Source of the DNA: a candidate division WOR-3 bacterium | GTDB taxonomy: Bacteria; SDB-A | Length of the DNA stretch: 40,698 bases | Reading direction: 5' to 3' | NCBI GenBank assembly: GCA_016926475.1 | Contig: JAFGON010000038.1 | Location: forward strand, 1 to 40,698 | In this document: positions 1-40,698 of the stretch, one piece after another | How positions within the stretch are numbered: position 1 is the first letter of the stretch | Layout: each line of letters opens with the position of its first letter | Notes under the pieces: generated by a model | Database searches by the model: none | Told to the model about the DNA's origin: nothing | What the model saw: only the letters and a program-made list of their open reading frames with translations | Program-made: the position numbers and the translations under genes

Positions 1-615
1 AAACCATCTTTTGTTTTCAAAATACGCCAAATAATCCAAAGCTTCTGTTACGTGTTCTTTGAACATATCAAAAAACTTTTGGAGGTCCTTTTCTGAATAT
101 TTAGTGCATTTGGGCTCATAAATTCTCTGGGCTTGAAATTTTTCTATGAAAATATCGTCGTAGAAATCGGCGTTTATGCAGATTTCGTAAAATATGTTGT
201 ATAACTTGTATGGTTCACAAAGCTCAAGAGGAATTTTTATCCTGAAGAAAAGTTTGCTTTCTTCGAGAACTATCTGAGTTAGAAACAGTATTGAAAAATT
301 TATTTCTGAAACCTGCCTTAAAAGAGGATTAACTTTGCTTTCCGGAATACTCAGGAAAGGGGCGTCTATATACAGGGAATCTTCGGAGATTTTCAAGTTC
401 AGTACTATAGAACCGTGAGGTATGCTGAATTGGTCTCCGGTTTTATTTCCGTATTTCTTAATAACTTCCGGATTCAGGTAATTTAAAAAGTTGATGACTG
501 TTTGTCTGAATTTCTTGTCGTTGAAGGAATCGATGGTGACTTGCCATCTATTGGTAAAATCTGTCAGACCTATTAAACCTCCGATAGGTTTTTCATAAAG
601 ATACGAATTGTTCAT
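1..615 (-). CDS. Unknown protein, C-terminus cut by window edge
   Basis: An open frame with no stop runs from the ATG at 615 to base 1 (about 205 codons seen) and continues outside the window. A GGAGG lies 4 bases upstream of this ATG; the preceding ATG at 618 is too close to it, so 615 is preferred. The protein starts MNNSYLYEKP and shows no signal peptide or membrane segment. Its middle has LLRQVSEINF, then alternating strands and a helix with NADFYDDIF. This order loosely recalls the YbjN / type III secretion chaperone-like fold, which is only an impression. It is the last visible gene of the minus-strand phosphate/thiamine run, about 105 bases after the thiamine pyrophosphokinase gene, with its own good ribosome site. 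Function unknown. Confidence 0.75.
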   Translation of the reverse strand, partial: MNNSYLYEKPIGGLIGLTDFTNRWQVTIDSFNDKKFRQTVINFLNYLNPEVIKKYGNKTGDQFSIPHGSIVLNLKISEDSLYIDAPFLSIPESKVNPLLRQVSEINFSILFLTQIVLEESKLFFRIKIPLELCEPYKLYNIFYEICINADFYDDIFIEKFQAQRIYEPKCTKYSEKDLQKFFDMFKEHVTEALDYLAYFENKRWF

Positions 616-720
616 CATACCTCCGTTCCCTGAGATTGTTTTTAGCCAACATTTACGAAAGAAAGATTTTTTTGTTCAGAAGTTAAAACTATCACTTTCT
701 CCGGTTTAAAACCTATTACT

Positions 721-1329
721 TTATTTTTGCACAAAAATCAACGATATACCTTCCCGAAGCGAAACTTCAGCTGTGTCGCTTGTGAAAACATTGCTCAAAC
801 CCCTGCTGCCTAACCTGATGTCGGTGTTGATGACTTCGTATTGGAATCCTTTCAAGGAAAGACCTTTTATGTTTTCGCCAAAAGGAAAAATTGAAAATAT
901 TTTGTCTTTGAAGTTTCCTTTCAATGTTATTTCGCAAGGACCAGAAACGGCAGAAATAGACCATTCGTCGTCAACAATTTCAATTACTTGGGGCTTTTTG
1001 AATAGAAGAGATAGATTTGAAAAATAATGATCAGGTCTTTTTCCAAGTGCGTTTACAAGATAAATTTTTTCAGGATGAAACGAAAGCGCGAAATCAACAG
1101 AAAGTTCTGCGTCGCTGAAATCTTTTTCAGAGGGAAAAATAATTTTTTTTGTCTTTTCAGGAACTTCCAACGAGGATGAATCGTTGTCTCCAATAAAATA
1201 GTCGGGAATTATGCCGTAAATTGCCAATTTATCGTAGCCTCCGTCAGATGCAATTACAATATCGGATGCATGGGCTACTTCTGGGGTCTTTTTAGTGTTT
1301 TCTCCGGAGAGGGAAATACAAATTTTCAT
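721..1329 (-). CDS. thiN: Thiamine pyrophosphokinase (ThiN/TPK family)
   Basis: Transfers pyrophosphate from ATP to thiamine to make thiamine diphosphate in the cytoplasm. The 202-residue length fits the family. Visible motifs: DGGYDKL at about 29-35, PDYFIGDNDSSS at 42-53 (family form GDxDS, here with Asn at the variable position), EKDFSDAE at 68-75 (equivalent of the KD.TD.E motif that binds Mg and nucleotide), and GKRPDH at 96-101. The C-terminal third (GSRGLSN near 172) corresponds to the thiamine-binding domain. The ATG overlaps the stop of the upstream DJ-1-like gene by 4 bases (ATGA), so translation is probably coupled. There is no thiamine riboswitch in front of it, consistent with it being an internal operon gene used for salvage. 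Confidence 0.9.
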   Translation of the reverse strand: MKICISLSGENTKKTPEVAHASDIVIASDGGYDKLAIYGIIPDYFIGDNDSSSLEVPEKTKKIIFPSEKDFSDAELSVDFALSFHPEKIYLVNALGKRPDHYFSNLSLLFKKPQVIEIVDDEWSISAVSGPCEITLKGNFKDKIFSIFPFGENIKGLSLKGFQYEVINTDIRLGSRGLSNVFTSDTAEVSLREGISLIFVQK

Positions 1330-1877
1330 TTGATTAGAGATGATCCTGCGACTTCATCGGCTAAAATTTTGTTTTTGAATTTTTCTAAAATTGAAAGGGC
1401 AAAATCAAATACTGTGCCGGGGCCCTGGCTTGTCAAAATACTGCCGTCAAGACAAATCCTTGAATCTGAATAACTGCCGCTATGAATCTGGCTTTTTACA
1501 GACGGGTGACACGTGAATGATTTTCCTTGAAGGATTCCGGCTCTGTCCAAAATCAGCGGAGCTGCGCAGATTGCGGCAATGTTTTTTTTCTCGCTGTAGA
1601 AATAATTCACGAGATCGAGTATCGATTGTGATTTTGCAAGCGTTTGGACTGCTTTTAACCCTCCAGGAAAAATCAGAGCATCGAATTCTTTGGCTGTTGA
1701 ATAGTCATATATAGAATCGGTCTCGATAACTATTCCATGGCTTCCGCGGACTGTTGAATTTTCGAAACCTGAAGATGTGATTTCCAGACCGCCTCTTCTT
1801 AAAAGGTCAATCACAGAAACCGTTTCTATCTCTTCAAACCCTTCGGCTATTAAAATCACGGATTTAATTTCAGTCAT
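1326..1877 (-). CDS. DJ-1/PfpI family protein (glutamine amidotransferase-like fold)
   Basis: A 183-residue member of the DJ-1/PfpI superfamily, whose members include protein/glyoxal deglycases, chaperone-like proteins and intracellular peptidase-like proteins. The nucleophile elbow AAICAAP (Cys about 104) and the acidic EGFEE near residues 12-16, which corresponds to the DJ-1 Glu partner of the Cys, are both present. SQGPGTVFDFAL near 140 matches the C-terminal family block. The frame is open to a TTG at 1892, but GGAG sits 5 bases before the ATG at 1877, so this start is chosen; it lies 20 bases after the pit stop. The substrate cannot be told from sequence. The neighbours (phosphate transport, thiamine kinase) give no clear clue. 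Confidence 0.85.
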   Translation of the reverse strand: MTEIKSVILIAEGFEEIETVSVIDLLRRGGLEITSSGFENSTVRGSHGIVIETDSIYDYSTAKEFDALIFPGGLKAVQTLAKSQSILDLVNYFYSEKKNIAAICAAPLILDRAGILQGKSFTCHPSVKSQIHSGSYSDSRICLDGSILTSQGPGTVFDFALSILEKFKNKILADEVAGSSLIK

Positions 1878-1896
1878 TTGAACTCCATTCAAAGTT

Positions 1897-3126
1897 TCAA
1901 CCCATCAATTTTGAGACAAGGCTAAAAAGAGCGAATTTGTATAGAACGGCGGAGAGAATAGCCGCCGCCGGAAGCGTCAAAAGCCAGGAAACAATAATTT
2001 TTTTCAAAACCCCGTAATCCACGACTCCAAATCCTCTCGCGTATCCGACTCCGACCACTGCGCCTACCACTGCGTGTGTAGAAGATACTGGAAGACCTAG
2101 AAATGAGGCGATCATCACAGATGTCGCGGTAGAAATGTCTATTGTGAAGCCCCTTGTGTTGTTCAAAACTGTTATTTTTTCTCCTACTGTTCGCATGACT
2201 CTGTATCCAAGAACAGCCACTCCTATGGCTATTCCTATACCTCCTAAAGCAAGAAGATACTTGTTGACGGACACTGGAGTGGAACAGGCAATAATTCCGG
2301 ATTTGACTATCAGTATTATTATTGATATAGGTCCGATTGCGTTAGCTACGTCGTTTGCTCCGTGTGCAAAAGAAACAAAACAGGAGGTCAAGACCTGGAT
2401 CTTTTTGAAAACCTTTTCGACGGAATATTCCTCGGTATTTTCAAACTTTATAAACTTTATCAGAATTAATCCAGCTAAGTATGCGGCTATGGCAATGAGA
2501 GCAGAAGTGATAAAGGATAATAAAAAACCTTTTGACATAGTCTTTGCAGTGAAAAGCAGCGATAGGACAAAAAAGGAAAGTCCCACGATTACTGGCATGG
2601 TTTTAGTGGTTGCGAGGAAAGGATTTTTTTTTCTCAATATGAAAATTGAAATAGCCTTGAAAACCATGAAAGAGAGCAATCCTCCCAAAACGGGGGAGAG
2701 AACCCAGGATACGACGATGAAGACAACTTTAAACCAGTTGATAAATTTTACCCCCCCTGCGAGCAACCCAAAACCGATAAGACCTCCGACTATCGAATGG
2801 GTTGTAGAAATTGGCATGTCGAATCGTGTCGCTGCAAGAATGAATATTGCCGAAGCAATTATAGCGGAAAAAGCCCCAGCAACAAGGACAGCCGGGTCTG
2901 TAAAATTCGTCAGGGGGACAATTCCTTTGCATATCGTCTCGGTGACGGTTTTCCCGAAAAAAAATGCGCCGGAGAACTCGAGGACAGCTGCTATAAATAC
3001 GGCTTGTTTTATGGTTATTGCTTTTGCTCCTACAGCCGTCGCCATCGAATTCGCAACATCGTTGGCGCCTATGGCAAAAGCAATAATAAAACCTGCGGCT
3101 ATTGCAGAAATGTATATGACGGTCAT
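1897..3126 (-). CDS. pit: PiT-family inorganic phosphate transporter
   Basis: A 409-residue integral membrane protein with the duplicated PiT architecture. The signature GANDVAN occurs in both halves (about residues 20-26 and 256-262, the second followed by AIGP), and the paired PISTTHSIVGG (about 105) and PVSSTHAVVGA (about 349) motifs are also present. PiT proteins import phosphate, often as a metal-phosphate complex, coupled to H+ or Na+. Its ATG overlaps the stop of the DUF47 gene by one base (TGATG), the usual arrangement for pit and its accessory protein. I infer low-affinity phosphate uptake; coupling ion not visible. Confidence 0.93.
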   Translation of the reverse strand: MTVIYISAIAAGFIIAFAIGANDVANSMATAVGAKAITIKQAVFIAAVLEFSGAFFFGKTVTETICKGIVPLTNFTDPAVLVAGAFSAIIASAIFILAATRFDMPISTTHSIVGGLIGFGLLAGGVKFINWFKVVFIVVSWVLSPVLGGLLSFMVFKAISIFILRKKNPFLATTKTMPVIVGLSFFVLSLLFTAKTMSKGFLLSFITSALIAIAAYLAGLILIKFIKFENTEEYSVEKVFKKIQVLTSCFVSFAHGANDVANAIGPISIIILIVKSGIIACSTPVSVNKYLLALGGIGIAIGVAVLGYRVMRTVGEKITVLNNTRGFTIDISTATSVMIASFLGLPVSSTHAVVGAVVGVGYARGFGVVDYGVLKKIIVSWLLTLPAAAILSAVLYKFALFSLVSKLMG

Positions 3127-3800
3127 CAGCTTTTTATGAATCTCAGGAGAAGTTCTGCGCCGTTCTCCGCGTAATCACCCATTTTCGAGAGTATAATAAG
3201 AACACTTTCTATAAAATAAAAGTCCACGGGTTGTATTTCATGTTTTTTTGTGTACAATATTTTCGCTATTTCTATTGACTTCTTGTCGACAAGAGACTCA
3301 ATCTTTTCGACCTTGAAAACCTCTTCTTTTTCAATTTCAGATTCTTTCGAAGAAAAAGAAAAATAGACAAGAGGTTTAAGAGTTCGAATGGCATTTTCCA
3401 GATAATCAACCGCTTTAATGACTTCGTCGAGAAGTTCAAAAATATCAGCAATGAGTTTTTTTTCGAGGGTGACTCTGTTCAGTGAAAGTTTTTTTGCTAT
3501 GTCTTTCGTTTGGTCGATCAATGTTTCCTGCATGCACAGATAATCAAGGAAATCGCTTTTGTCAAAAGGAATTTTGATGCCTGAAGATATTATCTCACGG
3601 ATATTGAACTTCAAGTCATCTGCGCGACTTTCGTTGGTGCAGATGACCGCTGAGTGCTCTTCTATGCTTTCACCAGCGAAATATTTCTCGAACATAGGTT
3701 TTAGGTGTTTGATTGATTCTTCGAGAAGCTGCGCGTGTTCAACGAGGAGGTTTAATGGTTCGCTCTGGGGAAAAAGTTTTTTGAAAATTGACGTATTCAT
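3126..3800 (-). CDS. DUF47 / PhoU-like Pit accessory protein
   Basis: A 224-residue, almost entirely helical, charged cytoplasmic protein of the DUF47 (PhoU-like, TIGR00153) type. Such proteins sit directly upstream of pit and are thought to regulate phosphate import. Typical features seen: an early HAQLLEESIKHLKPMF helix, a middle DELLDEVIKAVDYLENA-like helix pair, and a C-terminal ISKMGDYAENGAELL segment matching the family end (D.aE). The ATG has GGAG 7 bases upstream. First gene of a leftward operon. Its 5' end faces the secreted-protein gene at 3890, leaving about 89 bases for both promoters. Confidence 0.87.
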   Translation of the reverse strand: MNTSIFKKLFPQSEPLNLLVEHAQLLEESIKHLKPMFEKYFAGESIEEHSAVICTNESRADDLKFNIREIISSGIKIPFDKSDFLDYLCMQETLIDQTKDIAKKLSLNRVTLEKKLIADIFELLDEVIKAVDYLENAIRTLKPLVYFSFSSKESEIEKEEVFKVEKIESLVDKKSIEIAKILYTKKHEIQPVDFYFIESVLIILSKMGDYAENGAELLLRFIKS

Positions 3801-3889
3801 TTTTTTACTCCAAGATTAAAACTGACTTTCTGGATTCGTTTATTTTAGGTAAAATTGGTGAAAAGTTCAATGTTAAAAAAGGAGACATT

Positions 3890-4741
3890 TTGAAACCTTT
3901 GATTTCAGTGTTTATAATTATGTTTTTATTTTCACATTTATGCGCTTCTTTGTCACAAGATGTCGTCTCTTCTCTTGAAAATGCTGCACCATCTTTTGGC
4001 GCTTTGATTGCAAGTTACAGCCTTTCTACAGGCAACACTCCGGGTTTTGGGCATATTTCGTTTTCTCTGGGGATGAGTTTTACGAAGATGAGTGTATCGT
4101 CTCCAATCCATGGAATTGAACCATATGAAATTTCTTCACCGTCTTTTCACGGTGAAATTCAAGCCGGAATTTGGAATGGAAGGTATATGCCGATGACAGG
4201 AATCAGGCTTTTCAGAACCGCCGTATTAGCCAGGTATGGTATGTATTTTCACCCTTCTGCGGTTGGAAGACCGGCCGAGAATTCATCTTCTTATTATTAT
4301 TCTTTGGGTTTGAAAATAGGAGTACTGCAGGGAGGTTTACTTTTTCCAGACGCATCATTGAGCGCAATTTATACTGCCACCGACGAAATGGATATTTATT
4401 CGATGCCTGTAACAGAGCACGACACTTCGTTTTCAATCTCCGCCAGACCTAAAGTTTTAACAATTTACGCAGATGTCTCCAAAAGACTTTTTTTTATGTG
4501 CCCGTATATTGGAATAGGCATGAATTTCACAGACATAGGAGGTGAATTCAGCCTGTATCCTCCTTCGGCGAGTTCAAACATCGAACCTTATTCAAGGGGA
4601 GAAGTCGGCGGTTTCGAAAATTCTTATGTGTGGAGGATTGGAAGCGAAATTTCCCTGATGCCGTTTGTCAACCTTGACGCTGAAGCGGGTATGTCAGGAG
4701 GAAAATGGACTTTGTCAATCGGAGCAAGAGCCGGTATTTAG
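3890..4741 (+). CDS. Secreted, predicted outer-membrane beta-barrel protein, unknown function
   Basis: The frame extends up to 3788, but that would overlap the divergent DUF47 gene. At 3881 there is AAGGAG followed 5 bases later by a TTG at 3890, and translation from it gives a short basic start (KPLISVFII) and a hydrophobic segment ending SHLCASLS, a good signal peptide. I therefore choose TTG at 3890 (283 residues). The mature part is rich in Gly, Ser, Tyr and alternating hydrophobic residues, with repeated strand-like stretches and a final strand LSIGARAGI, which suggests a small outer-membrane barrel. No named family recognised. It is a single gene; the next operon starts 80 bases later with its own promoter. 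Confidence 0.72.
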   Translation: MKPLISVFIIMFLFSHLCASLSQDVVSSLENAAPSFGALIASYSLSTGNTPGFGHISFSLGMSFTKMSVSSPIHGIEPYEISSPSFHGEIQAGIWNGRYMPMTGIRLFRTAVLARYGMYFHPSAVGRPAENSSSYYYSLGLKIGVLQGGLLFPDASLSAIYTATDEMDIYSMPVTEHDTSFSISARPKVLTIYADVSKRLFFMCPYIGIGMNFTDIGGEFSLYPPSASSNIEPYSRGEVGGFENSYVWRIGSEISLMPFVNLDAEAGMSGGKWTLSIGARAGI

Positions 4742-4758
4742 ATTACGAGCCAAAAAAC

Positions 4759-4786
4759 TTGCACGATTTGTTGTGGTGTTGATAAT
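4759..4786 (+). promoter_or_regulatory. Predicted sigma-70-type promoter for the purSL operon
   Basis: TTGCAC (4759-4764), 16-base spacer, GATAAT (4781-4786), giving an expected start near 4793 and a leader of about 29 bases before the TTG of purSL. The leader is too short for a purine riboswitch. Seen by eye only. Confidence 0.45.
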
Positions 4787-4821
4787 ATTGCATAGCTCAA
4801 AAACAATCAATGGAGAGATAA

Positions 4822-7614
4822 TTGAACTCTGAGAATTCAAAGTGGATGAGAATAGTGAACTTCAAGAAAGGATTTCCTTCCAACGATGAATTACTCCAGG
4901 CTTCCGTTTTTTCCGGATTCAGTGGAGTTGAAAACATTGCCGAAGGCAGGGTTTATCTTGTAAAAGGTCTGCTGAAATCTGAATTGGAAGAAATCAAATA
5001 CAGCCTTTTTTGCAACGGATTAACCGACATTATTCTCGAGGAATATTATCCTTTAAGTCTTGGTAAACCGCTCGAGATAGCTTTTTTTCAAGGCGTCATG
5101 GATCCAGTCGCGGTAACAATGGAAAAAATTCTTTCGGATTATTTCAAAAAAGAAGTAGAAATCAAAACCAGGAAATTGTTTTTAGTAAAAGGTGATTTTG
5201 ATAAAAAAATGCTTGTTCAGAAAGTGCTCTCCAACCCCATAATAGAAGAAGAAATACAAGTAGGCTCTTTACCTGAAGAAATCAGTAAGTTCCACAGAAC
5301 AGTCGTCAACAGATTCAACATATCCGACAAGACTTCAAAGGAACTTCTAAAATTGTCCAAAAACATGGTGCTGAGTTTAAACACGGAAGAGATGATTGCA
5401 ATCCAGGAATATTATTCAGGGTTGAAAAGATCTCCGACTGATGCTGAAATAGAGACCATTGCCCAAACATGGTCAGAACACTGCGTTCATAAAACCCTTA
5501 AAGGTGTTTTTAATTTTGAAGGCGAAGTGATTGATGACCTTTTCAAGAGCACTATCGTCGAAGCGACGAAAAAGATACAAAGAGAAGATTGCGTAAGTGT
5601 TTTTAAAGATAACGCAGGTATTGTCTCTATTGACGGTGAAATGGCTTATTGCGTAAAAGTAGAAACTCACAACCACCCTTCAGCTTTAGAACCATACGGA
5701 GGAGCTGGAACAGGATTAGGCGGGGTAGTAAGAGACATTCTTGGAACGGGGCTGGGAGCAAAACCTGTCGCCGGAATGGATGTTTTTTGCACTGGAGATC
5801 CGTGGAATAATACAGATTCTCTACCTGAAGGGACATTGCATCCCAGAAGAATACTTCAGGGAGTTGTTTCGGGAGTGAGGGATTACGGAAACCGGATAGG
5901 AGTGCCCACACTAAGCGGCGCGATTGTTGTCGATCAGGGTTTTATGTGCAACCCTTTGGTGTTTGCCGGATGTATAGGTTTATTACCTGTCAAAGACGCT
6001 GAAAAAAGAGTCATACCCGGAGACAGAATTGTTCTCATCGGAGGCAAAACCGGCAGAGACGGGCTTCATGGCGCAACATTTTCGTCAGTTACTTTGGATA
6101 CAAATTCAGAAAAAAAATCGCAGGGGTCTGTTCAGATCGGAAACCCTATTGAAGAGAAAAAAATAATAGAAGCGGTTCTAAGAATAAGAGAAGAAGGCCT
6201 TTTAAACGCCGTCACAGATTGTGGAGCGGGTGGATTGTCTTCCGCTGTTGGGGAAATGGGCGCACAAACAGGGGCTTTGGCGAGGCTCGAAAATGTTCCG
6301 CTGAAATACGAATACATATCTCCCTGGGAAATATGGCTAAGCGAATCACAAGAGAGAATGGTTATGGCTGTACCGCTTGAAAACATCGACAGGGTTTTTG
6401 AAATTTGTGAACAAGAGGAGACAAATGTCAGTGTCATAGGGGAATTTACCGACACCCAAAAGTTGGAGGTTTTTTACTACGATGAAAAAATAGTGAACCT
6501 CGATATGAAGTTTCTCCATGAAGGTGTTCCTAGAAGGCACATACACGCAAAGAGAAAATTTTCACACGAACAAAAATGCGTCAAGGAAAAGCCCTGCGTT
6601 GAGAAAACAATTTTAAAACTCTTATCCCTGCCAGATATCGCGAGTAAAGATTGGATTGTAAGGCAGTATGACCATCAAGTTCAGGGAAAAACTGTCAACG
6701 GACCTTTTTCGGGAAAAGCTCAAAAATCCCATAGCGACGGATGTTCGTTTTCGGTTGACTACGGTATGGACCATGAAATTGCTATGGGCCTTGGGATAAA
6801 CGTTCAGTTCGGAAAGTATGATTGCTTCAGGATGGCAACCTTTTCCGTTGAAGAAGCTCTCAGAAACCTCGTATGCGCAGGTGGAAATCCAAAAAAAGCA
6901 GTTTTACTCGACAACTTTTCCTGGGGAAGTTCCGAAGATCCTGAAGCAATGGGGGACCTTGTCCTTGCGTGCAGAGCTTGCCATGATTCTTCTCTTGCTT
7001 ACAGAACCCCTTTTATCAGCGGTAAAGACAGCTTGAACAACACCTACAAAGTGAAAGACAAAACCGTGAGTATTCCCCCAACTCTCCTGATAACGGCAGT
7101 TGCCGTTAAAGACAGAAAAACTCCCTTGAATGTCTTTTCATCCGAGGGAGATTCTGTTTTTCTCATAGGCCCCGACCCCAAAGGTCTAAAAGGGGGAGCT
7201 TTGGAGAGGATAACAGGTCCTTTGGGGAGTTCTCTACCGGATATTGACTTTGAGCTTTCGAGGGAAGTTATCGGATGGATTCACGATAATCTCGAAAAGT
7301 TTTCTTCGATTCACGATGTGTCCGACGGAGGGTTGGCTGTATGCCTCTCCGAAATGGCAATCGGGAGCAATCTCGGGGTTTTCATTAAAATACCAAAGGA
7401 AACTGATGAAATTGAGTACCTTTTTTCCGAGTCACCGAGCAGATTCGTAGTGACTATCAAGGAAAATAGCGAAATGAATTTTCTAAATGGAATAAAGGCG
7501 ACCAAACTGGGAGTTGTTGAGAAAAAACCGGTGTTGACGATTTTGGGTTCCAGTTCAGAAATCCAAATTGGTGTTGACGAAATGGAGAAGGCGTATTTTT
7601 CCAAAAGACTATAA
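4822..7614 (+). CDS. purL: Phosphoribosylformylglycinamidine synthase, PurS-PurL fusion (PurSL)
   Basis: Catalyses ATP-dependent conversion of FGAR to FGAM in purine synthesis, using ammonia delivered by PurQ. At 930 residues it is longer than a small PurL (about 720-740) and shorter than the all-in-one enzyme (about 1300). Residues 1-150 hold two PurS-like halves; the second begins near FFQGVMDPVAVTME and ends SNPIIEEEIQ, like a PurS subunit. The PurL core shows THNHPSALEPYGGAGTGLGG (near 290), GGKTGRDGLHGATFSS (near 410), a DCGAGGLSSAVGEMG block and HDVSDGGLAV in the second half. Start is TTG at 4822 with GGAGAG a few bases upstream; the first ATG at 4846 lacks a ribosome site. The neighbouring purQ supplies the glutaminase. 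Confidence 0.93.
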   Translation: MNSENSKWMRIVNFKKGFPSNDELLQASVFSGFSGVENIAEGRVYLVKGLLKSELEEIKYSLFCNGLTDIILEEYYPLSLGKPLEIAFFQGVMDPVAVTMEKILSDYFKKEVEIKTRKLFLVKGDFDKKMLVQKVLSNPIIEEEIQVGSLPEEISKFHRTVVNRFNISDKTSKELLKLSKNMVLSLNTEEMIAIQEYYSGLKRSPTDAEIETIAQTWSEHCVHKTLKGVFNFEGEVIDDLFKSTIVEATKKIQREDCVSVFKDNAGIVSIDGEMAYCVKVETHNHPSALEPYGGAGTGLGGVVRDILGTGLGAKPVAGMDVFCTGDPWNNTDSLPEGTLHPRRILQGVVSGVRDYGNRIGVPTLSGAIVVDQGFMCNPLVFAGCIGLLPVKDAEKRVIPGDRIVLIGGKTGRDGLHGATFSSVTLDTNSEKKSQGSVQIGNPIEEKKIIEAVLRIREEGLLNAVTDCGAGGLSSAVGEMGAQTGALARLENVPLKYEYISPWEIWLSESQERMVMAVPLENIDRVFEICEQEETNVSVIGEFTDTQKLEVFYYDEKIVNLDMKFLHEGVPRRHIHAKRKFSHEQKCVKEKPCVEKTILKLLSLPDIASKDWIVRQYDHQVQGKTVNGPFSGKAQKSHSDGCSFSVDYGMDHEIAMGLGINVQFGKYDCFRMATFSVEEALRNLVCAGGNPKKAVLLDNFSWGSSEDPEAMGDLVLACRACHDSSLAYRTPFISGKDSLNNTYKVKDKTVSIPPTLLITAVAVKDRKTPLNVFSSEGDSVFLIGPDPKGLKGGALERITGPLGSSLPDIDFELSREVIGWIHDNLEKFSSIHDVSDGGLAVCLSEMAIGSNLGVFIKIPKETDEIEYLFSESPSRFVVTIKENSEMNFLNGIKATKLGVVEKKPVLTILGSSSEIQIGVDEMEKAYFSKRL

Positions 7615-8368
7615 AAAAATTGCAATAATCCAGGCGCCCGGAACAAATTGCGACGCGGAAACATTTTATTGTGTTTTTAAGTCGGGTTTTGATCCAGTCA
7701 AAGTCAAACTTCGGGATTGTATCTATTCCAGTGATCTTTTTAGTGAAATCCGGGGATTGATATTTCCTGGCGGGTTCACTTACGGTGATTATTTGGGGTC
7801 AGGTGTAATATTCTCTTTTATCGTCAAGACGAAATTGGAAGACACGCTGAATGATTTTATAAGGAGGAAAGGTAAAATACTCGGTATATGCAATGGATTT
7901 CAAATACTCGCCAGGCTTTCAATATTGCCCTTTCCGGGAAAAAGCCCTTCTATGTCTCTTGAAGAAAACGAAAGGGGAAGGTTTGAATGCAGGTGGGTGC
8001 CGATCAAAAAACACGACTCTAAGATCCAGACTTTTAGAGAGTTGCCAGGTAAATTTCATCTGCCTGTAGCTCACATGGAGGGAAGGGTCGTTTTCAAAGA
8101 CGATAATTCATTGGAAAAAATCATCGCTGGAGACCAGATAGTCTTCAGTTATGGCGAAGGCGGCGAAAATGTCAAGTATCCTCAAAATCCTAACGGTTCG
8201 ATAATGTCCATAGCCGGAGTGACCGATCCGACAGGTTCGGTCCTGGGGCTGATGCCTCATCCGGAAAGATTTCTTGATAAAAATCAATACCCTTTCGAGG
8301 ATTGGAGATTTGAAGAACCTCTGGGGGTGACTTTCATGAAAATGTTTTTCAAGAACGCGGAGGAATAA
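7568..8368 (+). CDS. purQ: FGAM synthase glutaminase subunit PurQ
   Basis: Class I glutamine amidotransferase that releases ammonia for PurSL. Motifs: KKIAIIQAPGTNCDAE at the true N-terminus, IFPGGFTYGDYLGSG, the nucleophile block ILGICNGFQIL (Cys), and the His/Glu pair in LMPHPER near the end. It overlaps the purSL end in the +1 frame. The start is uncertain. Standard in-frame starts (TTG 7568, GTG 7571, TTG 7574) have no Shine-Dalgarno, whereas GGAG at 7584-7587 sits 7 bases before an in-frame ATT at 7595; starting there gives 257 residues and a normal PurQ N-terminus. The listed start is the conservative one. The stop overlaps the leuS ATG by one base (TAATG). Confidence 0.9.
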   Translation: MVLTKWRRRIFPKDYKKIAIIQAPGTNCDAETFYCVFKSGFDPVKVKLRDCIYSSDLFSEIRGLIFPGGFTYGDYLGSGVIFSFIVKTKLEDTLNDFIRRKGKILGICNGFQILARLSILPFPGKSPSMSLEENERGRFECRWVPIKKHDSKIQTFRELPGKFHLPVAHMEGRVVFKDDNSLEKIIAGDQIVFSYGEGGENVKYPQNPNGSIMSIAGVTDPTGSVLGLMPHPERFLDKNQYPFEDWRFEEPLGVTFMKMFFKNAEE

Positions 8369-10812
8369 TGTCCGAATACCCTTTTTCTGAAGTTGAAAAA
8401 AAGATACAGCAAAAATGGGAAGAAAATGAAGTTTTTAAAACGAAAGAAAACCCCCAAAAAAAATATTATGTCCTCGAAATGTTCGCCTATCCTTCGGGCG
8501 ACCTCCACGTCGGACACCTGAGAAATTACGTTATAGTCGATTTGCTCGCTCGTTATTATGCTCAGAACGGATTCGACGTTCTTCATCCTGTGGGATGGGA
8601 TGCGTTCGGACTCCCGGCTGAAGAAGCCGCCATCAAAAAAGGGATACACCCCCTCAAGTGGACTAAGTCAAATGTTGAAAAATCAAAAAATACTCTAAAA
8701 TCGATCGGCATAGGTTATGATTGGAACACTGAAATAATGACCTGTTCACCCGATTATTACAAATGGACGCAATGGATTTTTTTGAAACTTTATGAAAACG
8801 GTCTGGCTTATCAGGACACCTCTCTGGTCAACTGGTGCCCTAAATGCCAAACTGTCCTCGCTAACGAACAGGTTGAAGGCGGTAGGTGCTGGCGTTGTCA
8901 CTCCGAGGTCACCAAAAGAGACCTCAAACAGTGGTTTTTTAAGATAACCCAATACGCGCAACAACTCTTGGACGATTTGGTAACCTTAAAGGGAAAATGG
9001 CCGGAGCAGGTAATAACTGCGCAGAAAAACTGGATAGGCAGAAGCGAAGGCGCAGAGATAGATTTTTCGGTTATTGGGAAAGATATCAAGCTCAGGGTAT
9101 TTACTACCAGGCCTGACACTCTTTGGGGTGTTACTTTCGCTGCGATAGCTCCCGAACACAAAAAAATCCGAGAGATAATTTCAGATTCCCCTAAGCTTAA
9201 AGATGTTGAAAATTATATCAATAAATCAGTATTGAAAACTGAAATAGAGAGAATTTCCACCGCTGAAGAGAAAACCGGGATCTATTCCGGCATAGACCTT
9301 GAACATCCGATGACAGGCGAAAAAATACCTTTGTTTGTTTGCGATTACGTTCTCGCATCTTACGGTACAGGCGTTGTAATGGGTGTTCCCGCTCACGATT
9401 CGAGAGATTTTGCTTTTGCGAAAAAGCATGGTATCGCTGCTATACGGGTAATCATGCCTTCGGCGGGTGTTTCAAATGAAATTACCGAAGCGTTCACTGA
9501 TTACGGGATACTCGAGAACAGTGGAGAATTTTCTGGGATGACTTCCGAAGAAGCGATTCCGGAGATTATCAAAAATCTCGAAAATCAAAAAAAAGGAAAT
9601 AGGAGAATTAATTTCAAACTTCACGACTGGTTAGTCAGCAGGCAAAGGTACTGGGGCGCACCAATACCCATGATTCACTGTGAAAAATGCGGTGTAGTGC
9701 CTGTACCGGAAGAAGACCTACCTGTTTTGCTGCCTGAAAACGTAGAAGAATACACACCAAAGGGTAAATCGGTTTTAGCGGCTGTGGATTCTTACATAAA
9801 CGTTAAATGTCCCAAGTGCGGCGCCGCCGCGAAAAGAGACCCCGACACACTCGACACCTTTGTCGATTCTTCATGGTATCAGTTCAGATACCCCGACTCT
9901 AAAAACGATTCAGAACTGATAAACCCGAAAAAAGCGGCAAAATGGCTTCCTATTGACAAGTATGTCGGCGGTATAGAACACGCGACCGGTCATTTGATTT
10001 ATTTCAGGTTCATAACAAAGGTACTCAATAGATTAGGAATAGTACCGTGTTCAGAACCCGCACTTCAATTGTTCAACCATGGCATGGTCTGCGGAGCGGA
10101 CGGTTCTGTCATGTCAAAATCAAAAGGAAACGGAGTAGAAGCCGGGCAATTTGTCCTGAATTACGGAGCAGATGTATGCAGGGTGAACACTCTTTTCTTG
10201 GCTCCTCCCGGTAAAGATGCTATTTGGAGCGAGCAGGGGGTTTCGGGTGCCAAGAGATTCTTGGACAGGATTTGGAGGCTTGGAGAGAAGTATTCTGCAG
10301 GAATTTCCAAAACCCGGATTACCGCTGAAGAGGAGAAAAATATCCGAAGGTCAATGAACATGACCGTAAAAAAAGTCACCGAAGACATTGAAAACTGGAG
10401 CTTCAACACGGCGATAGCTTCGATGATGGAATTTGTCAACGATCTCGTCCCGTTGGAAGATTGCTCCTCTCAAATTTACAGAGAAGCTTTTGAAAATTTA
10501 ATTAGACTGCTCGCGCCTTTCGCGCCGCATATAGCAGAAGAACTTTGGGAGATGTCAGGTATGACAGGTTTTGTTGCAGATTCCGGATGGCCATGTTTCG
10601 ATACACAATACTTGCAGCCTGAAAACGAAGAAATCGCGGTTCAGGTGAATGGAAAATTGAGAGACGTCCTGGTTTTACCCCATGAAGTGGATGAAGAAAC
10701 AGCTTTCAGAGCCGCGTTTGAATCTCCAAAGGTAAAAAACCATGTAGATGGCAGAAACATAATGAAAAAGATTTTTGTGCCTCACAGGATGATAAGCATT
10801 GTCATCAAATGA
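8368..10812 (+). CDS. leuS: Leucyl-tRNA synthetase
   Basis: Charges tRNA-Leu with leucine. The 814-residue length is normal for bacterial LeuRS. Class I signatures are clear: HVGH at residues 47-50 (HIGH) and VMSKSKGNG near 580 (KMSKS). CPKC...CWRC near 155-180 looks like the zinc-binding module, and TTRPDTLWG (about 230) lies in the CP1 editing domain that removes mischarged amino acids, together with GTGVVMGVPAHDSRD. The C-terminal anticodon-binding and tail domains are complete (VQVNGKLRD). The ATG overlaps the purQ stop (TAATG) behind an AGGA, so it is coupled to purQ; a tRNA synthetase between purine genes and LPS-export genes has no obvious functional logic. Confidence 0.97.
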   Translation: MSEYPFSEVEKKIQQKWEENEVFKTKENPQKKYYVLEMFAYPSGDLHVGHLRNYVIVDLLARYYAQNGFDVLHPVGWDAFGLPAEEAAIKKGIHPLKWTKSNVEKSKNTLKSIGIGYDWNTEIMTCSPDYYKWTQWIFLKLYENGLAYQDTSLVNWCPKCQTVLANEQVEGGRCWRCHSEVTKRDLKQWFFKITQYAQQLLDDLVTLKGKWPEQVITAQKNWIGRSEGAEIDFSVIGKDIKLRVFTTRPDTLWGVTFAAIAPEHKKIREIISDSPKLKDVENYINKSVLKTEIERISTAEEKTGIYSGIDLEHPMTGEKIPLFVCDYVLASYGTGVVMGVPAHDSRDFAFAKKHGIAAIRVIMPSAGVSNEITEAFTDYGILENSGEFSGMTSEEAIPEIIKNLENQKKGNRRINFKLHDWLVSRQRYWGAPIPMIHCEKCGVVPVPEEDLPVLLPENVEEYTPKGKSVLAAVDSYINVKCPKCGAAAKRDPDTLDTFVDSSWYQFRYPDSKNDSELINPKKAAKWLPIDKYVGGIEHATGHLIYFRFITKVLNRLGIVPCSEPALQLFNHGMVCGADGSVMSKSKGNGVEAGQFVLNYGADVCRVNTLFLAPPGKDAIWSEQGVSGAKRFLDRIWRLGEKYSAGISKTRITAEEEKNIRRSMNMTVKKVTEDIENWSFNTAIASMMEFVNDLVPLEDCSSQIYREAFENLIRLLAPFAPHIAEELWEMSGMTGFVADSGWPCFDTQYLQPENEEIAVQVNGKLRDVLVLPHEVDEETAFRAAFESPKVKNHVDGRNIMKKIFVPHRMISIVIK

Positions 10813-11548
10813 AAAAAAGTTTCGGGTTGGTTTATATAGCCTGTTTTTTTGTGCGGCTTTTTTGTCTTCTTGTTCTAAAGACAGTATCTCAGAATCGAAC
10901 AGCAGATGGGGTGTGAACGGAACTGTCATCGGAATGAAGATATCTTCTTCCGAAAAGGGTATGTTATCATGGACTCTGGAGTCCGATAGCCTTGTATCCT
11001 GGACGGACGACACAAACGATGTTTACGGTATAAAACTCTTCTTTTTTGATGCATCGGGAGGTTTAAGTTCGACGATTGCTGCAGATTCAGGCCGGCAAGT
11101 CGTTGCAAATGGGGATTTATCTGCTTCGGGTGATCTTCTTATAAATATTTACGAGAACGGGTTTATAAAGTGGCGGATAGACGCCGACAGTGTATGGCAG
11201 AAGAACAGGCAACGAAGGATTGATATTTTTGAGCTGAACATGACCGTTTTGGATTCTACCGGAAAGGAAATCGCGTTTATTAAATCCGATTCAGGAACCT
11301 ATTTTCTGAACAGCAGAGATTTAAGAGCGTCTGGTAATTTAGTTGTGACGCTATCTTCTGGCGCCAATCTTACGACGGACAGCCTTTACTATAGTGAACA
11401 ATCTCAAACTTTCAACACCAATGGCAGGATAGTCTACGTAGAAAAAGACAATTCGATTGAAGGAGTAGGTTTTGAATGCGACAAGGAAATGAAAAATATT
11501 AGGGTTTTCAACGCGGTATCGGGTAAAATCAAAACAGATGAGATATAG
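10799..11548 (+). CDS. lptC: LptC-like LPS-export periplasmic protein (lipoprotein form)
   Basis: About 249 residues with a hydrophobic stretch (GLYSLFFCAAFLSSC) ending in a lipobox LSSC near residue 25, then a beta-rich domain of repeated short strands (NGDLSASGDLLI, SRDLRASGNLVV), typical of LptC/LptA beta-jellyroll proteins. LptC links the inner-membrane LptBFG pump to LptA. Identification rests on fold style, lipobox and position directly before lptA-lptB. Start is odd: the in-frame TTG at 10799 gives an atypical N-terminus, while an ATG at 10809, overlapping the leuS stop as ATGA, would be the natural start but is out of frame by one base because of an A7 run at 10812-10818. lptF/lptG are not in the window. 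Confidence 0.7.
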   Translation: MSSNEKKFRVGLYSLFFCAAFLSSCSKDSISESNSRWGVNGTVIGMKISSSEKGMLSWTLESDSLVSWTDDTNDVYGIKLFFFDASGGLSSTIAADSGRQVVANGDLSASGDLLINIYENGFIKWRIDADSVWQKNRQRRIDIFELNMTVLDSTGKEIAFIKSDSGTYFLNSRDLRASGNLVVTLSSGANLTTDSLYYSEQSQTFNTNGRIVYVEKDNSIEGVGFECDKEMKNIRVFNAVSGKIKTDEI

Positions 11549-12494
11549 AATTCTTTTTTTAAGCGTATTATCGACTTCACTTCTCGGGCAAATCTCCGAA
11601 GATCCTGAGGACATGATTGCTTCCGATGAACCTTTTTCTGTAAACGCCGGAATGATGACAACCCAAATCACGGGAGAGGGGTATGTTGTCCATTTGATGG
11701 AGGGAGTCCGAATAGTTCATGGTTCGGCTGTTATCACTGGAGATTCAGGTTACGCCGATCAGGAAAAGGGAATAGTTAAAGTTCTCGGGCAGGTCAGTGT
11801 AAGAGATGAAGGAGTTGTCATAACATCTCCAGCAGTATTTTATTACAGAGACTCAAGGAGGGCTGAGGCTTCCGGAGGCGCAAAACTCATCAGTCAAGGG
11901 CAGGAAATAATGGCGCGAAAACTGCAATATGACAGAAACACGAGAATCAGTTCGGCTTTGGAAGAAGTTACTATGTTCGACCCCCAGAACAACACCTACC
12001 TTTTCGGAGATACTGGCCGTTATTATATGCAGGAAGACTACGGAATTATGACTGGAAATTGCAAAATGCTTTCGATTTCCGGAGATGACACATTTCAGGT
12101 CACAGGGGACACAATGGAGAATTTCGCCGACAGCGGGTTTTATTCAGTCACAGGAAATATTTCAGTCCAAAGGGGAACGATAACAGCACAAAGCCATGAA
12201 TTGCTGTATTTTCCGGATGAAGAGAAGGTTGTCTTGTTTGGAAGGTTGCCCTGGATAAGTAACCAACATTCAAAAATTTGGGGTGATTCGATAATCGTCT
12301 GGCTTGACGGAGAAGAAATAGCGAGACTTGTATCATGGATAAACGCAGGAGGAACTTTTGAAGAAAACCAGAGCGTAAACCAGATCTACGGCGACAAAAT
12401 CACGCTCGATTTTTACCACAACAAACCGAGGTTTCTCGAAGTCATCGGCAGAGTAAATGGTTCTCAGCGAACACGGGAAGAAGATGGAATTTAA
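11538..12494 (+). CDS. lptA: LptA/OstA-like periplasmic LPS-transport protein
   Basis: A 318-residue exported protein: basic start MRYR, hydrophobic core LFLSVLSTSLLG, then a long run of OstA-type repeats (for example DSGYADQEKGIVKVLGQV, RRAEASGGAKLI, YDRNTRISSALEEV), the usual 'Y.......a.G.v.l' pattern of LptA and the LptD N-terminal domain. It bridges inner and outer membranes and carries LPS. It is about twice the size of E. coli LptA, so it has more repeats and could span the periplasm without oligomerising (inference). It overlaps lptC by 11 bases and lptB by 11 bases. No lipobox. Confidence 0.82.
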   Translation: MRYRILFLSVLSTSLLGQISEDPEDMIASDEPFSVNAGMMTTQITGEGYVVHLMEGVRIVHGSAVITGDSGYADQEKGIVKVLGQVSVRDEGVVITSPAVFYYRDSRRAEASGGAKLISQGQEIMARKLQYDRNTRISSALEEVTMFDPQNNTYLFGDTGRYYMQEDYGIMTGNCKMLSISGDDTFQVTGDTMENFADSGFYSVTGNISVQRGTITAQSHELLYFPDEEKVVLFGRLPWISNQHSKIWGDSIIVWLDGEEIARLVSWINAGGTFEENQSVNQIYGDKITLDFYHNKPRFLEVIGRVNGSQRTREEDGI

Positions 12495-13212
12495 GAAACT
12501 TTATACGAGAGGACTTGAAAAGAAATACGGCAACAGAAAAGTCGTGAACAGTGTCTCTCTAGAAGTTTCCACAGGTGAAATTGTCGGGCTTTTGGGACCG
12601 AACGGAGCAGGTAAAACGACGACTTTTTATATGATGCTGGGAATAATAAAACCTCTCATGGGCGATATTTTCCTCGATGAAGAAAGAATAACCAAAACTC
12701 CGATGTATATGAGGGCAAGAAAGGGAATATCTTATTTACCTCAGGAAGCTTCGATATTCAGGGGTCTTTCTGTTCGGGACAACATTCTTTCTGTGATGCA
12801 GCTCAGAGGAGTAGGGAAAAAAGCTATACAGTCAAAACTTGAAAACATAATGGAAGAACTCGATATAAAACACATTGAAAAAAACAGAGGAGATTCGCTC
12901 TCAGGAGGCGAAAGAAGGAGAGTTGAAATAGCCAGAGCCCTGGTCATACAGCCTCAATTTCTGCTTCTCGATGAACCTTTCACGGGAATAGATCCGATTG
13001 TGCGATCCGATATTCAGAAAATTGTCTTAAAGTTGAAAGAAAAGGGGATAGGGGTTCTTATCACAGATCACAATGTCAGAGAGACTCTGGAAATTACCGA
13101 TAGAGCTTATATTATGTACGAAGGGAAAATTCTGCTTTCCGGCGACGCTCAGACTTTGATAAACGACGAAGAGGCAAAGAGACTTTATTTAGGCGACAAT
13201 TTCAGAATGTGA
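12484..13212 (+). CDS. lptB: LPS-export ABC transporter ATP-binding protein LptB
   Basis: ATPase that powers LPS extraction from the inner membrane with LptF/LptG. ABC motifs are all present: Walker A GPNGAGKTT (about 39-47), Q-loop YLPQE, signature LSGGERRR (about 139), Walker B LLLDEPF (about 161), and H-loop TDHNVRET. The RRVEIARAL and EPFTGIDPI wording is typical of LptB rather than of other ABC ATPases. The frame opens at an ATG at 12457, but homologues begin close to the residues after the ATG at 12484, which has GGGAAG just upstream, so I choose the latter (242 residues). Followed by rpoN after one base. Confidence 0.95.
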   Translation: MEFKKLYTRGLEKKYGNRKVVNSVSLEVSTGEIVGLLGPNGAGKTTTFYMMLGIIKPLMGDIFLDEERITKTPMYMRARKGISYLPQEASIFRGLSVRDNILSVMQLRGVGKKAIQSKLENIMEELDIKHIEKNRGDSLSGGERRRVEIARALVIQPQFLLLDEPFTGIDPIVRSDIQKIVLKLKEKGIGVLITDHNVRETLEITDRAYIMYEGKILLSGDAQTLINDEEAKRLYLGDNFRM

Positions 13213-13213
13213 A

Positions 13214-14737
13214 ATGGCTGAAAAAGGCAAGAATACTTATTTCTCCGGGATTTACCCTTCTCTCTCTGCAAAACTGTCCCTGAAAACTGAATTAAAACTG
13301 ACGCTTCACCAGAAGCTTTTCGTTGAACTTCTTCCACTGACTTACCTCGACCTTTTAAACGAAGTGACTGTAAGGGCTGAAGAAAATCCACTCTGTGAAA
13401 TTGAAGAAGAACCTCAAAGGGAATCCGAAGAAGAAGACTATGAATTAGATGATCCCGAGGAGGAAGGAAACATTCAAGCAACAGAATTTTCCATCGAAAA
13501 TTTTGAAAAAAACAGCGATATTGACTTAGAGGAAGTTTTCAACGATTCGGTCAAAACTCAGTGGGACAGGGATAAAGAAGACTTTTCTCCTTTCTCTTTT
13601 CTTTCTTCCCCTAATGATGGAAAGGAAAATTTGAAAATCCAGTTTCATGTCCAATGCCAGGATAAATCTTTGTACTATGCGGGAGAGTTCATAATTGATT
13701 CCATAGGTAAAGATGGTTACATGACACTGAATTTAGCTGATCTATCGATGATATCATCTGAATCTCTCGAAAACCTCAAACACGCTTTGGAAATAGTCAA
13801 GGGTTTGGATCCTCCCGGGATAGGCAGTTATGACCTTGAGGAAAGCCTGAAAATCCAACTCGAAAGAGCTGGTGAGAAAGAATCTCTCGCATACAGGATT
13901 GTCAGCCAAGGAGGGCTTGACTATCTGAAGAACAAAGATTATAAAGCGTTGGCGCGTCTGTTTAAAGTCTCAGCTTCAGATATAGCCAAAGCAAACATGA
14001 GAATTAAAGCTCTTGATCCAAGACCCGGAGCTTCAATTTTTCAAAATTCACCCCAATATATCATACCTGACTTCACAATATCGGCAGAGGGAGAAGACCT
14101 CGTCATCTCGGCGATTTGGAGAAAAGAAGAAATTCCTTTCGTAAAATTGAAGATATCAAGGTCTCAATACAATGAGATAGTCCAAAATATGAGGGCGGAA
14201 ATTGAAAAGGGGCAACGGGACAGAAAAGACCTTGTTGATTTCGAGAGACAATACAACGAAGCGCTCTTTTTGAGCAGGCTGCCCAGATATATTCGAGACA
14301 GGGAAAATTCTATTGAAAAGGTAGTGAGAGCTATCGTCAGCAGACAACTGGATTACCTAAAAAGAACCGGACCATTGAAGCCGCTGACAGAAAAAGAAAT
14401 CGCTGAAGAAACTAAGCTTCACCCTTCGACGGTGTCGAGGATAATTCAGAACAAATACATCGAAACGGAGAATGGTCTGATCTCTCTGAAAAGTTTTTTC
14501 AGCACTACTGTAAAATCACAATTTTCTTCTCCCAAATCATCAGCCCAGGTGCAGGAGATAATAAAAAAAATCGTCGGAGAGGAAAATACCCTGACTCCTT
14601 TAACAGACGATGAAATTTCAAACGTTTTGAAACAAAAGGGTTTTGACGTTGCGAGGAGAACTGTTGCGAAATACAGAGCTGTTTTGGGTATTTTGCCCTC
14701 CAACATGAGAAAAAAAATTGATTTTCCCGAAGATTAA
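13214..14737 (+). CDS. rpoN: RNA polymerase sigma-54 factor
   Basis: A 507-residue sigma-54. Region I is the Leu/Gln-type segment (LSLKTELKLTLHQKLF), here with few Gln. It is followed by an acidic region II (EEEPQRESEEEDYELDDPEEE), the core-binding domain (DPPGIGSYDLEESL, KALDPRPG), a helix-turn-helix (EKEIAEETKLHPSTVSRII), and the diagnostic RpoN box ARRTVAKYR at about 479-487. It directs transcription from -24/-12 promoters and needs AAA+ activators, none of which is in the window. rpoN directly after lptB is a conserved arrangement in many Gram-negative bacteria. No sigma-54-type promoter was seen in the gaps here. Confidence 0.96.
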   Translation: MAEKGKNTYFSGIYPSLSAKLSLKTELKLTLHQKLFVELLPLTYLDLLNEVTVRAEENPLCEIEEEPQRESEEEDYELDDPEEEGNIQATEFSIENFEKNSDIDLEEVFNDSVKTQWDRDKEDFSPFSFLSSPNDGKENLKIQFHVQCQDKSLYYAGEFIIDSIGKDGYMTLNLADLSMISSESLENLKHALEIVKGLDPPGIGSYDLEESLKIQLERAGEKESLAYRIVSQGGLDYLKNKDYKALARLFKVSASDIAKANMRIKALDPRPGASIFQNSPQYIIPDFTISAEGEDLVISAIWRKEEIPFVKLKISRSQYNEIVQNMRAEIEKGQRDRKDLVDFERQYNEALFLSRLPRYIRDRENSIEKVVRAIVSRQLDYLKRTGPLKPLTEKEIAEETKLHPSTVSRIIQNKYIETENGLISLKSFFSTTVKSQFSSPKSSAQVQEIIKKIVGEENTLTPLTDDEISNVLKQKGFDVARRTVAKYRAVLGILPSNMRKKIDFPED

Positions 14738-14745
14738 ACCATCTG

Positions 14746-14751
14746 TATAAT
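14746..14751 (+). promoter_or_regulatory. Predicted -10 element of acyP (TATAAT)
   Basis: A perfect TATAAT ends exactly 7 bases before the acyP ATG, in the 21-base gap after rpoN. There is no Shine-Dalgarno between it and the ATG. No convincing -35 at 17 bases (TTGATT lies 22 bases upstream). If used, transcription would start at or one base before the ATG, giving a leaderless mRNA. Confidence 0.4.
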
Positions 14752-14758
14752 CTTTATT

Positions 14759-15019
14759 ATGAAAAAAGTAATAGTAAGCGGCGACGTCCAGGGCGTAGGT
14801 TTCAGATATTTTGTTTTAAAACACTGCAGGCGAATGAACTGCAGGGGTTGGGTCAGAAACCTATTCGACGGGACAGTAGAAATTGTATTAGATCTAAAAG
14901 ACGAGCCTCTTGATGATTTTTTGGATTATGTTAAGAAAGAATCGCCAGGTTATGTTTATGGTTACAATTTAGAAGATATTCCAGACCAAAATTGCAAATC
15001 TTTCGAAATTCATTTTTAA
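14759..15019 (+). CDS. acyP: Acylphosphatase
   Basis: A complete 86-residue acylphosphatase, hydrolysing carboxyl-phosphate bonds such as 1,3-bisphosphoglycerate or acetyl phosphate. The signature VQGVGFR gives the catalytic Arg at 16, and GWVRN gives the catalytic Asn at 34; the 18-residue separation matches the family. The C-terminal FEIHF strand is intact. No ribosome-binding site precedes the ATG, and a TATAAT lies 7 bases upstream. It is near the gap-pgk-tpiA operon, whose intermediate 1,3-bisphosphoglycerate is a possible substrate (inference). Confidence 0.95.
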   Translation: MKKVIVSGDVQGVGFRYFVLKHCRRMNCRGWVRNLFDGTVEIVLDLKDEPLDDFLDYVKKESPGYVYGYNLEDIPDQNCKSFEIHF

Positions 15020-15055
15020 TATGAACTTATCCACGCTAAGTCAAGGGAGATAAAA

Positions 15056-15084
15056 TTGACAGGGCTGTTATTTTAATGTAAAGT
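15056..15084 (+). promoter_or_regulatory. Predicted sigma-70-type promoter, leaderless layout
   Basis: A consensus TTGACA (15056-15061), 17-base spacer and TAAAGT (15079-15084) precede the DUF948-like gene. The -10 ends 7 bases before its ATG at 15092, so the predicted transcript start falls on or next to the ATG. No Shine-Dalgarno is present in front of that ATG. It probably drives the DUF948-like/YtxH pair and possibly the glycolytic genes beyond. Confidence 0.55.
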
Positions 15085-15091
15085 TAATAAA

Positions 15092-15529
15092 ATGGATGTT
15101 TTTAAATTAATTATAGCAATCGACATATCAGTCGTATCGTTGGCTCTGGCGGTTGTAATTTTCAGGCTCTTTTTTCTTATCAGGAAGACGGAGGGAGTTT
15201 TGGAAGAAGCCAGAAAGACGGTTTATCTCGCCAACGTTGAGATTCCCAGGATTATTGCTGAACTTCAGGGAGCGATTGCGGAACTGAAGAATATTTCTCA
15301 TGAAGCCAAGAATATACTCCAGGGTGTAAGCCACTCGATATCTCAATCTATGCAAAGAATTCCTCAAAAATCATCCTCCATGAATTTAGCAGGATACGCC
15401 GCTACGAATCTTATTCCTCAAATTGGGAGAATAAGAAATTTTTTGACGATTGCAATTTTCATGTATAGAACTTTTAGCACGATTAGGAAATTTTTCGGTT
15501 TTTTGAAAAACAGACGTAAAAGGAGGTAA
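15092..15529 (+). CDS. DUF948-like membrane-anchored protein
   Basis: A 145-residue protein with one N-terminal membrane helix (about 4-29, LIIAIDISVVSLALAVVIF), then a helical stretch (about 35-90) with heptad-like hydrophobic spacing that looks like a coiled coil (EVLEEARKTVYLANVEIP, IAELQGAIAELKNI), a second hydrophobic patch (ATNLIPQIGRIRNFLTIAIF) and a basic tail KNRRKRR. This is the layout of DUF948 proteins, which often pair with YtxH proteins, as here: the YtxH gene starts 2 bases after the stop, behind a very strong AGGAGG. Role unknown, probably envelope-associated. Its own ATG has no ribosome site but a promoter placed for leaderless transcription. Confidence 0.72.
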   Translation: MDVFKLIIAIDISVVSLALAVVIFRLFFLIRKTEGVLEEARKTVYLANVEIPRIIAELQGAIAELKNISHEAKNILQGVSHSISQSMQRIPQKSSSMNLAGYAATNLIPQIGRIRNFLTIAIFMYRTFSTIRKFFGFLKNRRKRR

Positions 15530-15531
15530 GA

Positions 15532-15804
15532 ATGTCAAGAGATTCAAACTGCCTCGGTGAAATATTGGTTGGTTTTCTGGCGGGTGCTTTTGTCGGTGCC
15601 GGTGTTGCGCTGTTATTCGCCCCCTACAGCGGATCCGAGACGAGAGGAAAAATAAAAGGGATGGCTTCCGATATTTCAAATAAAAGCGTGGATTTATATG
15701 GAGACGCTAAAGATAAATTTGAAAATTTTAAGGAAGATGTCGCAAAACTGGTAGATGAAAAGATAGCCAAACTACATCCAAAACATCAGAAATCAGCAGA
15801 GTAA
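15532..15804 (+). CDS. YtxH-domain small membrane protein
   Basis: A 90-residue protein. Residues 8-30 are a glycine-rich membrane segment (EILVGFLAGAFVGAGVALLF) followed directly by APYSGSETRGKIK, the hallmark APxxGxxxR of YtxH proteins. The rest is a charged amphipathic helix (YGDAKDKFENFKEDVAKLVDEK). YtxH proteins are linked to stress responses in Bacillus, but their biochemical role is not known. The ATG follows AAAAGGAGG with ideal spacing, in contrast to the gene before it. Cotranscribed with the DUF948-like gene; gapA starts 13 bases later. Confidence 0.85.
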   Translation: MSRDSNCLGEILVGFLAGAFVGAGVALLFAPYSGSETRGKIKGMASDISNKSVDLYGDAKDKFENFKEDVAKLVDEKIAKLHPKHQKSAE

Positions 15805-15817
15805 AGGATAAGATCAA

Positions 15818-16822
15818 ATGTCAGTCAGAGTTGGAATCAACGGGTTCGGAAGAATAGGAAGACTTGTACTTAGAAACGGAATAAACGCACCAGGTGTTGA
15901 TTTTGTGGCGGTAAACGACATTACAGATTCGAAAACTTTAGCCCACCTTTTCAAATACGACAGCGTTCATAAAATTTTTCCAGGCAAAGTTGAAGTCGCT
16001 GATTCGGAAATAATCGTTGACGGCAAGAAAGTTAAAGTTATCGCGGAAAAAGATCCGACGAAATTGCCTTGGAAAGAACTCGGGGTTGATATAGTGGTCG
16101 AATCCACAGGTATATTTACTACGAGAGCAAAAGCCGCCATGCACCTTGAAGCGGGAGCAAAAAAAGTAATCATCTCGGCTCCCGCGAAAGACACTGTCGA
16201 TGCGACGATTGTTATGGGCGTGAATCACTGTGTATACGACAATTCCAAGCATCATGTGATATCAAACGCTTCTTGTACCACGAATTGCCTCGCGCCGGTG
16301 GCTAAAGTCCTGAACGATAATTTCGGTATTGAAAAAGGACTTATGACTACGATACATTCCTACACCAATGACCAGAAAATTCTCGATTTACCTCATAAAG
16401 ATTTGAGAAGGGCGAGAAGTGCAGCTCTATCCATGATTCCTACTTCAACGGGGGCTGCAAAGGCGATAGGTCTTGTCATACCGGAATTAGATGGAAAGCT
16501 CAACGGCATAGCTATACGAGTTCCAACTCCTGATGCGTCGCTTGTGGATCTGGTGGTGAGGTTGAAAAAACCTGCGGAAAAGGATAAGATCAACGAAATG
16601 TTTATCAAAGCCGCTGAAGGACCGATGAAACCCTACCTTCAGGTTTCTAATGAACCTCTTGTGTCTGCTGATTTTATAGGCAACCCGGCTTCGAGCACAG
16701 TCGATCTTCTTTCGACAATGGTGTTAGGAGATACTGTAAAAGTGTTATCCTGGTATGACAACGAACTGGGTTATTCCAATACAGTCATACACCTCGTGGA
16801 TTTGATCTCAAGCAAGATGTAA
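15818..16822 (+). CDS. gapA: Glyceraldehyde-3-phosphate dehydrogenase
   Basis: A 334-residue NAD-type GAPDH that converts glyceraldehyde 3-phosphate to 1,3-bisphosphoglycerate. The N-terminal [10 protein letters not shown] is the dinucleotide-binding loop; the active site [12 protein letters not shown] carries the catalytic Cys at 153; the conserved HSYTNDQ and [10 protein letters not shown] blocks are present. Complete. AAGGA lies about 9 bases before the ATG. First enzyme of a gap-pgk-tpiA glycolytic operon, separated from pgk by 3 bases. Confidence 0.97.
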
Positions 16823-16825
16823 TAA

Positions 16826-18052
16826 ATGAAACTTGACTTTTTGACTCTCGACGATGTCGATTTTCACGGAAAAAAAGTATTGCTTCGGGGGGACTTTAAT
16901 GTCCCCCTTGACAAAGATACAGGTGAAATAAGCGACGATACCAGGCTTGTTGAATCTCTCGAAACAATAAAAAAACTATTGTCAAATAACTGTGCTGTAA
17001 TCGCTTGCAGCCATCTTGGCAGACCTAAAGGCGGGGCGGATCCTAAATTTTCGTTGAAACCTGTTGCGGAGAGATTCTCCAGACTTCTCGGTGAAGAAGT
17101 TCGATTCGTCACGGAGAGTGTAGGTCATATTGCCGAAAAAAGCGCGGGTGAAACTGTTCCCGGGCAAATGCTCCTTCTTGAGAATTTACGTTTTCATCCG
17201 GAAGAAGAATCTAACGATCCCGTTTTTTCTAAAAGCCTTTCATCGTTGGCCCAGATTTATGTCAACGATGCTTTTGGAACAGCTCATAGAGCGCACGCTT
17301 CAACATATGGAGCTGCGCTTGTTTTTAGAGAAAGAAGCTATGCTTTGGCGGGTTGCCTGATGAAGAGAGAAGTAGAGTATTTAACCAAAGCTATGAAATA
17401 CTACGAAAGACCGGTCGTATCGATTATTGGCGGCTCAAAAATAACGGGAAAAATTGAGTTGATAGAGAATTTCGCGAGATTTGCCGACACAATACTGATA
17501 GGAGGAGGTATGGTCTATACCTTCTTAAAAGCGCAGGGATTTGAAATCGGAAGGTCTATACTCGATGTAAAAGCTATGGACATGGCGAAAAAGATCATAA
17601 GAGAAATAGGTTCTGAAGCAAAAGTTAATTTTATATTGCCGAAAGACAGTGCCGTGGTTGAAGAAATCAGTGAAGGCGCAGAAATAGAATATTGCGACAA
17701 CGCAGAAATACCCCAAAACAAAATAGGCGTAGACATAGGACCACTGAGCATGAGGATATTCTCTAAAGCTATTGAGGACGCAAAGACAATAATATGGAAC
17801 GGACCTATGGGAATATTCGAAATTGAAAGTTTTTCCACGGGAACAAAAGAAGTCGCGGCGGCTGTCGCAAACGCCACTGAAAAGGGATCTCTTTCCGTCA
17901 TTGGTGGAGGGGACACTGCGTCGGCGGTGAAAAAATTTGGAATGGAAAACAAATTTTCTCATATTTCGACCGGGGGAGGAGCTTCCCTCGAGTTCATGGC
18001 AGGACTTCCAATGCCGTCCCTTGAAGCACTCTCTAAAAGAGGACTTTCATGA
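16826..18052 (+). CDS. pgk: Phosphoglycerate kinase
   Basis: A 408-residue PGK making ATP from 1,3-bisphosphoglycerate. Key blocks: LRGDFNVPLD (about 20-29, substrate-binding Asp and Asn), SHLGRPKGG (about 61), GTAHRAHAS, the hinge region IIGGSKITGKIELI, NGPMGIFE, and the nucleotide loop GGGDTASA followed by STGGGASLEF. Normal length, no fusion to tpiA: the tpiA ATG overlaps its stop by four bases (ATGA). No Shine-Dalgarno is seen before the start, which is 3 bases after the gapA stop. A 7-bp GC-rich hairpin lies in codons 21-28 (see separate entry). Confidence 0.97.
   Translation: MKLDFLTLDDVDFHGKKVLLRGDFNVPLDKDTGEISDDTRLVESLETIKKLLSNNCAVIACSHLGRPKGGADPKFSLKPVAERFSRLLGEEVRFVTESVGHIAEKSAGETVPGQMLLLENLRFHPEEESNDPVFSKSLSSLAQIYVNDAFGTAHRAHASTYGAALVFRERSYALAGCLMKREVEYLTKAMKYYERPVVSIIGGSKITGKIELIENFARFADTILIGGGMVYTFLKAQGFEIGRSILDVKAMDMAKKIIREIGSEAKVNFILPKDSAVVEEISEGAEIEYCDNAEIPQNKIGVDIGPLSMRIFSKAIEDAKTIIWNGPMGIFEIESFSTGTKEVAAAVANATEKGSLSVIGGGDTASAVKKFGMENKFSHISTGGGASLEFMAGLPMPSLEALSKRGLS
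16888..16907 (+). other. GC-rich hairpin inside the start of pgk
   Basis: GGGGGAC (16888-16894) and GTCCCCC (16901-16907) form a perfect 7-bp stem with a 6-base TTTAAT loop, 62 bases into pgk, in the codons for the RGDFNVPL active-site motif. There is no U-run after it, so it is not an intrinsic terminator. It uses GGG and CCC codons in an otherwise AT-rich gene. Could slow ribosomes or act as an RNA-processing/stability element between gapA and pgk; may also be chance. Confidence 0.4.
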
Positions 18053-18798
18053 AGTTTATTTGCGGCAACTGGAAAATGAACGGGAGTTTTGAGAGCACAA
18101 ATTTGTGGGCTGAGTCAGCCGTTAAAGCTTCTATTGAATTTCAAAGAGTTCAAATTGGAATTTCACCTCCGTTTGTGTTTATAGAAAAAGCAGTGAAAAT
18201 AACACAAGATTCAAAAGTTGTTGTCGGAGCTCAGAATTGTTTTTGGAAAAAAAACGGGGCTTTCACAGGAGAAATTTCACCGAAGTTTCTGAAAGAGGTC
18301 GGATGCGGCTTTGTTATCCTCGGCCACTCCGAGCGGAGAACAATATTCAAAGAGACGAGTGAGGAAATATCAGAAAAGGTAAAAGCGTCTATTGACGAAA
18401 AATTGAAAGTAATACTTTGCGTGGGCGAAACCGAAAAGGAAAGGGAGGAAGATCAGACTTTCGAAATTGTCGGCAGACAACTCGAAGAATCTCTCGCCTC
18501 GTGTTCGCCCGAAAGCGCAAGGTTTATAGATATAGCTTATGAACCTGTGTGGGCAATTGGAACAGGGAAGGTGGCAACGGGCGATACGGCTCAGGAAATG
18601 CATTTATTCATTCGAAGATTTTTGAATAATAAATTTGGGGAAAACGACATCAGAATCCTATACGGAGGAAGCGTCAAGCCATCGAACTGGGCGGAACTTT
18701 GCGAAAAACAGGATATTGACGGAGCCCTTGTAGGTGGTGTAAGCTTAATTCCGACTGATTTCAAAAGAATAATCCAAATAAGCAACAAAGGAGAATGA
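18049..18798 (+). CDS. tpiA: Triosephosphate isomerase
   Basis: A 249-residue TIM barrel interconverting dihydroxyacetone phosphate and glyceraldehyde 3-phosphate. N-terminal GNWKMNG carries the substrate Lys; GHSERR gives catalytic His at 93; AYEPVWAIGTGKVA gives catalytic Glu at 165 and the mobile loop; ILYGGSVKPSN and GALVGGVSL bind phosphate. Overlaps pgk by ATGA and secG by ATGA, so the four genes are translationally coupled. Confidence 0.97.
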   Translation: MKFICGNWKMNGSFESTNLWAESAVKASIEFQRVQIGISPPFVFIEKAVKITQDSKVVVGAQNCFWKKNGAFTGEISPKFLKEVGCGFVILGHSERRTIFKETSEEISEKVKASIDEKLKVILCVGETEKEREEDQTFEIVGRQLEESLASCSPESARFIDIAYEPVWAIGTGKVATGDTAQEMHLFIRRFLNNKFGENDIRILYGGSVKPSNWAELCEKQDIDGALVGGVSLIPTDFKRIIQISNKGE

Positions 18799-19292
18799 CC
18801 TTGATAGGTGTATTGTTATCTCTGCATATTCTGATTTCTATTGTCTTGATAATCGTTATCTTGATTCAGCAATCTCAGGGCGAAGGCCTTTCAGGTGTTT
18901 TCGGTGGAATGGGTAATACATTTTTCGGAGGAAGCGGAGGTACAACTTTTTTAATTAAAGTTACAATAGTCCTTTCGGTATTGTTCGCCGTTCTCACTCT
19001 CAGTCTCGTGATTTTTGGTTCAAAGAAAATCTACGCCGGACCAGAAAGCCCCGCTCAGAATTCATCTTCCGGCGGGGGAAAAATCGAACTTCAACCTTAC
19101 ATCGGGGAATACACCGATGAGTTAATAGAAGAAGATACTTCCGGGGCTACAACAGAAGACCAGGAGTATTATCAATCTTTGTTATTGACATCAGATACAA
19201 TAAAAGATACCTTTTCCACTTTGGAAAACTTGGAGGATACAACAGGTGGTATAACGGTGCCTGAAAGCAGTGTGGCGCCAGAATCTATCTGA
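18795..19292 (+). CDS. secG: SecG subunit of the protein translocase, with long acidic tail
   Basis: Residues 1-78 match SecG: first membrane helix about 3-24 (IGVLLSLHILISIVLIIVIL), the conserved loop QQSQGEGLSGVFGGMGNTFFGGSGGTT in two parts, and second helix about 52-74. The secYEG channel partner SecG assists preprotein movement. The protein is 165 residues, about twice the usual 75-110: from about 84 on there is a Ser/Thr/Glu/Asp-rich low-complexity tail (PAQNSSSGGGKIE, DELIEEDTSGATTEDQEY). Linkage of secG to tpiA is common in bacteria. Starts inside the tpiA stop; 37 bases separate it from rplU. Confidence 0.93.
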   Translation: MTLIGVLLSLHILISIVLIIVILIQQSQGEGLSGVFGGMGNTFFGGSGGTTFLIKVTIVLSVLFAVLTLSLVIFGSKKIYAGPESPAQNSSSGGGKIELQPYIGEYTDELIEEDTSGATTEDQEYYQSLLLTSDTIKDTFSTLENLEDTTGGITVPESSVAPESI

Positions 19293-19329
19293 CCGTTGAA
19301 ATCTATTATCTGAAATTAAAGGAGAGCTT

Positions 19330-19656
19330 GTGAAAATACAAAAAAAATACGCGATAGTCGAGTTAAACTCTGGGGTTCAAGAGATTGTCTCAGAAGGTGA
19401 TATTGTCAAAGTCCCCGGTTTTATAAGTGAATCGGGAAAACAGCTTGAATTTGACCGTGTTCTTTTTCTTCGAGACGGAGATAAAATTAAATACGGCGAA
19501 CCGGTAATTTCCGGGATCAAAGTTATTGGCGAAATCATGGCGCATAAAAAAGGCAATAAAACGAGAGTTTTCAAGATGAAAAGCAAGAAAAACTACCGCA
19601 GAACAGCTGGTTCAAGGGAGTATTTCACTGAAGTAAAAATATCTAAAATCGGATAA
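19330..19656 (+). CDS. rplU: 50S ribosomal protein L21
   Basis: A 108-residue L21, an early 23S rRNA-binding protein. Recognised by KKYAIVELNSGVQEIVSEGD near the N-terminus and the conserved end RVFKMKSKKNYRRTAGSR, EYFTEVKI. Start is GTG at 19330 with AAGGAG about 8 bases upstream, in a gap of only 37 bases after secG. That gap is too short for a known L21-leader structure. rplU-rpmA pairing is near-universal; obgE, often third, is absent here and replaced by a tRNA gene. Confidence 0.95.
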   Translation: MKIQKKYAIVELNSGVQEIVSEGDIVKVPGFISESGKQLEFDRVLFLRDGDKIKYGEPVISGIKVIGEIMAHKKGNKTRVFKMKSKKNYRRTAGSREYFTEVKISKIG

Positions 19657-19665
19657 GGGGTAAAT

Positions 19666-19938
19666 ATGGCTCATAAAAAAGGTGTAGGTTCCAGTCGAAA
19701 TGGAAGAGACTCAAATCCAAAATATCTTGGCGTGAAAAGGTTTTCGTCTGAAAAAGTCCTTGCGGGGACAATTTTGGTCAAACAGAGAGGAACGCCGATA
19801 AATCCAGGTGATAATGTAGGAAAAGGAAGGGATGACAGTTTGTTTGCCTTAATTGACGGTATAGTTAGATTTGAAAATCGAAAAAGGAAAAAATTCGTAA
19901 GCGTCTTTCCAGAAAAATCTGAAATCAAGCGGGCATAA
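19666..19938 (+). CDS. rpmA: 50S ribosomal protein L27
   Basis: A 90-residue L27, whose N-terminus reaches the peptidyl-transferase centre. It starts [26 protein letters not shown], in two recognisable blocks, without the cleaved N-terminal extension found in Firmicutes. [32 protein letters not shown] is the core. GGGG lies 5 bases before the ATG. The last three sense codons and stop (from 19929) are also the 5' strand of a tRNA-Gly gene, so the protein's end and the tRNA acceptor stem are constrained together. Confidence 0.96.
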
Positions 19939-20001
19939 CTCAGTTGGTAGAGTGTCAGCTTCCCAAGCTGAAGGTCGCGGGTTCGAATCCCGTTGCCCGC
20001 T
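19929..20001 (+). tRNA. tRNA-Gly (anticodon CCC)
   Basis: Full cloverleaf: acceptor stem GCGGGCA/TGCCCGC (7 bp perfect), D-arm ACTC...GAGT with AGTTGGTA loop, anticodon arm TCAGC-TTCCCAA-GCTGA with anticodon CCC at 19962-19964, variable AGGTC, T-arm GCGGG-TTCGAAT-CCCGT, discriminator T73 as in bacterial tRNA-Gly. Reads GGG codons. The 3' CCA is not encoded. It begins inside the last 10 bases of rpmA on the same strand and its last 2 bases overlap the stop of the convergent TPR gene; it is probably released from the rplU-rpmA transcript by tRNA processing enzymes. Confidence 0.96.
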
Positions 20002-20959
20002 ATATTCTTCTGGCTAAATCCTGAGCTTTCTTTTTGAAATCCCTTGTATAATCATCGAGGGGGAGGTTTAAAACCTTTAAGCAGTATTCCTCGGCTTTAT
20101 CTTTTTCATCCAAGTTATAATACGCTTGGGCGATATGATAATACACGTTTGCGAGATTTCCTGGTGGAATTTCCGGTCCGTCATTAATCAAGGTGACAAG
20201 TTTTAACCCTGTCTCCACGATTTTTTCATTATCTCCGGTTTTAAGATAGCATTTCAAAAGAGCCCAATGAAATGTCCTGTTTGACGGATAGATGTTTATG
20301 AGTTCCATGATGGTTGCTATTGCTTCATGTTTCTTTCCCATTTCCAGATAGAGAAGGCTTAGAAGGTTTTTAGCGGCGATATCGAGATATTCCCCGTTTT
20401 CTGCGCAGTTCTTTATTTTCATAATACCTTCGTCTCTTAGCCGGTTTCCTCCGAAAATAGTTGTTTCAAGTTTTCCGCGAAGAAAAAGATAAGCTCCGAT
20501 ACCCAATTCGGCGTCGTGAAGAGAATTTTCAGCGTCAAAAGCTTTTTTTAGTTCTTCATAAGCGGGGGTTGCCAGCGAAAGCGCTCCTAAATAGTTGCCT
20601 CTCTGAGCGTTGTTCAGTGCCTGTGAAAATATCATGGAACCTCTGAAGAAGTTTGAAGCAACTGGGTCGTCTTCAGAAATTAAATTGCAAAGTTGAATGA
20701 CTCTTTCCGAATATTGCCTGAAATCATCATCGTATTTATCTGACAGCATATCGTTGTTGTATAAATCGCAGAGATAAGCAAGAAAAAAATACCCTGCGGG
20801 GTGGGTTGGCGAGGATTCAACGGCTTTTTCAAAAAGTGCAAAAGCGCTGTCGTATTCTTCGAGATAGGCGTAATCAAGACCGTTGTGTATATGGTCTCTC
20901 GCGTTTTGCGGAACTATATCCGCTGATACGGCCATTAATAATAACAATGCAAAATTCAT
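20000..20959 (-). CDS. Exported TPR-repeat protein, unknown function
   Basis: A 319-residue protein. The first 13 residues (MNFALLLLMAVSA) look like a short signal peptide with an ASA-type cleavage site, so it is probably periplasmic. TPR-like pairs of helices are spread through it: AYLEEYDSAFALFEKAVESSPTHPAGYFFLA in sections near 30-60, an HEAIATIMELINIYPSNRTFHWALLKCYLKTG region near 205-240, and AQAYYNLDEKDKAEEYCLKVLNLP near the end. TPRs mediate protein-protein contacts; partner unknown. Its ATG overlaps the coaE stop (ATGA), so it is the third gene of ispG-coaE-TPR. The stop overlaps the 3' end of the tRNA. Confidence 0.75.
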   Translation of the reverse strand: MNFALLLLMAVSADIVPQNARDHIHNGLDYAYLEEYDSAFALFEKAVESSPTHPAGYFFLAYLCDLYNNDMLSDKYDDDFRQYSERVIQLCNLISEDDPVASNFFRGSMIFSQALNNAQRGNYLGALSLATPAYEELKKAFDAENSLHDAELGIGAYLFLRGKLETTIFGGNRLRDEGIMKIKNCAENGEYLDIAAKNLLSLLYLEMGKKHEAIATIMELINIYPSNRTFHWALLKCYLKTGDNEKIVETGLKLVTLINDGPEIPPGNLANVYYHIAQAYYNLDEKDKAEEYCLKVLNLPLDDYTRDFKKKAQDLARRI

Positions 20960-21540
20960 ACAGCACCTCTCACTAAAATTAGTTCAAGTATTTTCTTTTT
21001 TAAAGCATCTGGTATTCCGTTGTTCTCAACTATAATGTAGGAATTTGGGATATTTGTCCAGTTTTGATTTCTAAGTACGGATTGAATTTTGGCGGCGCTC
21101 CATCCCCGCTTTGACAATCTGCTTTGGATATTGTCCAAAGATGAATTTATGTAGATTATTAGATCAAAATTATCGTCGATCCCCCATTGAGAGAGCAACG
21201 CCGCATCGGTCACAGTTCTTGAATTCTCTGCAGTGAGTCTTTTTATTTCCTTTATAATCAAAGGCCATGACAAAGAGTTAAGAGCTTCAATTTTTTCCGC
21301 ATCCGAAAAAACGATTTCTCCTAGTTTCTGCCTGTCAATTTTCCCGTTTAAGATGATTTCCAACCCAGCGATTTTTTTTACTTTTTTTGCTATTTCTTCG
21401 TTTTCAAGAATTTTGTGGCCTATAAGGTCTGCGTCTATGAGAAGAAAACCCATTTCTTGAATGAATTTCGAGGCTAAAGATTTACCCGAGCCGACTTTTC
21501 CAGTTACCGCTATGTGATAATTTTTTTTATTTCCTGCCAT
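20956..21540 (-). CDS. coaE: Dephospho-CoA kinase
   Basis: Last step of coenzyme A synthesis, phosphorylating dephospho-CoA. 194 residues, normal length. Walker A GKVGSGKS (about 14-21), then LLIDADLIGHKIL (about 33-45, substrate Asp), SLSWPLI, and the lid region RLSKRGWSAAKIQSVLRNQ are all family features. The ATG at 21540 lies 31 bases inside ispG with no clear Shine-Dalgarno, an unusually long overlap; no better in-frame start is seen before the P-loop. Coupled to ispG and to the TPR gene. Confidence 0.9.
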   Translation of the reverse strand: MAGNKKNYHIAVTGKVGSGKSLASKFIQEMGFLLIDADLIGHKILENEEIAKKVKKIAGLEIILNGKIDRQKLGEIVFSDAEKIEALNSLSWPLIIKEIKRLTAENSRTVTDAALLSQWGIDDNFDLIIYINSSLDNIQSRLSKRGWSAAKIQSVLRNQNWTNIPNSYIIVENNGIPDALKKKILELILVRGAV

Positions 21541-22583
21541 AGGGTCTTTTCAGCCGTATCTTTCGGTATTTTGGCTATTACAACTCCTTTTTTAAACAAC
21601 AGGACATAATTCTTGCCCCCCGCTATTCCAATGTCGGCTTCCTTTGCTTCACCTGGACCGTTTACCTGGCAACCCATGACTGCAACTGTTATGTTGCTTT
21701 TGTATTTCAATAGTTTGTGTTCGATTTTTTTTGAAATGTTTACAACGTCGTAGGTACACCTCGCGCATGTTGGACAGGCTATAACCCTTGGAAGTTTGTC
21801 ATAAAGACCTAAAGAAGCGAGAATCTGTTTTGCGACAAATACCTCTTCGACAGGATCTCCCGACAGAGAAACTCTAATAGTATCTCCTATCCCTTCATGA
21901 AGTAAAATTCCCAGTCCAACAGATGAAAATACTGTACCGGATCTCACGGTGCCTGATTCTGTGATTCCAAGATGCAAAGGAACTCTGTTTATTTTTGAGA
22001 AAATCTCGTTTGCCTTGACCGTCGCCGGAACTGAGGATGATTTAATTGAGACGACAATCCTTTCAACGCCTTTCTGCGTGAAATAATCCGTCCATTTTTC
22101 CGCGCTTTTTGCAAGAGCTAAGGGAGGGTTAGCAGAATAGAGCTTGAAGAGTTCCCTTTCGAGAGAACCTGAATTTACGCCAATTCTCACAGCGGTTCCG
22201 TGTTCGATTAGAGCTGCTATTATTTTGTCGACTTTTATGTTGGAATTTATGTTTCCCGGATTTATTCTGATTTTCTGTGCTCCTGCCTCGATAGATCTCA
22301 GGGCGAGTTCATGGTCAAAGTGAATGTCGGCTATAATTGGGCATGGGGCTTTTTTGACAATTTGTGTAAGAGACCGGGCGGATTCTTTATCTGGAACCGA
22401 GACTCTGACCAGTTGGCATCCGCTCTCATGCAAACTGTGAACTTGATCGAGGGTGGCGCTTGCGTTTTTGGTGGGAGTATTCGTCATCGATTGGACGACG
22501 ATCGGAGAATCGCCTCCAATTACAACATCGCCCACTTTGACGGCATTTTTAGGTTTCCTTTTTGTGCTGTGTCTTTCTGTCAT
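21510..22583 (-). CDS. ispG: 4-hydroxy-3-methylbut-2-en-1-yl diphosphate synthase (IspG/GcpE)
   Basis: Penultimate step of the MEP isoprenoid pathway, reducing MEcPP to HMBPP with a [4Fe-4S] cluster. 357 residues. N-terminal VVQSMTNTPTKN, then IADIHFD (about 84-90) and RINPGNI in the TIM barrel; cluster ligands C270 and C273 (ACPTCARCTYDV) and C305 (VMGCQVNGPGEAKEADIGIAGG) fall at the same positions as in E. coli. Short bacterial form without the plant-type insert. ATG at 22583; a 74-base gap separates it from the divergent YbbR gene. Confidence 0.97.
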   Translation of the reverse strand: MTERHSTKRKPKNAVKVGDVVIGGDSPIVVQSMTNTPTKNASATLDQVHSLHESGCQLVRVSVPDKESARSLTQIVKKAPCPIIADIHFDHELALRSIEAGAQKIRINPGNINSNIKVDKIIAALIEHGTAVRIGVNSGSLERELFKLYSANPPLALAKSAEKWTDYFTQKGVERIVVSIKSSSVPATVKANEIFSKINRVPLHLGITESGTVRSGTVFSSVGLGILLHEGIGDTIRVSLSGDPVEEVFVAKQILASLGLYDKLPRVIACPTCARCTYDVVNISKKIEHKLLKYKSNITVAVMGCQVNGPGEAKEADIGIAGGKNYVLLFKKGVVIAKIPKDTAEKTLWQEIKKIIT

Positions 22584-22594
22584 ATTCTTTAATC

Positions 22595-22623
22595 TTGTTG
22601 AATAACATTATTTACTATAAAAT
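22595..22623 (+). promoter_or_regulatory. Predicted promoter for ybbR-tsaD
   Basis: TTGTTG (22595-22600), 17-base spacer and TAAAAT (22618-22623) in the 74-base gap between divergent ispG and the YbbR gene. Leader would be about 27 bases, carrying GAGAGGA before the ATG. Match is moderate and the region is AT-rich. Confidence 0.35.
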
Positions 22624-22657
22624 ACAATTAACTTTTACTTTCGGATGAGAGGATTTT

Positions 22658-23593
22658 ATGTCCAGGTTGAAATCGATTTTAGTTTTTTTCTTGAATATTT
22701 TCAAACATAACCTTAAATTTAAACTGATAGCCCTTTTTTCCGCTGTAATACTGTGGTTTTATGTTATTCTTCAGACTCCATACAACAGAATTATTGAAGT
22801 TCCAGTTCAAATTCAGTTGCCGGACTCGCTTGTTTTCGACGGAGATGTTCCCAATTCTGTTAAGATTGAATTCGTCGGAACCCTTAGAGATTTTTTTCTG
22901 TTTGGCAAATTTGGGCAACCCTATGTTTATTTAAACCTGCAATCGGTGACTTCGGGAGAACAGAATCTTGATATTTATCCTGAAAATGTAATTTATCCCG
23001 ATTGGATAGGGGTTAAAACACAAGGGAAAAACAGTTTGCAAATTTTTCTTCAAAACCTCGACAGTTTGTTTTTGCCATTACAAATCGAAGAATCTCTTCT
23101 TATTCAATCTAATTGGAGGATAGTGGAATACTCCATAAAACCGGATTACACATGGGTGGTTGGGGGAAGAGAAGATCTCAAGAAACTAAGGCAGAGACCT
23201 TTGACAGTGAAACCGGAATTGGGAGAAGATTTCAGCTTCAGCATACAGTGCACAGTGGAATTGGAAATACCTCAAATGCCTACTAAACCATTTTCAAGAG
23301 ATTCATTTATTGTTGTCGATTTCAAGTTGGACTCTTTGGTCTTGATTGAAAAAAAACTTCCCGTCACAATAACTGGATCATCGGGTTTTTACGCCATGCC
23401 TGATTCGGTCAAACTTTTTGCTCTCGTTTCGGCTTCCTTGATAGATCAGATAAGCACCGATGATATTGTTCTTTTCACAAGACCTACGAGGAGTGATATG
23501 CACTCGTCAGAGCTGCAAATAGAATGGCCGTATTACGGTCAAGTTGAGACAACCTGGTTTGAAATATCGCAGGTGAAATTGATTCCGAAATAA
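22658..23593 (+). CDS. YbbR-domain membrane protein (CdaR-like)
   Basis: A 311-residue protein with a short cytoplasmic start, one membrane helix (about 22-42, LKFKLIALFSAVILWFYVIL) and an extracytoplasmic part with YbbR-like repeats (EVPVQIQLPDSLVFDGDVPNSVKIEFVGT in sections at about 47-75; later LPLQIEESLLIQSNWRIVEYSIKPDYTWVVGG and KKLPVTITGSSGF). The conserved 'W.yv' after the helix is seen as WFYVI. In other bacteria a YbbR protein (CdaR) sits next to and modulates the diadenylate cyclase CdaA, but no cyclase is in this window. Good GAGAGGA ribosome site. tsaD starts 6 bases after the stop. Confidence 0.8.
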   Translation: MSRLKSILVFFLNIFKHNLKFKLIALFSAVILWFYVILQTPYNRIIEVPVQIQLPDSLVFDGDVPNSVKIEFVGTLRDFFLFGKFGQPYVYLNLQSVTSGEQNLDIYPENVIYPDWIGVKTQGKNSLQIFLQNLDSLFLPLQIEESLLIQSNWRIVEYSIKPDYTWVVGGREDLKKLRQRPLTVKPELGEDFSFSIQCTVELEIPQMPTKPFSRDSFIVVDFKLDSLVLIEKKLPVTITGSSGFYAMPDSVKLFALVSASLIDQISTDDIVLFTRPTRSDMHSSELQIEWPYYGQVETTWFEISQVKLIPK

Positions 23594-23599
23594 GTTCTG

Positions 23600-24610
23600 A
23601 TGGTAGCGCCTGCATTTTTGACTTTGGGTGTTGAGACTTCATGCGATGACACTTCCATAGCCATCCTTTCGGGTAGAAAAATACTCGCGCACGTTAAAAA
23701 GGAGCAGAGTATTCATTCCGATTTCGGAGGTGTAGTCCCGGAACTAGCAAGCAGAGAGCATATAAAATTTCTTTTACCGATATTCGATAACGCGGTTAAA
23801 GTTTCAGGGGTATCGCAAGATGAAATTGAGCTGGTAGCGGTGACGCGAGGTCCGGGATTGATCGGTTCTCTTTTGTCTGGGTTTGTTTTCGCAAAAACAT
23901 GGGCTTGGGTGCATCAAAAACCGTATATCGGCGTAAACCATCTCGAAGGTCATGTTTACGCAGGACTGCTCGATTGCCCGGACATCGAATTTCCTTTTGT
24001 ATCCTTGATAGTTTCAGGAGGCAACACGATGCTTGTTCTCGTCAGGGATCATGGAGATTATAAACTACTCGGATCGACGAGAGATGACGCCGCCGGAGAA
24101 GCTATAGACAAGGTCGGAACATTGATTGGATTGCAATACCCGGCTGGAGCGGAAATGGAGAAACTCGCTAAAAGAGGGAATAAGGATTTCATAAGATTTC
24201 CCAAGCCGAATTTGCCAAATTATGAATTTAGTTATTCTGGTTTAAAGACATCGGTTTTGTATGCACTAAGAGAAATGAGTGAAGAGAAGATAGAAGAACA
24301 GAAAAACAACATAGCCCTGTCCTTCTTGGCTTCGCTTTTTGAATCTCTCGTTGAAAAGTCTCTTTCTGCAGTTAAGCATTTTAAATGCGATAGACTCCTG
24401 CTGACCGGGGGTGTAGCCGCTAACGATATTTTATACGAAATGGCGAGGATTGAATGCGAAAAGATAGGATGCTGCGTTTTCAGGCCCAGAAAGGAACTTT
24501 GCGGTGATAACGCGGCGATGATAGCATATTTGGGGCAGTTTAAATACGCAAAACAAAATGGATCGGATCCTTTTCATTTAAAAGCGGATCCTAGGTTGAA
24601 GTTTGTCTGA
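23600..24610 (+). CDS. tsaD: tRNA N6-threonylcarbamoyladenosine transferase TsaD
   Basis: Transfers threonylcarbamoyl to A37 of ANN-decoding tRNAs (t6A) together with TsaB, TsaE and TsaC. 336 residues. Motifs: GVETSCDDTSIAIL (about 10-23), GGVVPELASREH, metal ligands H114 and H118 in GVNHLEGHVYAG, VSGGNTMLV, GEAIDKVGTLIGL, and GGVAAND near the C-terminus with DNAAMIAY. Complete. There is no obvious ribosome site before the ATG, so it may depend on translation of ybbR. Its stop is 4 bases from the convergent deoC stop. Confidence 0.97.
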   Translation: MVAPAFLTLGVETSCDDTSIAILSGRKILAHVKKEQSIHSDFGGVVPELASREHIKFLLPIFDNAVKVSGVSQDEIELVAVTRGPGLIGSLLSGFVFAKTWAWVHQKPYIGVNHLEGHVYAGLLDCPDIEFPFVSLIVSGGNTMLVLVRDHGDYKLLGSTRDDAAGEAIDKVGTLIGLQYPAGAEMEKLAKRGNKDFIRFPKPNLPNYEFSYSGLKTSVLYALREMSEEKIEEQKNNIALSFLASLFESLVEKSLSAVKHFKCDRLLLTGGVAANDILYEMARIECEKIGCCVFRPRKELCGDNAAMIAYLGQFKYAKQNGSDPFHLKADPRLKFV

Positions 24611-24614
24611 ACTG

Positions 24615-25343
24615 TTATAACAGATGCAAGGATTTTGAAGAGCCTATCCTGTCGGCTCCTGCGGCAATGAGTTTCTGAGCTTGAATTTTCTCCTTTATTC
24701 CACCGGAAGCTTTGATTCCAAGTTTTAGTCCATAATTTTCTTGAACGAAATCGGAAGTCGATTTTAGAAGTAAGACATCCTCCACTGAAGCTCCTCGGGA
24801 TGAAAAACCCGTCGATGTCTTGACGAAAGAAGCTCCGCTTAATGCTGCGAGATAACACAAGGTAATGATTTGCTCTTGGTTCATCAGAGCTGTTTCGATT
24901 ATTGCTTTTAAAGGTGTATTTTCCCTTAAAACAGAAGCCACAGCGCTGATTTCTCTTTGGATTCTATTGTAATTTCCCTCGAGTGCACTGCCGATGTCAA
25001 TTACCATATCTATCTCGTCAGCTCCGCAGTCTATCGCGTTGGAAGCTTCAGCTGTTTTGATTATCGTTGTTGAATACCCCAGCGGAAAAGATATCACTGT
25101 TACCAGTTTTAAATCAGAACCTTCAATAAGATTTTTGGCAAAAGAAAGTTTTGAAGGTGGGACGCAAATTCCGTGGAATTTGTTTTCGAGAGCTTCTTTA
25201 GCGGTTTTGACGATCTTTTCTTCGGTGGTTTCAGACCCTAGGCATGTGTGTTCGATATATGGTCTAAGGTCGCAGGTGCTATCAATTTCAGGGATTTTTT
25301 TGCAATTGTTGATTATCAGATTGATTTGACTTTTTGACAGCAT
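24615..25343 (-). CDS. deoC: Deoxyribose-phosphate aldolase
   Basis: Cleaves 2-deoxyribose 5-phosphate to glyceraldehyde 3-phosphate and acetaldehyde in deoxynucleoside breakdown. 242 residues. Schiff-base Lys175 in FVKTSTGFSSRGASVEDV, second Lys211 in GIKASGGIK, and DMVIDIG (about 112-118) are present. The usual DHT near the N-terminus reads EHT here (residues 31-33), a conservative change worth noting. The ATG has AAGGAG 6 bases upstream. Single gene, divergent from comM and convergent with tsaD. Confidence 0.94.
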   Translation of the reverse strand: MLSKSQINLIINNCKKIPEIDSTCDLRPYIEHTCLGSETTEEKIVKTAKEALENKFHGICVPPSKLSFAKNLIEGSDLKLVTVISFPLGYSTTIIKTAEASNAIDCGADEIDMVIDIGSALEGNYNRIQREISAVASVLRENTPLKAIIETALMNQEQIITLCYLAALSGASFVKTSTGFSSRGASVEDVLLLKSTSDFVQENYGLKLGIKASGGIKEKIQAQKLIAAGADRIGSSKSLHLL

Positions 25344-25374
25344 GATCGCTCCTTGTTATGTATTTTCTTGAAGC

Positions 25375-25403
25375 TTGAAAACATTGATATTAGCATGTAA
25401 TAT
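25375..25403 (+). promoter_or_regulatory. Predicted promoter for comM
   Basis: TTGAAA (25375-25380), 17-base spacer, TAATAT (25398-25403) with TG immediately upstream of the hexamer, in the 115-base divergent deoC-comM gap. Leader would be about 49 bases. Moderate match in AT-rich DNA. Confidence 0.3.
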
Positions 25404-25458
25404 AAATTCAACCATAGTTTAAAAAACTCTAACCTGAAAAGGAAACAGAGATACTGGA

Positions 25459-26991
25459 ATGTATTCTGTAATTTTCAGTTCTGTTGTAAATGGAATTGAA
25501 GGTTCACTGGTCAAAGTCGAAGTGAACTTGCTAAAAGGGATTCCTTCATTCGCTATCGTAGGCCTTCCGGATTCATCTGTCAAAGAGAGCAAAGACAGGG
25601 TTCAATCTGCCGTATACAACTCGGGTATAGAATTTCCCGTTAAAAAGATAACAGTTAATTTGGCTCCGGCAGACGTGAGAAAGGAAGGCGCTTCATTCGA
25701 TCTTCCAATCGCGGTCACTATCATTCTTGCCTCGAAAGGCATGAAAAAGCTGTCGGATGACGCAGCGGTGATAGGAGAATTGGCTCTTGACGGCTCATGC
25801 AGACCGGTAAGCGGTGTTCTGCCAATGGTAGCCGGATTGAAAGAAAATGGCGTTAAAAAGGTTATTTTGCCCCGGGGTAACGAATCGGAAGCTTGTCTTA
25901 TAAAAGGTTTAAAGATATTTCCTGTGGAAACTCTCCGCCAGACCATTGAAGTGATACTTAATGATTTCGAGAAAGGCTCTAAAAGGTGCGATGAAATTGA
26001 AGCTGTTGATAGAACCAGCCATTCTGAATTCGATTTCAGCGAAATAAAAGGACAGTCTTTCGCCAGGAGAGCTTTTGAAATATCAGCTGCTGGAGGGCAT
26101 AACATACTGCTGGTTGGTCCGCCAGGAGCCGGAAAGACTATGCTGGCAAGGAGATATCCTTCGATTATGCCTGATTTGACAGAAGAGGAGATGTTGGAGA
26201 CGTCTTTGATTTGGTCAGCGGCAGGTCTGCTTTCAAGAGAAAAACCCTACATAGAAAGGAGACCGTTTCGATCTCCGCACCACACCGCTTCACACGTGGC
26301 AATAGTAGGAGGAGGAAGCGAGCCCAAGCCTGGAGAAGTCAGCCTTGCACACAACGGAGTTCTATTCCTTGACGAATTTCCGGAATTTTCAAAAAAATCA
26401 ATAGAATCTCTTAGACAGCCTATAGAGGACGGTTTTGTGACCATTTCTAGAATAAAAGGATCGGTTGTTTTTCCTTCGAGATTTGTCCTGTTAGCCGCCA
26501 TGAACCCTTGTCCATGCGGTTTCAGAGGCGACAGATTCCGTCATTGCAATTGTTCTATCGGAGAGGTGAGAAAATACCTGGGAAAGCTTTCAGGTCCCAT
26601 TCTTGACAGAATCGATATTCACGTTGAAGTCCCGTCTCTGTCTTTTGAAGAAATTGTCTGGTCGAAATCTTCCGAATCTTCCAGGGACATAAGAAAAAGA
26701 GTCGCCAAAGCGCGTCTTGCACAATGGCAAAGGTTTCGTGAAGAAGACAAGATTTTCAATAATTCGCAGATGCCAGGTTCAAAAATTTCAAAATATTGCC
26801 TTCTAAAAGAGAAATCCGAAGACTTCTTGAAAGGAGCTTTGAACAGATCTACTCTAACAGCGAGATCTTATGACAAAATACTGAGAGTTTCCAGAACCAT
26901 AGCAGATTTGGAATCAAGCGATACAATAGCGAGGGAACATGTAGCCGAAGCTCTGAGTTATATGCAAGTGGACAAAATTGAGTTTTTATGA
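25459..26991 (+). CDS. comM: YifB/ComM-family Mg-chelatase-like AAA+ ATPase
   Basis: A 510-residue ComM. In naturally transformable bacteria ComM is a hexameric helicase that promotes branch migration during DNA uptake; the family is widespread beyond those. Domain order: N-terminal Lon-like fold (IPSFAIVGLPDSSVKESKDRV, LAPADVRKEGASFDLPIAV in parts, residues 1-170), AAA+ core with Walker A GPPGAGKTML (about 220-229), RPFRSPHHTAS, Walker B VLFLDEFPEF, then the Cys-rich MNPCPCGFRGD block and C-terminal YDKILRVSRTIADLE. The catalytic Ser-Lys of Lon is not expected. Only GGA lies directly before the ATG. Complete. Confidence 0.94.
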   Translation: MYSVIFSSVVNGIEGSLVKVEVNLLKGIPSFAIVGLPDSSVKESKDRVQSAVYNSGIEFPVKKITVNLAPADVRKEGASFDLPIAVTIILASKGMKKLSDDAAVIGELALDGSCRPVSGVLPMVAGLKENGVKKVILPRGNESEACLIKGLKIFPVETLRQTIEVILNDFEKGSKRCDEIEAVDRTSHSEFDFSEIKGQSFARRAFEISAAGGHNILLVGPPGAGKTMLARRYPSIMPDLTEEEMLETSLIWSAAGLLSREKPYIERRPFRSPHHTASHVAIVGGGSEPKPGEVSLAHNGVLFLDEFPEFSKKSIESLRQPIEDGFVTISRIKGSVVFPSRFVLLAAMNPCPCGFRGDRFRHCNCSIGEVRKYLGKLSGPILDRIDIHVEVPSLSFEEIVWSKSSESSRDIRKRVAKARLAQWQRFREEDKIFNNSQMPGSKISKYCLLKEKSEDFLKGALNRSTLTARSYDKILRVSRTIADLESSDTIAREHVAEALSYMQVDKIEFL

Positions 26992-27035
26992 TATTCAATC
27001 AGTTGGATAATGAAAAATAAATTACGAGGATTAAT

Positions 27036-27893
27036 ATGATAATTGAATGCCCGAGATGCAAAACCAGATATTCTATCAAAGATTCCGAAATTCCGAACGG
27101 AGGGGGTCCGGTTGAGTGCATAGAATGCGGTAATATTTTTACGATTTTCATCGAACCATTGTCTTTGATTATGAATAAAGTCACCCGGGAAGAGTCGGAA
27201 TCTGAATTTCAGAGATTATCCCACAGACAGCCTTCAAAACCTGAAACCTACCAGAGAGAAGGTGACTTTTTTGGAAAGAAAACAGCTCAGCCGAAAAAAA
27301 CCAACACAATCTTTGACGACACAGAAATGTTCAGATCTGAATTGGAATCAAACGTCAAGCAGACTAAGAACGAGTTTTCAAGTTTTGGGGACGATTTCAA
27401 CATAAATAAGCCTGTGACGAAACCCGAGAGAACAACCCCTTTAAAGTCGAACGATTCTTTTGATTTCGAAGGATTCACTTCAAAACCTAAAATTTCTTTT
27501 GATGATTCTTTATCAATGCAATCCTCACCTTCCTTGGATCGTCCAAAAACAGAGCAGAGATTCCAAGAGGATTTTGCGATAAAAAAATCGAAAGATTTCG
27601 CCCAACCTTCTTCTTCTCTTGAAGAATTTTTCAACATTCCCAAAACTCCCGAAGACAAGTTAAAGAATCTCGCTAACAGGGTGGTAAACGAGCTTAAAAT
27701 GTATTATCCTCAGGAATCCGACGAAGCCGCTACGACGGGAAAAATTCCGGTTAATTTGCTCAATGAGATCAAAAAAGCTTTACAGTTTTACAGGCAAGAA
27801 GCCATTAAAGACACCAGCTGGGAAACAGCCGTTGTTTATTTTCGTGACGCCATAAACACGATTATCGGTAAAAACAAAATTCTTTTCAGGTAG
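27036..27893 (+). CDS. MJ0042-type zinc-ribbon protein, unknown function
   Basis: A 285-residue protein. Residues 1-38 form a two-knuckle zinc ribbon (CPRCKTRYSI...VECIECGNIF), the MJ0042/'zinc-ribbon' motif often found at the start of envelope or motility-related regulators in delta-proteobacteria and candidate phyla. Residues 50-205 are a disordered, charged, Ser/Pro/Lys-rich linker with repeated F-D-D and KP motifs. Residues 205-285 form a compact helical C-terminal domain (EDKLKNLANRVVNELKMYYP, LNEIKKALQFYRQEA, WETAVVYFRDAINTIIG). No membrane segment. GAGG lies 6 bases before the ATG. It heads the run leading to the TlpA-like gene, 18 bases downstream. Confidence 0.78.
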   Translation: MIIECPRCKTRYSIKDSEIPNGGGPVECIECGNIFTIFIEPLSLIMNKVTREESESEFQRLSHRQPSKPETYQREGDFFGKKTAQPKKTNTIFDDTEMFRSELESNVKQTKNEFSSFGDDFNINKPVTKPERTTPLKSNDSFDFEGFTSKPKISFDDSLSMQSSPSLDRPKTEQRFQEDFAIKKSKDFAQPSSSLEEFFNIPKTPEDKLKNLANRVVNELKMYYPQESDEAATTGKIPVNLLNEIKKALQFYRQEAIKDTSWETAVVYFRDAINTIIGKNKILFR

Positions 27894-27911
27894 AAATCAA
27901 AGGAGGTTTTT

Positions 27912-28502
27912 TTGAGAAGCGCTTTATTGCTATCTTTTTTTGTGTTTTTGATAACGGGAGTTTTGAACTGCAGCTCATCGCAGGGCTCCAACACAAACAA
28001 TACTGAAACAACTTCATCAGAAGTGGAAAACCCTCAGTTTTTCACCATTTCTTCCTTTACAAACTCAGATATGAAGACTGGCAGCAATTTTCCTCAGATG
28101 ACTTGGCTGTCGGAAGGTGAAGAAGTTTCCCTGACTTCTTTGGGTGCAAACGCTTATATCATAGATTTCTGGGCGACATGGTGCGGTCCCTGCAGAGTTG
28201 AAATTCCTCATTTGATAAGTTTACAAGATGATTATGGAGACGAAGGTTTAGTCGTAATTGGAATAAGCGTCGACGAAAACGCAAATGTTTTGCCGGCTTT
28301 CATCACCTCGAACAAGATTGACTACATTACTCTCCACACGACAAACAACGACTTCATATCTATGGTCCTGTCCCCCGGCGGAGGCGCTATTCCACAAACT
28401 TACGTATTGGATTCTACAGGAAAAATCGTCAAGTCTTTCGTCGGTTTTTCACCGAGTATGAAAGGGGAAATCGAAGCCGCTGTTGAAAGCGCTTTGCAGT
28501 AA
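27912..28502 (+). CDS. TlpA/ResA-like thioredoxin-fold lipoprotein
   Basis: A 196-residue redoxin anchored by a lipoprotein signal: hydrophobic LLLSFFVFLITGVLNC with lipobox Cys near 20. After a Ser/Asn/Thr-rich linker comes a thioredoxin fold with IIDFWATWCGPCRVEIPHL (WCGPC active site near 95) and the cis-Pro GGGAIPQTYVLD. TlpA/ResA proteins reduce periplasmic disulfides, e.g. in cytochrome c maturation, or serve other thiol chemistry; substrate unknown, no cytochrome genes nearby. Start is TTG at 27912 with AGGAGG 5 bases upstream. The next gene's ribosome site begins immediately after the stop. Confidence 0.88.
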   Translation: MRSALLLSFFVFLITGVLNCSSSQGSNTNNTETTSSEVENPQFFTISSFTNSDMKTGSNFPQMTWLSEGEEVSLTSLGANAYIIDFWATWCGPCRVEIPHLISLQDDYGDEGLVVIGISVDENANVLPAFITSNKIDYITLHTTNNDFISMVLSPGGGAIPQTYVLDSTGKIVKSFVGFSPSMKGEIEAAVESALQ

Positions 28503-28507
28503 AAAAA

Positions 28508-28520
28508 GGAGAATACAACG
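28508..28520 (+). promoter_or_regulatory. Ribosome-binding site with apparent ACG start codon
   Basis: GGAG (28508-28511), 6-base spacer, then ACG (28518-28520). The in-frame upstream stop is the TlpA-like TAA at 28500. No ATG, GTG or TTG occurs in this frame until TTG at 28548, which is inside the signal-peptide hydrophobic core. This ribosome site therefore points to ACG as the initiation codon. Confidence 0.5.
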
Positions 28521-28889
28521 GGCAAGAAAAAATATTTTATTTTTCTCTTGCTTTTATTCGCATACTCTTGCTCTTCCAACCATATGGAAGAGCAAGTAGA
28601 GCAAGTGTCGGGTTTTGCCGACAGGTCAGTTAAGATAAACATGCAAAAATTAAAAGAATCCGTTGACCTGTTTATTTTGGAATCTCCCAATTCAAGTTGT
28701 CCCAAATCAATATCCGATATGGACCTTCCGGTTGCTCTAAACCCTTATGATCAATCTTCACCGGCTTATGTTGATGGAGTCCCTTGTTTGAAAGGTACGG
28801 TCGGTTTTGTAGCTGATTCTTCCGGCTATAAAATACTCGGATTCGGCTCAAATGGCATTATGGAATATGAAATAGTCCAGGAAAAATGA
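28518..28889 (+). CDS. Small lipoprotein with pilin-C-terminus-like domain
   Basis: Reading from ACG at 28518 gives a textbook lipoprotein signal: basic GKKK, hydrophobic YFIFLLLLFAY, lipobox AYSC with Cys about 18, then SSN. From the alternative TTG at 28548 the basic end and most of the core are lost, so 28518 is preferred (123 residues). After a helix (VKINMQKLKESVDLFIL) the rest, with LPVALNPYD, GTVGFVADSSGYKILGFGSNG, resembles the beta-sheet end of type II/IV pseudopilins but without a pilin N-terminal helix. It is probably a surface or periplasmic lipoprotein of unknown role. The stop overlaps the next ATG (ATGA). Confidence 0.7.
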   Translation, partial: TGKKKYFIFLLLLFAYSCSSNHMEEQVEQVSGFADRSVKINMQKLKESVDLFILESPNSSCPKSISDMDLPVALNPYDQSSPAYVDGVPCLKGTVGFVADSSGYKILGFGSNGIMEYEIVQEK

Positions 28890-29620
28890 AGAGAATTTAT
28901 TGTATCGACAAAAACGATTTTCCTTACATTGGCGTTTTTGTGGAAGATGAGAGCGATTATCTCTCGAACTTCTTTTTGATGAACAATCCAATGTCCCGTC
29001 TTTTCGGTTTGAGAGGATTTGAGTCCACTTTTCTCTCTGCCATAGATGAAATGCGAAAAATAATTTTTATCAAAACAACCGACAGAAAAAAAATCCAGCT
29101 ATTCGTAGACGAACTTCACGAAAATGGAGATTATTCCGGATATAAAATTGATATTCCGGAAGAAGCTTTCAATTACCTTGAACTGATTGAAAACCCAAGG
29201 GGTTGCTATGAAATTTACACAGTGATGAAATGTGACACCCCACAGATAGCCGGATGTCAGAGACCGAGAGGAAATGTTGTTATAAATAGAAATTCCAGAG
29301 GTGAACCACTTGAAGTGAAGATGATTCATGAAGGTGTAACTGTCGCGACCTCATCTGTTTTTTGGATGGATAAAAATGCGGCTGAAATTTCACTGGAGTT
29401 TTCGAGTAAAGAAGAAACCGAAAAATGGGCGGTTTACGTTTTATCATCCCTGTCACAAGAATTGATTTCACAGGGAAAAATCCCTTTGTATCTCGCTCCT
29501 GAGATCAACCCGAAATCGTGGTCGATTGCTGAAAAGATCGGTTTTAGAGGGACCAATTACAAAATCATAGAAATTAGAGCCGATTCAACTCGCCGTTCGA
29601 AAAGAGAAGAATTATGTTAG
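28886..29620 (+). CDS. Possible GNAT-family acetyltransferase
   Basis: A 244-residue soluble protein. The C-terminal half (about 120-230) looks like a GNAT fold: GVTVATSSVFWMDKNAAEISLEFSS resembles the strand pair before the acetyl-CoA site, then a helix (EKWAVYVLSSLSQELISQG), a strand (PLYLAPEINPKSWSIAEKIGF) matching the 'V...N..S..l..k.GF' signature, and a last strand YKIIEI. The N-terminal part is a less conserved alpha/beta region. The canonical R/Q-x-x-G-x-G/A pyrophosphate loop is not evident, so activity is uncertain. ATGA overlap with the lipoprotein gene, 7-base overlap with the TPR gene. Confidence 0.6.
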   Translation: MKRIYCIDKNDFPYIGVFVEDESDYLSNFFLMNNPMSRLFGLRGFESTFLSAIDEMRKIIFIKTTDRKKIQLFVDELHENGDYSGYKIDIPEEAFNYLELIENPRGCYEIYTVMKCDTPQIAGCQRPRGNVVINRNSRGEPLEVKMIHEGVTVATSSVFWMDKNAAEISLEFSSKEETEKWAVYVLSSLSQELISQGKIPLYLAPEINPKSWSIAEKIGFRGTNYKIIEIRADSTRRSKREELC

Positions 29621-30903
29621 ACAGTGATATTAAAGCTATTTTGAAAGAAATTCAGAAAATGAGAAGAATTGGGGAACACGAAAGAGCCCTTGAGGTCATT
29701 GAAAATCTATATAAAACAGAGAAAGATCTGGACAAGGGCATCATAGCATTCCTCCAATATCAAAAAGGGTTGATATATTCCAAGAGGAAAGAAAAAGAAA
29801 AGGCGATGGATTCATTCGCGATAGCGATTGATTATTCAAAATCAGCTACGCAAAAAGTCGTAATACAAGCGGCAAATTCAGAAGTCTTGGGTCATTTGGT
29901 TGATGCTTATTACTCTTTGAAGAATCTGAGTTTACAGAAGAGTTCGGCGGGAGAAAAAAACATGGCTGACTCGCTGATAAACGAAATGCTTAAGACAAAC
30001 AACGTTTTGAGAAAATCGATTGAATTCGTAGAAAAGATTGACGAATCAAAAATAGACGACAAAATTGCCGAAGAAATCGGAAATTTGCTGAAGGTCAACA
30101 AAAACGATCCTTATATTTGGTGCCTTTTCGGGAAATACCACTCGAGCAAAGGAAAATATGATAAAGCCTTGAACTGTTTCGAGAAGGGAACATCAAGCCA
30201 GTTGAAGAAGTTCGAAAGCCTCGTTGGAGCAGTTCATTGCCATATAATGCTTGGAAATGTGGAACTTGCAAAAATCAACCTGAAAGCGGCAAGGGAGACC
30301 GCCAAAACAGATCAGGAAATCGCCGACCTCGAAAAGATTGAACAACTGATTGAAAAAATTAAACCTAAAGCGGCAGAAGAACCTCAAGAAGACGAATTGC
30401 TTATCGAACATAGTACAACTATGCCTCCCCCTCCTCCTGAAGATTTCACACAGAAAAATATAACTCAGGATGCTGAAGAAGAAGACGATTTTAAACAAGG
30501 TGATTTGCTGTCTGTAGTATCAGAGACAGCTCCAAAATCTCAAGAAATTTTAAAACCAGATGAAAACGAAGAGGAAATTGAAACCGAGGGCAAAAAAGAG
30601 ACACACACCCAACCGGATTTAAAAGTTCCTCCACCCCCTCCAGATGATGAACAATTGGAAATCCTTCCTGAAAAAGAAAGCTCAAAAACTTTTGAAGAAT
30701 TCGAGCATATAGACGAAGTCGAAAAATCTGCATTGTGGGTAAGGACAGAACCGGAAAAGAAAACCGATGAGAAATATTGGAAAAATCAGAAAAAATACGA
30801 GAGAAAGCTGTCTCTTTTAAATTCGGTGGTTTCAATCCTGGTTTTCCTGTCTTTCGCGTCTGGAATCGCTGCGGGAGTGATTATCGCTTTAAAATTACTT
30901 TAA
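29614..30903 (+). CDS. Tail-anchored TPR protein with proline-rich linker
   Basis: A 429-residue protein. Residues 1-250 are helical TPR-like repeats (HERALEVIENLYKTE, YQKGLIYSKRKEKEKAMDSF, CLFGKYHSSKGKYDKALNCF in sections). Residues 255-385 are an acidic disordered linker with two similar proline runs, PPPPPEDF near 270 and PPPPPDDE near 345. Residues 405-427 form a single C-terminal membrane helix (SVVSILVFLSFASGIAAGVI), so the TPR part probably faces the cytoplasm. Function unknown; the linker could bind SH3-like or other proline-reading partners (inference). Creatininase-like gene starts 3 bases after the stop. Confidence 0.75.
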   Translation: MLDSDIKAILKEIQKMRRIGEHERALEVIENLYKTEKDLDKGIIAFLQYQKGLIYSKRKEKEKAMDSFAIAIDYSKSATQKVVIQAANSEVLGHLVDAYYSLKNLSLQKSSAGEKNMADSLINEMLKTNNVLRKSIEFVEKIDESKIDDKIAEEIGNLLKVNKNDPYIWCLFGKYHSSKGKYDKALNCFEKGTSSQLKKFESLVGAVHCHIMLGNVELAKINLKAARETAKTDQEIADLEKIEQLIEKIKPKAAEEPQEDELLIEHSTTMPPPPPEDFTQKNITQDAEEEDDFKQGDLLSVVSETAPKSQEILKPDENEEEIETEGKKETHTQPDLKVPPPPPDDEQLEILPEKESSKTFEEFEHIDEVEKSALWVRTEPEKKTDEKYWKNQKKYERKLSLLNSVVSILVFLSFASGIAAGVIIALKLL

Positions 30904-30906
30904 AGT

Positions 30907-31659
30907 ATGGAAAGAAGATTACTAAACCTAAACAACAGACAATTGTCGGAAAAATTGAAAGAAGATTCAATCGACACGGTAATTCTCCCTGTTGGAACAA
31001 TCGAATCTCACGGAGTGACGCCTCTTGGAACGGACGTTATAATCCCCGAAAAAATAGCATTGGATATTTGCAATGATCTCAACGCGATTGTAGCGCCTAC
31101 CATTTCTTACGGTTTGACAAAAGGGCTGCTTCCGCATAAAGGCTCAATGACTCTATCAGAGACCACTTTCGAAAACATACTTTTTGATGTCGCCCTTTCC
31201 TTGAAAAGAATAGGTTTCAGAAAAGTTGTGATAATTAACGGCCATGGAGGCAATATTAATTCTATTAAAAACGCTCAATATAGAATTTACAAAGAAATCG
31301 GTTTGTACTCGGTGACTGTGAATTGGTGGATTTTGTGCTCGGATATCCCGGTAAAACTATTCGGTAAAACAGGCGGACACGCTGCGGTCGATGAAACTGC
31401 TATGATTCAGGCAATTGATCCAGAACTGGTTCATTGGGAATACTTGTGCGGAGTTGAAAAATTCAGACCTTTTCAAGGCGTTGATTCTATACCTTATCCT
31501 TCCAACATTCTCGTCTATGACGAGCTTGGAGGAGAACCCGTCGACGACGAGGTTTTGTCAAAGAAATTTTATGAAAAAGTCGTGTCACGAGTTTCGGAGG
31601 TGTCCAAGCAAATTCTTGAAAGCATGGATTCATTGATCAATTCAAATTTATTATCTTAG
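30907..31659 (+). CDS. Creatininase-family amidohydrolase
   Basis: A 250-residue member of the creatininase/MftE/ArfB family of metal-dependent amidohydrolases. Expected metal and active-site residues are seen: E33 and H35 in PVGTIESHG, D43 in PLGTD, H113 in INGHGGN, and E163 in GGHAAVDETAM. The family includes creatinine amidohydrolase, the mycofactocin peptidase and the archaeal FAPy deformylase for flavin synthesis, so the substrate cannot be set here; no mycofactocin genes are present. It is the last gene of the 27036-31659 run, and its 3' end overlaps the convergent PAS gene by 23 bases. Confidence 0.87.
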   Translation: MERRLLNLNNRQLSEKLKEDSIDTVILPVGTIESHGVTPLGTDVIIPEKIALDICNDLNAIVAPTISYGLTKGLLPHKGSMTLSETTFENILFDVALSLKRIGFRKVVIINGHGGNINSIKNAQYRIYKEIGLYSVTVNWWILCSDIPVKLFGKTGGHAAVDETAMIQAIDPELVHWEYLCGVEKFRPFQGVDSIPYPSNILVYDELGGEPVDDEVLSKKFYEKVVSRVSEVSKQILESMDSLINSNLLS

Positions 31660-33148
31660 TTTCACCAATATACTTTTCGGTGTTGTATTCAGTGATATTT
31701 CTCAATTTTTTTATTTCATCTTCCATTCTTTTCAAAGCTTCCATTGTCAAATCTATATGCTTTATGATTGCTTGATCTTCACAGATGTTGTGTATTTGTG
31801 AAGTAGATAGCATCGCTACCGTGAGTGGTTGAGTTATCCGATGAGAAACAGCTCCTGCCGTTTGAAGAAGAACTTCAGTTCGAAGAAGGTTTTCCCTGTT
31901 TTCTTTTAAAATATTTTGTTGTGTCAATATGTGGATTGTCTGGCTGTACATTGAAAAAAGCTCTTCGTTGTACTCGATTTTTTCAGCTTCAGACACGGCT
32001 AAAATGAAATTTTTTGGAAATTCGTTTATGTAAATATCTTCATTCATCAGAAACGGGGAAAACAGGATTTTATTTGTGATCGTCTCAGGCGATTTAGTCC
32101 TTTCTTCTGTAAAATCAAGGATATGATAATGCTTCTCAGTAATATAAGAAAAGTTGTCTCTGTATCTGCTTTTCAACTGCTCGATGACCTTTTCCTCAAA
32201 CATTGTATTTTCGAATAGCCCTTTTCTGATAATCAATTTCCCTTTGTCGGAATTTATGTTGAAAAAAATCCCCAAAAATGAATTTTGATAAAAACCTTCA
32301 GCGAGGATTTCCAGACTTTCTTCAATGTTGTATGCCTCGGATGCCTTTATTCTGTATTTGTAGAAATTCTGAATTTTCATTTCTTGAGCCGCGTATATTT
32401 CCCTTTTTACATGCTGTTCAGTGACATCCCTGTATATAACTACTATACCAATTGGTTCGGTGTCTTTTTTGTTGTAAGTGTCGTCTTCGAAATAAACCGG
32501 GCCTCCTGCAATGCTGACCCAAATAATCGAACCGTCTTTTCGAATCCTCGGTACATCATCTTTGCCCAGTCTCATGCCCATCATGATGTTTTTCGTCATT
32601 TCTTTACCTGCAGCGTATTCATTTTCAGGCAGAATCAGACGGTCGATATTTTTTTTGAAAATTTCTTCTTTGAGGCCATATCCAAACGTCTCAAGAAATA
32701 CTTTGTTAGCGCTTATTATATTGCTTTCCGAATCTATAAAAGCGACGGCGTCTGGAATATAATCCAGGAATAAAGATGAAAAATGCCTCTTGAAAAAATC
32801 GTCTATATCGAAAAAAGCGTAAATTCTCCAGAGCCAGCGATTGCTAATCTTGATGGATGAAACAAGAATATTAGACGGGTAAATTATCCTGTCAATAACC
32901 ATGTGAACGCCCAACCAGTAACAGTGGAGTTTTTGAGGATTGTTGAGCAGAGAAATCAACCTTGAATTGCTGGAAAAGTCTTCTGGTTGAAAAAGATCTT
33001 TAACAGAATATCCAATTGGGTCCGTTGAAAAAAGAAACTTCATGCTGTCGTTGACGAAAACTATTTTGCCGTTTTCAATAAGAATGCATTTATTTTCTTG
33101 AAGGACAAAACTATTTATTTCATCTGGGGATAGAATTAATTTTTTCAT
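31637..33148 (-). CDS. PAS-GAF-like sensor with histidine-kinase dimerisation helix but no ATPase domain
   Basis: A 503-residue protein without membrane segments. Order: divergent N-terminal PAS-like region (about 12-110), clear PAS plus PAC (about 125-245; VAFIDSESNIISANKVFLETFGY, RKDGSIIWVSI, IVVIYRDVTE), GAF-like region (about 265-410), then a HisKA-like helix (about 420-490) with AGAVSHRITQPLTVAM placing the candidate phospho-His at 436. In active kinases the residue after His is normally Glu or Asp; here it is Arg. The chain ends about 67 residues later with no N, G1, F or G2 boxes, so it cannot autophosphorylate alone. The ATG has only GGA nearby. No response regulator is adjacent. Confidence 0.8.
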   Translation of the reverse strand: MKKLILSPDEINSFVLQENKCILIENGKIVFVNDSMKFLFSTDPIGYSVKDLFQPEDFSSNSRLISLLNNPQKLHCYWLGVHMVIDRIIYPSNILVSSIKISNRWLWRIYAFFDIDDFFKRHFSSLFLDYIPDAVAFIDSESNIISANKVFLETFGYGLKEEIFKKNIDRLILPENEYAAGKEMTKNIMMGMRLGKDDVPRIRKDGSIIWVSIAGGPVYFEDDTYNKKDTEPIGIVVIYRDVTEQHVKREIYAAQEMKIQNFYKYRIKASEAYNIEESLEILAEGFYQNSFLGIFFNINSDKGKLIIRKGLFENTMFEEKVIEQLKSRYRDNFSYITEKHYHILDFTEERTKSPETITNKILFSPFLMNEDIYINEFPKNFILAVSEAEKIEYNEELFSMYSQTIHILTQQNILKENRENLLRTEVLLQTAGAVSHRITQPLTVAMLSTSQIHNICEDQAIIKHIDLTMEALKRMEDEIKKLRNITEYNTEKYIGETKIINLN

Positions 33149-33162
33149 CGTTCCAATAGCGA

Positions 33163-33191
33163 TTGATTATTTATCTATTGTATTGTATCAA
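33163..33191 (+). promoter_or_regulatory. Predicted promoter for the gmd operon
   Basis: TTGATT (33163-33168), 17-base spacer, TATCAA (33186-33191) with TG directly before the hexamer. Predicted leader of about 29 bases ends in AAAAGGAG before the gmd ATG. Lies in the 78-base gap divergent from the PAS gene. Confidence 0.38.
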
Positions 33192-33226
33192 TATTTATCT
33201 TTATTGTTAAGTAAAAAGGAGATCTG

Positions 33227-34333
33227 ATGAAATCTAAAATAGCTTTAGTTACTGGCATAACAGGTCAAGATGGTTCATATCTTGCGGAGTTTCTCCTCGG
33301 CAAAGGATATGAAGTTCACGGTATGAGAAGGAGAACGTCGATTTTCAACACCGACAGAATTGACCATATTTACGACGATCCTCACATGCCTGGAGCAAAG
33401 CTCTTTCTTCATTATGCTGATTTGACTGATTCTTCAAGTATAATAAAACTATTGGGCAAAATAAAGCCGGATGAAATATACAATTTAGGAGCTCAGAGTC
33501 ATGTTCAGGTTTCTTTTGAAACCCCAGAGTACACTGCCCAGTCTGACGCTTTGGGCACTTTAAGAATACTCGAAGGAATGAGAATCCTAAATATTAACGA
33601 CAGCGTAAAGTTTTACCAAGCTTCGACAAGCGAACTATACGGGAAAGCGCATGAATTTCCTCAAAATGAAAATACGCCTTTTCATCCGAGAAGCCCTTAC
33701 GGAGTGGCAAAACTTTATTCTTACTGGATTACCGTGAACTACAGGGAGGCTTTTGATTTTCACGCCAGCAATGGGATTCTATTCAATCATGAATCACCGA
33801 GAAGAGGCGAAACTTTTGTGACGAGAAAGATCACGAGAGCGGTCGCGAGAATTAAGCATAAAGTTCAAAAACGATTGTACATAGGAAACCTAAACGCTCA
33901 GAGGGATTGGGGGTTTGCCGGGGACTATGTCGAAGCGATGTGGCTGATGTTGCAGCAGGAAAAAGGAGACGATTATGTCATCGCTACAGGTAAGACTTTC
34001 TCCGTGAGGTATTTTCTTGAGAATTGTTTCAAAAAGATAGGCGTTGTTATTGCCTGGAAAGGCGAGGGGGTGGAAGAGCAGGGTATAGACGATTCGACGG
34101 GGGAAGTTCTTGTAAAAGTAGATCCAGATTATTTTCGACCCGCTGAAGTAGAAAAGTTGGTGGGGGACAGTTCAAAAGCCAGACAAAAATTCGGATGGGA
34201 ACCGAAAGTATCTCTGGACGAATTGATAGACATGATGATGGAATCAGACATAAAACAAGTCGAGATGGAGATGGCCATAAAAAATTCAGGTTTTAATTAT
34301 TCAGCGCGGGGAAGGGCTGACAAACTTCTCTGA
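33227..34333 (+). CDS. gmd: GDP-mannose 4,6-dehydratase
   Basis: Converts GDP-mannose to GDP-4-keto-6-deoxymannose, the precursor of GDP-fucose, GDP-rhamnose or perosamine for surface glycans. 368 residues. NADP-binding [16 protein letters not shown] (about 8-23) and [16 protein letters not shown] (Gmd-specific) at the N-terminus; catalytic [15 protein letters not shown] and [12 protein letters not shown] (YxxxK); then [19 protein letters not shown] and [20 protein letters not shown] in sections. Good AAGGAG. No partner sugar gene (fcl, rmd) is nearby, so the end product is unknown; the following genes are housekeeping. Confidence 0.96.
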
Positions 34334-34344
34334 AGGGTGTTTTT

Positions 34345-37085
<2,741 letters not shown>

Positions 37086-37086
<1 letters not shown>

Positions 37087-38447
37087 TGGAAAATGGATTT
37101 GAGATCATTGAAGATTTCAGCTCTTCCTTGACTCCGAAAAAAATAGTCGAATTTCTCGATCTTTATATAGTCGGGCAGTCAGAAGCCAAAAAATCCGTGT
37201 CAATAGCAGTGAGAAATAGATGGAGAAGAGCAAGGGTGCCCAAAAATCTTCGAGAAGATATTATTCCAGCAAACATTTTGATGATAGGTCCGACTGGAGT
37301 GGGTAAAACAGAGATAGCTCGCAGACTCGCAAAACTGCTTCAAGCTCCGTTTGTCAAAGTTGAAGCCACTCAATACACCGAGATAGGGTATGTAGGTAAA
37401 AATGTGTCTTCGATGGTTCGAGATCTGGTAAACACGGCTGCGGGAATGATAAAAAACAAAATTTCCGCAGAAATAAGACCTTTGGCTGAGACCAGAGCAG
37501 AAGAAAAAATTTTGGACATAATGCTCCCAATAAGCAAACCCGTGATTTTGGGCGGTGATAGTTCGACAAGAGAAAATCTGAGGAAGCTTTTGAAAAAAAA
37601 GGAACTCGACGAAAGAGAAATTGAAATACCGATATCTTCTTCAGCGGGAAAACCTTTCATAGAGGTTTTATCACCTGCGGGAATGGAAGATATGGGTATA
37701 AATTTTCAGGACATGATTGGAAATATAAAGCCGAGAAAAAGAAAAATGAAAAAAATGAAGGTCAAAGACGCTTTCGAAGTTATTTGCGAAGAAGAGATGG
37801 CGTCCATCCTTGAAGAACATGATATTGGAATTGAAGCTTGTCGCCTTGCAGAGGAACAGGGTATTATTTTCATTGATGAAATTGACAAAATCACCGTAAG
37901 TGAAGAAAATATATCAAAATCCGGTCAAGATGTTTCAAGAGAAGGCGTGCAAAGGGATCTTCTGCCTTTAATTGAAGGCACCACGGTTCAGACAAGATAT
38001 GGAGCTGTAAAGACAGACCACATATTGTTTATAGCAGCTGGAGCTTTCAACGTTTCAAATCCCTCTGACATGATACCTGAGTTTCAAGGCAGATTTCCAA
38101 TCAGGGTCATTCTCAACGATCTCAAAGAGGATGACTATCACAGGATATTGAAAGAACCTAAAAATTCCTTGATAATCCAGTATCAAGAACTTTTAAAACA
38201 GGATAAAGTTAACCTCAAATTCGAAGAGGATTCTCTGAAATTGTTGGCGAAATTTGCCTATGAACTCAACAGGGATTCAGAAAATATTGGCGCGAGAAGA
38301 CTTCAAACAATACTGAACGTTGTTTTGGAAGACATTCTATTCAACGCGACAGAAGAACCGGGTGAAAAGATCATAGATGAAGATGTTGTACGAGGGAAAC
38401 TTGAGCTAGTGGCAAAAGAAGAAGATTCAAGGAAATATATACTCTGA
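37086..38447 (+). CDS. hslU: ATP-dependent protease ATPase subunit HslU
   Basis: AAA+ unfoldase that feeds HslV. 453 residues from the ATG at 37086, which overlaps the HslV stop and follows GGAGG at about 10 bases; the frame opens 15 codons earlier inside hslV without support. N-terminal LTPKKIVEFLDLYIVGQSEAKK in sections, Walker A GPTGVGKTE (about 68-76), pore loop GYVG (about 101-104) in EIGYVGKNVSSMVRDL, the long I-domain (about 115-250), Walker B IIFIDEIDKI (about 259), and sensor-2 NIGARRLQTI. Complete. Confidence 0.96.
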
Positions 38448-38950
38448 TGAGAATTTTTTATGGGCTACTCATAGGGCTTTTTGTGGCTTTTTTTGAACTT
38501 TTTTTTGTGAAATTTCTTTCTATTAAAGGCATTATCCCGAGTTTAATTCCTGTGTTCGTCCTTTTCGCGGCTTTTTACGGAGGCAGGAGGATGGGTCTTT
38601 GGGCCGGTTTTATGGCTGGATTGATAATGGATTTTTATGCAAGGTATTATATAGGGATTGGCATAATTTTTTACAGCAGTGTCGGTTTCGTTTTGGGAAA
38701 CATTAGAAACAAACTCCTCTTTGACAGCACCATAGGCAAACTGCTTTCATTGTTGATCGTCAATTTCCTACAATCTTCAATTCTATGGATTTCTTCCAGA
38801 CCGGAGAGTGTTTTGAACATTTTCATGGTCTCGATACTGCCGAAAATTTTGTATTCGACATTTCTCGGCGGGATTATTTTGTATATTCTCCTTTTGGTAT
38901 TTTCAAAAATATCATACATTGCTGCTCTATTCAGGTTCATCAAAAAATGA
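38447..38950 (+). CDS. mreD: Rod shape-determining protein MreD
   Basis: A 167-residue, very hydrophobic protein with about five membrane helices (LLIGLFVAFFELFFVKFL, IPSLIPVFVLFAAFYGG, WAGFMAGLIMDFY, then two more), matching MreD in size, helix pattern and the GRRMGLWAGFMAGLIMD block. MreD is part of the elongasome that guides lateral-wall synthesis. It directly precedes mrdA, as in typical mre operons, but mreB and mreC are missing upstream, where hslU lies instead. Overlaps hslU (TGATG) and mrdA (ATGA). Confidence 0.83.
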   Translation: MRIFYGLLIGLFVAFFELFFVKFLSIKGIIPSLIPVFVLFAAFYGGRRMGLWAGFMAGLIMDFYARYYIGIGIIFYSSVGFVLGNIRNKLLFDSTIGKLLSLLIVNFLQSSILWISSRPESVLNIFMVSILPKILYSTFLGGIILYILLLVFSKISYIAALFRFIKK

Positions 38951-40698
38951 TGGATTTCAAAAGAGGAAAAGTTCTTAAATACTTTATCGCGTTCGCTTTT
39001 TTGCTTATTTCAATTAACTTATTCAAACTCCAGATACTGCAGGGAGACTTCTGGCAGGAAAAATCTTCGAGGACAAGCATACAGCTGAGATATATTGAAC
39101 CGACAAGGGGAGATATTTATGATTCAAGAGGAATTCTGCTGGCGAAAAACAGGCCAGGTTATTCAATTTTAGTCGATCCTCAGCTTCTGAAAAAATACCC
39201 TGGTGTAGCGCCGACACTCGCTTATTATCTCGGGGTCAACCAGAATTACATATTTGAAAGAGTTGACACCAATTCTTATCAGGTTAAAAGAATTGCCCGT
39301 GATGTAAGCCTCGAACTAATAAGCAAACTCGAAGAGCACAGAGACGAACTTCCGGGAGTGCAAATTGTTGCTGAACCAGTGAGGGAATATCCTCTTGGAA
39401 AATATACCGCACATGTAATAGGTTATCTCGGCGAAATTTCTCAGATTGAGCTTGAAACCTTTGATTCTTCAATTTACAGGCTGGGAGACCTCGTCGGAAA
39501 ATTGGGCATTGAAAAATACTATGACGTATTTCTAAAAGGAAGGATAGGATATGAATTTGTTGAGGTCGATAAACTCGGTAGGGTTTTGCAGCCTTTTTCG
39601 GAAAAAGATCCAGTTCTGCCTTCGAGAGGGTGCAATGTATATACAACCATAGATACCCGGCTTCAACAGAAAGTCTATTTCTACCTATGGTATAACGCCT
39701 GCACAGCTATAGTAATGGACGTAAACACAGGAGCCATTCTCGCGATGGTTTCAAAACCCTCGTTCCCTCCTGACAGTTTGTCTTTTGGACTAAAAAAAGA
39801 AATGTGGGACAGCATAATAGCCAATCCTCTCCACCCTTTTTTGAACAGGGCTATAGCGAGCAACTTTCCTCCAGCTTCGACCATCAAGCCTTTAACAGCT
39901 CTGGCGGCACTCTCCGCTGGCGTGCTCGACACAGGCCCCCCACTGGAACCTTGCGAAGGAAACATTGATCTTAAAGACGGTTTGCCCCACAAATGTTCAG
40001 GGGGACCTCATGGGCATCTCGATTTGTCGGGCGCATTGATGAGATCCTGCGATATTTTCTTTTATCAAGTAGGATTGAGAATAGGGTACATGCAATACAT
40101 AACTTGGATGAAAATGTTCGGCTTTGGAGAAAGAACCGGGATAGATATGTATCCTGAAGCCCAGGGAATCGTCCCAGACAGCGAGTGGATGGACACCAGA
40201 TACGGAATGGGTAATTGGCCTAAAGGAGTTGTTGTCAATCTATGTATAGGTCAAGGCGAATTTCTCGCGACTCCTCTTCAGATAATCAGGTATTTCGCTT
40301 CAATAGCAAACGGCGGGTATCTCGTCAAACCTTACATTGTCGATTCAATTCTCAACGAAAGGGATGAAGTTGTCTATAGGTCGAAAATCGAAAAAGAACC
40401 CATTCATATAAATCCTTCGTATCTCGAATACGTTCAAGAAGCTCTTGTTTCGGTTGTCAACAACAGTGAGGGTACTGGTTACGAATGTCACATTGAGGGG
40501 CTCACCATAGCTGGAAAAACAGGTACAGCAGAGCATATCGGAGAACATGACCATTCTTATTTTGCATCTTACGCTCCAGCGGAGAATCCCGAAATAGCAG
40601 TTATCGTGATAATAGAAAACGCAGGTGCGACTGGAGGAAGGATCGCCGCTCCAATCACAAAACTCATCATGCAGTATTATTTCACGACAATATCCCCG
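38947..40698 (+). CDS. mrdA: Penicillin-binding protein 2 (MrdA), C-terminus cut by window edge
   Basis: Class B PBP transpeptidase of the elongasome. About 584 residues seen, open to the right edge, so the last few dozen are probably missing. One N-terminal membrane helix (about 10-28, YFIAFAFLLISINLFKLQ), then the pedestal block IEPTRGDIYDSRGILLAKN (about 52-70), LGKLGIEKYYD, and the transpeptidase domain: SxxK as PPASTIKPL (Ser311, Lys314), SxD as RSCDIFF (Ser367), KTGT as AGKTGTAEH (Lys524). SxD rather than SxN is usual for PBP2. The start overlaps the mreD stop (ATGA); the ATG at 38950 is an alternative. rodA probably follows. Confidence 0.95.
   Translation, partial: MMDFKRGKVLKYFIAFAFLLISINLFKLQILQGDFWQEKSSRTSIQLRYIEPTRGDIYDSRGILLAKNRPGYSILVDPQLLKKYPGVAPTLAYYLGVNQNYIFERVDTNSYQVKRIARDVSLELISKLEEHRDELPGVQIVAEPVREYPLGKYTAHVIGYLGEISQIELETFDSSIYRLGDLVGKLGIEKYYDVFLKGRIGYEFVEVDKLGRVLQPFSEKDPVLPSRGCNVYTTIDTRLQQKVYFYLWYNACTAIVMDVNTGAILAMVSKPSFPPDSLSFGLKKEMWDSIIANPLHPFLNRAIASNFPPASTIKPLTALAALSAGVLDTGPPLEPCEGNIDLKDGLPHKCSGGPHGHLDLSGALMRSCDIFFYQVGLRIGYMQYITWMKMFGFGERTGIDMYPEAQGIVPDSEWMDTRYGMGNWPKGVVVNLCIGQGEFLATPLQIIRYFASIANGGYLVKPYIVDSILNERDEVVYRSKIEKEPIHINPSYLEYVQEALVSVVNNSEGTGYECHIEGLTIAGKTGTAEHIGEHDHSYFASYAPAENPEIAVIVIIENAGATGGRIAAPITKLIMQYYFTTISP

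Follow-up and report, generated by a model that had tools for sequence, protein, structure and literature searches.

An apparent ACG initiation codon in a conserved lipoprotein gene of a candidate division WOR-3 bacterium, and candidate near-cognate starts in its phylum

The lipoprotein gene described here appears to be a real and expressed gene that uses the ACG at position 28518 as its initiation codon through weak near-cognate initiation, a reading to which we assign a probability of roughly 0.68 on the strength of comparative sequence evidence. The gene lacks a canonical start codon ahead of its signal peptide, it carries a well-spaced Shine-Dalgarno (SD) sequence, its ACG occupies the position homologous to the ATG of a relative, and it is conserved within the phylum, while the same genomes hold further near-cognate start candidates and an initiation factor IF3 that differs from those of other bacteria. 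The use of near-cognate starts thus seems to be wider than one gene, as candidates are present in all four genomes and some are conserved across genera, and this wider use is a more valuable lead than the ACG gene itself.

The window, i.e. the whole stretch of 40,698 nucleotides that was analysed, is contig 38 of a genome (G000) of 2.15 Mb in 106 contigs, scored as 100% complete and 0.27% contaminated. The comparison set consisted of the four genomes (G000 to G003) that represent all members of this phylum in the collection, with G001 belonging to the same genus as G000. The relevant features of the window are the following:

27036..27893, plus strand: zinc-ribbon protein (Pfam Zn_ribbon_4), which opens the conserved cluster
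27912..28502, plus strand: TlpA-like thioredoxin-fold lipoprotein (Pfam AhpC-TSA/Redoxin), with a TTG start after AAGGAGG and a TAA stop at 28500-28502
28506..28511, plus strand: Shine-Dalgarno sequence AAGGAG, read from the sequence and scored as AGGAG with a gap of 6
28518..28520, plus strand: proposed ACG initiation codon, opposite the ATG of the G001 homologue and 18 codons before the cysteine
28518..28889, plus strand: lipoprotein gene, 123 codons plus TGA, with homologues in all four genomes of the phylum
28518..28568, plus strand: predicted lipoprotein signal peptide (basic n-region, hydrophobic core, loose lipobox AYS-C), read from the sequence; cysteine invariant
28520..28553, plus strand: predicted mRNA hairpin from the third base of the ACG, leaving the SD mostly unpaired (fold of 28470-28560)
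28569..28886, plus strand: mature lipoprotein with a predicted GspG/type IV pilin-like head (hhalign, structure model, VIA)
28886..29620, plus strand: GNAT-like protein, its ATG overlapping the lipoprotein stop (Pfam GNAT_acetyltran, E 2.3e-5, below its cut-off)

The order zinc-ribbon, TlpA-like, lipoprotein and GNAT-like gene is the same in G001, G002 and G003, the zinc-ribbon ORF of G003 being without its N-terminal part in the examined stretch, and none of the four copies of the lipoprotein gene contains an internal stop. A contig search for further relatives returned none with the single sequence and two loci with the alignment, both of them within genomes of the comparison set.

After the TAA at 28500, the reading frame runs through AAA AAG GAG AAT ACA to the ACG at 28518, continues with GGC AAG AAA AAA and with TAT TTT ATT TTT CTC to a TTG at 28548, proceeds from there through CTT TTA TTC and GCA TAC TCT to the TGC at 28569, and ends with the TGA at 28887-28889. 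It had been claimed in the earlier note that no ATG, GTG or TTG occurs upstream of 28548 and that GGAG lies six bases before the ACG, and both claims are borne out: the TTG at 28548, the first such codon, sits in the hydrophobic core, and GGAG occupies 28508-28511, within the AAGGAG that begins at 28506. The encoded N-terminus, T-GKKK-YFIFLLLLFAYSC, was also said to form a basic, hydrophobic and lipobox-terminated signal; its GKKK n-region, core and cysteine are indeed present, and its lipobox (A-Y-S-C) is loose. Since an SD core of at least 4 nt precedes about 9% of internal codons (939 of 10,166), an SD followed by a near-cognate codon is weak evidence when taken alone, and the stronger argument is the alignment of the ACG with the ATG of the G001 homologue, which lies 18 codons before the invariant cysteine, exactly as the ACG does in G000. 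The corresponding base was compared in the relatives, as the earlier note had suggested, and ACG is found in none of the three homologues: G001 and G002 have ATG, the latter with a slightly longer signal peptide, and G003 has no ATG, GTG or TTG before the signal peptide and offers ATA or ATT as near-cognate options, neither of them after a strong SD. A canonical start is consequently missing in two of the four family members (G000 and G003). Overall, the case for the ACG as start codon is good: the SD is suitably placed, the codon aligns exactly with the G001 ATG, and further near-cognate starts, a second ACG among them, occur in these genomes.

From these features we infer a route by which the gene would be translated. 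Ribosomes that terminate at the TAA of the TlpA-like gene, or that bind afresh, would be positioned by AAGGAG at 28506-28511 with the ACG in the P site, where the initiator fMet-tRNA (anticodon CAU) would pair with it despite a C-A mismatch at the second position. Occasional initiation would yield a small amount of a Met-GKKKYFIFLLLLFAYS-C preprotein, which, once exported, would receive its lipid anchor on Cys18 and present a pseudopilin-like head. The lineage may tolerate the ACG either because its start-codon discrimination is laxer or because weak starts are used as a brake, and it is plausible that the codon serves to keep the level of the lipoprotein low beside its TlpA-like neighbour. 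The fold predicted for 28470-28560 has a free energy of -22.4 kcal/mol (z -2.2; 4 of 200 shuffles as stable), and a hairpin at the start codon could hinder initiation, while it may merely reflect the AAA-rich and TTT-rich codons of this region.

Because a single base decides the matter and both G001 and G002 have ATG, the ACG could represent a recent loss. Two rival explanations concern this base. That the true base is T, the ACG having arisen as an error in sequencing or assembly or belonging to a minority strain of a population that otherwise starts with ATG, would require one transition only and would fit the fragmentation of the assembly into 106 contigs; it is nevertheless unlikely, given that the genome combines full completeness with very low contamination, that the frame is otherwise intact, that the independently assembled G003 also lacks a canonical start, and that near-cognate candidates recur in all four genomes, in some cases conserved across genera. 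A true and recent start-loss mutation, leaving the gene silent or nearly so, would agree with the ATG of the two sister species and need not yet be accompanied by other signs of decay; we regard it as distinctly unlikely, as the frame, the SD and the spacing are all intact and the more distant G003 retains an intact gene that also lacks a canonical start.

Initiation at another codon of the frame (TTG 28548, ATT 28539 or AAG 28524) is highly improbable. The TTG is the first canonical start in frame, yet a protein beginning there would read MLLFAYSC, with no basic n-region, half of the hydrophobic core and no SD ahead of it, and the suggestion that it is the true start thus appears very unlikely; the ATT lies within the core, and the homologous start is at 28518. 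Both the TTG and the ATT were rejected as starts, as they destroy the signal peptide and lack an SD. C-to-U editing of ACG to AUG is known from plant organelles and would here restore exactly the ATG of G001, which is all that speaks for it; it is scarcely credible, as these genomes also have ATT, ATC, ATA and CTG starts, which it would leave unexplained. With regard to a changed anticodon, an initiator tRNA pattern allowing CAU or CGU gave no match in G000, a result that is uninformative because the normal initiator tRNA was missed as well; in the search for the anti-SD, 16S rRNA was not found in the G000 assembly. Readthrough of the TlpA-like TAA into the lipoprotein frame was also rejected, since G002 and G003 encode the two proteins in different frames.

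A survey of lipobox-like ORFs in 560 kb of G000 returned 26, at least one of them a false lipobox (L043, resembling RNase HII), and 25 of the 26 have a canonical start 14 to 45 codons before the cysteine, the sole exception being the ACG gene. A missing start is therefore not the usual noise of such predictions, and genome-wide reassignment of ACG was discarded on the same count. Two of 13 such ORFs are without a canonical start in G003 (the lipoprotein homologue and one that is apparently spurious), as are two of 18 in G001 (one on L068, with a candidate ATA, and a questionable one on L052).

The product of the ACG gene is likely, though not certainly, a lipoprotein, since its AYSC departs from the canonical lipobox, [LVI][ASTVI][GAS]C. 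Its signal, GKKK-YFIFLLLLFAYS-C, consists of a basic n-region, a hydrophobic core and a cleavage-site cysteine that is invariant in all four homologues, the others reading LAGC (G001), SVGC (G002) and MCSC (G003). The mature domain matches the type IV pilins of the same genomes (hhalign probability 96.2, E 2.4e-9), and a structure model built from three sequences (pLDDT 79.5) resembles EpsG, the major pseudopilin of type 2 secretion (VIA Z 6.1, rmsd 2.6 over 78 residues; Foldseek E about 1 or worse), the first seven VIA rows being all pilins or pseudopilins. In Foldseek against the PDB the model had no match at E 0.001 or better, and a sequence search of the PDB gave one chance match (E 0.91). 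Pfam assigned no family to the protein, including PF07963 (prepilin peptidase site and methylation motif), which is matched by two true pilins of G000. The protein resembles GspG/EpsG and type IV pilin heads in the profile of its mature domain and may do so in its predicted fold, and it differs from them in that its signal peptide is that of a lipoprotein, while the prepilin N-terminus and any Pfam pilin match are absent; the combination makes it look like a pseudopilin head transferred to a lipid anchor, with a TlpA-like protein as its neighbour. The best guess as to its putative role is that it faces the periplasm or the cell surface and acts together with either the secretion or pilus machinery or the TlpA-like protein. 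A second lipoprotein-like protein, L023 (G001:C27), has a C-terminal part that resembles a pilin head, which suggests that pilin heads have been placed on lipid anchors more than once in these genomes.

With regard to the phylum as a whole, the individual cases are stronger than the screen statistics. In G003, TsaD has an ATT opposite the ATG of G002, with the first canonical codon 55 codons later and position 2 of TIGR03723 falling on residue 4; RsmH starts with ATA (TIGR00006 position 6 on residue 6); and a nicotinamidase-like and a DciA-like protein each have a candidate ATC start. LspA of G002 starts with ATC (TIGR00077 position 8 on residue 7, with a score just below the cut-off), Lnt of G001 has a candidate ATA start, and a Sua5-phosphatase fusion of G002 has a candidate ACG start after AAGGAGG, the second ACG case. 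An SD-preceded CTG is kept in a small membrane protein to which no family was assigned (L081 in G000, L053 in G001 and L104 in G003; 37-52% identity), and an ATT after GGAGG is kept in two species in an AI-2E family transporter (L086 in G000, L154 in G002). A radical-SAM protein has CTG in G000 opposite GTG in G001, and L079, a TonB receptor with ATT, is ambiguous, as an in-frame ATG lies upstream in its G001 relative.

The screen, which was applied to stretches of the four genomes and of controls, used coding potential to look for near-cognate codons that follow an SD and precede the first canonical codon by 8 codons or more. In its stricter form (ACG, ATA, ATT, ATC and CTG), 23 of 70 SD-preceded upstream codons were near-cognate in the phylum against about 10-11% expected from codon usage, with a binomial probability of 1.6e-7 (p0 = 0.10), a value that flatters the result, since a few ORFs enter with two or three codons each. 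Per genome, G000 is not enriched (4 of 23, with 2.4 expected), and the other three have 5 of 14, 5 of 18 and 9 of 15. Counted per ORF, there were 18 in 1237 in the phylum and 3 in 569 in the controls (Fisher two-sided p 0.10); without infC these become 16 in 1235 and 1 in 567 (one-sided p 0.014), and 12 in 1235 (p 0.05) when four doubtful calls are dropped by eye. Two of the three control matches are infC, among them the known ATT of E. coli; 300 kb of K-12 gave no further match. The remaining control match, L125 (G025; minus strand, 936-2159), is apparently ATA-initiated and matched no NCBIfam family. The matches set aside by eye, on account of a better canonical start or doubtful coding, were L053 (minus, 7352), L149 (plus, 3343), L034 (plus, 2286) and L052 (plus, 10299) in the stricter screen and L061, L063, L135, L158, L168, L040 and window position 11493 in a looser one; RsmH (L137), Lnt (L064) and a MobB-like protein (L159, minus, 1929), which come from the looser screen, were kept though the stricter screen misses them. 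An ortholog comparison that departed from SD-preceded canonical starts covered 328 pairs; canonical starts coincided in 211 of them, and the radical-SAM CTG was the only clear SD-preceded near-cognate replacement among the 328. Weighing the screen, the individual cases and the ortholog comparison together, we estimate that near-cognate starts may account for roughly 0.5 to 1.3% of the genes of the phylum, or about 1% of the sampled ORFs, the samples being small.

The infC gene, encoding IF3, is itself without a canonical start in all three genomes in which it was found, the candidate codons being ATC or a preceding ATT in G000, ATT in G002, and ATT or a preceding ATA in G003; G001 yielded no infC even though it is scored 100% complete. 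The IF3 proteins of G000 (L071), G002 (L072) and G003 (L070) share a 14-residue insertion in the C-terminal domain, which, as judged by match spans, is present in these three and in none of the 58 other matches (61 IF3 matches in 60 genomes), the next-largest excess over the family profile being 6 residues. Where E. coli has Arg131, they carry Tyr, Phe or Val; Arg is also present in G010 and in 5lmn (which we take to be a Thermus-type IF3), and Lys in 5me0, another solved IF3. The E. coli IF3 mutant R131P relaxes start selection, and a literature search combining IF3 R131 with start codons found nothing. According to PMC5472188, IF3 represses initiation at weak start codons. The changes in IF3 are a possible cause of near-cognate use, the relation between the two being one of correlation only. 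It is a tentative proposal that the phylum has evolved relaxed start selection through an IF3 without Arg131 and with a 14-residue C-domain insertion, so that near-cognates, including codons mismatched at the second position such as ACG, would be ordinary starts in about 1% of its genes, housekeeping genes included, and its effective set of starts would be wider than NCBI table 11, in which, to our knowledge, ACG, a codon hardly ever used for initiation, is not a start codon.

Known departures from canonical starts offer partial parallels. The ATT, ATC and ATA starts of infC in E. coli and Streptomyces (PMC5472188) and in S. aureus (PMC13009471) are similarly near-cognate codons after a strong SD, of the kind limited by IF3; there, however, the mismatch is at the third position and the gene is autoregulated, whereas here it is at the second position and no link of the lipoprotein to IF3 is known. 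The GTC start of Streptomyces sigR likewise joins a highly unusual codon to a strong ribosome-binding site and keeps an operon partner low, and it has both experimental proof and conservation in 32 of 34 species behind it (PMC5472188), while the ACG is read from sequence and its sister species have ATG. ATA, ATT, ATC and CTG starts, some of them variable between lineages and lowering expression, have been described in Listeria (PMC13068326) and for S. aureus cvfC1 and ccpN (PMC13009471), with a non-canonical share in Listeria below 0.3% (six fixed cases in 2265 conserved genes; PMC13068326) as opposed to about 1% in the present samples. The string ACG does not occur in the main texts of PMC13068326 and PMC13009471, nor in the other start-codon papers that were text-searched, including PMC5472188, and no natural ACG initiation in bacteria was among the matches listed in the literature search, in which subscription journals are thinly covered.

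A separate observation concerns L041 (G000:C12), where a peroxiredoxin on the minus strand (about 1800-2412, reverse-complement coordinates) has an in-frame TGA at its peroxidatic cysteine (...FYPGDFTFV-TGA-ATEVSAVAEKYPEF...), probably specifying selenocysteine. A tRNA-Sec model matched above its cut-off in all four genomes of the phylum, a model that also responds to other tRNAs.

Gene finders that are limited to ATG, GTG and TTG would truncate or lose genes of this type. If the pattern holds across the clade, annotation errors are likely in these genomes, affecting N-termini and signal peptides and extending to essential genes such as tsaD and lspA, and the phylum would provide a natural system for studying how strictly the ribosome chooses its start, with the C-terminal domain of IF3 as a concrete suspect.
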